NCBI GenBank assembly: GCA_949297305.1
Contig: CASFSG010000057.1
Span: 1 to 49,088 of the forward strand
Direction of reading: 5' to 3'
DNA length: 49,088 nucleotides
DNA from: an uncultured bacterium
GTDB lineage: Bacteria > Bacillota_I > Bacilli_A > RFN20 > CAG-826
Below are positions 1 to 49,088 of this stretch, one piece after another. A model generated the notes under the pieces. The model was given only the letters and a program-made list of their open reading frames with translations, was not told the DNA's origin and made no database searches. A program made the position numbers and the translations under genes. The stretch's first letter is position 1, and every line of letters starts with the position of its first letter.

Positions 1-141
1 TGGAATAAAAGATATAACAACATGCCTAGATTTATCCTTAAATGTAAGACTCCAAACGAAATAGAAATTGAACTTAAAAACGATTTAATTAAAATAAGAG
101 GTGAGCAAGGACTAAAAAGTCTCACATCATTTGAAAGTTAA
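1..141 (+). CDS. C-terminal end of an unrecognised protein (cut by window edge)
   Basis: The first reading frame is open from base 1 and ends at TAA (139-141), giving the last 46 residues of a protein whose start lies outside the window. The tail is lysine- and isoleucine-rich, with no motif I recognise. A strong terminator begins two bases after the stop, so this is the last gene of its transcription unit. In Bacillus the gene beside dnaD is asnS, but this tail does not look like the AsnS C-terminus, so no function is assigned. Confidence 0.6.
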   Translation, partial: WNKRYNNMPRFILKCKTPNEIEIELKNDLIKIRGEQGLKSLTSFES

Positions 142-142
142 C

Positions 143-172
143 AGATTGTCGCAAAAAAGCGACAATCTTTTA
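143..172 (+). terminator. Rho-independent terminator after the first gene
   Basis: A perfect 10-bp stem (agattgtcgc, 143-152, with gcgacaatct, 159-168) closes a six-A loop and is followed by a T-rich run. It separates the upstream gene from dnaD. Confidence 0.9.
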
Positions 173-208
173 TTTTATAAAACAATCATCTGTGCTATCA
201 TTTTAGAT

Positions 209-859
209 ATGAAATACAATCAAATGGAAGCTTTAGATTTCCGCTACTTGTTACTAGAATATTATAAAAAAATTCATCTTAAGGAAGATGAAGTTATGAT
301 TATTTTAATGATTGATTTATTGCTAGGACAAAAAAATAAATTGATTACGGCAGAATTATTATCTTTAAAAATGAATTTGACATCCGATTACATTGATAAA
401 TGCCTAGTCAAATTAATCAATGATGGTCTATTAGCGTTTGACACAAAAAAAGGAATGAAATTTTCTTTAAAACCACTTAGGGAAAAATTATTTAATTTAT
501 TCGAGGAAGCGTTTAAAAAGGACAAGAACTTAGATGACGATAAAAATAAGAGTGCTTATTTGCAAAACATCTATGCTGTTTTTGAAAAAGAATTGAAAAG
601 ACCGCTTTCACCCGTTGAATTCTCCTTGATTCAAGATTGGATTGATAGTGGATATAAAGATGAAGATATTTTAAATGCAATTAAAGAAATTCGCATGAAT
701 AATAAACGTTTGTCGATTAAAGCCGTGGACAAAGTTTTGCTTTCTTATAAAGCTAGAGAAGATATTGATAAGACTGGATATACAAGCGTCAGTGACAATT
801 GGGACAAAAATTTAGAAGAAACATTAAAAATTGCTAAAGTAAAATGGATAGATGATTGA
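209..859 (+). CDS. dnaD: DnaD-type replication initiation protein
   Basis: Primosomal protein that in Bacillus helps load the replicative helicase during initiation and restart. The N-terminal part (residues about 5-95) resembles the DnaD winged-helix oligomerisation domain. Residues about 130-200 carry the DnaD/DnaB C-terminal domain, with the pattern IYAVFEKELKRPLSP followed by IQDWIDSGY and a final KAVDKVLLSY-like helix. The frame is open back to a TTG inside the upstream terminator, but that start is not credible. ATG 209 or ATG 224 fits the family N-terminus, and neither has a clear Shine-Dalgarno. The gene overlaps nth by 8 bp and ends in TGA, which shows UGA is a stop here. The dnaD-nth pairing is conserved in Bacilli. 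Confidence 0.88.
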   Translation: MKYNQMEALDFRYLLLEYYKKIHLKEDEVMIILMIDLLLGQKNKLITAELLSLKMNLTSDYIDKCLVKLINDGLLAFDTKKGMKFSLKPLREKLFNLFEEAFKKDKNLDDDKNKSAYLQNIYAVFEKELKRPLSPVEFSLIQDWIDSGYKDEDILNAIKEIRMNNKRLSIKAVDKVLLSYKAREDIDKTGYTSVSDNWDKNLEETLKIAKVKWIDD

Positions 860-1484
860 TAAAAATTATTTGCTCAATTATTTAAAAGCATTATTTCCTA
901 ACGCTTGTTGCTCTTTAAACTATCAAAAAGATTATGAACTTTTGATTGCGACAATGTTAAGTGCCCAAACAAGTGATGAGGCGGTTAATAAAGTTACCCT
1001 CATCTTATTCCAGAAGTTTCCGACTTTAAATAGTTTAGCAAAAGCCTCATATGATGATATTTACGGGATAATTAAGAGCCTAGGACTAGCTAAGGTTAAA
1101 ACTAATAATGTTATTGAGATTGCTTCGAAATTAGTCGATGATCACTATGATTATGTCCCTAATGACTCAACCTATTTATTAACATTACCTGGCGTTGGAA
1201 ATAAAACTAAAAATGTCGTTTTAGCAGAATTATATAATGCTAATTTTTTAGCAGTCGATACCCATGTTTATCGCATTGCTCATCGCCTAGGCCTAGTAAA
1301 GAAAAATGATGATGTCATTAAAACAGAGAAGAAATTAGTAAAATATTTTTTAGGCGAAAATTTAAAATTAATCAATCATCAATTAATAGAATTTGGTCGA
1401 CACATATGCAAGGCACAAAAGCCGAATTGCAATTGTTGCAAATTAAAGGATTTTTGCAAATATTTTTGTGCAAAAGCTAAATAA
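852..1484 (+). CDS. nth: Endonuclease III (DNA glycosylase/AP lyase)
   Basis: Base-excision repair enzyme that removes oxidised pyrimidines and cleaves the abasic site. The helix-hairpin-helix LPGVGNKTKNVV (about residue 115) contains the catalytic lysine region, and AVDTHVYRIAHRLGL carries the catalytic aspartate. The C-terminus has four cysteines spaced C-X6-C-X2-C-X5-C, the [4Fe-4S] signature. At 210 aa it is full length. The start overlaps the dnaD end, suggesting translational coupling. Its 3' end overlaps the convergent recU by 8 bp, with no room for a terminator. Confidence 0.95.
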   Translation: MIDKNYLLNYLKALFPNACCSLNYQKDYELLIATMLSAQTSDEAVNKVTLILFQKFPTLNSLAKASYDDIYGIIKSLGLAKVKTNNVIEIASKLVDDHYDYVPNDSTYLLTLPGVGNKTKNVVLAELYNANFLAVDTHVYRIAHRLGLVKKNDDVIKTEKKLVKYFLGENLKLINHQLIEFGRHICKAQKPNCNCCKLKDFCKYFCAKAK

Positions 1485-2070
1485 TTTTATCAAAATACAT
1501 TTTATCTACTGCATCTAAATATAATAATGCAGGCCGGTATGATTTTTTAATCTCAATCCCATTGTTCACTATATCTAGATAAGGGATTGATTTCCTTTTA
1601 TTTTCGTTAATAAAAGTTATTACATATTGAGCGTCGATTAAAAATGCTTGCTGTTGAATTTCGAATTCAATAATAAAAAAAGCGATTCCGCCATGGCGGA
1701 TTACTCCCTTTAAATGTTCAATTTGATGAGAAGTAATATTATTCAAGGGGAAAGATGTTTTTAAATGCGTTGATTTAGCTTCGAAATCAATATATTTTCC
1801 CTTATATATCCCGTTATAATCAGTTGTTGATTGCTTTTCAAAATATGCTTCTTTAATTAAGGCTCCGCGCGAATAATCTACCTTTACAACATTGATGGGC
1901 GTTGGTCTTTTTAGAATTAAAGCCCGGTCCATTTCAGCATAAAACTCGTTTGATTGGTTAATGCTATCTTCTAAACTCATCCCGCGATTAGCAGCGCTAT
2001 TTTTTGAGACGATTCGTCTCTTTTTTTCTTGATAATGCTTTTTATTTATTCCACCAGGATAATTAATCAT
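1477..2070 (-). CDS. recU: Holliday junction resolvase RecU
   Basis: Resolves Holliday junctions and modulates RecA in Bacillota. The protein (197 aa) starts MINYPGG and has the family region NRGMSLEDSINQSN. The nuclease core includes TTDYNGIYKGKYIDFEAKST, with the D...E-x-K metal-binding residues, followed by FPLNNITSHQ. Its start overlaps the end of the exonuclease gene by 4 bp, so the two form one minus-strand operon. In Bacillus recU is followed by ponA (class A penicillin-binding protein). Here ponA is absent and recU runs directly into the 3' end of nth. Confidence 0.93.
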   Translation of the reverse strand: MINYPGGINKKHYQEKKRRIVSKNSAANRGMSLEDSINQSNEFYAEMDRALILKRPTPINVVKVDYSRGALIKEAYFEKQSTTDYNGIYKGKYIDFEAKSTHLKTSFPLNNITSHQIEHLKGVIRHGGIAFFIIEFEIQQQAFLIDAQYVITFINENKRKSIPYLDIVNNGIEIKKSYRPALLYLDAVDKMYFDKII

Positions 2071-2792
2071 TTAATCGCCTCATAAATATATTTATCAAAT
2101 ATTGTAGGTGTAACCGCTTTACCTTCACTTAAGTCTTTAATAACATTTAAAAGCGGTGATGGCAAATGCTTGTTTTGTTTTAATGCTTGTTTATAACGAC
2201 TAAAGACGATGTCTTTTTCTTGTAAAAAAGCTTGAAAAATCATAATTAGATTATAAGTATCCGCTAATGCATTATGTTTCTCTCCTTGAAATTCAATGTT
2301 AAATACTTTCAATAAATTAGTTACTGATAAAATATTATTATTTTCATCGCGGATATATTTAGCAGCAAACTCTTCGAAATTTAAATAATGAGCGAGAATT
2401 ACTTTTGCTAGTTCATTATTTGCGTCCATATTATATTGAAGCGATTGATTAATGATGCGTAAATCATGATTTCCATAAGTGATAAATAAAGTTTTATTTA
2501 CATTCAATCCTAAATATTTTTTCAATCCTTCCATCGCTTTGCGAAAAGGAATGCCTGATTTCTTCAGCATCTCATCAGTTATATTTGTTAATTTAGTTAC
2601 AACAGGACCAACTTTATTTTTTGATTTTACTAAAGTGTAGTAATGTTTTTTAGAAATTTTAATTTCGTTTTTCTTATTACATGTTACTAAAATGGCTCCT
2701 ATTGCAATCATTTCGTGGGAAAATTGCGTACCTTCTAAATCAAGAAAACAGAGACATTTGTAATTTTTAATTATATTTGTTAGTTCTTTCAT
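2067..2792 (-). CDS. DEDDh-family 3'-5' exonuclease
   Basis: Likely 3'-5' exonuclease of the RNase T / DNA polymerase III epsilon-like superfamily. Exo I is the DLEGT motif (residues about 18-22, D-x-E), Exo II is in TYGNHDLRI (about 105-113), and Exo III has H-NALADT (about 173-179), giving the DEDDh set of acidic residues and the general-base histidine. At 241 aa it is a stand-alone exonuclease with no polymerase or BRCT domain. It is the first gene of a two-gene operon with recU, so a role in DNA repair is plausible, but RNA substrates cannot be excluded. There is no Shine-Dalgarno and the -10 box is only a few bases from the ATG, so the transcript should be leaderless. Confidence 0.8.
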   Translation of the reverse strand: MKELTNIIKNYKCLCFLDLEGTQFSHEMIAIGAILVTCNKKNEIKISKKHYYTLVKSKNKVGPVVTKLTNITDEMLKKSGIPFRKAMEGLKKYLGLNVNKTLFITYGNHDLRIINQSLQYNMDANNELAKVILAHYLNFEEFAAKYIRDENNNILSVTNLLKVFNIEFQGEKHNALADTYNLIMIFQAFLQEKDIVFSRYKQALKQNKHLPSPLLNVIKDLSEGKAVTPTIFDKYIYEAIK

Positions 2793-2800
2793 ACGGAATA

Positions 2801-2827
2801 ATTATAACTATTTTTTAAAAAATGCAA
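2801..2827 (-). promoter_or_regulatory. Promoter of the exonuclease-recU operon
   Basis: On the minus strand a TATAAT box (2801-2806) lies 9 bases upstream of the exonuclease ATG, with a TTGCAT -35 candidate (2822-2827) at a short 15-bp spacing. Transcription would begin within about 5 bases of the start codon. Confidence 0.5.
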
Positions 2828-2832
2828 TTGCT

Positions 2833-2852
2833 TATTCTTAAAAATAAGAATA
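2833..2852. repeat. Inverted repeat between divergent exonuclease and gpsB promoters
   Basis: Two perfect 8-bp arms, tattctta and taagaata, flank four A residues. It lies in the shared upstream region of two divergent genes and could be an operator or a small hairpin. No T-run follows on either strand. Confidence 0.45.
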
Positions 2853-2912
2853 CTACTTTATAAAAAGTTTATGCAAAGTTAATTTTATTTAATATAATTA
2901 AGAAGGAATATC

Positions 2913-3278
2913 ATGGCAGAGAAAATCAATCATACTTCATCTACTCTTCTAGAAGTTGTCTTTGAAAAAGATGTTAAGGGTTATAATGCTTATCAAGTAG
3001 ATAATTTACTCGATGAAGTAATAGCTGATTATTCTTACTATGAAAAGTTCCGCTATGAAGCTGTCAATTATATTCGTGATTTAGAGACTCTTGTTACTGA
3101 ATTAAAAGAAAAGAACAAGAATTTAGAAATTGATAATTCACAATATAAAAAGCGTTTTGAGGGTCTTGAAGATTATTCTTCGCCAATAAATAAATCGAAT
3201 ATAGATTTATTAAAGCGCATTAAAGAATTAGAAAACGCTCTTTACCAACATGGCATTGACCCTTCTAAAATTAAATAA
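2913..3278 (+). CDS. gpsB: Cell-division/cell-wall coordinator GpsB (DivIVA family)
   Basis: GpsB is a small coiled-coil adaptor that shuttles penicillin-binding proteins between septum and side wall. Residues about 10-65 form the DivIVA lipid-binding domain: FEKDVKGYNAYQVDNLLDEVI is the signature. A coiled coil (about 45-90) follows, and residues 100-121 resemble the short C-terminal trimerisation helix. Length (121 aa) matches GpsB rather than the longer DivIVA. An AGAAGGA Shine-Dalgarno precedes the ATG. The stop codon is immediately followed by the RNase P RNA gene, the same pairing as in Bacillus subtilis, which supports the name. Its presence argues for a peptidoglycan-containing cell. 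Confidence 0.87.
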   Translation: MAEKINHTSSTLLEVVFEKDVKGYNAYQVDNLLDEVIADYSYYEKFRYEAVNYIRDLETLVTELKEKNKNLEIDNSQYKKRFEGLEDYSSPINKSNIDLLKRIKELENALYQHGIDPSKIK

Positions 3279-3612
3279 CCTCCGACCCAGGCGATTACTG
3301 GTTTTTACTAGAGGAAAGTCCATGCTCGCATAGACTGCGATGTCTATAGTGATTGTGCTAATGGAAAAAATAACATTAGGTATGTGGGAGCACATAACGG
3401 CGAGAGAAGTCTAAGGCAATAGCTATGATGTATCTCATAAAGTGCCATAGAGACGAGCTTATTAGAAATGATAAGGTGGAACGTGGTAAACCCCACAAGC
3501 GAGAAACCCAAATTTGGTAGGGGAAGTTACCTAGAGAAATGAATCGAAGGTAGCATGCTTATGCATAGATAAATTATCGCCCTTTGACAAAACATGGCTT
3601 ATCGGGTCGGTA
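3279..3612 (+). ncRNA. rnpB: RNase P RNA, Bacillus-type (class B)
   Basis: The catalytic RNA that matures tRNA 5' ends. It contains the nearly invariant GAGGAAAGTCCATGCTCGC (from 3311), the stretch GGTAAACCCCACAAGCGAG followed by AAACCCAAATTTGGTAGGGG (about 3486-3526), and the 3' block ACAAAACATGGCTTATCGG. The words match the class B RNA of Bacillus. Helix P1 forms between CCGACCC (3282-3288) and GGGTCGG (3604-3610), which sets the ends. The gene begins right after the gpsB stop and its P1 3' strand ends about 6 bases before the pgsA Shine-Dalgarno. No terminator is visible on either side, so the RNA is probably cut from a longer transcript. Confidence 0.93.
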
Positions 3613-3625
3613 CTCAGGAGGAAAA

Positions 3626-4261
3626 ATGAATTTACCAACTAAAATTACCTTTTCGCGAATTGTTCTTATCGCTTTAATGATAATAACTTTATTCGTTCTA
3701 TCGTGTATTCCTGATTTGGTAATTCCTAATGTAGGTAATTCGAATATAAATTGGCTTTACTTAGCGCTTTGCATCGTTTTTGTTATTGGAGCATTGAGCG
3801 ATTTTGTCGATGGTTATATTGCTAGAAAATACAATATGGTTACCGATTTAGGAAAATTTCTTGATCCAATTGCTGATAAGTTACTTGTTAATTCTATTTT
3901 TATTTTTTTATGCATTGAGCCCTCTTTTGCCCCCAATCAAGAAGTTTTAAACCTGATGTTTATTTTTGTAATCATCATGATAGCGCGAGATTTAGTAGTT
4001 GACGCGTTAAGATTAATTGCTGTACAAAAGAAAATTGTTATTGCTGCTAACATATTTGGGAAAGCTAAAACAGTTGCTCAAATGATAACAATTCCTTTTT
4101 TACTATTAAATGATTGGCCATTTTCATATTTCGATGCTTCTTGGCCCGAAGCTTTAAAAATTTCAAATATATTAATGTATATCACTACAGTTTTGTCTCT
4201 TCTTAGTGGTATCATATATGTATATAAAAATCGGGAAGTTCTAAAGGAGAAAAAGCAATGA
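3626..4261 (+). CDS. pgsA: CDP-diacylglycerol-glycerol-3-phosphate 3-phosphatidyltransferase
   Basis: Integral membrane enzyme making phosphatidylglycerol phosphate from CDP-diacylglycerol and glycerol-3-phosphate. The CDP-alcohol phosphotransferase signature is visible as DFVDGYIARKY, then GKFLDPIADKLL (pattern D-x2-D-G-x2-A-R-x8-G-x3-D-x3-D, about residues 64-90). About six hydrophobic segments are seen. The frame is open upstream into rnpB, but ATG 3626 has an ideal AGGAGG at 3616-3621 and gives a family-like MNLPTKITFSRI start (211 aa). It overlaps the next gene by 4 bp. Proximity to cinA and recA is a common Bacillota arrangement. Confidence 0.9.
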   Translation: MNLPTKITFSRIVLIALMIITLFVLSCIPDLVIPNVGNSNINWLYLALCIVFVIGALSDFVDGYIARKYNMVTDLGKFLDPIADKLLVNSIFIFLCIEPSFAPNQEVLNLMFIFVIIMIARDLVVDALRLIAVQKKIVIAANIFGKAKTVAQMITIPFLLLNDWPFSYFDASWPEALKISNILMYITTVLSLLSGIIYVYKNREVLKEKKQ

Positions 4262-4737
4262 AATCACGAGCTAGTTATTTGGTTAATTTACTTAAAGAAA
4301 AAGGATTGACGATTGGTAGTGTTGAGTCGATGACAGGAGGAATGTTTGCTAGCGAAATTACTTCAATTAATGGCGCAAGCGAAATTTTTAAAGGCTCGTT
4401 GGTGACTTATTCGCCCCTTGTTAAAGAAAATGTCTGCCATGTTAACAAAGAAACGATTGAGAAAAACGGCGTTGTATCCTATGAAGTAGCTTCGGAAATG
4501 GCATATCGAGGAAGAGAAATTCTCGATGTGGATTTTTGTATTTCTGTTACTGGTAACGCCGGACCTACTAGCGATATTGACAATAAACCTGTTGGAATGA
4601 TTTATATTTCAATTATGGGAAAAGATTATACATGGGGATTGCCACTTAATTTAAAAGGTGAACGCAATCAAATTCGCCAGGAAACTACTTTTATCATGAT
4701 TGATTTTTTGATTAAAACAATTGAATCTATATTTTAA
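4258..4737 (+). CDS. pncC: CinA C-terminal domain protein (nicotinamide-nucleotide amidase)
   Basis: Stand-alone CinA C-terminal domain, which in characterised relatives deamidates nicotinamide mononucleotide in NAD recycling. Family motifs are SVESMTGGMFASEIT (about residues 21-35), YSPLVKENV, and SVTGNAGPTS (about 98-107). The N-terminal MoCF/COG1058 domain of full-length CinA (about 410 aa) is absent; at 159 aa this is a single-domain form like E. coli PncC. It overlaps pgsA by 4 bp and precedes recA, the classic cinA-recA neighbourhood. Confidence 0.85.
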   Translation: MKSRASYLVNLLKEKGLTIGSVESMTGGMFASEITSINGASEIFKGSLVTYSPLVKENVCHVNKETIEKNGVVSYEVASEMAYRGREILDVDFCISVTGNAGPTSDIDNKPVGMIYISIMGKDYTWGLPLNLKGERNQIRQETTFIMIDFLIKTIESIF

Positions 4738-4761
4738 TTCGGACATTTTAATAAATTTTTT

Positions 4762-4775
4762 ACTATTTAAATAGT
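4762..4775. repeat. 14-bp perfect palindrome abutting the recA Shine-Dalgarno
   Basis: ACTATTTAAATAGT is a perfect palindrome that ends one base before the GGAGG of recA (4776-4780). It could be an operator or an RNA hairpin modulating ribosome access. It is not a Gram-positive LexA box (CGAAC-N4-GTTCG). Short AT palindromes are common by chance in this base composition. Confidence 0.4.
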
Positions 4776-4788
4776 GGAGGTAATTTTA

Positions 4789-5787
4789 ATGAGTAAAATA
4801 GAAGATTCGAATCGTCTTGACGCTTTGAATGAAGCACTTAGAAATATTGAAAAGACCTATGGCAAAGGTTCCGTCATGAAGTTAGGTGAAAGACCATATG
4901 TAGATGTGGATGTTATTCCTTCTGGTTCACTTCTCATCGATAATATCTTAGGTGTTGGTGGATATCCAAAAGGTCGCATTATTGAGATTTATGGTCCTGA
5001 AAGTAGTGGTAAAACAACATTGGCACTACATGCGATTAGCGAATGTCAAAAGATTGGCGGTCGGGCTGCGTTTGTCGATGCTGAACACTCTATTGACCCT
5101 TTATATGCTAAAAATTTGGGTGTTAACATTGATGAATTAATTTTGTCGCAACCAGATAGCGGTGAACAGGCTTTAGAAATTGTTGCGATGTTAGCTAATA
5201 GTGGAGCGATTGATTTAATTATTGTTGATAGTGTGGCGGCTTTAGTGCCTCAAAGTGAAATTGATGGTACAATGAGCGATAATCAAGTTGGTGTTCAAGC
5301 TAGAATGATGTCAAAAGCCATGCGCAAATTAGCTGGTATTTTAAACAGCAATTCATGCACCGTAATTTTTATTAATCAATTGCGAGAAAAAGTTGGTGTT
5401 ATTTATGGCAATCCTGAGACTACTACTGGTGGTCGAGCTTTAAAATTCTATGCCTCTGTTCGACTTGATATTCGTCGTAGCGAAGCGATTAAGGACGGTT
5501 CAAATATTATCGGTAATACTGTTAATGTTAAAGTTGTCAAAAATAAAGTAGCACCACCTTTTAAAGCTTGTCATGTCGATATAATTTATGGCAAAGGAAT
5601 TTCAAAAGTTTCTGAAGTTTTAGATTTAGCAACTGAATATGGTTATATTAAAAAGAGTGGCTCTTGGTATGAATATGACGCTAACCGCATCGGTCAGGGT
5701 CGTGAAAAAGCCAAAGAATTTATTGAAAATAATCCCGATGTTTTTACAAGTTTGGTTGAACTAATTAAAACAGGCGAAAAAAAATAA
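4789..5787 (+). CDS. recA: Recombinase RecA
   Basis: ATP-dependent strand-exchange protein of homologous recombination and SOS activation. The Walker A motif GPESSGKT (about residue 69) is intact. Family blocks follow, including [19 protein letters not shown] (Walker B), [16 protein letters not shown] (loop L1 region), [11 protein letters not shown] and [19 protein letters not shown] (loop L2 region). ATG 4789, 8 bases after GGAGG, is preferred over the in-frame GTG at 4774; this gives 332 aa. The C-terminal acidic tail is short. No LexA-type operator is visible upstream. Confidence 0.97.
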
Positions 5788-5790
5788 ATA

Positions 5791-5842
5791 AAAAATATCT
5801 GGGTTTTGCACTCTTTTCTAGCGAAATCTAGATATTTTTTTC
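5791..5842 (+). terminator. Probable terminator after recA; rest of the recA-rny gap
   Basis: AAAAATATCT (5791-5800) pairs with AGATATTTTT (5830-5839), closing a 29-base loop that contains a small inner CTAG stem, and is followed by more T. The long loop makes it less certain than others. The remaining gap to 6060 is AT-rich, with an imperfect hairpin near 5939-5957 and no convincing gene or promoter. The rny Shine-Dalgarno GGAGG is at 6061-6065. Confidence 0.5.
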
Positions 5843-6072
5843 TCATTCATTTTATTATGTTCTGATAATAAAAAAATATATTTAATTATCTATTTATTTT
5901 AGTTAAAATAATTATGTATCTATTAGAGATACTTAAAGTCATAGATTTATCTTATGATCTAAACCTTTAAATAGAATTTATATATATGTTTCGAAATCTA
6001 TTTTAGTGTCTATTATTAATAAAAGAAAATTTTTTCTGTGACTTTAAATTAACATAAATTGGAGGATTTTAT

Positions 6073-7638
6073 ATGATAATGGAGTGGTATCACTATTTAA
6101 TGATTGTCGTTTGTATTATCCTTGCGGCAGTTATAACTTGGATAATTATTTATTGCATACCAATTATTAAGAAAAAAGTTGCAAAAAATGAAGCTGAAAA
6201 AATTATTAAAAACGCTGAGTTAAGGGCTGAGCAAATTAAAAAGAATGCTCAATTAGACGCCAAGCAAGCAGTTTTTGAATTAAAGCAAGAGGCTGAAAAA
6301 GAAATTAAAGAACGAAAGACTGAATATCAACAAATGGAAAATAAGCTCTTGCAAAGGGAAAACAATATCGATCGTCGCGATGCTCAATTATTACAAAAAG
6401 AGAACGCGATTGAAGAAAAAAACGAAACATTAAATCGTCGATTGAAAGAATGCGATAAAAAAGAGAATCTTCTTCAGCAAAAAATTGATTCAATCATCGT
6501 AGAATTAGAAAAAGTTGCTCAGCTATCTGTCAACGAAGCTCGCGATGTAATCTTTGAGCGGGTTGAAAGCAAAATGTCACAAGAAATTACTGCTTACATC
6601 AAAAACAAAGAAGATGAGGCAAAAGCTGTAGTTGAAGCTAAAGCCAATGAAATTTTATCTTTAGCAATTAACCGCTTTTCTCAAGATGCTGTCAGCGAAC
6701 ATACGATTTCAGTTGTCGCCTTACCAAACGATGAAATGAAAGGTCGCATCATCGGACGCGAGGGACGTAATATCCGCTCTTTAGAACAAATTCTTGGTGT
6801 TGATTTAATTATTGATGATACACCTGAAGTTATTACTGTTTCTTGTTTTAATCCTGTTCGCCGTGAAATTGCTCGACAAGCGCTTGAATTATTAATTAAA
6901 GATGGTCGTATTCAACCAGGTCGCATTGAAGAGGTAGTAAATAAAGTTAAAGCTGATATCGATTCAACTATTCAAAAAGCTGGCGAAGAAGCAGCGTTTA
7001 AATTAGGTCTTCCTAAAATTAATAAGGAATTACTCAAATATATTGGTAGATTAAAATTTAGAACAAGTTATGGTCAAAACGCTTACGACCATTCAATGGA
7101 GGTCGCTTATTTAGCTGGTATTATGGCTGCTGAATTAGGTTTAGATCAAAATTTAGCGCGTCGAGCAGGATTGCTTCATGATATTGGAAAAGCTGTTGAT
7201 TTTGAACAAGAAGGTAGCCATGTTGAATTAGGTTCACGTTTAGCTAAGAAATTTGGCGAACCCGAAGTAGTTATTAACGCTATTGAATCACATCACGGCG
7301 ATGTTGAATCCAAATTTATAATTTCTAATTTAGTTGGGGCGGCAGATACCTTAAGTGCTGCTCGACCTGGTGCACGTTCAGAACTTTTGGAAAATTATAT
7401 TAAGCGCATTGAAAAATTAGAAGAAATTTGTAATTCATATGATGGCGTTTATCAAAGTTATGCTATTCAGTCTGGGCGTGAAGTTCGCGTTATGGTCATG
7501 CCAGATAAGATTGATGATTTAACCGCCTTTAAAATGGCGCGAGACATCAAAGAGAGAATTGAAAATGAAATGACTTATCCTGGTCAAATTAAAGTATCAG
7601 TCATTCGAGAATATCGCGCGATAGAAACGGCTAAGTAA
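6073..7638 (+). CDS. rny: Ribonuclease Y
   Basis: Membrane-anchored endoribonuclease that starts decay of many mRNAs in Bacillota. Residues about 6-30 form one transmembrane segment. A long charged coiled coil follows (about 35-200). The KH domain contains [19 protein letters not shown] (about 224-242). The HD domain has [13 protein letters not shown] and [10 protein letters not shown] (about 366-375) with the metal-binding HD pair. The 521-aa length is typical. ATG 6073 lies 7 bases after GGAGG. Its TAA overlaps the ymdB ATG by one base. RicA, which steers RNase Y in Bacillus, is encoded four genes on. Confidence 0.96.
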
Positions 7639-8429
7639 TGTTAAAAATTATTTTTCTTGGGGATATTGTTGGCAAGATAGGTCGTGAAGTAGTTAAAAAA
7701 TATGCTTCGTTATTAAAAGAAAAATATAACGCTGATTTAATTATTGCTAATGCTGAAAATGCCACTCATGGGAAAGGTCTATCGAAATCTCACTATGATG
7801 AATTAATAGGGTGCGGCATCGATGTTCTTACTTTGGGTAATCATTATAATTCAAAAAAAGAAATATATGACTATATTGATGAAGCAGATTATTTGGTTCG
7901 ACCTTTAAATCTTATCGATGATATTGGCGGTAATAAATTTGTTATTAAGGAAGTTAGTGGTATTAAAGTGCGCGTTTTTAATATTATTGGAAGCGCCTTT
8001 ATGAATGTTGATATTTCTAATCCTTATTTATCATTAAAAAATGTTTTAGATGAAGACGATGATAATTACTTAAATATTATTGATTATCACGCTGAAGCCA
8101 CCTCTGAAAAAATATGTTTTGGATATGTATATGATGGGAAGGTTGGAGCAGTGTTAGGTACCCACACGCATGTTCAAACTAACGATGAACGCATACTGGA
8201 TAATGGTACCGCATTTATGTGTGATATTGGAATGAACGGTGAATTTAATAGCGTTTTAGGTTTCAACCGGGAATCGGTCATCAATAAAACGATTTATGGT
8301 AATAATTCCCCTTTTACTTTAAATAAGAATGGCGTAGGACTTTTATCGGGCGTTTATTTAGAATTTGATGAAACTACTTTAAAATGTGTTAAGATAGAGA
8401 AAATAACAAAAGTAGATTATGAACGATAA
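7638..8429 (+). CDS. ymdB: YmdB-family metallophosphoesterase
   Basis: Binuclear metal phosphodiesterase, in Bacillus active on 2',3'-cyclic nucleotides and tied to biofilm and sporulation decisions. Metal-site motifs match the family: FLGDIVG (D8), NAENATHG, GNH (about residues 67-69), DYHAEATSEK and GTHTHVQT (about 174-181). One family position differs: the usual GNH-x-WDxKEI reads GNHYNSKKEI, so the WD pair is lost although the metal ligands remain. The rny-ymdB-miaB order is the Bacillus order. It overlaps rny by 1 bp and miaB by 11 bp. Confidence 0.92.
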   Translation: MLKIIFLGDIVGKIGREVVKKYASLLKEKYNADLIIANAENATHGKGLSKSHYDELIGCGIDVLTLGNHYNSKKEIYDYIDEADYLVRPLNLIDDIGGNKFVIKEVSGIKVRVFNIIGSAFMNVDISNPYLSLKNVLDEDDDNYLNIIDYHAEATSEKICFGYVYDGKVGAVLGTHTHVQTNDERILDNGTAFMCDIGMNGEFNSVLGFNRESVINKTIYGNNSPFTLNKNGVGLLSGVYLEFDETTLKCVKIEKITKVDYER

Positions 8430-9861
8430 AGCGAATTGTTATTTATTACCTTCATATAAAGAAGAGCTTAAACGAGGGCGAACAGTCGATTTCGTTTATG
8501 ATGATTTTATCATTCCTAAATCTTTAACGCGATTTCCCTTTAAAAAAACTTTTTATATCGAAACATTAGGATGCCAAGCTAATTATCGGGATGAAGAAGT
8601 TATTTCGGCTTTATTAACTAAAGCTGGTTTTATGCGTTTAGACGATTATGAAAAGGCTCAAATATTAATTATTAATACTTGTGCGGTGCGCGAAAACGCT
8701 GAACAAAAAGTAAAGGGCCATCTTGGTATCTTTAAAGCGCTAAAGAATAAGAATAAAAACCTTATTATCTGTCTTTGTGGTTGTATGATGATGCAAGAAG
8801 AAAGCGTGAGGGAAATACAAAACAAATTTCCCTATGTTTCAATTATTTTTGGAACACATAATGTTTCTAACATTTTAAATATTCTAGATCGCTATTTATC
8901 GACTAACCAAATGATTATAGATGTTCCTTCCTTTAGCGAAAACATTATTGAAAATTTACCTGATTATCGTCGAAACAATTTTCAAGCTTTCGTCAATATA
9001 ACTTATGGTTGTAATAATTTTTGTTCCTATTGTGTCGTGCCTTTTACTCGCGGCCAAGAAAGAAGTAGGTTAGAAAAAGATATTTTAAGAGAATGTCAAT
9101 TTTTAGTTAATAATGGCTATAAAGAAATTACTTTGTTAGGTCAGAATGTCAATTCTTATGGCAGCGATTTAAATGATGGTTCCTCTTTCGCTCATCTATT
9201 AGAAGAAGTTGCAAAACTAAAAATACCTCGTTTAAGATTTTTAACATCGTATCCTTCCATGTTTAATGATGAATTAATTGATGTAATTGCTAAATACGAT
9301 AATATTGTCAAATACATTCATCTCCCCGTTCAAGCTGGAAGCAATAAAATTCTTAAGGAAATGAATCGCCATTATACAAGAGAATTTTACCTCGATTTAG
9401 TTAAAAAACTTCGTAAAAATATACCTAATTTGCATTTATCTACTGATATTATTGTTGGTTTTCCAAATGAAACTTATGAAGAGTTTTTAGAGACTTTATC
9501 GCTTGTTGAAGAAGTTAATTTTTCTTCCGCTTTCACCTTTATTTATTCTCCTAGAAAGCATACTTACGCAGCGACTATTCAAGATAATGTTGAGTACGAA
9601 GAAAAAGTACGCCGTTTTAAAATGTTAAAAGAAACTTTAGAAAAAAATATTGTTGCTTATACTGATAAAATGATCGGTAAAGTTTATACAGTTTTAGTTG
9701 AAGGAATAAGCGAACGCGATGAAACGATGCTTTCAGGTCATACTGAAGACAATGTATTAGTGCACTTTCAAGGAGATTCATCCCTAATTGGCCAAATTGT
9801 TAATGTAAAAATTATTACTTCTCACGTTTATTCTATGATTGGAGAATTAGTAAATGGATGA
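8419..9861 (+). CDS. miaB: tRNA-2-methylthio-N6-dimethylallyladenosine synthase MiaB
   Basis: Radical-SAM methylthiotransferase converting i6A37 of tRNA to ms2i6A37. The N-terminal UPF0004 domain begins about residue 42 with YIETLGCQANYRDEE and holds cysteines for the auxiliary cluster (GCQAN, INTCAVRE, LCGCMM). The radical-SAM motif is NNFCSYCVVPFTRGQERSR (about residues 196-214, C-x3-C-x2-C). A C-terminal TRAM domain ends the 480-aa protein. It overlaps ymdB by 11 bp and ricA by 8 bp, and ends in TGA. MiaA, which makes its i6A substrate, is two genes downstream. Confidence 0.95.
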   Translation: MNDKANCYLLPSYKEELKRGRTVDFVYDDFIIPKSLTRFPFKKTFYIETLGCQANYRDEEVISALLTKAGFMRLDDYEKAQILIINTCAVRENAEQKVKGHLGIFKALKNKNKNLIICLCGCMMMQEESVREIQNKFPYVSIIFGTHNVSNILNILDRYLSTNQMIIDVPSFSENIIENLPDYRRNNFQAFVNITYGCNNFCSYCVVPFTRGQERSRLEKDILRECQFLVNNGYKEITLLGQNVNSYGSDLNDGSSFAHLLEEVAKLKIPRLRFLTSYPSMFNDELIDVIAKYDNIVKYIHLPVQAGSNKILKEMNRHYTREFYLDLVKKLRKNIPNLHLSTDIIVGFPNETYEEFLETLSLVEEVNFSSAFTFIYSPRKHTYAATIQDNVEYEEKVRRFKMLKETLEKNIVAYTDKMIGKVYTVLVEGISERDETMLSGHTEDNVLVHFQGDSSLIGQIVNVKIITSHVYSMIGELVNG

Positions 9862-10159
9862 GAAGGTAGCCAGTGCTTTAAATAAAGTTAAGGAACAGCT
9901 TTTTAATGAGCCTGAAGTAAAAGAATATTTTTATTTAAAATCGCAGATACAAAATAATGAAGAATTATTAGGCTTAGATAAAAATATTAAGGATTTGCAG
10001 AGAAAATTATGTAAAAATAGTAAAAATAAAGATTTAATTGACGAATATAGAAGTGCTTTAAACTCTTATAATTCCCATCCATTAGTTGTCAATTTTAATC
10101 GTGTGAAGGAAGAAGTTAATGATCTTTTAAGAATGATTAAAGAAATTTTGGAAGAATGA
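9854..10159 (+). CDS. ricA: YmcA/RicA-like regulator of RNase Y (YlbF/YmcA family)
   Basis: In Bacillus RicA (YmcA) forms a complex with RicF and RicT that steers RNase Y and phosphorelay output. The family fold is seen as long helices with EPEVKEYFYLKSQIQNNEEL (about residues 18-37), a basic middle and NSHPLVVNFN (about 74-83), the HPLVxxYN-like signature. The position next to miaB is the same as in Bacillus. It is only 101 aa against about 143 in Bacillus and lacks the C-terminal tail with the cysteines linked there to Fe-S binding; only one cysteine remains (about residue 53). Confidence 0.78.
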   Translation: MDEKVASALNKVKEQLFNEPEVKEYFYLKSQIQNNEELLGLDKNIKDLQRKLCKNSKNKDLIDEYRSALNSYNSHPLVVNFNRVKEEVNDLLRMIKEILEE

Positions 10160-11052
10160 AAATATTTGTTATTTTAGGACCAACAGCGACAAATAAAAGC
10201 GAGACCGCTTATCAACTTGCTAAAAAAATTAATGCCGAAATTATTAACGGCGATGCTTTTCAAATATATCGAGAATTAAATATTGGTGTCGCTAAACCTA
10301 ATGAAAATTATTTCAAAGAAGTGCCTCATCATCTTTATTCGTTTGTTTCAATTAGCGATGAATATTCACCTTTTCAATACCAAAAAGACTTAAGGGAATG
10401 TTTAGCTAACTTAGCTAAAAAAAATAAAAACGCAATTATTGTTGGTGGGTCATTAAATTATATTCGTTCAGGGCTATATGATTATGAGTTTAACGAGGAA
10501 GAAGTTAAAGAAGAATTAATTGAAGAACTTCAATCTTTATCGAATATTGAATTGTTAAATAAATTGAAAGAAATCGATCCTCTTGAAGCTGAAAAGATTC
10601 ACCTTAATAATCGCAAAAGATTAATTAGAGCATTAACAATTTGTTATAGTAGTGGCTCAACTAAAACATCAATTCTTGCTAAGCAGAATCATCAACCGAT
10701 TTATCGAGATATATATTTTTTTGCTCCACTTTTTGAGCGTGATGACTTATATAAACGCGCGAACGAACGTGTCGATCAAATGATTAATAGCGGCTTAATT
10801 GAGGAAGTAAAAAATCTTTACATAAATTATCCTTCCTCATTAAGAGCTTTTCAAGCAATTGGTTATAAAGAATTATTTAATGCATTTGACTTAGATGGTG
10901 ATATAAATGCCGCTATTGAGTTAATTAAGCGACACACTCGCAACTATATTAAAAGACAATATACTTATTTAAATCATCAATTTTCATCTTTACATTATTA
11001 TAATTCTGTTGATGATATTTTTAATTTTTATTTAGGGTTAGAAAATGAATGA
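10156..11052 (+). CDS. miaA: tRNA dimethylallyltransferase MiaA (divergent motifs)
   Basis: Transfers the dimethylallyl group to A37 of tRNAs reading UNN codons. The overall family layout is clear: an N-terminal P-loop, INGDAFQIYRELNIGVAKP (about residues 30-48), VGGSLNYIRSGLYDYEF (about 96-112), NRKRLIRAL, and GYKELFNAF near residue 236. Several normally fixed residues differ: the P-loop GPTAxGK(S/T) reads GPTATNKS, DSxQ reads DAFQ, and GGTGLY reads GGSLNY. Length (298 aa) is normal. It overlaps ricA by 4 bp and tcdA by 8 bp, and ends in TGA. MiaA is the best call, but activity is uncertain. Confidence 0.82.
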   Translation: MKIFVILGPTATNKSETAYQLAKKINAEIINGDAFQIYRELNIGVAKPNENYFKEVPHHLYSFVSISDEYSPFQYQKDLRECLANLAKKNKNAIIVGGSLNYIRSGLYDYEFNEEEVKEELIEELQSLSNIELLNKLKEIDPLEAEKIHLNNRKRLIRALTICYSSGSTKTSILAKQNHQPIYRDIYFFAPLFERDDLYKRANERVDQMINSGLIEEVKNLYINYPSSLRAFQAIGYKELFNAFDLDGDINAAIELIKRHTRNYIKRQYTYLNHQFSSLHYYNSVDDIFNFYLGLENE

Positions 11053-11737
11053 ATATTTAACGCGATTAAATGGCATAATTAGTAAAGAAGAATTAAATAT
11101 TTTAGAACATAAAACTGTTTTAATTGCTGGATTAGGCGGTGTAGGCGGCGCTTCTTTTATCTCCTTATTGCGTAGCGGAATAAAAAACTTTATTCTCATC
11201 GATTTTGATCGAGTTGATATTAGTAATTTAAACCGTCAAATTTTATATGATACATCTAATTTAGGTTGCTATAAAGTTGATGTCGCAAAAGAATATGCAT
11301 TAAAAATTTCTTCTGATATCAATATTGTTGCTTTAAATTGTCGCGTTGATTGTGAATTTACTAAGCGCGTGGCTGCTTTTAATATTGATTATATAATTGA
11401 TGCAATTGACGATTTAAATGCAAAATTAGAGATTGCAAAATATTCTTTAAAACACAGCGTTCCTTTAATTGTGAGTGCTGGAATGGGTTTAAGAAAAGAT
11501 TCTTCTAAAGTGATGATTAAAAACTTAAATCAAACATATAATGATCCATTAGCAAAAAGAATGCGAAAATTATTTAAAGATAACCATCTCGATATTTCTA
11601 AAATAGATACTGTTTTTTCTATTGAAGAACCTTTGATAAAAAAAGAAGATGATATTTCTTCAATTATTTTTGTTCCGTTACGAGCCGGATCATTGATTGC
11701 CGAACACGTCTTTTATCGCTTAATAAAAAGTAATTAA
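11045..11737 (+). CDS. tcdA: tRNA threonylcarbamoyladenosine dehydratase (TcdA/ThiF-like E1 fold)
   Basis: E1-like adenylating enzyme. The glycine-rich ATP site is GLGGVGGASF (about residues 29-38), followed by DFDRVDISNLNRQILY (about 53-68) and IIDAIDDLNAK. In TcdA this fold cyclises t6A37 of tRNA to ct6A. The protein is 230 aa, slightly shorter than typical TcdA (about 250-270). ThiF, MoeB or HesA are alternatives, but no thiamine or molybdopterin genes are near, and the preceding miaB and miaA also act on tRNA position 37, so TcdA is favoured. Confidence 0.8.
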   Translation: MNEYLTRLNGIISKEELNILEHKTVLIAGLGGVGGASFISLLRSGIKNFILIDFDRVDISNLNRQILYDTSNLGCYKVDVAKEYALKISSDINIVALNCRVDCEFTKRVAAFNIDYIIDAIDDLNAKLEIAKYSLKHSVPLIVSAGMGLRKDSSKVMIKNLNQTYNDPLAKRMRKLFKDNHLDISKIDTVFSIEEPLIKKEDDISSIIFVPLRAGSLIAEHVFYRLIKSN

Positions 11738-11754
11738 TTATTTTATAGTTATCG

Positions 11755-11777
11755 ACAATTACAAGTTTTATAATTGT
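11755..11777 (+). promoter_or_regulatory. Inverted repeat with -10 box upstream of fhs
   Basis: ACAATTA (11755-11761) and TAATTGT (11771-11777) flank 9 bases and are followed by TTTAGTTTT, so the element may be a weak terminator for tcdA. It overlaps a perfect TATAAT (11769-11774) that could serve fhs; no good -35 is visible. Which role applies cannot be told from sequence. Confidence 0.35.
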
Positions 11778-11799
11778 TTTAGTTTTGGAGGTTATGTTT

Positions 11800-13413
11800 A
11801 TGCTTAAGAAAATTTCTGATATTGCAATAGGTGCAAATATACCACTTGAATATTTAGAACCATACGGATTTTATAAAGGTAAAATCAATATGGAATTATA
11901 TGAAAAATTGAAAAATAAAAAAGATGGAAAACTGGTGCTCGTTACAGCTATTACTCCTACAAAAGCTGGCGAGGGTAAAACGACAACTAGCATTGCTTTG
12001 ACTGAAGGCTTAGCTAAAATCGGTCAAAATGTTATGCTTACATTACGCGAGCCTTCATTAGGCCCGGTTTTTGGAATTAAAGGAGGGGCGACCGGTGGTG
12101 GTTTAGCTTCTATTGAACCTAAAGAAGAAATAAATTTACACTTTACAGGCGATATGCATGCCTTAACAACATCAATCAATTTAATATCTGCTATCATAGA
12201 TAATCATATATTCCGAGGAAATGAATTAAACATCAATCCTAATAAAGTTGTTTGGAAACGCGCGCTCGATATGAATGATCGAGCCTTAAGAGATATCAAA
12301 ATTGGATTAGGAGAGGGTAACGGAATACCTCGTGATGATCATTTTGTCATAACAGTCGCTAGTGAACTAATGGCAATTTTATGTCTATCGAATGATGAAA
12401 AAGATTTCTTAAGAAGAATTAACAATATTATCGTTGCTTATACCTTTGATAACCGCCCAGTTAAGCTTGAGGAGTTAAGAATTTCTCATGCGATAATGAA
12501 GTTAATGCGCGAAGCTTTAAAACCTAATTTAGTTCAAACTGTTGAAAACAATCCAGTCATTGTTCATGGTGGCCCATTCGCCAATATTGCGCACGGCTGC
12601 AATTCTATTATCGCTTTAAAACTTGCTTTGAAACTAGGCGATATCGTAGTGACAGAAGCTGGGTTTGGAGCAGATTTAGGAGCTGAAAAATTTTTAGATA
12701 TTTGTCTACCTAACGCAAACAAGAAATGTGATGGTGCCGTCTTAGTTGCAACTATTCGCGCACTTAAAATGCATGGAGGAGCAAAACTTGAAGATAGTGA
12801 AAAATGCAATATTGAAGCATTGATTAAAGGATCCGAAAATCTTCGTGTTCACGCTGAAAATTTAAAGAAGTTTCATATCCCCTTTGTCATTGCAATTAAT
12901 CATTTTGTATCCGATCATATTGAAGAAGTTAAAGCTTTGGAACAATGGTGCATTAAAAATGGTTATAAAGTAAGTTTTCTCGACGGATTTTTAAAAGGCG
13001 GCGAAGGTTCAATCGATTTAGCTAAGAATGTTGTTGAAATGTTAAAGACCGAAGAAAGTCATTATCAGCCACTTTATGATGCAAATTTACCGATTAAAGA
13101 GAAGATTGAAACTATTGCTAAAGAGATATATCGCGCCAAAGAAGTAGTTTATAGTGATGTTGCTTTAAAACAAATAGCTGAATACGAAAAAATGGGTTTT
13201 GACAAGACTCCTATTTGCATGGCTAAAACACCGCAATCATTATCAGATGATCCTTTAGTTTTAGGTGCTCCAAAAGATTTTACCCTAACGATTCGAGAAA
13301 TTAACTTATCGGCTGGGGCCAATTTTTTGGTAGCGTTAACTGGTAAAATTTTAACAATGCCAGGTTTACCAAAAATTCCTGCGGCTGTTAAAATGGAAGA
13401 TGAACCATATTAA
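11800..13413 (+). CDS. fhs: Formate-tetrahydrofolate ligase
   Basis: ATP-dependent synthesis of 10-formyl-tetrahydrofolate from formate, feeding purine and formyl-Met-tRNA synthesis. The P-loop is TPTKAGEGKTTTSIALTEGL (about residues 51-70), followed by the signature REPSLGPVFGIKGGATGGG. Later blocks include GGPFANIAHGCNS and EAGFGADLGAEKF, both typical of the family. ATG 11800 lies 8 bases after GGAGG (11787-11791) and gives 537 aa; the in-frame ATG at 11794 is too close. Its TAA overlaps the next ATG by one base. Confidence 0.96.
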   Translation: MLKKISDIAIGANIPLEYLEPYGFYKGKINMELYEKLKNKKDGKLVLVTAITPTKAGEGKTTTSIALTEGLAKIGQNVMLTLREPSLGPVFGIKGGATGGGLASIEPKEEINLHFTGDMHALTTSINLISAIIDNHIFRGNELNINPNKVVWKRALDMNDRALRDIKIGLGEGNGIPRDDHFVITVASELMAILCLSNDEKDFLRRINNIIVAYTFDNRPVKLEELRISHAIMKLMREALKPNLVQTVENNPVIVHGGPFANIAHGCNSIIALKLALKLGDIVVTEAGFGADLGAEKFLDICLPNANKKCDGAVLVATIRALKMHGGAKLEDSEKCNIEALIKGSENLRVHAENLKKFHIPFVIAINHFVSDHIEEVKALEQWCIKNGYKVSFLDGFLKGGEGSIDLAKNVVEMLKTEESHYQPLYDANLPIKEKIETIAKEIYRAKEVVYSDVALKQIAEYEKMGFDKTPICMAKTPQSLSDDPLVLGAPKDFTLTIREINLSAGANFLVALTGKILTMPGLPKIPAAVKMEDEPY

Positions 13414-13622
13414 TGAAAGATTTAGCTTACAATTTAAATGATATCGTCGAATTGAAAAAACCTCACCCTTGTAAGGAACATTCAAAGTTGTTTCAAATTG
13501 TTCGTCTTGGAGCTGATTTAAAAATTAAATGTTTAGGTTGTGGAAATGTTTTGATGATATCTCGCGATAATTTTAATTATCGACTGAAAAGAATTGTTTC
13601 AAAAAGTAATAATTCGGACTAA
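13413..13622 (+). CDS. DUF951 family small zinc-ribbon-like protein
   Basis: A 69-aa protein with the DUF951 pattern: LNDIVELKKPHPC (residues 8-20), then RLGADLKIKCLGCGNVLMISR (about 31-51). The isolated Cys and the C-x2-C pair could bind metal. The family is widespread in Bacillota, often beside ychF, and may bind nucleic acid, but its role is not known. Here it is coupled to fhs by a one-base overlap and lies about 5 kb before ychF, separated from it by the two ABC genes. Confidence 0.8.
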   Translation: MKDLAYNLNDIVELKKPHPCKEHSKLFQIVRLGADLKIKCLGCGNVLMISRDNFNYRLKRIVSKSNNSD

Positions 13623-13634
13623 AAGAAAAATTTC

Positions 13635-13652
13635 TCACTATATTAATAGTGA
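13635..13652. repeat. Inverted repeat overlapping the start of the fused ABC operon
   Basis: TCACTAT-ATTA-ATAGTGA is a perfect 7-bp inverted repeat whose last base is the A of the ATG at 13652. It contains a TATATT that could be a -10 box. It may be an operator controlling the two ABC genes or a hairpin hiding the start codon. The inner half-sites ACTAT-N4-ATAGT also occur just before the recA Shine-Dalgarno. Confidence 0.5.
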
Positions 13653-15730
13653 TGAATTTTCTACAAATTAAAAATCTTACGAAAAAATATAAAATCAACA
13701 ATCAAGAACATGTCATATTAAATAATATCAATTACGACTTTCCTCCTTCTGGTTTGATTTTTATTTATGGTAAATCGGGATGTGGTAAATCAACTTTATT
13801 AAATTTAATTTTAGGTATTGATAAACCAGATAGTGGAGATGTCTATTTTCATAATAAATCTTTAAAGGATTTTTCTAGTGATGAAAAATACCAATATTTT
13901 AAAAGCAACATTTCCATTCTTTTTCAACATTACAATTTGTTAGAAAACTTATCGGCGATTGAAAATGTTAAATTAGGAGCGTTATTAGATGATAATGTTG
14001 ATTCTAATATTGATACTTTATTTAATAGATTTAATTTGGTTTATTTAAAAAATAAGAAGGTGAAATATCTTTCTGGAGGTGAAAAACAGAGGATATCTTT
14101 TTTAAGAGCAATAAGTAAAAACCCCGATATCATTTTAGCTGATGAGCCAACTGGTGCTATCCCTAAACATACAGCAATAGACCTTTTAAACTATTTAAAA
14201 GATTTTTCGCAAGATAAATTGGTTATTGTCGTCTCGCATAATTTTGAACTTTTAAAGAGTTATGCGGATATTATTTTAGAGATAAATAACGGAAATATTA
14301 ATGAAGTTTTGAATAAAAATACCATCAAAAATCAACTAAAATGTTTCAATAATAAAACTAAAATTAACCATAATTTGTTATCTTTAAAACCGGTCTTACT
14401 AACGAGACTTAAGGAAGATAAACTTAAAAATATTTTGATTGTGATAAGTACCTTCTTAGCGTTTTCATTTATTCTTTTCTCTGTTGGTTTTATTAATGGC
14501 GTCAATATTTCGACTGAAGAAAATATAAAAGATACGCTTTTATATAATTTTGCCACAATAAGTAAAGAGACCTATCAAAGAATTGAGTCATCTTCTTTAT
14601 TGCTTACTAGACAAGTTAGACCTAGTAAAGAGGAACTTAGTACTATTTTACCTAACAACGTTGAGATTAAAGAAAATCTTTCTTATTTTATTAATCCTTT
14701 AAGCGTTATTATTTATCAAGAAAAAATTATTGATGAGACATATGTATATCCATATTTTTTAAATAATTCTTCCTCTCAAAAGCACTTAGAATTTGATGAG
14801 CCTATAGGCGCGGATAATTCGCTTTTTGTTAATGATATGTTCCTAGAAAAATTAAATATTTCAAAAGAGGAAGTTATAGGTAAAAAGATTAATATTTCTA
14901 ATACCATCGATATTCAAAATAAAGATGTTGCTAATAATAAAACTATCAATGATTTAGCATCTTTTAATCTTGAATTTGTCGTCTGTGGAGTCATCGATGA
15001 GTTTTCTTTTTTAAATTATCCAAAAGTATATTATTCTTATGATTATTTATATAACTTTTTATCGTCTTATTATTTAGAAAACCATTCTTCTTATTTTAAC
15101 CGGGAATATTCTTGTTTAGATTTAATTGTTAATTCCCGTGACGACAGTCAATTTAATATGTTTTCCTACTGGTTAAATTTAATTGATATCACGCCAGAAG
15201 AGTTAAATGAGATTATTAATGAATACGCTTTGGATCATGAGGCATTATCGCTAAATAGTGAATATTTAACAATTAAAGATTCTTATTCTTCCTTGATGAA
15301 TCTTTTTGCTGAATCATTTTTTATCTTTACCATTCTTTCTTTTATTTTAGTAAATATCATCATTTCGTTAACAGTTTTGTCGTCGTTTTTATTAAACAAG
15401 AAAGAAAATGCAATATTGCTAATTTTAGGAGTTAGTTATCGAAAAATTTTTCTAATTTATTTTATTTCTACTTTAATATTAATTACGACATCATTATTTT
15501 TAAGCTTTCTTCTATATAAGCCTATCGAACTTTTTCTAAACGCAATAATTTTTCATTTTTCCAACCTAGAAAATATGATTATTGTTCCGTTTTTTACCTG
15601 TTTTAAGATTCCATTACTTTTACCGTTTATTATTACCATTATTAGTGTTTTTGTTATCTTTGTTAGCTTGTGCTTAGTTTTTCATTTTTCTAGTAAAATT
15701 TCTATTAAAGAGGAGTTGATGGACGAATGA
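13652..15730 (+). CDS. Fused ABC ATPase-permease (MacB/FtsX-like), subunit 1
   Basis: The N-terminal ABC ATPase (about residues 1-225) has Walker A YGKSGCGKST, Q-loop LFQHYN, signature LSGGEKQR, Walker B IILADEPTG and the H-loop VVSHN. The D-loop is abnormal: the usual G(A/N)LD reads GAIPKH. The C-terminal half is an FtsX-like permease with a first membrane segment near 262-285, an extracytoplasmic region of about 270 residues, and three further segments near 555-585, 605-630 and 655-680, the four-helix MacB topology. The upstream frame adds only a GTG codon; ATG 13652 is used. No Shine-Dalgarno is seen. It overlaps the next gene by 4 bp. It probably pairs with that protein; the substrate is unknown. 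Confidence 0.82.
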   Translation: MNFLQIKNLTKKYKINNQEHVILNNINYDFPPSGLIFIYGKSGCGKSTLLNLILGIDKPDSGDVYFHNKSLKDFSSDEKYQYFKSNISILFQHYNLLENLSAIENVKLGALLDDNVDSNIDTLFNRFNLVYLKNKKVKYLSGGEKQRISFLRAISKNPDIILADEPTGAIPKHTAIDLLNYLKDFSQDKLVIVVSHNFELLKSYADIILEINNGNINEVLNKNTIKNQLKCFNNKTKINHNLLSLKPVLLTRLKEDKLKNILIVISTFLAFSFILFSVGFINGVNISTEENIKDTLLYNFATISKETYQRIESSSLLLTRQVRPSKEELSTILPNNVEIKENLSYFINPLSVIIYQEKIIDETYVYPYFLNNSSSQKHLEFDEPIGADNSLFVNDMFLEKLNISKEEVIGKKINISNTIDIQNKDVANNKTINDLASFNLEFVVCGVIDEFSFLNYPKVYYSYDYLYNFLSSYYLENHSSYFNREYSCLDLIVNSRDDSQFNMFSYWLNLIDITPEELNEIINEYALDHEALSLNSEYLTIKDSYSSLMNLFAESFFIFTILSFILVNIIISLTVLSSFLLNKKENAILLILGVSYRKIFLIYFISTLILITTSLFLSFLLYKPIELFLNAIIFHFSNLENMIIVPFFTCFKIPLLLPFIITIISVFVIFVSLCLVFHFSSKISIKEELMDE

Positions 15731-18504
15731 TTGAATTGATAAATGTATCTAAATCTTTTAATGATTATGAAGTTTTAAAAAATATTAACTTATCATTACC
15801 TTCCCGCGGTCTTATTGGGCTTTTAGGTGATTCGGGTTCAGGAAAATCATCTCTTATTAAAATTATTGCTGGCTTAATAAGACAAGACAAGGGTAGTGTT
15901 AGAATAAATAAGACCCTTTTAGATGAACTAAACGAAGAAACTTTGGCAAAATTTCGTTTGGATAATATTGGCGTTGTTTTTCAAAATTTTAATTTATTAA
16001 ATTCCGATAATGTTTATAACAATATATCATTATCCCTCGATGCCCTAAATAAAATAAAAAGAAAAGAAAAGAATGCGCGTATTAAACGCCTATTAAGAGA
16101 ATTTAAATTAGAAAATTTCCAAAAGAGAGTTGTTAATACTCTTTCAGGAGGCGAAAAACAAAGGGTGGCTATTGCGCGGGCGATTATCAATCAACCAGTT
16201 ATTCTTTTATGTGATGAACCAACGGGCTCTCTCGATCAAAAAATGTCTTTAGAAATATATAACTTATTAAAAAAGATTTCAAAACGAACATTAGTTGTTG
16301 TAGCCACTCATGATATTGATAACATATCAAAAATTGCCGATCAAATTATAAAAATTGAAGATGGTTCAGTTAAAGTTAGTCAAATAAATAAAGAAGGTAT
16401 TATTTTTAGAAGTTCTTATAAAAAAATTCAGAAAACTAAATTGCCTTTTACTTTTATCTTTCGCCATATTAAACAAAATTTTCAAAGTAAAAAATATCGA
16501 ACTTTAATTACTAATTCAATTTTGACAATTTCATTACTAGGAATTGGATTAACTGTTATTTTAACATCAAATCTTGCTAAAAAGATGGAGATGGTTTTTT
16601 CTAATTTGATTGACGCAAATCAAATTATTATGCAACGAAAAAATAGTCCAAATGAATTGGGAGAATTTTATAGCGCGCCTAAAGAAGAAATATTAAAAGT
16701 AGAAAATAAATACCAAAATTACATCGATTATATTGGCGTTACATATTTAATTAATTTCGAAAATTTCTTTAAAGATGAAAATGATTTTTATCTTACTTCT
16801 TCGCCAATTAGTTTGCATATTCCAAGTTTATCAGTTAGAAAAATTAATGATTTTATTTTGTATGATAAAGATTCGACAAATCGATATTACCCTAGGCAAG
16901 AAAATAACTTAGCAGATGACGAAGTAGTTTTAGGATTAACTTATGAAGAAATGTCAAATTTTTGTTATAATATGCATATCGGCCGTTCTTTTATTGATTT
17001 AGGTAACTTTATTGATAAAAATGCTTTAAGATTAACAATCCGCATTGCTAATTCTGATTGGCAATATTATGATGAACAAGTATTTATTGTAAAAGCAGTC
17101 ACCGAAGTAAAGAGTAGTTGTTTATACCACACTAACCAACTATGGAATGAAGTTGTTTTTGAAGAATTCATGTCCTTGCCTTCGATTGATAGTGAGGAGA
17201 AAATCTATCCTTGGGAGATGTATAAAGCATACTATATTGTTCCGTTAGTAGACGCGTCTTACTTTTTAGATTTATTAATGTTTGATAATGATTTTAAAGA
17301 TTTATTATTTGAAAGAACAAATTATTTATATCATCCAAATTTGTGTAAAATAGGGGAGGTTTGCAATGTGAATCGTCTAATTGTCTTTTCTTTAAACAAA
17401 TTTGGAATTGATATTAATGACTTCAATATACTTAAAAATGAGTTTCCCGAAATACAAAATTTTTATTTTACAAGTCAATATGGCTACGCTCCTTATATCG
17501 CAAGTCTAATGAATGGATTTATGAAAAGTTTTTATGTATCAAGTCAATTTTCAGAAATTGAAAATGTCATCGATTTGGATTCTAGAGTGACTTTAGATAA
17601 CAATAAGCTAATAGAATTGCCTCCTAAAGTTATAGCAGGAAATTATTTATATTCGTTAAATGGTTGTTTATCTTTTTCGAGTAACTTTAACTCCCTTATT
17701 AAGGGGAGAAAACCTCTTAATAATAACGAAATTGTTATTTCATCACATATGGAAGAAAACTTATTTTCCAATGAGAATTCTCTAGGAAAAACTTTATATG
17801 TTGGGGCTCTTCAAAGTGAAACAGTTGAGAATAATAACATCATTAATAAAAACTTCGCTACCAAAGAATTAATCATAGTTGGTGTCGTTGAATGTTCTTT
17901 AAATCGCCTCTATCATAATAATCTTTGGACGATTTCTTTTTTTCGCGATGAAATAGGTGTTTCCTCTTTTAATTTGATACCTAATGGTGTCATTTTTGAA
18001 TTCGAAGAAAATGCTAATATTGAAAGTTTGCTAACAAGAATAAAAAATAATTTTAATAAATATGATGTTTCCTCACCGTTTTTGACACTTTTTGAAAGCA
18101 TTGATTCTGCGACATCTTATTTTGAGGTTATTTTAATTATTTTTTCATTAGTTTCTTCCTTAATCTCATTGTTTTTATTAATCATAATAGTTTACTTAAA
18201 TGTCATTGAGAGTAAAAACGTAATTCTTTCTTTGAGGCAAGTTGGTTTATCAAAAAAGAATATTTCTAATTTGTTCATTCTTCAAACTTTTGCTTATGGA
18301 CTAGTTGCTTTTATCGTTGCGACTTTTCTCGCTTTAATTAGCGATTATTTTATATCTATAGCCATCAATTCATTACTAGGAGTTTCATTTCCATATGTCT
18401 TTTCTTTTATTCCAATTTCTATGATGTTTATATTTATGTGTATCATTACTTTAATAATACCTTCGTTAATGACTAAACTTTTGATTTATAAATTTCAATT
18501 GTGA
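15727..18504 (+). CDS. Fused ABC ATPase-permease (MacB/FtsX-like), subunit 2
   Basis: The partner of the previous gene, 925 aa. The ATPase (about 1-220) is canonical: GDSGSGKSS, Q-loop VFQNFNLL, LSGGEKQRVAIARAI, LLCDEPTGSLD with an intact D-loop, and VVATHD. One membrane segment follows near 262-285, then an extracytoplasmic region of roughly 500 residues, then three segments near 795-825, 840-870 and 885-915. The large outer region is rich in Asn, Tyr, Phe and Ser and has no motif I recognise. Such proteins export or extract peptides, lipids or lipoproteins, or confer resistance to antimicrobial peptides; nothing here picks one. It ends in TGA. Confidence 0.82.
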   Translation: MIELINVSKSFNDYEVLKNINLSLPSRGLIGLLGDSGSGKSSLIKIIAGLIRQDKGSVRINKTLLDELNEETLAKFRLDNIGVVFQNFNLLNSDNVYNNISLSLDALNKIKRKEKNARIKRLLREFKLENFQKRVVNTLSGGEKQRVAIARAIINQPVILLCDEPTGSLDQKMSLEIYNLLKKISKRTLVVVATHDIDNISKIADQIIKIEDGSVKVSQINKEGIIFRSSYKKIQKTKLPFTFIFRHIKQNFQSKKYRTLITNSILTISLLGIGLTVILTSNLAKKMEMVFSNLIDANQIIMQRKNSPNELGEFYSAPKEEILKVENKYQNYIDYIGVTYLINFENFFKDENDFYLTSSPISLHIPSLSVRKINDFILYDKDSTNRYYPRQENNLADDEVVLGLTYEEMSNFCYNMHIGRSFIDLGNFIDKNALRLTIRIANSDWQYYDEQVFIVKAVTEVKSSCLYHTNQLWNEVVFEEFMSLPSIDSEEKIYPWEMYKAYYIVPLVDASYFLDLLMFDNDFKDLLFERTNYLYHPNLCKIGEVCNVNRLIVFSLNKFGIDINDFNILKNEFPEIQNFYFTSQYGYAPYIASLMNGFMKSFYVSSQFSEIENVIDLDSRVTLDNNKLIELPPKVIAGNYLYSLNGCLSFSSNFNSLIKGRKPLNNNEIVISSHMEENLFSNENSLGKTLYVGALQSETVENNNIINKNFATKELIIVGVVECSLNRLYHNNLWTISFFRDEIGVSSFNLIPNGVIFEFEENANIESLLTRIKNNFNKYDVSSPFLTLFESIDSATSYFEVILIIFSLVSSLISLFLLIIIVYLNVIESKNVILSLRQVGLSKKNISNLFILQTFAYGLVAFIVATFLALISDYFISIAINSLLGVSFPYVFSFIPISMMFIFMCIITLIIPSLMTKLLIYKFQL

Positions 18505-18514
18505 AATCTTCTAA

Positions 18515-18544
18515 TTGACAAGAAAAAAATATAATATATATTAT
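18515..18544 (+). promoter_or_regulatory. Promoter of csp, predicting a leaderless mRNA
   Basis: A perfect -35 TTGACA (18515-18520) is followed at 16-18 bp by TATATT (18537-18542) or TATTAT (18539-18544). Initiation 6-8 bases downstream would fall at about 18549-18552, essentially on the ATG of csp. Confidence 0.7.
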
Positions 18545-18551
18545 ATTGCGT

Positions 18552-18749
18552 ATGAAAGGCAAAGTAATTAGCTTTAATAAAAATAAAGGCTATGGTTTCA
18601 TCTCTACTAGTGAAGGGCAAGATGTTTTCTTTCATTATTCACAATTAGTGATGGAAGGATTCAAAGATATTGATGTTGACCAAGAAGTTGAGTTTGATAT
18701 CGAAGAATCTGAACGTGGCCTAAGAGCTACAAATATCAAAAAAATTTAA
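18552..18749 (+). CDS. csp: Cold-shock domain protein
   Basis: Small single-strand nucleic-acid-binding chaperone, 65 aa, one OB-fold. RNP1 is KGYGFIS (residues 13-19) and RNP2 is VFFHYSQL (about 26-33). The frame continues upstream to TTG 18546, but ATG 18552 gives the standard MKGKVISFN start. There is no Shine-Dalgarno and the promoter places initiation at or next to the ATG. The usual long cold-shock 5' leader is therefore missing, so the thermosensor control known for E. coli cspA cannot operate here. Confidence 0.93.
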   Translation: MKGKVISFNKNKGYGFISTSEGQDVFFHYSQLVMEGFKDIDVDQEVEFDIEESERGLRATNIKKI

Positions 18750-18770
18750 GCTCTCTATAAGAATTATCTT

Positions 18771-18804
18771 TTGTCAAAAAGTTGACTTATTTTTAGTATA
18801 TAAT
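18771..18804 (+). promoter_or_regulatory. Promoter of ychF
   Basis: TTGTCA (18771-18776) lies 17 bp from TAGTAT (18794-18799), overlapping a perfect TATAAT (18799-18804). A TTGACT at 18782 is too close to be the -35 of these boxes. Transcription would begin within about 10 bases of the ATG at 18815. Confidence 0.5.
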
Positions 18805-18814
18805 AATTGTAGTT

Positions 18815-19921
18815 ATGGCACTTAAAGCAGGTATTGTCGGTCTTCCTAATGTTGGCAAATCAACGTTGTTTAACGCTATTACATCTTTGCATGTTGAAGC
18901 TGCTAATTATCCCTTTGCAACCATTTCACCTAACGAAGGTGTCGTTTTTGTTCCCGATTATCGACTCGAATATTTAAATGATACCTTTAAGCCTCAAAGA
19001 AAAATTGCTGCTACGATTGAATTTTATGATATCGCTGGTTTAGTTAAGGGCGCTAGTCAAGGCGAAGGACTAGGGAACCAATTTTTAGGACATATCCGGG
19101 AGTGTTCAGCAATTGTTGAAGTAGTGCGTTGCTTCGAAGATAAAGATATCATCCATGTAGAAGGTAGTGTTGATCCAATTCGTGATATTGAAACAATAAA
19201 TTTAGAATTATGTTTAGCTGATTTAGCGACCGTCACCAAAAGAAAAGGCAACATTGAAACTAAAGCTCGCACTCAAAAAGATAAAGAGTCAGTTCGCGAA
19301 TTAAATATTTTAAATGATCTAATCGATGCACTTAATAAGGGTATGCCGATTAGGGCTTTGTCATTTAAAGACGAAGATAAAATTTTCATCGAAAATAACT
19401 ATCATCTTCTAACCAATAAACCGATTATTTATGTCGCAAATGTTTCTGCTGACGATTATACCGATTTAGAACACGCTTCTTTATACAATGTGGTGAAGGA
19501 ATATGCCATAAAAGAAGGTACAACCGCCCTTCCTATTTCTTGCCAAATTGAGGAAGAATTGTCTACTTTGCCAAAAGATGAAAGACGAGAATTTTTAGCC
19601 TCTTTAGGCGCTAGCGAAAGTGGCCTTGATAAAATTGTCAAAGCTACTTATAAATTATTAAATTTATCAACTTTTTTTACCGTCGGTAGTGACGAATGTC
19701 GCGCTTGGACATTTAAAAACGGCCAAAAAGCTCCTGAATGTGCCGGGATTATTCATACCGATTTTGAAAAAGGTTTTATTAAAGCTGAAATTTATAGTTT
19801 TGATGATTTAATGGAATATAAAAGTGAAGCAAATTTGAAAGCGAATGGTAAAATTCGTATGGAAGGAAAGAATTATGTCATGCAAGATGGTGACATTGCA
19901 TTTTTTAAATTTAATGTGTGA
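18815..19921 (+). CDS. ychF: Redox-regulated ATPase/GTPase YchF
   Basis: Obg-family P-loop protein that binds ATP in characterised members and associates with ribosomes. G1 is [15 protein letters not shown] (residues 9-23), G2 region [14 protein letters not shown]3 [20 protein letters not shown] (about 70-89) and the atypical G4 region YVANVSADD. The C-terminal TGS domain starts near residue 280 and includes [15 protein letters not shown] and [13 protein letters not shown]. The 368-aa length is normal. No Shine-Dalgarno precedes the ATG and the -10 box is very close. It ends in TGA, 10 bases before ispF. Confidence 0.95.
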
Positions 19922-19930
19922 GGTAGAGTT

Positions 19931-20410
19931 ATGAAATTTCGTATTGGTTTTAGTGAGGATATTCATCAATTCAAAGAAGGAAGAAAGTTATATCTCGGCG
20001 GTATATATATTCCAAATGAAGTTGGTTTAGATGGTCATAGCGACGCCGATGTAATTATTCACGCTGTCGCCGAATCAATTTTGGGTGCTTTAGCACTAGG
20101 GGATTTAGGAACATTTTTCCCTGATACAGACATCAAATACGAAGGCATTTCCAGCGTTTTACTTTTGCAACAAGTTGTGATGGAAATGCAAAAACTAGGT
20201 TATCAAGTTAATAATATTTCAATTCAAGTCGCGACCAAACATCCACATTTAAATAAATACATACCGCTTATGCGCGCTAAAATTGCATCTATTTTAAAAA
20301 CGGAAGATGAAAATGTGGCTATTAATGCAATGACTTATAATCTCGTCGATTCAATAGGTGAAGGTAAGGCATTAAAAGCCGCCTCAACTGTCTTATTATG
20401 GAAGAAATAA
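19931..20410 (+). CDS. ispF: 2-C-methyl-D-erythritol 2,4-cyclodiphosphate synthase
   Basis: MEP-pathway enzyme that cyclises CDP-methylerythritol 2-phosphate. Metal ligands Asp and His are in SEDIHQF (about residues 8-14, replacing the usual GYDVHRF), and HSDADV (about 40-45) gives the family's third ligand region. Other blocks are ALGDLGTFFPDTD and the C-terminal DSIGEGKALKAASTVLL. The 159-aa length is standard. A GAGGTAG Shine-Dalgarno lies in the gap after ychF. IspD is encoded on the other strand at 31.4-32.1 kb, so two pathway steps are covered in this window. Confidence 0.94.
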   Translation: MKFRIGFSEDIHQFKEGRKLYLGGIYIPNEVGLDGHSDADVIIHAVAESILGALALGDLGTFFPDTDIKYEGISSVLLLQQVVMEMQKLGYQVNNISIQVATKHPHLNKYIPLMRAKIASILKTEDENVAINAMTYNLVDSIGEGKALKAASTVLLWKK

Positions 20411-20412
20411 AG

Positions 20413-21846
20413 ATGAATAAAATCCGCGTTAGATATGCTCCTTCCCCAACTGGTTATCTTCATATAGGAGGCGCACGTTCAGCGTTATTTAATTATTTAT
20501 TTGCTAAGCATAATCATGGTGATTTTATTTTAAGAATTGAAGATACTGATGTTGCTAGAAATATCGAAGGGGCAATCGAAAGTCAAACTAACGATTTGAA
20601 ATGGCTCGGTATTATACCAGATGAATCCATGGATAATCCTAATCCTCAATGCGGTCCCTATCGCCAGATGGAGAAACTTGATATCTATCAAAAATTTTGT
20701 GATTTATTAATAGAAAAGGGTTATGCCTATGAATGTTTTTGTTCTTCAGAAGATCTAGCTAAATCGAAAGAGGAACAGTTATCGCGTGGCATTTCTAGCC
20801 CTAGATATGATCGCCGCTGTCTAAAATTAAGCAAAGAAGAAAAGGAAGAGTTAAAAGTTAAAGGCATTAAACCCGCTATTCGTTTGAAAATGCCCCACAA
20901 TGAAGTTTTAGAATTTGATGATATGGTTCGTGGCAAAATGTCTTTTAAAAGTGATGATATTGGCGACTTTGTCATCATGAAATCTAATGGTATTCCTACA
21001 TATAATTTTGCTGTTGTTATCGACGATTATATGATGAAAATATCCCATGTTTTGCGTGGCGAGGAACATTTATCTAATACTCCAAAACAATTACAAATTT
21101 ATAAATATTTAGGAATTGAACCACCTATATTTGGACACTTAAGCATTATCACAAACGAACGTGGTAAGAAACTATCAAAACGCGATCATGACATTCGTCA
21201 ATTCATTGAAGAATATCGCAAAGCAGGATATTTAAAAGAAGCAATTTTTAATTTTTTATTTTTGTTGGGTTTTTCACCTGAAGGAGAAAATGAAATTTAT
21301 AGTAAAGAAGAAGCGATAAAGATTTTTGATATCAATCATTTATCTAGCGCTCCTTCGATGTTCGACAATAAAAAATTAAATTGGATGAATTCTTATTATA
21401 TTAAAAATATGTCAAGTGATGATTATTTAAATTTTGTAAAAGATTATGTGTTAGAAGAATATCGACTAATTTCTCAAGAAAAATTAGATTATCTCTTATT
21501 ATTATTTAAATCTGAAATCAAATCCGCGAACGAAGTTAATAAACTTCTCGATGAGCTCTTTCATTTTCATAGTTTAAGCGAAGAACAAAAAGAATTTTTA
21601 AATCTTGATTCTTCAAAAATTGTCTTAAATAAATTTCTTGAAAAAATTTATAATATTGAAGATTTTTCAAAAGAGAAAGTCAACGTTATCTTTAAAGAAA
21701 TAATGGCTGAAACATCTTTAAAAGGAAAATTTGTTTATATGCCAATACGCTTAAAATTAACTGGTTTAGAGCACGGCATAGAAATTTATAATATTCTTTA
21801 CGCCTTAGGAAAAGAAGAAATATATCGAAGAATTTCTTCTAATTAA
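20413..21846 (+). CDS. gltX: Glutamyl-tRNA synthetase
   Basis: Class I aminoacyl-tRNA synthetase. The HIGH-type motif is APSPTGYLHIGGAR (residues 7-20) and the KMSKS-type motif is GKKLSKRDHDI (about 251-261). The ATG at 20398 lies inside ispF in another frame; ATG 20413 gives the standard MNKIRVRYAPSPTG start (477 aa) and is preferred. GltX is followed by argS. No GlnRS is in this window; in Bacillota GltX also charges tRNA-Gln for amidation, relevant to the two tRNA-Gln genes at 29 kb. Confidence 0.95.
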   Translation: MNKIRVRYAPSPTGYLHIGGARSALFNYLFAKHNHGDFILRIEDTDVARNIEGAIESQTNDLKWLGIIPDESMDNPNPQCGPYRQMEKLDIYQKFCDLLIEKGYAYECFCSSEDLAKSKEEQLSRGISSPRYDRRCLKLSKEEKEELKVKGIKPAIRLKMPHNEVLEFDDMVRGKMSFKSDDIGDFVIMKSNGIPTYNFAVVIDDYMMKISHVLRGEEHLSNTPKQLQIYKYLGIEPPIFGHLSIITNERGKKLSKRDHDIRQFIEEYRKAGYLKEAIFNFLFLLGFSPEGENEIYSKEEAIKIFDINHLSSAPSMFDNKKLNWMNSYYIKNMSSDDYLNFVKDYVLEEYRLISQEKLDYLLLLFKSEIKSANEVNKLLDELFHFHSLSEEQKEFLNLDSSKIVLNKFLEKIYNIEDFSKEKVNVIFKEIMAETSLKGKFVYMPIRLKLTGLEHGIEIYNILYALGKEEIYRRISSN

Positions 21847-21921
21847 TAGCAAATCTCAATTATTTTTTGCAAATTTTAAATATTTAATTTAGTCTTTTAC
21901 CATTTGAATGCATTTTCTCTA

Positions 21922-21951
21922 TTGCATACGCGCGCACGATTAGAGTATACT
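21922..21951 (+). promoter_or_regulatory. Promoter of argS
   Basis: TTGCAT (21922-21927) and TATACT (21946-21951) are separated by 18 bp. Initiation near 21958 leaves about 11 bases before ATG 21970. No T-box or other leader structure fits in the space. Confidence 0.65.
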
Positions 21952-21969
21952 TTTTAATTGGGTAAATAT

Positions 21970-23601
21970 ATGCCAGTTGATATTAAGACAAAACTACAAA
22001 ATTCAATTCATCAAGTTTTAGTGGATAATAATTTTGATGTTGATATTAACGAGATTAATTTGTCGCAATCTAAAGATAATAAAAATGGCGATTACGCTTC
22101 AAATGTTGCATTAAAATTTGCCGCTCGCTTTAAACTTAAACCTTTCGAACTGGGACAAATTATCGCAAAAAATATTTGTGAGAATTTTATTGATCACATC
22201 GAAATTGCTGGTCCTGGCTTTTTGAATTTCTTTTTAAAGCATAATGCTTTAGAAGATGAGTTAAAAAAGGTTATTGCCTTAGAAGATAGTTATGGTCGAG
22301 GCGAAAAAAAGAATATCAAAATTAATGTTGAGTTTGTCTCTGCTAATCCAACCGGTGATTTACATTTAGGTCATGCGCGGATTGCTTCTTTGGGCGACTC
22401 GATCTGCCGCTTATTTTCTTTTGCTGGCTATGATGTCACTCGCGAATATTATGTTAATGATGCTGGAAACCAAGTTGATAATTTAGCCCTTTCTTTAAGG
22501 GCGAGATATCATCAAGCTTTTGGCGAAAATTATCCTATTCCGGAAGATGGTTATCACGGTGAAGATATAATTGATATTGCGAACAAAATTAAAGATGAAT
22601 TTGCTGATAAATATTTAGATGATAACGATGATAATCTTTTATTTTTTAAAAATTATGGTATCCAAGCGGAACTCGATAAAATTAATCGTGACTTGAAGGA
22701 TTTTCGTGTGTCATTTGACGTCTATACTTCTGAACGTGACATTCGTAAAAATCACCATGTTGAAGATGTTTTGAAAAATAAATATAAGAAATATACTTAT
22801 GAACAAAATGGGGCAATCTTTTTAAAGACTACTGACTTTTTAGACGATAAAGATCGCGCGGTTGTAAAAAGTGATGGATCTTTTACTTATTTAATGCCAG
22901 ATATTGCCTATCACTTAAATAAATTAGAACGGGGTTACGACTTATTAATTGATATCTTAGGCGCTGATCACCATGGTTATATCAATCGCTTAAAAAGCGC
23001 GATGATGATGCAAGGATATCCCAAAGATTGCTTAGAAGTTGAACTAGTTCAAATGGTACGACTTTTATCTCATGGTGAGGAAGTTAAAATGTCTAAGCGA
23101 ACTGGCAACGCGATTTCCTTAAGGGAATTATGCGAAGAAGTTGGAGTAGATGCTGTTAGATACTTTTTTGTTCAAAGGGACGCCTTTTCGCATTTAGATT
23201 TCAATATTGATTTAGCTAGTGAACATAGTGAAGCTAACCCTGTATTTTATGCTCAATACGCTCATGCTAGATTATGTCGTATGCTTGAAAATGCTTCCGA
23301 TATAATACCAGAATTAAATTGTGATTTGTTGATTGATAATTCGGAAAATGAGTTGATTAAGACACTCGTTTCTTTTCCACAATTTGTAGAACAATGTGCA
23401 AAGCAACGCAAACCAAATAAAATGACCAATTATATCAATAATCTTGCGACTTTAATTCATGAATTTTATACTAAATGTCGTGTAATTGATCGCAACAATA
23501 TTCCTTTGACTAAAGCTCGTTTAGCATTAGTTAAAGCCGCTAAAATCGTGATGAAAAATGCACTTAATCTCATCGGAGTGAGTGCTCCAAATAATATGTA
23601 G
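21970..23601 (+). CDS. argS: Arginyl-tRNA synthetase
   Basis: Class I synthetase charging tRNA-Arg. The HIGH motif is SANPTGDLHLGHARIASLGD (about residues 117-136) and the KMSKS motif is EEVKMSKRTGNAISL (about 370-384). The N-terminal additional domain and C-terminal anticodon-binding helices are present; length 543 aa. An in-frame TTG at 21958 would add four residues, but it coincides with the predicted transcription start, so ATG 21970 is chosen. No Shine-Dalgarno is present. The argS-rpoE-fba order is typical of Bacilli, although pyrG, often between rpoE and fba, is missing here. Confidence 0.95.
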   Translation: MPVDIKTKLQNSIHQVLVDNNFDVDINEINLSQSKDNKNGDYASNVALKFAARFKLKPFELGQIIAKNICENFIDHIEIAGPGFLNFFLKHNALEDELKKVIALEDSYGRGEKKNIKINVEFVSANPTGDLHLGHARIASLGDSICRLFSFAGYDVTREYYVNDAGNQVDNLALSLRARYHQAFGENYPIPEDGYHGEDIIDIANKIKDEFADKYLDDNDDNLLFFKNYGIQAELDKINRDLKDFRVSFDVYTSERDIRKNHHVEDVLKNKYKKYTYEQNGAIFLKTTDFLDDKDRAVVKSDGSFTYLMPDIAYHLNKLERGYDLLIDILGADHHGYINRLKSAMMMQGYPKDCLEVELVQMVRLLSHGEEVKMSKRTGNAISLRELCEEVGVDAVRYFFVQRDAFSHLDFNIDLASEHSEANPVFYAQYAHARLCRMLENASDIIPELNCDLLIDNSENELIKTLVSFPQFVEQCAKQRKPNKMTNYINNLATLIHEFYTKCRVIDRNNIPLTKARLALVKAAKIVMKNALNLIGVSAPNNM

Positions 23602-23612
23602 GAGGAAGCAAA

Positions 23613-23999
23613 ATGTTAGAAAAATCATTAATTGAATATGCTCAAGATGTCATGAATGCAAATGATAAAGAAATTGCTTTTAAGGATTTGTGGGCGGAAG
23701 TGTGTAAAAAAGCATCGTTAAGCGAAGAAGATGCAAATAGAGTCATTTCGCAATTTTATACTAATTTAACTATTGATGGTCGCTTTGTAGCTTTGCCAAA
23801 TGGCTTTTGGGATTTGAGGAGTCGCCGCACTTCAAGCGAAATCGAAATGGCTGATAGTTTCTATAGTGATGCAGACGAAAGCGCTTCTAGCGATGATGTT
23901 GACGAAAATATTTCCGACGATGAAGGAGATAGCGTCACTGATATTGATAATAGTGACGATAATGATGATCTTAACGCTGATAATAGCGTAGAATATTAA
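23613..23999 (+). CDS. rpoE: RNA polymerase delta subunit
   Basis: Accessory subunit of Bacillota RNA polymerase that promotes recycling and promoter selectivity. The N-terminal HARE-HTH domain (about residues 1-78) includes [31 protein letters not shown] and FWDLR. From about residue 80 the protein is an almost wholly acidic, low-complexity tail of Asp, Glu, Ser and Asn, as expected for delta. AGGAGGA lies 7 bases before the ATG. Total length 128 aa is shorter than in Bacillus (about 173) because the tail is shorter. Confidence 0.93.
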
Positions 24000-24018
24000 T
24001 GAGCGAAAGGAGAAATTT

Positions 24019-24876
24019 ATGTGCTTAGTTAGTATGAAAGAAATGCTCTTAAAAGCAAAAGAAGGGCATTATGCAGTTGGTCAATTTAATATTAATAATC
24101 TTGAATGGATTCAAGCAATTTTAAATGAAGTTCAAGAATTAAATTCCCCAGTTATTCTTGGTGTTAGTGAAGGCGCTGCAAAATATATGGGCGGTTGGGA
24201 TGTCGTTGTTGCGATGGTTAAATCTTATGTAAAATCCCATCACATCACCGTACCAGTTGCTCTTCATGTCGACCATGGTTCTTCTTTTGAAGTTTGTAAG
24301 GCTGCAATCGATGCTGGATTTTCTAGCGTAATGATTGATGGTTCACATTTTCCGCTTGATGAAAATATTCGCGTAACAAAAGAAGTCGTCGATTATGCTC
24401 ACGCTCGTGGCGTTTCTGTTGAAGCAGAACTTGGCCGCGTCGGTGGACAAGAAGATCATGTTGTGGCCGAAACAATGTATGCGATTCCTGAAGAATGTGT
24501 CAAACTTGTTAAAGAAGCTGAAGTTGATTGCTTAGCCCCGGCTTTAGGCAGTGTCCATGGTCCTTATCACGGTGAACCTAAATTAGGCTTTGACGAGATG
24601 AAAGAAATTGCTGGTTTGGTTAATTTGCCACTCGTTCTTCATGGTGGCAGCGGCATACCAGATTACCAAATTAAAATGGCGATTGAACGTGGCACATGCA
24701 AAATCAATGTCAACACTGAATGTCAACAAGAATGGGCAAAAATTGTCCGTGAAGTTTTAAATAAAAATGCTTCTGTTTATGATCCTCGTAAGATCATCGG
24801 CCCCGGGATGGAAGGTATTCGCAATGTTGTTAAAGCCAAATGTGAAGTATTTGGCTCGATTAATAAAGCGAATTAA
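24019..24876 (+). CDS. fba: Class II fructose-1,6-bisphosphate aldolase
   Basis: Zinc-dependent glycolytic aldolase. [19 protein letters not shown] (about residues 82-100) carries the catalytic Asp and a zinc histidine; [13 protein letters not shown] (about 176-188) and LHGGSGIPD (about 210-218) supply further zinc and phosphate ligands; INVNTECQ closes the site. 285 aa is the short class IIB form. The Shine-Dalgarno AAGGAG precedes the ATG. No terminator is seen before nrnA 21 bases downstream. Confidence 0.95.
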
Positions 24877-24897
24877 TTTCACCTTTAGGTGCTATTA

Positions 24898-25866
24898 ATG
24901 AACAAGAAGATTCAAAAACAATTATTAAAGTATATAAAAAAATATAACATTATCACAATTTTTGGCCATATTAATCCAGATTGTGATTGTTATAGTAGTT
25001 CGCTAGCTTTAAGAGAAATTATCCGCGATAATTTTCCGCATAAAAAAGTTTATGCGTTGGGTAGTGGTCCCGAATATGTCTTCGAACTTTTTCCTCCTTA
25101 TGATGAAATTAGCGAAGATATTATTAAACAATCTTTGGCTATTATTGTCGATTGTAGTGAAATTTGTCGCGTGAGCGATGAAAGAATTTCATTAGCAAAA
25201 GAAATTATTAAAATCGATCATCATATCGAATCCAATGAATTTGAGGGGTTTAAATGGGTAGACACTAATTATATTGCTGCTGCAATGATGATAGGTGATT
25301 TTGCTTTTGAAAGCAAATTAAAAGTTTCTAAATTAGCTGCTTCTTTATTATATTTAGGAATATGCACTGATTCGGGTCGTTTTAGATATTCTCCTACTAA
25401 TGGAGATACGCATCGTTTAGTAGCTAAGCTATATGATATTGGTATTGACCCCACCAAGATGTTTGATATGCTTTATCAAAGCGACGGTGTTTATGTGAAG
25501 TATCAATCGCATATCGTTGAAAAATATCAACAAACGAAACACGGTGTTATCTATTCTTTTATGGATGAAAAAGATTATAAGAAATATGGTTTAACGTTCG
25601 ATGAAGTTTCGAAAAATGTTAATGTTTTAGGTAACATAAAAGGATGTCCGATTTGGGCTTTGTTTACTAGATCTCCAGAAGGATTTATTCGCGTTGAACT
25701 TCGAAGTAAAGAGTTAAATATTCAACAAATTGCTCTCAAATATGGTGGTGGAGGACATCTGCATGCAGCGGGTGTGCGCTTATCACCGTTAAATGAGTGG
25801 GATAAAGCAAAAGCGATGGTTAAGGATCTCGATTTATTAGCGAATCATCAATATGAAGAAAATTAA
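24898..25866 (+). CDS. nrnA: DHH-family oligoribonuclease/pAp phosphatase (NrnA-like)
   Basis: NrnA degrades short oligoribonucleotides and converts 3'-phosphoadenosine 5'-phosphate (pAp) to AMP. The DHH domain shows FGHINPDCDCYSSSLALREI (about residues 19-38), VDCSE (about 81-85) and KIDHHIESNEF (about 104-114). The DHHA1 domain ends with KYGGGGHLHAAGVRL (about 281-295). Motif I has Cys in place of the usual Gly after PD. A GTG at 24889 is in frame, but ATG 24898 is favoured by its spacing from AGGTG. It overlaps by 14 bp the cysQ-like gene, whose product also acts on pAp in its family. Confidence 0.88.
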   Translation: MNKKIQKQLLKYIKKYNIITIFGHINPDCDCYSSSLALREIIRDNFPHKKVYALGSGPEYVFELFPPYDEISEDIIKQSLAIIVDCSEICRVSDERISLAKEIIKIDHHIESNEFEGFKWVDTNYIAAAMMIGDFAFESKLKVSKLAASLLYLGICTDSGRFRYSPTNGDTHRLVAKLYDIGIDPTKMFDMLYQSDGVYVKYQSHIVEKYQQTKHGVIYSFMDEKDYKKYGLTFDEVSKNVNVLGNIKGCPIWALFTRSPEGFIRVELRSKELNIQQIALKYGGGGHLHAAGVRLSPLNEWDKAKAMVKDLDLLANHQYEEN

Positions 25867-26644
25867 TGATGAATTGATTTTAGAAAAGATGTTACTTGCC
25901 TCCTATAAGGCGCGTCAAGCAATTCTTGATGTTTATAAACAAACTGATTTGCACATCGAAATAAAAGACGATAACTCACCGGTTACAATTGCCGACAAAA
26001 ATAGCAACGAGATTATTGTTAACTTACTAAAGAAGGAATTTCCTTCTTTTTCTATTTTGACCGAAGAAAGCGAAGATGACTTAACTCGTTTAAATAACGA
26101 TTTTGTTTTTATTATTGATCCTCTTGATGGCACGAAAGATTTTATTGCTCATAATAATCAATTTACCATCAATATCGCTTTATCTATTAAGCATATCCCT
26201 TTTATTGGTGTTATCGATATTCCCATGCGGAATGAGACATATTTTGCCATCAAACATAAAGGGGCTTTTTTAAAAAGAAATGATGAAATTATTCCAATAA
26301 AAGTGAATAAAAAAACTTCTGATTTGACAGTTTTTACATCCAATTTCCACTTAAATGAATTAGAAATTGAAACGATTAATAAGCATCGCGATGTCATCAA
26401 AAACATCGTTTCGATTGGCTCTTCGATTAAAGGCTGTTTGATATCTTGCGGGAAAGGTGAATTATCATATCGCTTTTCTAGTAACACTAAAGAATGGGAT
26501 ACATGTGCTATGCAGATAATTCTAGAAGAGGCTGGGGGCTTTTTGGTCGATAAAAAAGGAAAGCCCTTACTTTATAATCGCCAAGATGTTTATAATCGCG
26601 GTGGTTATATAATTTGTAATTCATTAGATAATTTATTACTATAA
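25853..26644 (+). CDS. cysQ: CysQ-like 3'(2'),5'-bisphosphate nucleotidase (inositol monophosphatase family)
   Basis: Mg-dependent, Li-sensitive phosphatase family. Metal-site motifs: ILTEESEDD (about residues 65-73), FIIDPLDGTKDFI (about 84-96) and EWDTCAMQIILEEAGG (about 219-234). The WDTCA form and the KDF after DPLDGT resemble CysQ more than SuhB. CysQ hydrolyses pAp to AMP, the same activity attributed to NrnA, and the two genes are translationally coupled. Simple inositol monophosphatase is the alternative. No sulfate-assimilation genes are in the window. Confidence 0.8.
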   Translation: MKKINDELILEKMLLASYKARQAILDVYKQTDLHIEIKDDNSPVTIADKNSNEIIVNLLKKEFPSFSILTEESEDDLTRLNNDFVFIIDPLDGTKDFIAHNNQFTINIALSIKHIPFIGVIDIPMRNETYFAIKHKGAFLKRNDEIIPIKVNKKTSDLTVFTSNFHLNELEIETINKHRDVIKNIVSIGSSIKGCLISCGKGELSYRFSSNTKEWDTCAMQIILEEAGGFLVDKKGKPLLYNRQDVYNRGGYIICNSLDNLLL

Positions 26645-26664
26645 AATACATAAGGAGAAGAAAA

Positions 26665-28230
26665 ATGCGTCGATTTGGTTTTGTTAGTTTAGCTATCTTA
26701 CCGCTCTTATTATTGAGCTGCTCAAATAATAGTCTCGAAGTTGATGTAGCATCTCTTAAAGCTTTTATACCCACTATGCCGACTATTGAAAACAAAAATG
26801 TCGGAGAACCTCATGTCGACGACAATGGCGACATTATTTTTGATATTTATTCCTTAAGCGATTTCCATGGCGCGATTGTTAGCGATGAAGAAGCTGGACG
26901 CATCGGTTTATCTAGACTAGGAACCTATTTTGATAATAAAAGAACATTAAACCCAGGTGGAACAATTCTTTTAGCTGTTGGTGACATGTTTCAAGGTAGC
27001 GTCGACTCCAATTTGACCTATGGTAATTCAATTACCTATGCAATGAATTTGATGCAATTCGATGCTTTTACACTAGGTAACCATGAATTTGATTGGGGCG
27101 AAGAATGGATTATCGATAACGTTAATCGCGCATCATTCCCTTTTTTAGGTGCAAACATCGTCCAAAAAGATACATCTATTTTACCATCTTACTTAAATGA
27201 ATATACTGTTATTACTCGCGGCGATTATAATATTGGCATCATTGGAACAATTGGAGATAATATTCGTAATACTATTTACGAGGGCGTCATTAATAATCTA
27301 GATTTTTTAAATGAAGTTGAAATTGTTGATAATTTAGCCCAAGAACTTCGCGATGACGAAGATTGTGACATCGTCTTATGGTGTTCGCATAACGGTTATG
27401 ATTCTATTCAAAATAAAGTTGCGACCTTATTACCAAATGTCGATGCTATTTTTAGTGCGCATACTCATATGAATTATAATGGTTACGTTTCAGATGATAA
27501 TATTCCACTAGCGGAAACGACTAATTATGGCGAAGCTATCGCGCATGTTCAATTGAAATTAGATGTTGAAACAAATGAGGTTAGTTGTCTTATTAATGAA
27601 AACGATCAAAATCTCTTTTTAAGTGCTAGTAGTGAAGATAAAAACATTTCTTCGATTGTCGATCAATATGCAAAAAAGTTCGTCAACCCTTACAAAAATA
27701 TCAAAATCGGCAAATTAGCAAATGATTTTTCAATCAATGAACTCGCTAATTTTGCATGCAAATCAATGCTCGATCGTATCAATAGTGAATATAGTGGCAA
27801 ATTTAATGCCGTTGCCAGTTTCCATAATCGCAATGGAGGAGTGAGAGTTTCTTTAAAGGAAGGAAATCTCACTTTTGGGCAATTATATGAAGCCTTTCCT
27901 TTTGATAATGAATTAGTCGTTCTTGATATTGATGGTGCGACATTAAAGAGATATTTAGATGCTGGCGGCAATAATTCTTTATATCGTCTTATCGATTACG
28001 CCGATGTAGATAATCAAGCGACATATCAAATTGTTACGACTGACTTTTTAGCTAGTGGTAGCAACACTTATACATCTTATGACGATATATTTTATACCAA
28101 GTTAAATGTTCGTGATGTCGTGATGGATAATATTATCGCTTTATGTGGCGTTAATGCTTTAGGATGTTCATCTAAAGCGATTAATTCCGATGATTATGTT
28201 GGTAGCGACTACTCTTTATCTATGCTATAA
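26665..28230 (+). CDS. Lipoprotein 5'-nucleotidase/2',3'-cyclic phosphodiesterase (UshA family)
   Basis: Extracellular nucleotide-scavenging metallophosphatase. A lipoprotein signal runs over residues 1-19 with lipobox LLLSC, so Cys19 should be lipidated. The metallophosphoesterase domain has YSLSDFHGAI (about 67-76), VGDMFQGS (about 104-111), LGNHEFDWG (about 133-141) and FSAHTHMNY (about 261-269). The C-terminal nucleotide-binding domain (about 345-510) has FNAVASFHNRNGGVR and FGQLYEAFPFDNELV. AAGGAGAAG precedes the ATG. It follows nrnA and cysQ, so the set may serve outer and inner nucleotide turnover. Confidence 0.9.
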   Translation: MRRFGFVSLAILPLLLLSCSNNSLEVDVASLKAFIPTMPTIENKNVGEPHVDDNGDIIFDIYSLSDFHGAIVSDEEAGRIGLSRLGTYFDNKRTLNPGGTILLAVGDMFQGSVDSNLTYGNSITYAMNLMQFDAFTLGNHEFDWGEEWIIDNVNRASFPFLGANIVQKDTSILPSYLNEYTVITRGDYNIGIIGTIGDNIRNTIYEGVINNLDFLNEVEIVDNLAQELRDDEDCDIVLWCSHNGYDSIQNKVATLLPNVDAIFSAHTHMNYNGYVSDDNIPLAETTNYGEAIAHVQLKLDVETNEVSCLINENDQNLFLSASSEDKNISSIVDQYAKKFVNPYKNIKIGKLANDFSINELANFACKSMLDRINSEYSGKFNAVASFHNRNGGVRVSLKEGNLTFGQLYEAFPFDNELVVLDIDGATLKRYLDAGGNNSLYRLIDYADVDNQATYQIVTTDFLASGSNTYTSYDDIFYTKLNVRDVVMDNIIALCGVNALGCSSKAINSDDYVGSDYSLSML

Positions 28231-28235
28231 AAAAA

Positions 28236-28261
28236 TAACCGCTAGTTGCGGTTAAGTTTTT
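28236..28261 (+). terminator. Terminator after the 5'-nucleotidase gene
   Basis: TAACCGC-TAGTT-GCGGTTA, a 7-bp stem with a 5-base loop, is followed by AGTTTTT. It closes the plus-strand run that begins upstream of ychF. Confidence 0.8.
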
Positions 28262-28274
28262 CCTTATATTATAT

Positions 28275-28514
28275 CTAATCGACTAATTTAACGCCTTTAA
28301 CGCCTTCTACTTCTTCTTGAAGAATTATTTCTACGCCTTCAGAAATAGTTGTATCAATAAATGAGCAACCAACGCAGGCGCCTTTCATTCGAAGTAAGAC
28401 AATGCCATCATCGTTTACATCAACATATTCGATATCGCCGCCATCACGACGAATAAAGGGGCGAATCTTTTCCAAAGTATCAATAATTTTATTCTTAAAA
28501 TCTTCTTTATTCAT
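28275..28514 (-). CDS. NifU C-terminal-domain Fe-S scaffold protein
   Basis: A 79-aa stand-alone NifU-like (Nfu) domain that carries and delivers [4Fe-4S] clusters. The diagnostic RPFIRRDGGDIEYVDV (about residues 18-33) precedes MKGACVGCSFIDTT with the C-x2-C cluster ligands (about 45-48 within the motif), and VEGVKGV ends the protein. Likely clients encoded here are MiaB and Nth. A hairpin lies between it and the upstream membrane-protein gene, and no Shine-Dalgarno is obvious. Confidence 0.92.
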   Translation of the reverse strand: MNKEDFKNKIIDTLEKIRPFIRRDGGDIEYVDVNDDGIVLLRMKGACVGCSFIDTTISEGVEIILQEEVEGVKGVKLVD

Positions 28515-28532
28515 AAAGTGTTCTAATTTAAA

Positions 28533-28552
28533 AAGCGAATTTTCATTCGCTT
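28533..28552 (-). terminator. Hairpin between the membrane-protein gene and the NifU-like gene
   Basis: AAGCGAAT-TTTC-ATTCGCTT is a perfect 8-bp hairpin overlapping the stop of the membrane-protein gene. On the minus strand it is followed by TTTAAATT, so it probably terminates that gene. A T-rich run on the plus side makes it potentially two-way. Confidence 0.65.
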
Positions 28553-29057
28553 ATTTTTTATTATTTTTCTTTAAGTAAGAGTAACTAGACGAATGGAAGG
28601 CTTCTTGTTTTTCCTTGCCATATTCCTTAACGCCTAAATAAAGTATCATAAGACCATAGATCAATAAAAAAGCACCCGCAACATAAAAAGGCCAATTAAT
28701 GAAATTGCTATTAGCCATCTTAGTAGCGTAAATAAGAATTGCCCATCCTTGCATAGTGATAAATAAAACGCCAGAAACAATAAATAAAATACCCGCGAAA
28801 ATTTTCGCAGCACTTGATCTAGTTGAAAAAATGCAAGTAGGTATAGCGGCAAGAAGCAAAATTAATGAAATGATTCCAGCAGCACTAGGACGACCATAAT
28901 TATTATTTTCTAACCAACTACTCGCACGGAAAATAAATTGGTATCCGTTATATGAGTGATTACTAAAAATCCAAGTATTAGGGACAATTAATAATAAACA
29001 ACTTAAGACAATAACGCCTAAGCCAATATAACCAATAATTTTGTTAATACCTTTCAT
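28551..29057 (-). CDS. Unknown four-helix membrane protein
   Basis: I do not recognise this 168-aa protein. Four hydrophobic segments are visible near residues 5-28, 58-78, 84-112 and 122-144. A charged C-terminal tail ends in lysines and asparagines, suggesting a cytoplasmic end. The outer loop between segments 1 and 2 is rich in Asn, Tyr and Ser. The Shine-Dalgarno GAGGT lies 8 bases before the ATG. The gene begins only about 21 bases after the last tRNA of the array, with no terminator between, so it may be read from the tRNA promoter. A hairpin sits at its 3' end. Confidence 0.7.
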   Translation of the reverse strand: MKGINKIIGYIGLGVIVLSCLLLIVPNTWIFSNHSYNGYQFIFRASSWLENNNYGRPSAAGIISLILLLAAIPTCIFSTRSSAAKIFAGILFIVSGVLFITMQGWAILIYATKMANSNFINWPFYVAGAFLLIYGLMILYLGVKEYGKEKQEAFHSSSYSYLKKNNKK

Positions 29058-29081
29058 TTTACTTTACCTCTTTTTTGGTGG

Positions 29082-29152
29082 TTGGGGCGACTGGACTTGA
29101 ACCAGTGATCGCGAGTTCAGAGCCCGCTGCCTTACCACTTGGCTACGCCCCA
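29082..29152 (-). tRNA. tRNA-Gln (anticodon CUG)
   Basis: A full cloverleaf is visible on the minus strand: acceptor TGGGGCG/CGCCCCA, D arm GCCAAGTGGTAAGGC, anticodon loop CTCTGAA, and T arm with TTCAAGT. Encoded CCA follows at 29081-29079. The variable loop has 4 bases. It closely resembles the UUG isoacceptor 200 bp away, suggesting duplication and anticodon change. It is the last tRNA of the array. Confidence 0.93.
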
Positions 29153-29186
29153 AGGGGCTTATAATTTTAATTGATTGATTTTGTGG

Positions 29187-29271
29187 TGCCCAAGACCGGA
29201 CTTGAACCGGTATGCTATCAACTAGCGCAGGATTTTAAGTCCTGTGCGTCTACCTATTCCGCCACTTGGGC
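29187..29271 (-). tRNA. tRNA-Leu (anticodon UAA)
   Basis: Type II tRNA with acceptor GCCCAAG/CTTGGGC, D arm GGCGGAATAGGTAGACGC, anticodon loop CTTAAAA with UAA, a long variable arm, and T loop TTCAAGT. CCA is encoded (29186-29184). As a UNN-reading tRNA it is a plausible MiaA/MiaB substrate. Confidence 0.95.
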
Positions 29272-29279
29272 AAAGATGG

Positions 29280-29352
29280 TCTCCCGTAAACGATTCGAAC
29301 GTTCGACCCCTTGATTAAAAGTCAAGTGCTCTACCAACTGAGCTAACGGGAG
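29280..29352 (-). tRNA. tRNA-Lys (anticodon UUU)
   Basis: Acceptor CTCCCGT/ACGGGAG, D arm GCTCAGTTGGTAGAGC, anticodon loop CTTTTAA with UUU, and T loop TTCGAAT. CCA is encoded (29279-29277). The first base pair is C-G rather than the more common G-C. Confidence 0.95.
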
Positions 29353-29358
29353 ATGTGG

Positions 29359-29430
29359 TTGGGGTGACTGGACTTGAACCAGTGCATGATAGAGTCAAAG
29401 TCTATTGCCTTACCACTTGGCTACACCCCA
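29359..29430 (-). tRNA. tRNA-Gln (anticodon UUG)
   Basis: Acceptor TGGGGTG/CACCCCA, D arm GCCAAGTGGTAAGGC, anticodon loop CTTTGAC with UUG, T loop TTCAAGT and encoded CCA (29358-29356). Confidence 0.95.
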
Positions 29431-29444
29431 AGATGAGTGAATGG

Positions 29445-29525
29445 TGGAGGAGGGTGGATTTGAACCACCGAACCCGAAGGAACTGATTTACAGTCAGCCG
29501 CATTTGGCCACTTTGCTACTCCTCC
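29445..29525 (-). tRNA. tRNA-Tyr (anticodon GUA)
   Basis: Type II tRNA with acceptor GGAGGAG/CTCCTCC, anticodon loop CTGTAAA with GUA, a long variable arm (CCTTCGGG region), T loop TTCAAAT and encoded CCA (29444-29442). Confidence 0.95.
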
Positions 29526-29541
29526 ACATCGCTATTAATGG

Positions 29542-29614
29542 TGGATGTTGAGGGGCTCGAACCCCCGACCTCCGCCGTGTAAAGGCGATGCTCTCCCAGC
29601 TGAGCTAAACATCC
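29542..29614 (-). tRNA. tRNA-Val (anticodon UAC)
   Basis: Acceptor GGATGTT/AACATCC, D arm GCTCAGCTGGGAGAGC, anticodon loop TTTACAC with UAC, T loop TTCGAGC and encoded CCA (29541-29539). It is the first tRNA of the six-gene minus-strand array. Confidence 0.95.
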
Positions 29615-29645
29615 TAAGTGCATGCTCATCTAGGCGTGCTAAATA

Positions 29646-29675
29646 ATTATAATGATAAGATGAGAGATTAGTCAA
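29646..29675 (-). promoter_or_regulatory. Promoter of the tRNA array
   Basis: On the minus strand TTGACT (29670-29675) and a perfect TATAAT (29646-29651) are 18 bp apart, and initiation would fall about 25 bases before tRNA-Val. The -35 sits in AATTGACTAAT, a context shared with the HAD-ispD promoter near 32.97 kb. Confidence 0.85.
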
Positions 29676-29715
29676 TTAAAAAATTTATTTTTGTCTTCTT
29701 CTAAAGATAAAATAT

Positions 29716-29732
29716 ATTAATCTAAGATTAAT
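29716..29732 (-). terminator. Possible terminator at the pgi 3' end
   Basis: ATTAATCT-A-AGATTAAT is a perfect palindrome overlapping the pgi stop codon. On the minus strand it leads into ATATTTTATCTTT, a modest T-rich tract. Confidence 0.4.
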
Positions 29733-31008
29733 AACCTTTCTTACCTAAAAGATGGAACATATTTTTCTTATAGATTTCTACTCCTGGTTGGTTGAAGGGA
29801 TTAATATGCAATAAATAAGCACTCATCGCGCATGCTCGCATAAAGAAATAGAACAAATAACCTAGTGTGTAGGCATTTAGTTTACCTAGTTCAATGACAA
29901 TATTTGGTACTTTACCATCACTTGTATGTGCTTCAAGGGTGCCTAAATAAGCTTTTTCGTTCACATATGATAACGTTTTACCAGCTAAATAATTTAAGCC
30001 ATCTAAATTTTCTTCATCATAAGGTATCTCGACATCGTATGTTGGGGTTTTAGGGAAAATAATTGTCTCGAACAATATTTTGCTTCCTTCTTGAATAAAC
30101 TGACCCAATGAATGCAAATCAGTAGAGAATGTAGCAGAATCAGGCAATAATCCTAGACCTTCTTTGCCTTCACTTTCACCAAATAATTGTTTTAGCCATT
30201 CGCCTAGTTGTTGGTATTGAAGTTCGTAAGTGACAAACATTTCAGCTTTTTTCCCATGGCGATAAAAATAATCACGTAAAACAGCATATTGATAACATTG
30301 ATTTGTCATAATGTCGCCATTATTAAATTCCATCATTGCATCATAAGCTCCGCTCATCATTTTATCGATATCGATATTAGCACAGGCGATTGGAAATAAA
30401 CCAACGGCAGTTAAAACCGAATAACGACCACCTATATTACCTGGCAAAGTAAAAGTTATATAACCTTTGGTGTTAGCCATTTGTTTTAATGCCCCTTTTT
30501 CTTTATCGGTTGTAACAAAAATAGCGTTTTTTGCTTCTTTAGCCCCGTATTTCTTCTCGGCCATTTTTTCTAAAAACCTAAAAGCAATAGCGGTTTCGGT
30601 CGTGGTGCCACTTTTAGAAATGACATTAATAGCAAATTTTTTATCTTTTAAATATCGTAAAATTTGAGCAACATAATTTGGTGATAAAGTTTGACCCATG
30701 AAGATAATTTCTAATTTATCATCACTTTTTAGCCCTTTGATTGCTTCGATTGCAGCTCTTGCGCCCAAATAGGAACCTCCAATACCCGCCACAACAAGTA
30801 CTTCATAATTTTCTCTTACATAACTTGCCCATTTTTTTATTTCAGCAAATTCCTTTTTGTCATAATCTTTTGGCCAAGTCGTCCAACCTAGATAATCGCC
30901 CCCTAAGCCACTGCGATCATTAATCATGCCGTTGATTTTTTTGACTTCTGCCCGATATTCCTTAAAATCAACTTTCTCCAAAATGTTGTTAGTGTTTAAA
31001 ACAAACAT
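29728..31008 (-). CDS. pgi: Glucose-6-phosphate isomerase
   Basis: Second step of glycolysis. Family blocks: VVAGIGGSYLGARAAIEA (about residues 72-89), NVISKSGTTTETAIAFR (about 129-145), the PGI signature region PGNIGGRYSVLTAVGL (about 195-210) and the C-terminal signature INPFNQPGVEIYKKNM (about 403-418). At 426 aa it is the short bacterial form, as in Bacillus. The ATG lies one base after the stop of the S1-domain gene, so it is the last gene of a minus-strand operon (HAD, ispD, S1 protein, pgi). Confidence 0.96.
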   Translation of the reverse strand: MFVLNTNNILEKVDFKEYRAEVKKINGMINDRSGLGGDYLGWTTWPKDYDKKEFAEIKKWASYVRENYEVLVVAGIGGSYLGARAAIEAIKGLKSDDKLEIIFMGQTLSPNYVAQILRYLKDKKFAINVISKSGTTTETAIAFRFLEKMAEKKYGAKEAKNAIFVTTDKEKGALKQMANTKGYITFTLPGNIGGRYSVLTAVGLFPIACANIDIDKMMSGAYDAMMEFNNGDIMTNQCYQYAVLRDYFYRHGKKAEMFVTYELQYQQLGEWLKQLFGESEGKEGLGLLPDSATFSTDLHSLGQFIQEGSKILFETIIFPKTPTYDVEIPYDEENLDGLNYLAGKTLSYVNEKAYLGTLEAHTSDGKVPNIVIELGKLNAYTLGYLFYFFMRACAMSAYLLHINPFNQPGVEIYKKNMFHLLGKKGY

Positions 31009-31009
31009 A

Positions 31010-31369
31010 TCATTTAGCCTCTCTTCTATCTTCTATATATTTATCGATTATTTCTTTTAAAGGTATAAAATCCTCTTCTGTATTAGAAATAACGATATTT
31101 TTATCATTATTTTCATGAAAAGTTTCCTTTTCTTCTGGCGAAATCTTAGTTAAAGAAACACGCAAAAAACCATTTTCGGCAATATCGATTATTTTTACAC
31201 GATACGTTCGACCACGGCGAACATATCTTTTGATATTGCGAATGTAAAAATTGGAAATTTCAGAAATGTGTAGCATACCCTTTTTATCGTCATCAAAAAT
31301 TAATAATGCACCATAAGGGCGTATTTCCGTGACAGTTCCTTCAATAATATCACCGATTTTATAATCCAT
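31010..31369 (-). CDS. S1-domain RNA-binding protein (YugI/CvfD-like)
   Basis: A single S1 domain (residues about 1-75): GDIIEGTVTEIRPYGALLIF, then GMLHISEISNFYI and RVKIIDIAENGFLRVSLT. A charged tail of about 45 residues follows. Length (119 aa) and layout match the general stress protein 13/CvfD group, which binds 30S ribosomes in some Bacillota. In Bacillus subtilis the homologue yugI is also near pgi, supporting the call. It sits between ispD and pgi in one operon. Confidence 0.85.
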   Translation of the reverse strand: MDYKIGDIIEGTVTEIRPYGALLIFDDDKKGMLHISEISNFYIRNIKRYVRRGRTYRVKIIDIAENGFLRVSLTKISPEEKETFHENNDKNIVISNTEEDFIPLKEIIDKYIEDRREAK

Positions 31370-31374
31370 AAAAA

Positions 31375-32052
31375 TTAATCTATTAAAGCTTTTAGCATTT
31401 TTACATCTTCTAAGGTAGTAATCTTCATCAATTTTTTATTGCCTAAAACTATTGCGACTTTTCCGCCATTTTTTATTACTAATTGACTATCATCTGACGC
31501 TCCTAAATTAACAAATTTGTTATGCGCCTCATAAATGGTTTTAAAATGGAATGCTTGTGGCGTTTGAATATTGTATAAATAGTGGCGATTGGGTACATCA
31601 CTAATATAATCGCCATTTTCACTATAAGCGAGCGAGTCGCTAGAAGGAATAGCGGTAATCGTCGCGTTTTCTCTTTTTAAAGCTTCGACATGACCATCGA
31701 TAATTTCTTTATCGACAAAAGGTCGCGCGCCATCATGAATGAAAACAATATCATCGTCTTTTAAAGAAGATGAAAGAAACTTTAAAGCGTTGTATGCTGA
31801 TTCTTGACGATTTTTTCCACCATTTACAATAAATTTAACTTTATCAAATTTGGATTTCATCACCAAATTATAGACGTAATCATGATGTTCAGGTTTGCTA
31901 ACTAAAACAATATTATCAATCTTATCGCTTACTTGAAAAGATTTGATTGTATAGTAAATTAAAGGATGGGCATTTAAAGTATAAAATTGTTTTGGAAATT
32001 CTTCTGAAAAGCGAACACCGCTACCAGCTAATAGAATGATTGCAACGCGCAT
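31375..32052 (-). CDS. ispD: 2-C-methyl-D-erythritol 4-phosphate cytidylyltransferase (IspD)
   Basis: Activates methylerythritol phosphate with CTP in the MEP pathway. The nucleotide-binding motif ILLAGSGVRFSEEFPKQF (about residues 6-23) is followed by IFIHDGARPFVDKEII (about 102-117), IPSSDSLAY (about 136-144) and YNIQTPQAFHF (about 160-170). The C-terminal KITTLEDVKML is as in IspD. The related TarI (ribitol-5-phosphate cytidylyltransferase) has the same fold, but no teichoic-acid genes are near and IspF is present in the window, so IspD is preferred. Confidence 0.82.
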   Translation of the reverse strand: MRVAIILLAGSGVRFSEEFPKQFYTLNAHPLIYYTIKSFQVSDKIDNIVLVSKPEHHDYVYNLVMKSKFDKVKFIVNGGKNRQESAYNALKFLSSSLKDDDIVFIHDGARPFVDKEIIDGHVEALKRENATITAIPSSDSLAYSENGDYISDVPNRHYLYNIQTPQAFHFKTIYEAHNKFVNLGASDDSQLVIKNGGKVAIVLGNKKLMKITTLEDVKMLKALID

Positions 32053-32054
32053 TT

Positions 32055-32912
32055 TTATTCTCCTTTATTGTTTTTTAATTCTTTCTTAAGAAGATTTTCT
32101 TCCTTCTTTTTTAGTATATAGTTGATAGCCACGCTATCAATAATTAATTTTATTGTATTTTCTAAATCGCTGTTTTCACTATAATCGGCAACGCAAGCAA
32201 AATTAACCCTTTCGCCGCGCAATAACGAGGACACATTTTTGCGATCTTTTTTATTATAAACAGCAATTGATTTACCACCATTTTTCTTTACTAAAACCAT
32301 ACAAGGGACATCGGTCATCCCATCACCTAAATAAACAATATTTTCGTAAGGAATGCGGCGACCAACTGTCTTTTCGTTAACTTTATTGTCATCTTCATTC
32401 TTTTTTACACCTTTTGATATTCTAAAGAAATATTGCGTTTTTTGAGTGTAATTAATTGCTAATTTCGGCCAAACGGGTTCATTAGTAATTGGGTCATAAT
32501 AAAATTCACAACCATAAATCTCTTTAAATTCTTTTGCAATCGAGCAACCATTAATAATTTCTTGTGTTCCTGAACTTACTAGATAATGCTCAATTTTAAC
32601 TCCGCAATTTTTTCCATATTCATTTATTCTTTTAAACCATGTTTCCACACCATTAAAATAAACGATATCTTTACCTAATGTATTGAGCCATTTTTTATTG
32701 AGGCTAATTCCTTTTTCTTTCGCTAATTTTATCATCATAAACATGTATGATAAAATTCTTTCAACGCCGGTTTTTGCAGAAAATTCACCAGTTTGGCCCC
32801 AAAATTCATCAGGAGTCATACCTAAAGAAGGGATAAAACCATAATTTTGCATGTCGGATGTACAAAGGGTTTTGTCGAAGTCGTAGATGATGGCCATGAT
32901 AGGTTTTTTCAT
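32055..32912 (-). CDS. HAD-superfamily phosphatase, substrate unknown
   Basis: Haloacid-dehalogenase-type hydrolase. Motif I is IYDFDKTLCTSD (about residues 7-18), motif II the SSGTQEI region (about 112-118), and motif IV VYLGDGMTDVPCMVL (about 195-209) with the acidic metal ligands. The frame extends upstream to 32978, but ATG 32912 has a GGGAGA Shine-Dalgarno and the earlier codons overlap the promoter; this gives 285 aa. The C-terminus is a lysine-rich helix. As first gene of the ispD-pgi operon it could act on a sugar or isoprenoid phosphate, but that is only context. Confidence 0.75.
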   Translation of the reverse strand: MKKPIMAIIYDFDKTLCTSDMQNYGFIPSLGMTPDEFWGQTGEFSAKTGVERILSYMFMMIKLAKEKGISLNKKWLNTLGKDIVYFNGVETWFKRINEYGKNCGVKIEHYLVSSGTQEIINGCSIAKEFKEIYGCEFYYDPITNEPVWPKLAINYTQKTQYFFRISKGVKKNEDDNKVNEKTVGRRIPYENIVYLGDGMTDVPCMVLVKKNGGKSIAVYNKKDRKNVSSLLRGERVNFACVADYSENSDLENTIKLIIDSVAINYILKKKEENLLKKELKNNKGE

Positions 32913-32949
32913 TATTTTATTTTTCTCCCAATTGTATTTTTGTAAAAAA

Positions 32950-32978
32950 ATATTATCATAGAAAAGTGAATTAGTCAA
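32950..32978 (-). promoter_or_regulatory. Promoter of the HAD-ispD-S1-pgi operon
   Basis: On the minus strand TTGACT (32973-32978) and TAATAT (32950-32955) are separated by 17 bp. Initiation would be near 32943, giving a leader of about 30 bases with a Shine-Dalgarno. Confidence 0.8.
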
Positions 32979-32991
32979 TTTAATGACTAAT
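32970..32991. repeat. Inverted repeat over the -35 box in the HAD/lemA divergent region
   Basis: ATTAGTCA and TGACTAAT, perfect 8-bp arms separated by 6 bases, cover the -35 of the minus-strand promoter and lie 9 bases before the lemA ATG. It could be an operator, or two back-to-back -35 elements serving both directions. Confidence 0.5.
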
Positions 32992-32999
32992 TAATAGAG

Positions 33000-33557
33000 A
33001 TGACATTTATTACTTTTATTCAGTTAGAAAAATACCAAATCGCCTTAATTAGTATCGCGTCAGTAATTGTCTTTATCTTTTTATTATTATTTTTCCTAAC
33101 TCTCTTTTGTTTATTGCGTTTCCGCATTAAAATTAAAAATCGCTCCGCTTCCATTAATCTTTTAATTAACGAACGTCGCGATTTGATGAAAAAGATTATT
33201 AAGTACGCAGAAACTAAAGGAATTGTCATCAACAAAATACACAAAAAGAATATTTCCGCTTTAGATCGCATCAACGATTTTCAAAAGCTTGATAAATCAA
33301 CACGTGACACGAAATTGTTGGATTATTTATATACATCTTCCACAATTATTTCACAATTATCTCAAGTTTCGGAAATCGCTAGCGATGAGACTTTTCAAGA
33401 ACTAAACTTAATTTATCAAGATACCGAAAATCAATACCGCATTAATGTCACTTTTTATAATTCCGATATCACTGGTTATAATTATTGGGCAAATATGTAT
33501 TTTCTCAAACATATCATGCATTTTCTAGGCTTTAAGAACAAAAGTATAATTGTTTAA
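33000..33557 (+). CDS. LemA-family membrane protein
   Basis: A 185-aa protein with one N-terminal transmembrane segment (about residues 14-40) and a long helical domain outside. The family ending is recognisable: ASDETFQELNLIYQDTENQY (about 126-145), then RINVTFYNSDITGYN (about 146-160), matching the LemA tEN-x-i-x-x-aR-x-x-YN pattern. LemA proteins are widespread and their function is unclear. No Shine-Dalgarno is seen before the ATG. No partner protease gene is adjacent; an MFS gene follows after 62 bases. Confidence 0.75.
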   Translation: MTFITFIQLEKYQIALISIASVIVFIFLLLFFLTLFCLLRFRIKIKNRSASINLLINERRDLMKKIIKYAETKGIVINKIHKKNISALDRINDFQKLDKSTRDTKLLDYLYTSSTIISQLSQVSEIASDETFQELNLIYQDTENQYRINVTFYNSDITGYNYWANMYFLKHIMHFLGFKNKSIIV

Positions 33558-33619
33558 ATTCTAAAAAAATATCTTGGTTTTAAACACTTTTTAGTGCAAT
33601 AATTCACTTTTTAATAAAT

Positions 33620-34792
33620 ATGTATACACTATTACTAGCCATCATCTATCTAGCATTTATCAGTTTAGGTCTTCCTGACTCTTTACTAGGGGCATCTTGG
33701 CCAACTATTTATTTAGAGATGGAAGTTCCAATTTCATATATGGGAATTATCACGATGATAATTGCTGGTTGTACAATTTTATCAAGTTTATGTTCAAATT
33801 TTCTCAATCGGAAATTAGGAACAAAATATGTCACTATCATTAGCGTTTTTTTAACCGCTTTTGCTCTATTTGGATTTTCTTTTTCTATTTATTTTTGGAT
33901 GTTGATTATATTTGCTATCCCATATGGTTTAGGAGCAGGGGCGATCGATGCAGCATTAAATAATTATGTGGCCTTGCACTATAAAGCCAAACACATGAGT
34001 TGGTTGCATTGTTTTTGGGGAGTTGGCGCTATCGTTAGCCCCTTTATCATGTCTTATTCTTTAATAAATTTTAATTGGAGTTTTGGCTATCGAATCATCG
34101 GAATTATTCAACTTGTTATAGCGTTTATCCTGTTGATTAGTATACCTTTATGGAAAATTAATAGTAAGAAAGATGAAGATATTAAACAAAACAATATTGG
34201 CTTATTTAAAGTCTTAAAAATTAAAGGTGTCGTTTTGTTACTAATTGGATTTTTTGCCTACTGTGCCTTAGAAGCGACTGCGATGAGTTGGGCATCAACA
34301 TACTTTGTTGAGGTTAAAGGCGTCAACGAAGAACGCGCGGCTTTATTTGCCTCCTTGTTTTATATTGGAATGACTTTTAGTCGTTTTTTAAGTGGCTTTT
34401 TTAGCGACAAATTAGGTGATCGTAAGATGATATTAATTGGAATTATTGTCGCTTTAATCGGAATAATATTTTTATTTATTCCAAGCTCTTATATTTTTGC
34501 AATTGTAGGCTTTGTTGTGCTAGGGATTGGCTGCGGTCCAATTTATCCATCGATTATTCACTCGACACCATTTAATTTTGGCAAAGAAAATACCGGTTCA
34601 ATTATAGGAGTGCAAATGGCCAGTGCCTATATTGGTTCAACCTTTATGTCGCCCTTATTTGGTTATCTTGCTAAAATAATTGGTTTTGATTTTATGGCAA
34701 TTTATTTGCTAATATTTCTAGTATTATCTTTTTCGATGCTAGAATTAACTTTCTATTTAACAAGGAATACACATCTTAATAATTCAAAATAA
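33620..34792 (+). CDS. Major facilitator superfamily transporter
   Basis: A 390-aa integral membrane protein with about 12 hydrophobic segments. The start FISLGLPDSLLGASWPTI (about residues 14-31) is typical of an MFS subgroup related to fucose permease-like carriers. The second half repeats the fold, with SRFLSGFFSDKLGDRKMI (about 253-270), the cytoplasmic loop motif between helices 8 and 9. The substrate cannot be told. The spacer before it contains CACTTTTTA twice, a possible weak terminator for lemA, and no Shine-Dalgarno. Confidence 0.85.
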   Translation: MYTLLLAIIYLAFISLGLPDSLLGASWPTIYLEMEVPISYMGIITMIIAGCTILSSLCSNFLNRKLGTKYVTIISVFLTAFALFGFSFSIYFWMLIIFAIPYGLGAGAIDAALNNYVALHYKAKHMSWLHCFWGVGAIVSPFIMSYSLINFNWSFGYRIIGIIQLVIAFILLISIPLWKINSKKDEDIKQNNIGLFKVLKIKGVVLLLIGFFAYCALEATAMSWASTYFVEVKGVNEERAALFASLFYIGMTFSRFLSGFFSDKLGDRKMILIGIIVALIGIIFLFIPSSYIFAIVGFVVLGIGCGPIYPSIIHSTPFNFGKENTGSIIGVQMASAYIGSTFMSPLFGYLAKIIGFDFMAIYLLIFLVLSFSMLELTFYLTRNTHLNNSK

Positions 34793-34904
34793 GTGTATCA
34801 AATTGTCTAGTTATATTTTTAAATATAAAGGCATCCATGAAATAGTTTATTGATATGTGCTTGAAATAGTTAACTATTTTAATCATTAGCAGATAATATG
34901 AATG

Positions 34905-35075
34905 CTTGTATAGTATCGCTTTAGACAAGGGACGCAAAGATATTGCAAAAAAATAATTAAACTTTGTGGTTTATAGTGACGAGAGTTTTTAACCAACAAT
35001 ATAATAAGTTGTTAGTATTAATTTTTTATCATTAAACATCATTTAACTCTTTATTGATATTAATTAACGATATGC
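34905..35075 (+). repeat. Left copy of a decayed direct repeat flanking the ATPase gene
   Basis: This non-coding stretch is similar, in the same orientation and spacing, to 36890-37060. Matching blocks are 34938-34950 with 36922-36934, 34955-34972 with 36936-36956, 34981-35002 with 36965-36986 (17 of 22 bases) and 35058-35071 with 37045-37058 (12 of 14). The rest of the gap between the MFS gene and the ATPase (34793-35335) holds a 16-bp palindrome, AAATAGTTAACTATTT (34864-34879), and no convincing gene. Confidence 0.6.
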
Positions 35076-35335
35076 AGTTGTTTTTATCAATTCGAATATA
35101 AAAAAGCTTGATAATTATCAACATATTAAGCTTATATTTCGTTTTGCAATTAGTAACCGCTTTAAATGACATCAAAACTAGAAAGCAAAAGCCTAAAATG
35201 AAATTTATTAATTTAATCTTCGTTCACTTTGGAAAATATTTCATTACGAAAAGAAATATTGTAATTTGGCATATTAATCCTACAAATATTTTTTATTCAA
35301 TATTTAATTAATCGGTTAGGGAAATATTTATGGTA

Positions 35336-36541
35336 TCAAGACAAAAGAAAGTCTATGATGTTGACAATTTTAATCCCATTTACATTGGTGATATAGGTCT
35401 TATCAGCGGTAATAATCGTCTTTTCATAGAAATCGTGTGTAAAGCGGAACGGGGCTATTTCTCGCTCCTGCGTCGCTTTATCAGCAAGCGTTTCAGTGAC
35501 TTGAAAATATCGTGTTTCCTCTTTATTTATGGCAACGAAGTCTATCTCTTTCGTGTCATTTTTACCAACGTAAACTTGATAGCCACGGCGAAGAAGTTCT
35601 AGATACACAACGTTCTCTATCGAATGGCCATAATTTTCTAGACTATATCCGACGATGGTATTTTTTAAACCTGTATCAGCGAGATAGTATTTTTCAAGTG
35701 ACTTTAAGACTTCCTTACCTTTGACATCATAACGGTTAGCGCGATAAATGATAAACGCATTTTCAAGCATTTCGAGAATATTGCCAACCGTGGCAGGTCG
35801 CAAAGCCGTATCGAGCTTTGCCTCGTTTACAATATATTTTGACATGCTGTTCGAAGAGGTTATGCTACCTACATTTCCACATAAGAAGGCATAGATACGT
35901 TTTAACAGATCAATGTCTTTAAGTTTGTTTCTTCCAAGTACATCCTTTAGAATGATCGTATCATAAATGCTAGATAAAAATGTTCTTATCGTCAATTCGT
36001 CCTGCGGTAAAGACAAAAGTTGCGGCATGCCGCCATATTTTAAGTAGTTATTAAAAAGTTCATCTCGACTTTTTCCCCTGTCTCGGTAATAGCTATAATA
36101 TTCTTTGAAAGATAGCGGTAGCATTTTTATTTCTACATATCTGCCGGATATTAAAGTCGCAAGTTCTGAGGAGAACAGATACGCATTGGAGCCTGTAACA
36201 TATATATCTGCATCGCATTCGAGCGAAAGCGAATTGATAGTTTTTTCCCAACCATTGACCTGCTGTATCTCATCAAAAAATAGATAATTCTTTTTGTCTA
36301 ATAAAATCTTTGCTGAAACCAAATCGTAGAGTTGCTTATAGGTGCGTATCGAGTCGTACTTCATCAGTTCAAAATTGATGTATTGAATCTGCTCGGGCGT
36401 AACGCCGCTATGTAGGAGCTCATCGCGAAACATTTCAAGTAATGTCGATTTTCCCGAACGGCGCAGCCCCGTAACGACTTTGATGATTTTGTTGTCTTTG
36501 AACGCTTTTAAGCGTTGCATGTACTCTGTTCTATATATCAT
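35336..36541 (-). CDS. AAA_14/DUF4143-family ATPase
   Basis: A 401-aa P-loop protein. Walker A is VVTGLRRSGKSTLLE (about residues 22-36), Walker B is NYLFFDEIQQVNGWEK (about 83-98), and a sensor-like TGSNAYLFSSEL follows. The C-terminal part (about 200-370) is the DUF4143 domain, ending with a restriction-like fold segment EIDFVA (about 340-345). These ATPases are patchily distributed and their function is unknown. ATG 36541 is preferred over the open frame to 36571 because of AAAGGA 10 bases upstream. The gene is visibly richer in G and C and has different codon use from its neighbours, suggesting transfer. It lies alone between decayed repeats beside a tRNA-Leu. Confidence 0.85.
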   Translation of the reverse strand: MIYRTEYMQRLKAFKDNKIIKVVTGLRRSGKSTLLEMFRDELLHSGVTPEQIQYINFELMKYDSIRTYKQLYDLVSAKILLDKKNYLFFDEIQQVNGWEKTINSLSLECDADIYVTGSNAYLFSSELATLISGRYVEIKMLPLSFKEYYSYYRDRGKSRDELFNNYLKYGGMPQLLSLPQDELTIRTFLSSIYDTIILKDVLGRNKLKDIDLLKRIYAFLCGNVGSITSSNSMSKYIVNEAKLDTALRPATVGNILEMLENAFIIYRANRYDVKGKEVLKSLEKYYLADTGLKNTIVGYSLENYGHSIENVVYLELLRRGYQVYVGKNDTKEIDFVAINKEETRYFQVTETLADKATQEREIAPFRFTHDFYEKTIITADKTYITNVNGIKIVNIIDFLLS

Positions 36542-36562
36542 ATAAGTTTTTCCTTTGTTTAA

Positions 36563-36592
36563 ATTATACACTTGAAATTATGAAAATGACAA
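36563..36592 (-). promoter_or_regulatory. Promoter of the ATPase gene
   Basis: On the minus strand TTGTCA (36587-36592) and a perfect TATAAT (36563-36568) are 18 bp apart, about 22 bases before the ATG. Confidence 0.65.
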
Positions 36593-36593
36593 T

Positions 36594-36619
36594 AGTTTTT
36601 ACTCTGTAGCGTAAAAACT
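36594..36619. repeat. Inverted repeat just upstream of the ATPase promoter
   Basis: AGTTTTTAC and GTAAAAACT are perfect 9-bp arms separated by 8 bases. It sits directly upstream of the -35 box and is a candidate operator. Confidence 0.45.
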
Positions 36620-36734
36620 TCCGAAAAAGTATAATTTTTTGCAACTTTTCTGCGTGAAAATAATATTGTTAAAACTTTCAATAATCGCATTTTAAAAAAA
36701 CTAAATAGTAAGTCAAGAATTTAAGAAAGTATTG

Positions 36735-36839
36735 ATGGTTTATTTTTTTAGTAAATATATGCAAGATTTAGTGGGGAGATGGTTGGCTAATATTTCGACT
36801 GAAACAAAAAATCAAATATTTCGAATTCGTAATGATTAA
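36735..36839 (+). other. Possible small ORF or gene remnant (34 codons)
   Basis: An ATG-started frame of 34 codons reads MVYFFSKYMQDL, then VGRWLANISTETKNQ and RIRND, ending in TAA. The composition looks protein-like and contains tryptophan, but there is no clear Shine-Dalgarno and I recognise no family. It may be a small gene, a fragment of a decayed one, or chance. The rest of 36620-36890 shows no other feature. Confidence 0.2.
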
Positions 36840-36889
36840 ATCGACACGACAAAAGTTTTTTACTCTTATTCTGATTTCAATTTTTTTGC

Positions 36890-37060
36890 GATAGCGATAT
36901 TTATGGATAACCTTATTCAGAAGATACTGCAAAATTAATTTAAACTTCGTGATTTTCCTTTGATGGGAGATTTAAACCCACGATATGCGATTAAGGTTTT
37001 TAATATAGGTTTTTGTCATCAAGTATAATTTGATTCTTAATGGGTGTTAGTTAACGATGT
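36890..37060 (+). repeat. Right copy of a decayed direct repeat flanking the ATPase gene
   Basis: Partner of the repeat at 34905-35075. From the AGATA-TGCAAAA block to the TTAACGAT block the span is about 134 bases in the left copy and 137 in the right, so the similarity is collinear. Neither copy contains an evident open frame, tRNA or terminator. The right copy ends about 45 bases from the tRNA-Leu terminator. Confidence 0.6.
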
Positions 37061-37095
37061 TTACACATAACGAGCACGAATTTGTAAGATTTAAT

Positions 37096-37128
37096 AAAAA
37101 ATAACCTATAATGTTTAACATTATAGGT
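37096..37128 (-). terminator. Terminator of tRNA-Leu(GAG)
   Basis: ACCTATAATGTT-T-AACATTATAGGT (37104-37128) is a 12-bp-arm palindrome followed on the minus strand by TATTTTTTATT. It lies 13 bases past the encoded CCA. Confidence 0.8.
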
Positions 37129-37143
37129 GTTTGTCAGAAATGG

Positions 37144-37225
37144 TGCGCCGAATGAGACTTGAACTCACACAGGTAACCCTATACGCCCCTCAAACGTACG
37201 CGTCTACCAATTCCGCCATCAGCGC
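37144..37225 (-). tRNA. tRNA-Leu (anticodon GAG)
   Basis: Type II tRNA on the minus strand with acceptor GCGCTGA/TCGGCGC, D arm GGCGGAATTGGTAGACGC, anticodon loop TTGAGGG with GAG, variable arm and T loop TTCAAGT. CCA is encoded (37143-37141). It lies 28 bases downstream of mgtE with its own promoter. Confidence 0.93.
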
Positions 37226-37235
37226 AGCGCACATA

Positions 37236-37264
37236 ATTATATAGTCTTTTTTCTTAAACGACAA
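37236..37264 (-). promoter_or_regulatory. Promoter of tRNA-Leu(GAG), overlapping the mgtE end
   Basis: On the minus strand TTGTCG (37259-37264) and TATAAT (37236-37241) are 17 bp apart. The -35 lies in the last codons of mgtE, and initiation would be about 4 bases before the mature tRNA 5' end. Confidence 0.75.
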
Positions 37265-38675
37265 GATGTAAGATGTAGACGCTTGTTACAAAATAGATAA
37301 CTAAAGTTATTATATCGATAATTGTCGTTAAAAATGGTGAGGAAATTAAAGCGGGATCTAACTTGATTAATTTAACAAAAATCGGTAGTGATACGCCTAA
37401 TATTTTTGCAAAAATGACGTCGACAAAGATAGTAATTGTGACCGCTAAAGCAATCATTAATCGCGCCTTGAATACACCTAAACTATCTAATGTGGCTAGT
37501 GTTTCCTCTAGAGGATAATTTACAATGCCTATATACATCTCAATTAGTAGCCAAGAAAAACAAGCAATCGCTAAAATTAAGGCGCAAAGTAAGGCGACGC
37601 GAAACTCTTTCCAAACAATTTTGAAATAATCTTTAACTTTAATTTCGCCTATTGCTAAACCGCGAATAATTAAAGTGGTCGATTGATTGCCTGCGTTACC
37701 ACCAGCGTCCATCAATAGAGGAATAAAAACTGTTAAGACGGGAAGTAGGGCTAATGTATCTTGGAAATTACTTAAAATAAGGGAAGTGAAAACTCCTAAA
37801 ACCATCAAAATAATAAGCCATGGTACACTTTTAAAGGCTAATTTGATAACGCCTGTTTGCAAATATGAATTTTCAATCGGTGAAACATGACCCATTTGAA
37901 TAAAGTCTTCACTTGCTTCATCTTCCATGACATCTAAAGCATCATCGATTGTAATAATACCAACTAATTTTTGATCATCGTTTAAAACTGGTATCGCATG
38001 CAAATCATACCGTTTCATCGTTTTAGCAACTTCTTCTTGATCGGTATTGACATTCACCGTTATTACCGTTTTATTCATAATATCTTTGAGACAGTCGCTC
38101 GAATTAGCAAAGATTAAATCATCCAAACCTAATTCTCCAACTAAAGAACGTTCTTTGTCGCGAATAAAAAGCGTAAAAATCGTCTCTTTTTCTTTACCAA
38201 TTTTTCTAATTGTTTGAATTGCCTCATCAACATTAAATGTATCGAGTAGTTCCAAGTATTCAGTTGTCATAATTGAACCAGCGGTATGCTCTTTATAATT
38301 TAATAAGGCGTTGATTTGGTTTCTTTTATCTTTTTGAACGTTTTTCAAAACGCGACTAACGACATTAGCAGGTAATTCTTCGATAAAATCCGTCACATCA
38401 TCATTTGCTTGTTTTAGTAAAAGGGTCGCTAACTCACCATCTGATAAAGCATTAATTAACTCTTCTTTTTTCTCCTGCTTTAATTCAGCAAATAAATCAG
38501 CGGTGTATTCGCTTTTTACATAGCGAAATAAGAACACTAAATCTTTAATATCTTCAAGTTCATTGCAACAATCCGCTAAATCTATTGGAGGTACTTTAAT
38601 AAAGATATCGCGCAACTCTTTAACATTATTTTCATCAATTAATTTTTTAATTGTTTCAGTATTAATATTTTTCAT
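37254..38675 (-). CDS. mgtE: Magnesium transporter MgtE
   Basis: Mg2+ channel gated by cytoplasmic Mg2+. The N domain (about residues 1-125) has the helical ELPANVVSRVLKN region. The CBS pair (about 130-255) includes GSIMTTEYLEL and DLHAIPVLNDDQKLVGIIT. The five-helix membrane part (about 280-473) contains the pore signature LLMDAGGNAGNQSTTLIIRG and ends with LDPALISSPFLTTIID. Length 473 aa is typical. GGAGGT (38683-38688) precedes the ATG. A 7-bp hairpin, CTTTTCT-ATA-AGAAAAG (38704-38720), is the only leader structure; the gap to the divergent pduL is 107 bases, too short for an M-box. Confidence 0.94.
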   Translation of the reverse strand: MKNINTETIKKLIDENNVKELRDIFIKVPPIDLADCCNELEDIKDLVFLFRYVKSEYTADLFAELKQEKKEELINALSDGELATLLLKQANDDVTDFIEELPANVVSRVLKNVQKDKRNQINALLNYKEHTAGSIMTTEYLELLDTFNVDEAIQTIRKIGKEKETIFTLFIRDKERSLVGELGLDDLIFANSSDCLKDIMNKTVITVNVNTDQEEVAKTMKRYDLHAIPVLNDDQKLVGIITIDDALDVMEDEASEDFIQMGHVSPIENSYLQTGVIKLAFKSVPWLIILMVLGVFTSLILSNFQDTLALLPVLTVFIPLLMDAGGNAGNQSTTLIIRGLAIGEIKVKDYFKIVWKEFRVALLCALILAIACFSWLLIEMYIGIVNYPLEETLATLDSLGVFKARLMIALAVTITIFVDVIFAKILGVSLPIFVKLIKLDPALISSPFLTTIIDIITLVIYFVTSVYILHLVV

Positions 38676-38782
38676 CTATAGCACCTCCGCCTATAAATTA
38701 GTTCTTTTCTATAAGAAAAGCAATATTTTATTTATATTTATTTTATGCGTGATAAAATATAAAAACGAAAGAGGGTAAAAAG

Positions 38783-39355
38783 ATGAATAAATTTATTATT
38801 GAAACGAGCGCTAGACATATTCATGTCACCGATGAAGTCTTAGAAATTTTATGCGGCAAAGGCGCCAAACTCGAAGTGAAAAAAGCGTTATCGCAACCTG
38901 GTCAATTTGCTTCAACTACGCGTTTAGATATTGTTGGTCCAAAAAATACATTAAAAAATGTGTCAATTTTAGGTCCGACTAGGAAATATAACCAAGTTGA
39001 GGTATCTTTGAGCGATGCTAGAACTTTAGGTGTCAGTGCTCCCATTCGCGAATCCGGCGATATAGAAGGTTCGTCGCCAATTAAATTAGTTGGTCCTTGC
39101 GGAGAAGTTACATTAGATAAAGGTTTAATCGTCGCAAAAAGACATATTCACATGACGCCTAGTGATGCGGAGCAATTTGGCGTCAATAGTGGCGATATTG
39201 TTAGTGTCGAAGTCGAAAGCAAAGAACGCAAATTAATTTTTGGTGATGTTGTCATACGCGTCTCACCTAAATATGCTTTAGCCATGCATATTGATACTGA
39301 TGAATGCAATGCAGCAGCAGCTTTTGGTGAAATCTATGGCCACATTGTTAAATAA
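38783..39355 (+). CDS. pduL: Phosphate propanoyltransferase/phosphotransacetylase PduL
   Basis: Zinc enzyme that exchanges acyl-CoA and acyl phosphate. Two PduL domains are visible: ETSARHIHVTDEVLE with LSQPGQFASTTRLDIVGPK (about residues 7-56), and VAKRHIHMTPSDAEQFGV (about 116-133) ending in MHIDTDECNAAAA. The His pairs and the late His supply the zinc ligands. At 190 aa it lacks the N-terminal peptide that targets PduL to microcompartments, and no shell-protein genes are near. It probably serves as the cytosolic phosphotransacetylase. GAGGGT precedes the ATG. No acetate kinase gene is in the window. Confidence 0.92.
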   Translation: MNKFIIETSARHIHVTDEVLEILCGKGAKLEVKKALSQPGQFASTTRLDIVGPKNTLKNVSILGPTRKYNQVEVSLSDARTLGVSAPIRESGDIEGSSPIKLVGPCGEVTLDKGLIVAKRHIHMTPSDAEQFGVNSGDIVSVEVESKERKLIFGDVVIRVSPKYALAMHIDTDECNAAAAFGEIYGHIVK

Positions 39356-39358
39356 TAT

Positions 39359-39387
39359 TTGTTAATTAGCCTTTTTTATAGTTAAAT
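39359..39387 (+). promoter_or_regulatory. Promoter of metK
   Basis: TTGTTA (39359-39364) and TTAAAT (39382-39387) are 17 bp apart. Initiation near 39394 would start the transcript just before the riboswitch P1 strand. Confidence 0.45.
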
Positions 39388-39400
39388 ATTAACGAGTATA

Positions 39401-39502
39401 TCTCATCAAGAACCACTTTTAGGGGAATGAAAAAAAGTGGTAGCAACTCTATCTTCAGTAAGTGCTCTTCCCTAGCGAAATATTTTATTTCGAGCGATGA
39501 GA
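39401..39502 (+). promoter_or_regulatory. Compact SAM-I-like (S-box) riboswitch aptamer upstream of metK
   Basis: P1 pairs TCTCATC (39401-39407) with GATGAGA (39496-39502). P2 pairs ACCACTTTT (39412-39420) with AAAAGTGGT (39433-39441), followed by the conserved GCAAC. The P2 loop GGGGAA can form a pseudoknot with TTCCC (39468-39472). The P3 region AGTGCTCTTCCCTAGC resembles the S-box GGTGCTAATTCC block, and P4 is CGAAAT-ATTTT-ATTTCG. P2 and P3 are shorter than in typical S-boxes. Low-SAM readthrough fits control of SAM synthetase. Confidence 0.78.
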
Positions 39503-39542
39503 AAGTTTATAGGAAGCTTTCCATCACGAAAGCTTTTCTTTT
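39496..39542 (+). terminator. Riboswitch terminator/antiterminator
   Basis: The terminator is AAGCTTTC (39514-39521) with GAAAGCTT (39528-39535), then TTCTTTT. The competing antiterminator pairs GATG-A-GAAAG (39496-39505) with CTTTC-CATC (39517-39525) with one bulged A. The antiterminator uses the P1 3' strand, so ligand-stabilised P1 favours termination. Confidence 0.8.
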
Positions 39543-39552
39543 AGGAGGTTAA

Positions 39553-40728
39553 ATGAAATTTAAATCTAATTTATTTACTAGCGAAGCCGTTAGTGAAGGT
39601 CATCCAGATAAAATATGCGATCGTATCGCCGATGCAATTTTGGATTATGCTTTAAAACATGATCCATATAGTCATAGCGCCATCGAATGCTTTGCCTCGA
39701 CTAATATTTTAATTATTGGTGGCGAAGTTACTTTAACAAACAACACTGTTATTCCCTATGAAGACATCGCTCGGCGTGTCATTAAAGATATCGGCTATGA
39801 TAAGGATGAATATGGTTTTAATTATCAAACAGTAAAAATTATTAATCTTGTTAAAACTCAATCAATCGAAATTAATAATAGCGTTGTAGCCGACGATGTT
39901 TTAAACATTGGGGCCGGCGATCAAGGCATCATGTTTGGCTATGCTTCAAATGAAACAGAAGGTTATATGCCTTTAGCAATTTCCATTGCTCAAAAATTGG
40001 TACGCGTCGCGACTAATAAACGTAAAAACGGCGAGTTTAAAGGCGCTAGGCCAGACATGAAATCGCAAGTAACTATCGATTACACTAACCCAGTTGCTTC
40101 TAAAGTAGTTACTGTTTTGATGGCGATTCAGCATGATCCTAATATCGATATTAAAGCTTTTAAAAAATACGCAATAGACGAAATAATTATGCCAACTTTA
40201 AAATCATTTAAGGTCGATGCAAGCGGTGTTGAAATATTAATTAATACTTCTGGCAGTTTTACTATTGGTGGTCCGATGGGTGATACAGGTTTAACCGGTC
40301 GAAAAATTATTGTTGATACTTATGGCGGAGCTTCGCGACATGGTGGTGGTTCTTTTTCTGGAAAAGATCCGACCAAAGTCGATCGAAGCGCTTCTTACAT
40401 GGCTAGATATATAGCTAAAAATTTAGTTGCAAGCGGAGTTGCTAAACGCCTAGAAGTTCAACTTTCTTATGCGATTGGCAAAAAAGATCCAATTTCGGTT
40501 TCTTTATCTACTTTTGGCACTTCTAATCTCGATGATGAAAAAATCTTAAATATCATCAGCAAAGTGTTTGATTTAAGAGTAGGGGCAATTATTCAAAATT
40601 TCTCTTTAAGATGCCCAACATTTAGATATGAAGGCCTTGCAAATTATGGACATTTTGGTCGTCCAGATATCGACTTACCTTATGAAAAATTAGATAAAGT
40701 TGAAGAAATAAAATCGCTTCTTGACTAA
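39553..40728 (+). CDS. metK: S-adenosylmethionine synthetase
   Basis: Makes S-adenosylmethionine from methionine and ATP. Signatures: FTSEAVSEGHPDKICDRIAD (about residues 8-27), NIGAGDQGIMFGYA (about 119-132) and the P-loop-like GGASRHGGGSFSGKDPTKVD (about 258-277), then RSASYMARYIAKNLVASG. Length 391 aa is standard. GGAGG (39544-39548) precedes the ATG. A SAM-I-like riboswitch with an intrinsic terminator occupies the leader. SAM made here feeds MiaB among others. Confidence 0.97.
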   Translation: MKFKSNLFTSEAVSEGHPDKICDRIADAILDYALKHDPYSHSAIECFASTNILIIGGEVTLTNNTVIPYEDIARRVIKDIGYDKDEYGFNYQTVKIINLVKTQSIEINNSVVADDVLNIGAGDQGIMFGYASNETEGYMPLAISIAQKLVRVATNKRKNGEFKGARPDMKSQVTIDYTNPVASKVVTVLMAIQHDPNIDIKAFKKYAIDEIIMPTLKSFKVDASGVEILINTSGSFTIGGPMGDTGLTGRKIIVDTYGGASRHGGGSFSGKDPTKVDRSASYMARYIAKNLVASGVAKRLEVQLSYAIGKKDPISVSLSTFGTSNLDDEKILNIISKVFDLRVGAIIQNFSLRCPTFRYEGLANYGHFGRPDIDLPYEKLDKVEEIKSLLD

Positions 40729-40730
40729 TT

Positions 40731-40770
40731 AAATAATGACTTAATAAAAAAATTTATTTAGTTATTTTTT
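40731..40770 (+). terminator. Terminator after metK
   Basis: AAATAATGACTTAATAAA pairs, with small mismatches, with TTTATTTAGTTATTT, followed by eight T. All-AT helices make it moderately convincing. Confidence 0.55.
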
Positions 40771-40837
40771 TTAAGTGGCTTTTAAGCGATAATATAAGTA
40801 GCTAATTTCATAAAGAAATTTTAGAAAGGAGCGAATT

Positions 40838-41392
40838 ATGAAATATCAACTTATTGGTAAAAACATTACCGTAACTGATGGCATAAGAAGCGCGGTTGAA
40901 AAGAAACTTTCGCGCATGGAAAAATACTTTGTCATCACCGATGATGTCAATTGCCGCGTCGTTGTCAGATCTTACAAAATTGGAGCAAAAATTGAGGTGA
41001 CAATTTTTACGCCACAAATGGATTTTAGAGCCGAAGTGACAAATAATGATTTGTACGCGGGTGTCGACTTAGCGATCGATAAACTAGAAGGTCAAATGCG
41101 TAAACTTAAAACTCGCATGGACCGCACAAAAGCTAAACAAGGTCTTGGAAAATCAATCGCTTTTGAAAATTTTGAAGCCGATTTAAAAGAGATGGAAAAA
41201 GAAGACCATGTTGTTAGAACTAAGTCTTATTATCTAGAAGGAATGACTTTAGAAGAAGCCATTACGCGCATGGAAGCTCTCGATCACCCGTTCTTTATTT
41301 ATTTAGATAAAGAAGACGATCGCATTTCTGTTTGCTATTCTCGTGAAGAAGGTGGCTATGGAGTTATTCAAGCCGAAAATCCTTTAAAGTAA
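40838..41392 (+). CDS. hpf: Long-form ribosome hibernation promoting factor
   Basis: Dimerises 70S ribosomes into inactive 100S particles in stationary phase or stress. The N-terminal S30AE domain (about residues 1-100) starts MKYQLIGKNITVTDGIRSAVEKKLSRMEKYF. The C-terminal dimerisation domain (about 124-184) has VVRTKSYYLEGMTLEEAITRMEALDHPFFIYLD. At 184 aa it is the Bacillota long form. GAAAGGAG precedes the ATG, and a strong terminator follows, so it is a single-gene unit. Confidence 0.95.
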   Translation: MKYQLIGKNITVTDGIRSAVEKKLSRMEKYFVITDDVNCRVVVRSYKIGAKIEVTIFTPQMDFRAEVTNNDLYAGVDLAIDKLEGQMRKLKTRMDRTKAKQGLGKSIAFENFEADLKEMEKEDHVVRTKSYYLEGMTLEEAITRMEALDHPFFIYLDKEDDRISVCYSREEGGYGVIQAENPLK

Positions 41393-41409
41393 TTTAGTTT
41401 TTTAATTAT

Positions 41410-41440
41410 AGACCTTCAGTGCGAAGGTCTTTTTCTTTTG
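41410..41440 (+). terminator. Terminator after hpf
   Basis: AGACCTTC (41410-41417) and GAAGGTCT (41423-41430) form an 8-bp stem with a 5-base loop, then TTTTCTTTT. Confidence 0.9.
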
Positions 41441-41477
41441 TTTGCTATTCGCCTATTCTTATAAATACTTTTTTAAC

Positions 41478-41505
41478 TTGTCTTTACGCTGTTTTATTAT
41501 AAAAT
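41478..41505 (+). promoter_or_regulatory. Promoter of the Cof-type HAD gene, predicting a leaderless mRNA
   Basis: TTGTCT (41478-41483) lies 16 bp from TAAAAT (41500-41505). Initiation would fall on about 41512, one base before the ATG, and no Shine-Dalgarno is present. Confidence 0.6.
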
Positions 41506-41512
41506 AAAACCG

Positions 41513-42358
41513 ATGAAAAAGATGATCGCCACCGATTTAGATGGTACATTATTCTTTCCTAAAGCTCGCTTTCGCTTAATTCGCCCAAAGGCTCTTAAAT
41601 TTATTCGTTCTTTTATCGATGAGGGCGGTGAATTTGTTGTTGTCAGTGGTCGCAATGAATTTTTTGGTCAAAAAGTCCAAAAGAAAATCGCGCGACCAAT
41701 TGGTATTATCGGTTGTAATGGTTCTTTTATTATGCAAAATAATAAGAAAATTTTTGAAAATTATTTTAATAACGAAAAATTAAAAAATCTTTTGAGCGAT
41801 ATTGAGAAAATCTATCGACCTATGTGCATTTTTATTATGACCAAAAAACATAATATGATTTGTCATCCGACTCGCAAATTTGGTTTATATGCTGCTTCGT
41901 ATCTTTTGTATTATTTCTTGCAAGGTGCATATCGCGAACCAACTTGTTTTTCTCAAAAAGCCTATTTTGATGAATTGGACAAAGGTAAAACCTACAAAGT
42001 TCTCATTATGTTTGGCGTCACTAATAAAGCAAAAATAAAAGCGAAAGAAATTAATAAAGCATTGCGAAGTAAATACTATGATGAGTTTGAATTTTCTTAC
42101 GCTGGGCAAGGAATAGAAATTTCTCCGAGCAACTGTTCTAAAGCCGAAGGATTGAAAAATTATATTAATTATTTTAAAATTAACCACGATAACGTTTACG
42201 TTATTGGTGATTCTGGAAATGATATTTCTATGTTTCATGAATTTTATGAAAATAGTTTCTGTATGGCTCATGCCCCTATATTCGTCTCGAAATATGCAAA
42301 TCATATAGTAAACAATTTCATAGAAATCGAGAAATATATTAAGAAAGAAGGAAAATAA
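41513..42358 (+). CDS. Cof-type HAD hydrolase (sugar or nucleotide phosphatase)
   Basis: A 281-aa Cof-subfamily phosphatase. Motif I is MIATDLDGTLF (residues 4-14), motif II VVVSGRNEFFG (about 43-53), and motif IV NVYVIGDSGNDISMF (about 227-241). The type IIB cap lies between residues about 85 and 190 and is unusually aromatic and basic. Substrates of this family are diverse sugar phosphates and nucleotide cofactors. It abuts the next gene exactly, TAA followed by ATG. It begins a three-gene unit that ends at the terminator at 43735. Confidence 0.85.
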   Translation: MKKMIATDLDGTLFFPKARFRLIRPKALKFIRSFIDEGGEFVVVSGRNEFFGQKVQKKIARPIGIIGCNGSFIMQNNKKIFENYFNNEKLKNLLSDIEKIYRPMCIFIMTKKHNMICHPTRKFGLYAASYLLYYFLQGAYREPTCFSQKAYFDELDKGKTYKVLIMFGVTNKAKIKAKEINKALRSKYYDEFEFSYAGQGIEISPSNCSKAEGLKNYINYFKINHDNVYVIGDSGNDISMFHEFYENSFCMAHAPIFVSKYANHIVNNFIEIEKYIKKEGK

Positions 42359-43225
42359 ATGTCTGAAGTAAACAATTTCACACGCATCATTGGCGATTTT
42401 GTGCGTGTTAATAGTGTCATTCGAGATTGCCTTGAATACGCTATCACAAAACCTAATTATTCTAAAGTTTTTTATGATAACCGCAAAAAAGCTTTAGAGA
42501 TGACTATCACTCAACAATCCCCTCTAAAAGTTGCTTGCGATAATAATGGTGAATTAGGTGAAAAATTATTTAACGCATTAAAAGAATTTTTTGAAACAAT
42601 TTTTGGTGAGGGAACAACTATCGTCACTATTCGTAACGATGAAGTTACTGTCGATAGTGCCCAACATCTTACAATCTTAGAAAAAGCAATCCCGTTGCAC
42701 GAAGAGATTAACCGCATGAAAATTGCTCATGTTGAAGCAGCGAAGAAAAATCAAAAATGGGATGATGAAATTCTCATTAAATTAGTTGAAATAGAAGAGA
42801 AATATTATCGCGGATTTGTCAATACTGTACTTTTTAACGAATTTGAAAAATTGTTTAACGAATACAATAAAGCCCGCATTGAAGCAAAAGGTGCGATTAC
42901 TCCTCAATCAAACTTTATTCAAAACGATATTGGTGTGGTCATACGTTTATTCAATCTAGTAAGGGCTAATGCGATGGTGCGTAGTCTCGATTATTATGAA
43001 TTTATCGATCCTTTATTTGCTCTATTGGAATGTGCGACTGGCCGAAGAGATTTAAAAGAAGGACAAAAATTCGCCGATTTATTTAAAGAAGTTCGAGAAA
43101 AAATTAATATTTATATTAAAGCGACTGGGCCAGTCTTTGAAAGTACTTATAATGCTTTCGTTAAAGAAATGGTCGAGGATAGTCGCAAAATGCAAGAAAA
43201 AGCCGCCAAAGAGCACGGCGCATAA
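42359..43225 (+). CDS. Unknown soluble, mainly helical protein
   Basis: I do not recognise this 288-aa protein. It has no transmembrane segment or signal peptide. It is rich in Lys, Glu, Ile, Asn and Phe, and long stretches look amphipathic-helical, for example IPLHEEINRMKIAHVEAAKK (about residues 111-130) and the charged C-terminal end VEDSRKMQEKAAKEH. Only one or two cysteines occur and no metal or nucleotide motif is visible. GAAGGAAAAT, within the end of the upstream gene, serves as Shine-Dalgarno. It sits between a HAD phosphatase and a small membrane protein. Confidence 0.75.
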   Translation: MSEVNNFTRIIGDFVRVNSVIRDCLEYAITKPNYSKVFYDNRKKALEMTITQQSPLKVACDNNGELGEKLFNALKEFFETIFGEGTTIVTIRNDEVTVDSAQHLTILEKAIPLHEEINRMKIAHVEAAKKNQKWDDEILIKLVEIEEKYYRGFVNTVLFNEFEKLFNEYNKARIEAKGAITPQSNFIQNDIGVVIRLFNLVRANAMVRSLDYYEFIDPLFALLECATGRRDLKEGQKFADLFKEVREKINIYIKATGPVFESTYNAFVKEMVEDSRKMQEKAAKEHGA

Positions 43226-43259
43226 ATTTCTTGCGTTTCGTTAATGGGGTGGTAAACTT

Positions 43260-43703
43260 ATGTCGATGAAAAAAGATATGAAAACAAAAAACAATTCTGA
43301 AAACACCTTCTCTTGGAAGGAAATAACTTGCTATGTCATCAGCGGTCTAATCACAATGTTTGGCCTCATTTTGATGGTCTTGCATTTAGTCGCGCGCTTT
43401 AGCAATGAAAATGCGAACACTAATCCCTTGAAAATTGCTGAAAATAATTTGATGCAAGCGATGAATGTTCCAATTAACTTTTTAGGCTATGGTTTAATTT
43501 TCTTCTCTTTAGGAATTGTTATCCTAATCATTACGCTTGCCGTTAATGCGAAGAAAACTGATCGCATAATTGAAAAAGAAATGCGTCGTCAACAACGCTT
43601 AGCCTCTTCTTTAATCGATGAAGGCCAAGATAAGATAATCGAAGCTGAAATCGTCAAAAACGAAGATGAAGTTACCCCAACTTTAACTGCGAAAGAACAA
43701 TAA
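43260..43703 (+). CDS. Unknown two-helix membrane protein
   Basis: A 147-aa protein with hydrophobic segments near residues 24-46 (ITCYVISGLITMFGLILMVL) and 72-95 (FLGYGLIFFSLGIVILIITL). The loop between them is Asn-rich. The C-terminal third is charged, with an RRQQR segment then an acidic stretch, probably cytoplasmic. No family is recognised. GGGGTGG lies 7-13 bases upstream of the ATG. It closes the operon and is followed by a terminator. Confidence 0.75.
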   Translation: MSMKKDMKTKNNSENTFSWKEITCYVISGLITMFGLILMVLHLVARFSNENANTNPLKIAENNLMQAMNVPINFLGYGLIFFSLGIVILIITLAVNAKKTDRIIEKEMRRQQRLASSLIDEGQDKIIEAEIVKNEDEVTPTLTAKEQ

Positions 43704-43734
43704 TATCTTCGCATAGTTATTAATGCTATGATTG

Positions 43735-43757
43735 AGCTCCTGCGGGAGCTTTTTTAT
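43735..43757 (+). terminator. Terminator before the MarR-ABC operon
   Basis: AGCTCC-TGCG-GGAGCT is followed by TTTTTTATTTAT. A short inverted repeat, CATAG-N9-CTATG, precedes it. Confidence 0.85.
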
Positions 43758-43784
43758 TTATAAAAAATATATTAAAAAGGGCTA

Positions 43785-43812
43785 TTGACTAATATAAAAA
43801 AATAATTAAAAT
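43785..43812 (+). promoter_or_regulatory. Promoter of the MarR-ABC exporter operon
   Basis: TTGACT (43785-43790) and TAAAAT (43807-43812) are 16 bp apart. The leader of about 22 bases lacks a Shine-Dalgarno and contains TTGTATCTCAA, an interrupted TTG-N5-CAA that could be a MarR-type operator. Confidence 0.6.
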
Positions 43813-43840
43813 ACGAATTGTTGTATCTCAAACTATTATT

Positions 43841-44293
43841 ATGAAAAGCAATAAATTCGACTCAATTACCTTTAGTATCAAACGCCTTAATGCTCTATTG
43901 ACGCGAACGTTTTGCAATTTAAATTCAATCCGTTCTTTAGATGAACAAATAGGTTCCTCAGCTTTTTTGCTCGCTTATTTATATGATCATCGCGATTTTG
44001 ATATTTCGCAAAAAGACATTGAGGTTCGCTTTGCTATTACTAAAGGTACTTTATCGAAAACCTTATCCCTTTTAGAGCAGAAGGGGTATATAAATCGCCT
44101 TGCTAGCGAAAGCGATCATCGCTATCGCTATGTAACATTAACTCCTCTAGGCGAGGAAACATATCACAATATTCAATTAGAGGCTAATAGATTAGAGGAA
44201 GAACTTTTGAAGAATTTTTCGGAAGAAGATCGCAAACGATTTCTTATCTATTTAAAAAAAGCCATGTACAATTTAGAAAATTTTAATTCATAG
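43841..44293 (+). CDS. MarR-family transcriptional regulator
   Basis: A 150-aa winged-helix regulator. The DNA-binding region covers about residues 55-100: DISQKDIEVRFAITKGTLSK is the helix-turn-helix and RLASESDHRYRYVTLTPLG is the wing with its conserved Asp-x-Arg type turn. N- and C-terminal helices would form the dimer interface. It is 15 bases ahead of two ABC exporter genes on the same strand, the usual layout for a self-regulated multidrug exporter operon, so it probably represses its own operon. Confidence 0.9.
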   Translation: MKSNKFDSITFSIKRLNALLTRTFCNLNSIRSLDEQIGSSAFLLAYLYDHRDFDISQKDIEVRFAITKGTLSKTLSLLEQKGYINRLASESDHRYRYVTLTPLGEETYHNIQLEANRLEEELLKNFSEEDRKRFLIYLKKAMYNLENFNS

Positions 44294-44308
44294 GAGGCTA
44301 GACATATT

Positions 44309-46180
44309 ATGCGCAATAAAAAAAGTAATTTGCCAAAAAAACATAAAGGTGTTATTCGCACTTTAGCCCGTTCGGTTCGTCAATATAAAGTATATGCAAT
44401 TTTAAATCCTTTCTTTATGGCTTTTGAAACATTATGTGAATGTTTAATTCCTTTTGTTATTGGCCAATTAATTAACTTTATTCAAGATGTTCCTCCCTCT
44501 GGGTTTTTAGCTCAAATTATTTATGCTTTTGGTGGAAATCCTAATGGCGTCGGAGAAGAAAGGGATTTTATCGCTTTAATTGTCTTAGGTAGCGTTTTAT
44601 TAGTTTTGGCATTGCTCTCTTTAACGTTTGGCTTTCTAGGGGGTAAATTTGCAGCGATTGCTTCTACTGGGTTTGCTGCTAATTTAAGGCAAGACATTTT
44701 CTATAAAATTCAAGAGTTTAGCTTTGCTAATATTGATAAATTCTCAACTTCTTCTTTAGTTACTAGAATGACTACCGATGTCAATAATGTTCAAATGTCG
44801 TTCCAAATGCTTATTCGCATCGTCATTAGAGTACCTTTGATGATGATTTTTTCTGTAATCATGACCTTTAGTGTCAACGCGACATTAAGCTGGATTTTCG
44901 TGGCATTATTACCTGTTTTAGGGTTTGTTTTAATTTTTATATCTTTAAGAGCATACAAGATATTTAATAAATTATTTACTAAATACGACGATTTAAATGC
45001 CTCGGTTCAAGAAAATGTTAAAGGCATTCGCGTCGTCAAATCTTATGTTCGTGAAGAATTTGAAAAGAATAAATTTGCTAAAGCTAGTGGCAATTTAATG
45101 ACCGGATTTATTAAAGCCGAAAAATTAGTGGCTTGGACAACTCCGGCAATGAACGTGACCATTCATGTTTCTAATATTTTAATTGGCACGATTGGCGCTT
45201 TAGCGGTCTATTATACTTCAATTGGAGATTATCGTTTCGGTGCTTTAGCGGTTGGTGATATGTCTTCATTAATCACCTACGGTATTCAAATTTTATCATC
45301 ATTAATGATGTTATCGATGGTAATGGTGATGCTAGTAATGTCAATTACCAGTGCGAATCGTATCTATGAAGTTTTAGTTGAAAAATCAACGATTATTAAT
45401 CCCCTTGATCCAATTTATGATGTTGAAAATGGTTCGATTGATTTTGATAATGTTAGTTTTAAATATTCGCTGACTGCTGAAAAATTTGCTTTGGCTGATG
45501 TTAATTTACACATTAAATCAGGGATGACGGTTGGTATCATTGGCTCTACCGGTTCATCTAAATCGACATTAGTTAATTTAATTTCTCGTTTATATGATAC
45601 GACAGAAGGGGATGTTCGAGTTGGCGGTAGGAATGTCAAAGATTATGACTTAAAGACTCTACGAGATAATGTGGCAGTGGTCCTACAAAAAAATGTTCTT
45701 TTCTCGGGGACGATTAAAGATAATTTGCGTTGGGGAAAAGAAAATGCGACTGATGAAGAAATGATCGATGCTTGTAAAATCGCTCATGCGGATGAATTCG
45801 TTCAAACTTTTCCTGATAAATATGATACTTATATTGAACAAGGTGGGACGAATGTTAGCGGTGGTCAAAAACAACGTTTATGCATTGCCCGCGCTTTATT
45901 AAAAAATCCTAAAATTATCATTTTTGATGACTCGACAAGTGCAGTCGATACGCGCACTGACGCCCAAATTCGTAAATCGTTAAAAGAAGATTTGCCTAAC
46001 GTTACCAAAATTATCATTTCACAACGCGTTTCTTCGGTTGAAGACGCTGATATGATAATTGTTATGGATAATGGCAAAATCAATGGTTTAGGCACCAATG
46101 ATGAGTTATTAGCGACCAACGCAATTTATCAAGAAATTCATACGATTCAAAACAATATAGGAGGTAAGCCAAATGCCTAG
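44309..46180 (+). CDS. Heterodimeric ABC exporter, subunit with degenerate catalytic site
   Basis: A 623-aa half-transporter: six membrane segments (about residues 25-345) followed by the ATPase (about 375-610). Walker A reads GSTGSSKST (Ser replaces the conserved Gly before Lys). The signature VSGGQKQR is canonical. Walker B ends FDDSTSAVD, so the catalytic Glu is Asp, and the H-loop His is Gln (IISQRVSS). These are the hallmarks of the non-catalytic side of a BmrC/LmrC-like heterodimer. GGAGG lies upstream. It overlaps its partner gene by 8 bp. Drug or lipid export is likely, substrate unknown. Confidence 0.9.
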   Translation: MRNKKSNLPKKHKGVIRTLARSVRQYKVYAILNPFFMAFETLCECLIPFVIGQLINFIQDVPPSGFLAQIIYAFGGNPNGVGEERDFIALIVLGSVLLVLALLSLTFGFLGGKFAAIASTGFAANLRQDIFYKIQEFSFANIDKFSTSSLVTRMTTDVNNVQMSFQMLIRIVIRVPLMMIFSVIMTFSVNATLSWIFVALLPVLGFVLIFISLRAYKIFNKLFTKYDDLNASVQENVKGIRVVKSYVREEFEKNKFAKASGNLMTGFIKAEKLVAWTTPAMNVTIHVSNILIGTIGALAVYYTSIGDYRFGALAVGDMSSLITYGIQILSSLMMLSMVMVMLVMSITSANRIYEVLVEKSTIINPLDPIYDVENGSIDFDNVSFKYSLTAEKFALADVNLHIKSGMTVGIIGSTGSSKSTLVNLISRLYDTTEGDVRVGGRNVKDYDLKTLRDNVAVVLQKNVLFSGTIKDNLRWGKENATDEEMIDACKIAHADEFVQTFPDKYDTYIEQGGTNVSGGQKQRLCIARALLKNPKIIIFDDSTSAVDTRTDAQIRKSLKEDLPNVTKIIISQRVSSVEDADMIIVMDNGKINGLGTNDELLATNAIYQEIHTIQNNIGGKPNA

Positions 46181-48140
46181 AAGTGCTCCTCGAGGTGGTC
46201 GAAGAATGGCCTCTTTAGATATTAAAGGTTTATTGCAACAAGGCGTTTTAAAACGTTTATTAAATATTCTTTGGAAGCAATATCGCGGTCGTTTGATTTT
46301 GATTATGATTTGCATCTTATTTACCTGCGTTGGTAACCTTGCTAGCTCTGTCTTTATGCAATTAATCATCAGTCAATTTATTCAACCAGCCGTAGCGTCC
46401 AAAGCGATTGAACCTTATATTCGGAATTTAATCTATGTCGTTTCCGGTATGGGCTTTGTTTATATATTAAGTTTTGTAGCTTTTGCTACTTATTCGCAAG
46501 TTTTAGCCCGCCTAACTCATGTCATTATGAACGACATACGTATTCAAATGTTTAACAAGATGGAATCTTTACCGATTAAATATTTTGATACTCATTCACA
46601 CGGTGATATCATGTCGCATTACACTAATGATATTGATTCTATTCGTCAATTTATTTCCCAATCTTTGCCACAATTGTTTTCTACTGCCTGTGCAGTTACT
46701 TTAGTGTTAGTTGCTATGACTGTGTATTCCGTATGGCTTCTTTTAGTTGTTTTACTTGGTGTTGTCATCATTTTACTTGTCACTAGAAATATCGGTGGCA
46801 AAAGTACCAAATATTTCTATGAACAACAAGTTTCTGTTGGTAAACTCGAAGGTTTTATCGAAGAAATGATGGCGGGATTAAAAGTCATCAAAGTTTTCAC
46901 TCACGAAGAAAAAATTAAATCGCAATTTGATGGCGTTAATGGTGAATTATGTTCTAATTCAACCAAAGCAAACTATTTAGGTAATATTTTGATGCCAGTT
47001 TTAAACAATATTGGTAATGTGACCTATGTTTTAGTTGCTACTGTTGCTGTTATTTTAATGCACTTTGATGTTCCTAATTTTGGTTGGATTTGTTTTAGTG
47101 GTTTATCGACGCATATTTGGCCAACCATCGATGCTTCAATCATTGTTACCTTTTTAATGTTGACGCGGGGATTAAATCAAAATATTTCGCAAGTGTCACA
47201 ACAAATTGCAATGGCATCGATGGCGATTGCAGGGGCTCAACGTGTTTTTGCCCTAATTGATGAAGAGCCAGAAGTTGATAACGGCTATGTTACCTTAGTG
47301 AACGCCAAATGGGAAAATGGCAATTTGGTTGAAACAAAGGATCGCTCCTACCATGTTTGGGCGTGGAAGCATCCTCATCACGATGGGACAACGACCTTAA
47401 CCGAGCTAAAAGGTGATATTTTATTTGATGATGTCGATTTTGGTTATGTACCTGAAAAGATTGTTTTACATAATGTATCGATTTATGCTCATCCAGGACA
47501 AAAGATTGCTTTTGTTGGGGCAACTGGGGCAGGAAAAACTACAATTACGAATTTATTGAATCGTTTTTATGACATTCAAGATGGTAAAATTCGTTATGAC
47601 GGCATTAATATCAACAAAATTAAGAAAGACGATTTGAGAAGATCTTTAGGTATTGTCTTACAAGACACAAATTTATTTACGATGTCGGTAATGGATAATA
47701 TTCGTTATGGGCGCTTAAATGCGACCGATGAAGAAGTTTATAGAGCTGCTAAAATCGCAAATGCATATGATTTTATAACTCGCTTGCCAGAGGGATTTAA
47801 TACAATTATTCGCGCTGATGGTGCCAACTTATCACAAGGACAACGACAATTGATTTCAATCGCGCGAGCAGCCTGTGCCGATGCACCAGTAATGATTTTA
47901 GATGAAGCGACCTCTTCAATTGATACGCGTACCGAACAATTAGTCCAAAAAGGCACTGATGAGTTGATGAAAGGACGTACAGTTTTTGTCATCGCTCACC
48001 GTTTATCAACGGTGCAAAATAGCGACGCCATTATGGTCTTAGAGCATGGCAGAATTATCGAACGCGGTAATCATGAAACTTTAATTGCTCAAAAAGGTGT
48101 CTATTATCAGCTTTATACCGGTGCGTTTGAATTAGAATAA
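46173..48140 (+). CDS. Heterodimeric ABC exporter, catalytically intact subunit
   Basis: A 655-aa half-transporter with six membrane segments (about residues 35-350) and an ATPase (about 410-645). Walker A GATGAGKTT, Walker B MILDEATSSID with the catalytic Glu, and H-loop VIAHRLSTV are intact. The signature reads LSQGQRQL rather than LSGGQ. With its partner's canonical signature this would give one working and one degenerate ATP site. About 35 extra residues (about 375-410) rich in Trp and His lie between the membrane and ATPase domains. Shine-Dalgarno AGGAGG precedes the ATG, which lies within the partner's end. Confidence 0.92.
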   Translation: MPRSAPRGGRRMASLDIKGLLQQGVLKRLLNILWKQYRGRLILIMICILFTCVGNLASSVFMQLIISQFIQPAVASKAIEPYIRNLIYVVSGMGFVYILSFVAFATYSQVLARLTHVIMNDIRIQMFNKMESLPIKYFDTHSHGDIMSHYTNDIDSIRQFISQSLPQLFSTACAVTLVLVAMTVYSVWLLLVVLLGVVIILLVTRNIGGKSTKYFYEQQVSVGKLEGFIEEMMAGLKVIKVFTHEEKIKSQFDGVNGELCSNSTKANYLGNILMPVLNNIGNVTYVLVATVAVILMHFDVPNFGWICFSGLSTHIWPTIDASIIVTFLMLTRGLNQNISQVSQQIAMASMAIAGAQRVFALIDEEPEVDNGYVTLVNAKWENGNLVETKDRSYHVWAWKHPHHDGTTTLTELKGDILFDDVDFGYVPEKIVLHNVSIYAHPGQKIAFVGATGAGKTTITNLLNRFYDIQDGKIRYDGININKIKKDDLRRSLGIVLQDTNLFTMSVMDNIRYGRLNATDEEVYRAAKIANAYDFITRLPEGFNTIIRADGANLSQGQRQLISIARAACADAPVMILDEATSSIDTRTEQLVQKGTDELMKGRTVFVIAHRLSTVQNSDAIMVLEHGRIIERGNHETLIAQKGVYYQLYTGAFELE

Positions 48141-48183
48141 AAATAAAAAAATTGATTTAATTTATGTCAATATTTTACTACAA

Positions 48184-48189
48184 TATACT
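48184..48189 (+). promoter_or_regulatory. -10 box immediately before the AraC-type gene
   Basis: TATACT ends three bases before the ATG at 48193 and no Shine-Dalgarno is present. If used, initiation would fall on or just after the start codon, so either the start is slightly further in or another -10 is used. No good -35 was found. Confidence 0.3.
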
Positions 48190-48192
48190 TGT

Positions 48193-49080
48193 ATGATTAA
48201 AAAGAAATATTATTTAAACAAAAAAAGTTATGAAAATAAAACTATCGGTGGAGATAAAATAGTTTTATATCATCGCCTTTATAAAGGCAAAAAGATTGAA
48301 AATAGTAAAGATCTCTCTTTCAATGATGAAAATTTTGATTTTTTTATTCCAATTTCTTCAATTCCTACCTTATTTTTAGAAGATAAAATGACTTTTGGGG
48401 AAGCTGGTTTTGTCTATATGGTTCAACCTTATCGCAAACACGGGTTTTTAAATTGTCATAAAGACATTGAGTTTTTTGCCTTGAAAGTTGATTCGCTTTA
48501 TATGCGCGATTTTTTAAAGGAATTTAGCAAAGAAAAAGAGTTCTTTTTCAAATCTAAATTCTTTTTATCTCCTTTAGCAGGTGATTTATTGCAAGATGCT
48601 TTTATTGCTAATGAACGCGGTGATAAAAAGATGGTTTCTGCTATTTTAGAAACCTTATTACGCGAACTTGCATTTTCTTCTATCAATAATACGGTCGATG
48701 CTCGTTCAGATTTCCCAATCAATGTTACCCCGGTTGTGCGCGATGTCATTAATTATTTGTATGATAATTATGATAAGCAAATAAAAATCAAGGAAATTGC
48801 TGAGAAGTTCAATATTTCTATTGAACATCTCATTCGTTTATTTAAGGAAGAAATTAATGATACACCAAAACAGTTTATGCTTCGCCTCCGCTTAAATAAA
48901 GCGCGAAGTTTGTTTGAAAATACAAATTATAAAACGCATAAAATATCCTTGATTTGCGGCATTTCTAGCACGAATTCTTTAACTGAAGCCTTTAAAAAAG
49001 TCTACGGTATATCAGTTAAAGATATTGCTCGTCCTATGATGAGTGAAACAATCGATTTTCGAAATCATCGCAATAAATAA
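48193..49080 (+). CDS. AraC-family transcriptional regulator
   Basis: A 295-aa regulator. The N-terminal half (about residues 1-165) looks like a cupin-type sensing domain, beta-rich with FGEAGFVYMVQPYRKHGF. The C-terminal double helix-turn-helix (about 185-280) has IKIKEIAEKFNISIEHLIRLFKEE and then LRLNKARSLFENTNYKTHKI, with the AraC ending NSLTEAFKKVYGISVKD. It follows the ABC exporter without a visible terminator. Its target may be the exporter or genes beyond the window, which ends 8 bases after its stop. Confidence 0.9.
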   Translation: MIKKKYYLNKKSYENKTIGGDKIVLYHRLYKGKKIENSKDLSFNDENFDFFIPISSIPTLFLEDKMTFGEAGFVYMVQPYRKHGFLNCHKDIEFFALKVDSLYMRDFLKEFSKEKEFFFKSKFFLSPLAGDLLQDAFIANERGDKKMVSAILETLLRELAFSSINNTVDARSDFPINVTPVVRDVINYLYDNYDKQIKIKEIAEKFNISIEHLIRLFKEEINDTPKQFMLRLRLNKARSLFENTNYKTHKISLICGISSTNSLTEAFKKVYGISVKDIARPMMSETIDFRNHRNK

Positions 49081-49088
49081 AATACTTA

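Follow-up and report, generated by a model that had tools for sequence, protein, structure and literature searches.

IS66-family right ends beside a tRNA-Leu gene of an uncultured bacterium, and two IS66 clades placed past tRNA and tmRNA terminators

Background

A stretch of 49,088 nucleotides from an uncultured bacterium (the window) contains two similar non-coding segments on either side of an ATPase gene, next to a tRNA-Leu gene. The original prediction, made from the letters alone, proposed that these repeats may be the ends of a lost mobile element or a non-coding RNA family, and noted that a tRNA gene is a common integration site. The locus raises the question of what the repeats are and how they came to lie beside the tRNA gene.

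Results and discussion

The repeat pair

Pairwise alignment places 34937-35071 collinearly with 36921-37058 (135 versus 138 bases), which bears out the predicted match in order and spacing over 134 and 137 bases. The alignment score of 74 is far above that of dinucleotide-shuffled sequence (mean 20.1, sd 2.8) and was reached by none of 1000 shuffles. Under a second scoring scheme, none of 817 other window segments reached the score of the pair. The right-hand copy is made up of the last ten transposase codons and a stop, a 3' non-coding part and a terminal inverted repeat (Table 1). The tip motif used for comparison, GTAAACGTCGTTAATTAACACC, was taken from the intact element L137, described below. 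The agreement of the two tips with this motif indicates that the repeats represent two right ends with a common orientation, the distal one being more decayed. R1, a sequence-only model built from ten copies, gives the distal copy 72.7 bits against 117.1 bits for the proximal copy, which is itself part of R1. Both window copies are end remnants, with no tnp genes beyond the last ten codons, and no IS66 left end was found in the patch around them. The claim that the patch has no integrase or transposase holds for the integrase, which is missing among the patch ORFs, and fails for the transposase, whose codons open the right-hand repeat.

Table 1. Features of the patch in window coordinates
Feature	Position	Strand	Evidence
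IS66 right end, proximal to tRNA-Leu, probably younger	36910..37064	+	88% identity to C14 copy, E 4.9e-51
Last ten transposase codons and stop (PYSEDTAKLI, stop)	36911-36943	+	Reading frame opening the right-hand repeat
Outer tip, right terminal inverted repeat	37043..37064	-	20/22 bases of GTAAACGTCGTTAATTAACACC
IS66 right end, distal, probably older, more decayed	34936..35077	+	74% identity to C14 copy, E 1.1e-14
Tip of distal right end	35056-35077		15/22 bases of tip motif kept
AAA_14/DUF4143 ATPase, compositionally foreign	35336..36541	-	Pfam AAA_14 4.6e-33, DUF4143 3.6e-18
9-bp perfect inverted repeat, upstream of ATPase gene	36594-36602 / 36611-36619	.	Sequence match
tRNA-Leu(gag), pointing into IS end	37141..37225	-	76 bp from its 3' end to IS tip
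Terminator-like hairpin and T-run of tRNA-Leu	37096..37128	-	IS tip 31 bp past T-run

Relatives of the repeats

The genome of the window (1.22 Mb, 93 contigs) holds three further relatives of the pair, on contigs C14, C15 and C18. The C15 and C18 copies extend upstream into a transposase frame. A gene-cassette (attC) reading, made by eye, was abandoned when this frame appeared. The sister genome G001 has related copies in five places, and the one with a longer transposase stretch matches IS66 domains in Pfam (PF13817, 4.2e-10; PF03050, 8.9e-10). The IS66 domains on the C15 copy are weaker and still above the cut-offs. In genome G068, R1 also matches the sequence 3' of an intact transposase gene (23.8 bits). 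The intact G068 element (L137, G068:C129) has 2,489 bp between perfect 21-bp inverted repeats (21/21) and, by Pfam, the gene order TnpA (HTH_Tnp_1), TnpB_IS66 and TnpC (zf-IS66/DDE). Its TnpC matches PF03050 at 5.5e-65, along with PF13005 and PF13817, and among ORFs of at least 90 aa the element holds these three IS66 genes only. The G068 transposase has a 100% identity match on JAGBLL010000015.1, a bin from water-deer rumen. Intact relatives have the order tnpA-tnpB-tnpC, inverted repeats of 21-22 bp and 8-bp target duplications, so that the features of IS66 membership (transposase domains, gene order, inverted repeats and the 8-bp duplication) are all found in them. Each of the two window repeats represents the right end of an insertion sequence of the IS66 family. 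The proposed ends of a lost mobile element are thus supported by the identity of the repeats, by the additional genomic copies and by an empty site in a relative.

Several of the related loci have features of their own. A 259-aa gene lies directly past the IS66 end at tRNA-Phe on C14 (L039, 3296-4075) and in G001 (L043, 1783-2562), and has a weak match, below the cut-off, to an inactive restriction-endonuclease fold (PF22723). Contig C18 of the window's genome starts with a structured-looking stretch (L041, 1-160) that ends in a hairpin, precedes the IS66 remnant and has no Rfam family match. The C15 copy (L040, 600-1143) and G001:C1 (L044/L112) have the right IS junction and a DUF4143 gene in common. 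On the left side, C15 has tRNA-Glu whereas G001:C1 has a glycosidase-like gene, a difference that may reflect either a rearrangement between IS copies or a chimeric bin. L137 lies between an inward tRNA-Leu and an inward tRNA-Glu; the presence of tRNAs on both sides without a target duplication points to a rearranged or chimeric contig.

Placement beside tRNA and tmRNA genes

R1 has matches in 23 of the 224 genomes of the family. Of 45 places found, 44 were tested, a 45-base tandem stub on G001:C23 being left out, and the first 27 are taken as strong. A tRNA (13) or tmRNA (1) gene lies within 250 bp of 14 of these 27 right ends, which are not all independent (C14 and G001:C13 are orthologous; C15 and G001:C1 have a common junction). 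All 14 genes point inward and none outward. For the remaining 13, the visible end could be the one further from a tRNA: at C15 and G063:C13, an inward tRNA is present on the opposite side of the element. None of 27 control spots elsewhere in the genome, which are places of weak BLASTN matches and not random draws, gave this result; of 5095 non-coding positions in the window, 334 are at most 250 bp away on the 3' side of a tRNA. The six-tRNA cluster at 29079-29614 of the window has no IS66 end alongside it as judged by R1.

Searches with the G068 transposase gave matches in 47 of 279 genomes order-wide and 19 of 395 class-wide. From these, 78 loci were taken; not all matches were included (G231:C104, for example, was left out), and L219 is without a tblastn match. 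A tree of 48 TnpC sequences contains clade A (support 0.97) and clade B (support 1.0). An inward tRNA adjoins 11 of 19 testable copies in clade A, 5 of 8 in clade B (including one tmRNA) and none of 17 in the rest. Taken together, 16 of 27 testable copies of the two clades lie just 3' of an inward tRNA or tmRNA (Fisher 5e-5 against other IS66 lineages; some of the copies counted are related to each other, and the counts are thus not wholly independent). The 41 testable sides in both clades comprise 18 inward, no outward and 23 without a tRNA; a tRNA half at L247 is excluded from the clade counts. The other 11 copies have no adjoining tRNA in the sequence available. L162, L233 and L182 have both sides visible and no tRNA, and L165 forms the outer member of a tandem pair. 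The copies adjoin many different tRNA types. tmRNA is also used (G034:C43, L170), and L224 has a tmRNA nearby in the same arrangement. In two clades, then, the elements adjoin inward-pointing tRNA or tmRNA genes.

The distance from the tRNA end to the IS tip has a median of 87 bp, with 32 of 38 flanks at 60-125 bp and the window within this range; these distances were hand-picked from a scan of 51 loci, most already known to hold a tRNA. L137 is counted twice among them, and weak tips (e.g. L048, L149, L196, L207), one orthologous copy and inner cluster tRNAs were dropped. A hairpin and T-run separate the tRNA from the tip in 36 of 36 flanks, mostly at loci chosen for having a tRNA, and the tip lies a median of 45 bp past the T-run. 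These 36 flanks omit L186 and the tRNA-Leu side of L137, where no hairpin with a T-run was seen before the tip. A stricter terminator rule is satisfied by 9 of 14 tRNA copies and by none of the 13 non-tRNA right ends. Exact 8-bp duplications occur beside tRNA-Ala (L158), tRNA-Ser (L163), tRNA-Glu (L168) and tRNA-Phe (L187 and L232). Duplications matching at 8/8 bases are also present at L142, L247 and the tRNA-free L182, and no 8-bp target duplication was found at L137, L161 and some other loci. The usual position of the tip is about 87 bp from the tRNA end, beyond the terminator; where intact copies adjoin tRNA genes, they have exact 8-bp duplications and spare the tRNA unit. The suggested link between the patch and integration at a tRNA is borne out as to insertion beyond the terminator and is not supported as to the tRNA gene itself, the repeats not being copies of a tRNA end.

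The ATPase gene and the empty site

As predicted, one substantial gene lies between the repeats, and its product has both AAA_14 and DUF4143 domains. The gene is indeed rich in G and C (38.1% GC), and its GC3 of 40.5% is the highest among 40 window CDS (mean 25.7%, sd 4.0). The 9-bp inverted repeat noted beside it is present and perfect, and the patch does end at a tRNA-Leu gene (Table 1).

The same locus was located in two relatives through MgtE (88% identity in G001, 61% in G002). The order in G001 is MgtE, tRNA-Leu(gag), 252 bp and an MFS gene, with neither repeats nor ATPase, while the corresponding window interval (34793-37140) is 2,348 bp long. The comparison with relatives advised at the outset thus yields an empty site in the sister genome, with flanks too diverged from G001 to place the exact insertion borders. 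In G002 the next gene after the tRNA-Leu is related to the LemA-like ORF of the window (likeness judged by eye), and the ATPase is absent there. Its GC3 and its absence from the same place in G001 and G002 suggest that the ATPase arrived recently.

Two of four DUF4143 places in the window's genome adjoin IS66 ends, and most other DUF4143 genes of the genus have none. The ATPase family was considered as regular cargo and rejected, since seven further DUF4143 regions (G000, G001, G002) have neither a strong R1 match nor a tRNA; two weak R1 matches (E 0.02-0.03) occur at DUF4143 regions of G002. The ATPase may well have come separately or as a hitchhiker.

Origin of the arrangement

The repeats are, with high confidence, IS66 right ends inserted 3' of tRNA-Leu(gag) by a lineage that inserts beyond tRNA and tmRNA terminators with 8-bp duplications. 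Such an element would insert just past the terminator, in either orientation, with an 8-bp target duplication, and repeated use of one tRNA would push older copies outward. The window pair fits this outward push, as do tandem copies in G267 and a double tip beside tRNA-Val in G001, where the nearer copy is only a stub. Two insertion events at the same tRNA-Leu(gag) address most likely produced the window pair, with the older copy now further out and the copy nearer the tRNA-Leu presumably the younger.

The direct-orientation IS ends bracket a gene of foreign composition that is absent from the sister genome, and the frequency of IS66 ends at the DUF4143 places of the window's genome (2/4) might also suggest a composite transposon, in which the ATPase travelled as a single unit with an IS end on either side. 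This is unlikely given the unequal decay of the ends (72.7 versus 117.1 bits), the lack of a left end in the patch and the other DUF4143 genes of the genus that have no IS66 end. A composite transposon would have two complete or working IS copies with a target duplication around the whole; here right ends alone remain, and no target duplication is seen around the pair, whose flanks are too diverged from G001 for borders. The tRNA gene at the border of the patch could instead be the integration site of a lost tyrosine-recombinase island, with the repeats as attachment-site copies. There is hardly any chance of this, since the repeats are IS66 ends with transposase codons and not copies of the tRNA-Leu 3' end, copies are found at many tRNA types and bear 8-bp duplications, and the patch ORFs include no integrase. 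The non-coding RNA family of the original prediction agrees with the several intergenic copies of similar length and is likewise to be given almost no credence: the repeats have no Rfam match and fold no better than shuffles, a double change is seen in 1 of 14 consensus pairs, and the longer copies run on into the transposase frame.

The placement itself could be a matter of survival, with insertion anywhere and only the copies in harmless tRNA 3' flanks persisting in gene-dense genomes. Most family members do have small genomes (~1.0-1.8 Mb), and many window copies are decayed remnants. However, the IS66 lineages that fall in neither of the two clades, some of them present in the same genomes, give 0/17. 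The 3' flanks of protein genes should be equally safe and are far commoner, yet 0/13 non-tRNA right ends face a terminator. The narrow insertion distance and the same pattern in intact copies with exact target duplications also make this explanation very unlikely, and the pattern probably results from target choice and not from survival alone. Alternatively, intrinsic terminators in general could be recognized, tRNA genes merely having strong ones. The hairpin and T-run in all 36 flanks would fit, as would L142, which has a target duplication and lies just past a ProRS-like gene (named by eye) and its hairpin, where the contig ends. General terminator targeting is nevertheless decidedly unlikely, because tRNA and tmRNA genes are a small minority of transcription units and yet predominate, and because the strict rule finds an inward terminator at none of the 13 non-tRNA right ends.

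Source of the address

tRNA and tmRNA have the 3' half (T-arm side) in common, and the address is probably read from this half of the tRNA, with or without the terminator. The second copy in G394 (L247, G394:C1, ~484 kb) has the same TnpA and TnpB and no whole tRNA nearby. A 47-nt tRNA 3' half, reaching from the anticodon loop as far as CCA, lies 80 bp from its tip together with a terminator-like hairpin, and is probably the attachment-site leftover of another integrated element. If the L247 insertion came after the event that left the tRNA half, the address would lie in the 3' half or the terminator. L247 is the only case of a partial tRNA end beside a tRNA-free copy among 24 flanks scanned.

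A T-arm-like stretch (at least 10/11 bases) is present in 4 of 10 right ends and 0 of 9 left ends of clade A, in 1 of 10 clade B ends, in 0 of 6 other ends and in 5 of 327 window pieces. The mimicry was spotted post hoc and is a lead only. The stretch in the clade A right ends suggests that whichever protein binds these ends may recognize the T-arm of tRNA as well. A decayed tRNA inside the repeat was considered for the right window copy, which has a T-arm-like stretch, but was rejected for want of a tRNA model match. A clade-A-type TnpA, identified by similarity, occurs at 17 of 20 clade A, 0 of 8 clade B and 1 of 20 other loci. It was rejected as the sole selector because clade B, which is without it, also sits at tRNAs. 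It is quite possible, if somewhat short of probable, that the two clades read the tRNA/tmRNA 3' half with their own proteins, without a Tn7-type selector, and insert ~80-110 bp beyond it, past the terminator.

Comparison with known systems

IS66 elements are generally regarded as having little target preference, and what their TnpA and TnpB do is not well understood. The elements described here resemble the IS66 family (tnpA-tnpB-tnpC) in domains, gene layout, inverted repeats starting GTAA/GTAT and the 8-bp duplication, and differ in that two of the clades are strongly placed 3' of tRNA/tmRNA genes. IS66 membership is of a known kind; the tRNA-flank address is what sets these clades apart. 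No earlier report of IS66 targeting of tRNA flanks was found among titles and abstract openings in the open PMC literature, which is weak evidence of absence. Since lineages with a sharp address exist beside lineages without one, the questions of target preference and of what TnpA and TnpB do can be put directly to the test. With a short address and tRNA genes in every bacterium, the element could serve as a compact, gene-sparing insertion tool. Insertion at tRNA flanks may also partly explain the build-up of foreign genes there in these small gut genomes.

Integrase islands likewise make tRNA genes a hot spot for foreign genes. Their recombination takes place inside the tRNA 3' end, which becomes duplicated, whereas the IS66 clades leave the tRNA unit untouched. 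Group IIC introns insert just past intrinsic terminators by RNA-based retrohoming, with different enzymes and no known link to tRNA genes as such. Tn7-like transposons, including CAST I-D, use tRNA attachment sites (PMC10293859, PMC8649781), and CyCAST homing is placed ~30-33 nt past the tRNA (PMC10293859). Tn7-like elements also find a safe site on the downstream side of a tRNA gene that stays intact, but have dedicated TnsD/TniQ selectors and Tns proteins, where L137 codes for TnpA, TnpB and TnpC only, and the IS66 clades insert further out, past the terminator. A similar habit is seen in TRE3 and Skipper of social amoebae, which insert ~100 bp downstream of many kinds of tRNA gene in compact genomes (PMC5006619). 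These are eukaryotic retroelements tied to RNA polymerase III genes, and the element here is a bacterial DDE transposon without kinship to them. If the proposed targeting is true, the IS66 clades would do by cut-and-paste in bacteria what the elements homing on tRNA genes do in amoebae and yeast.
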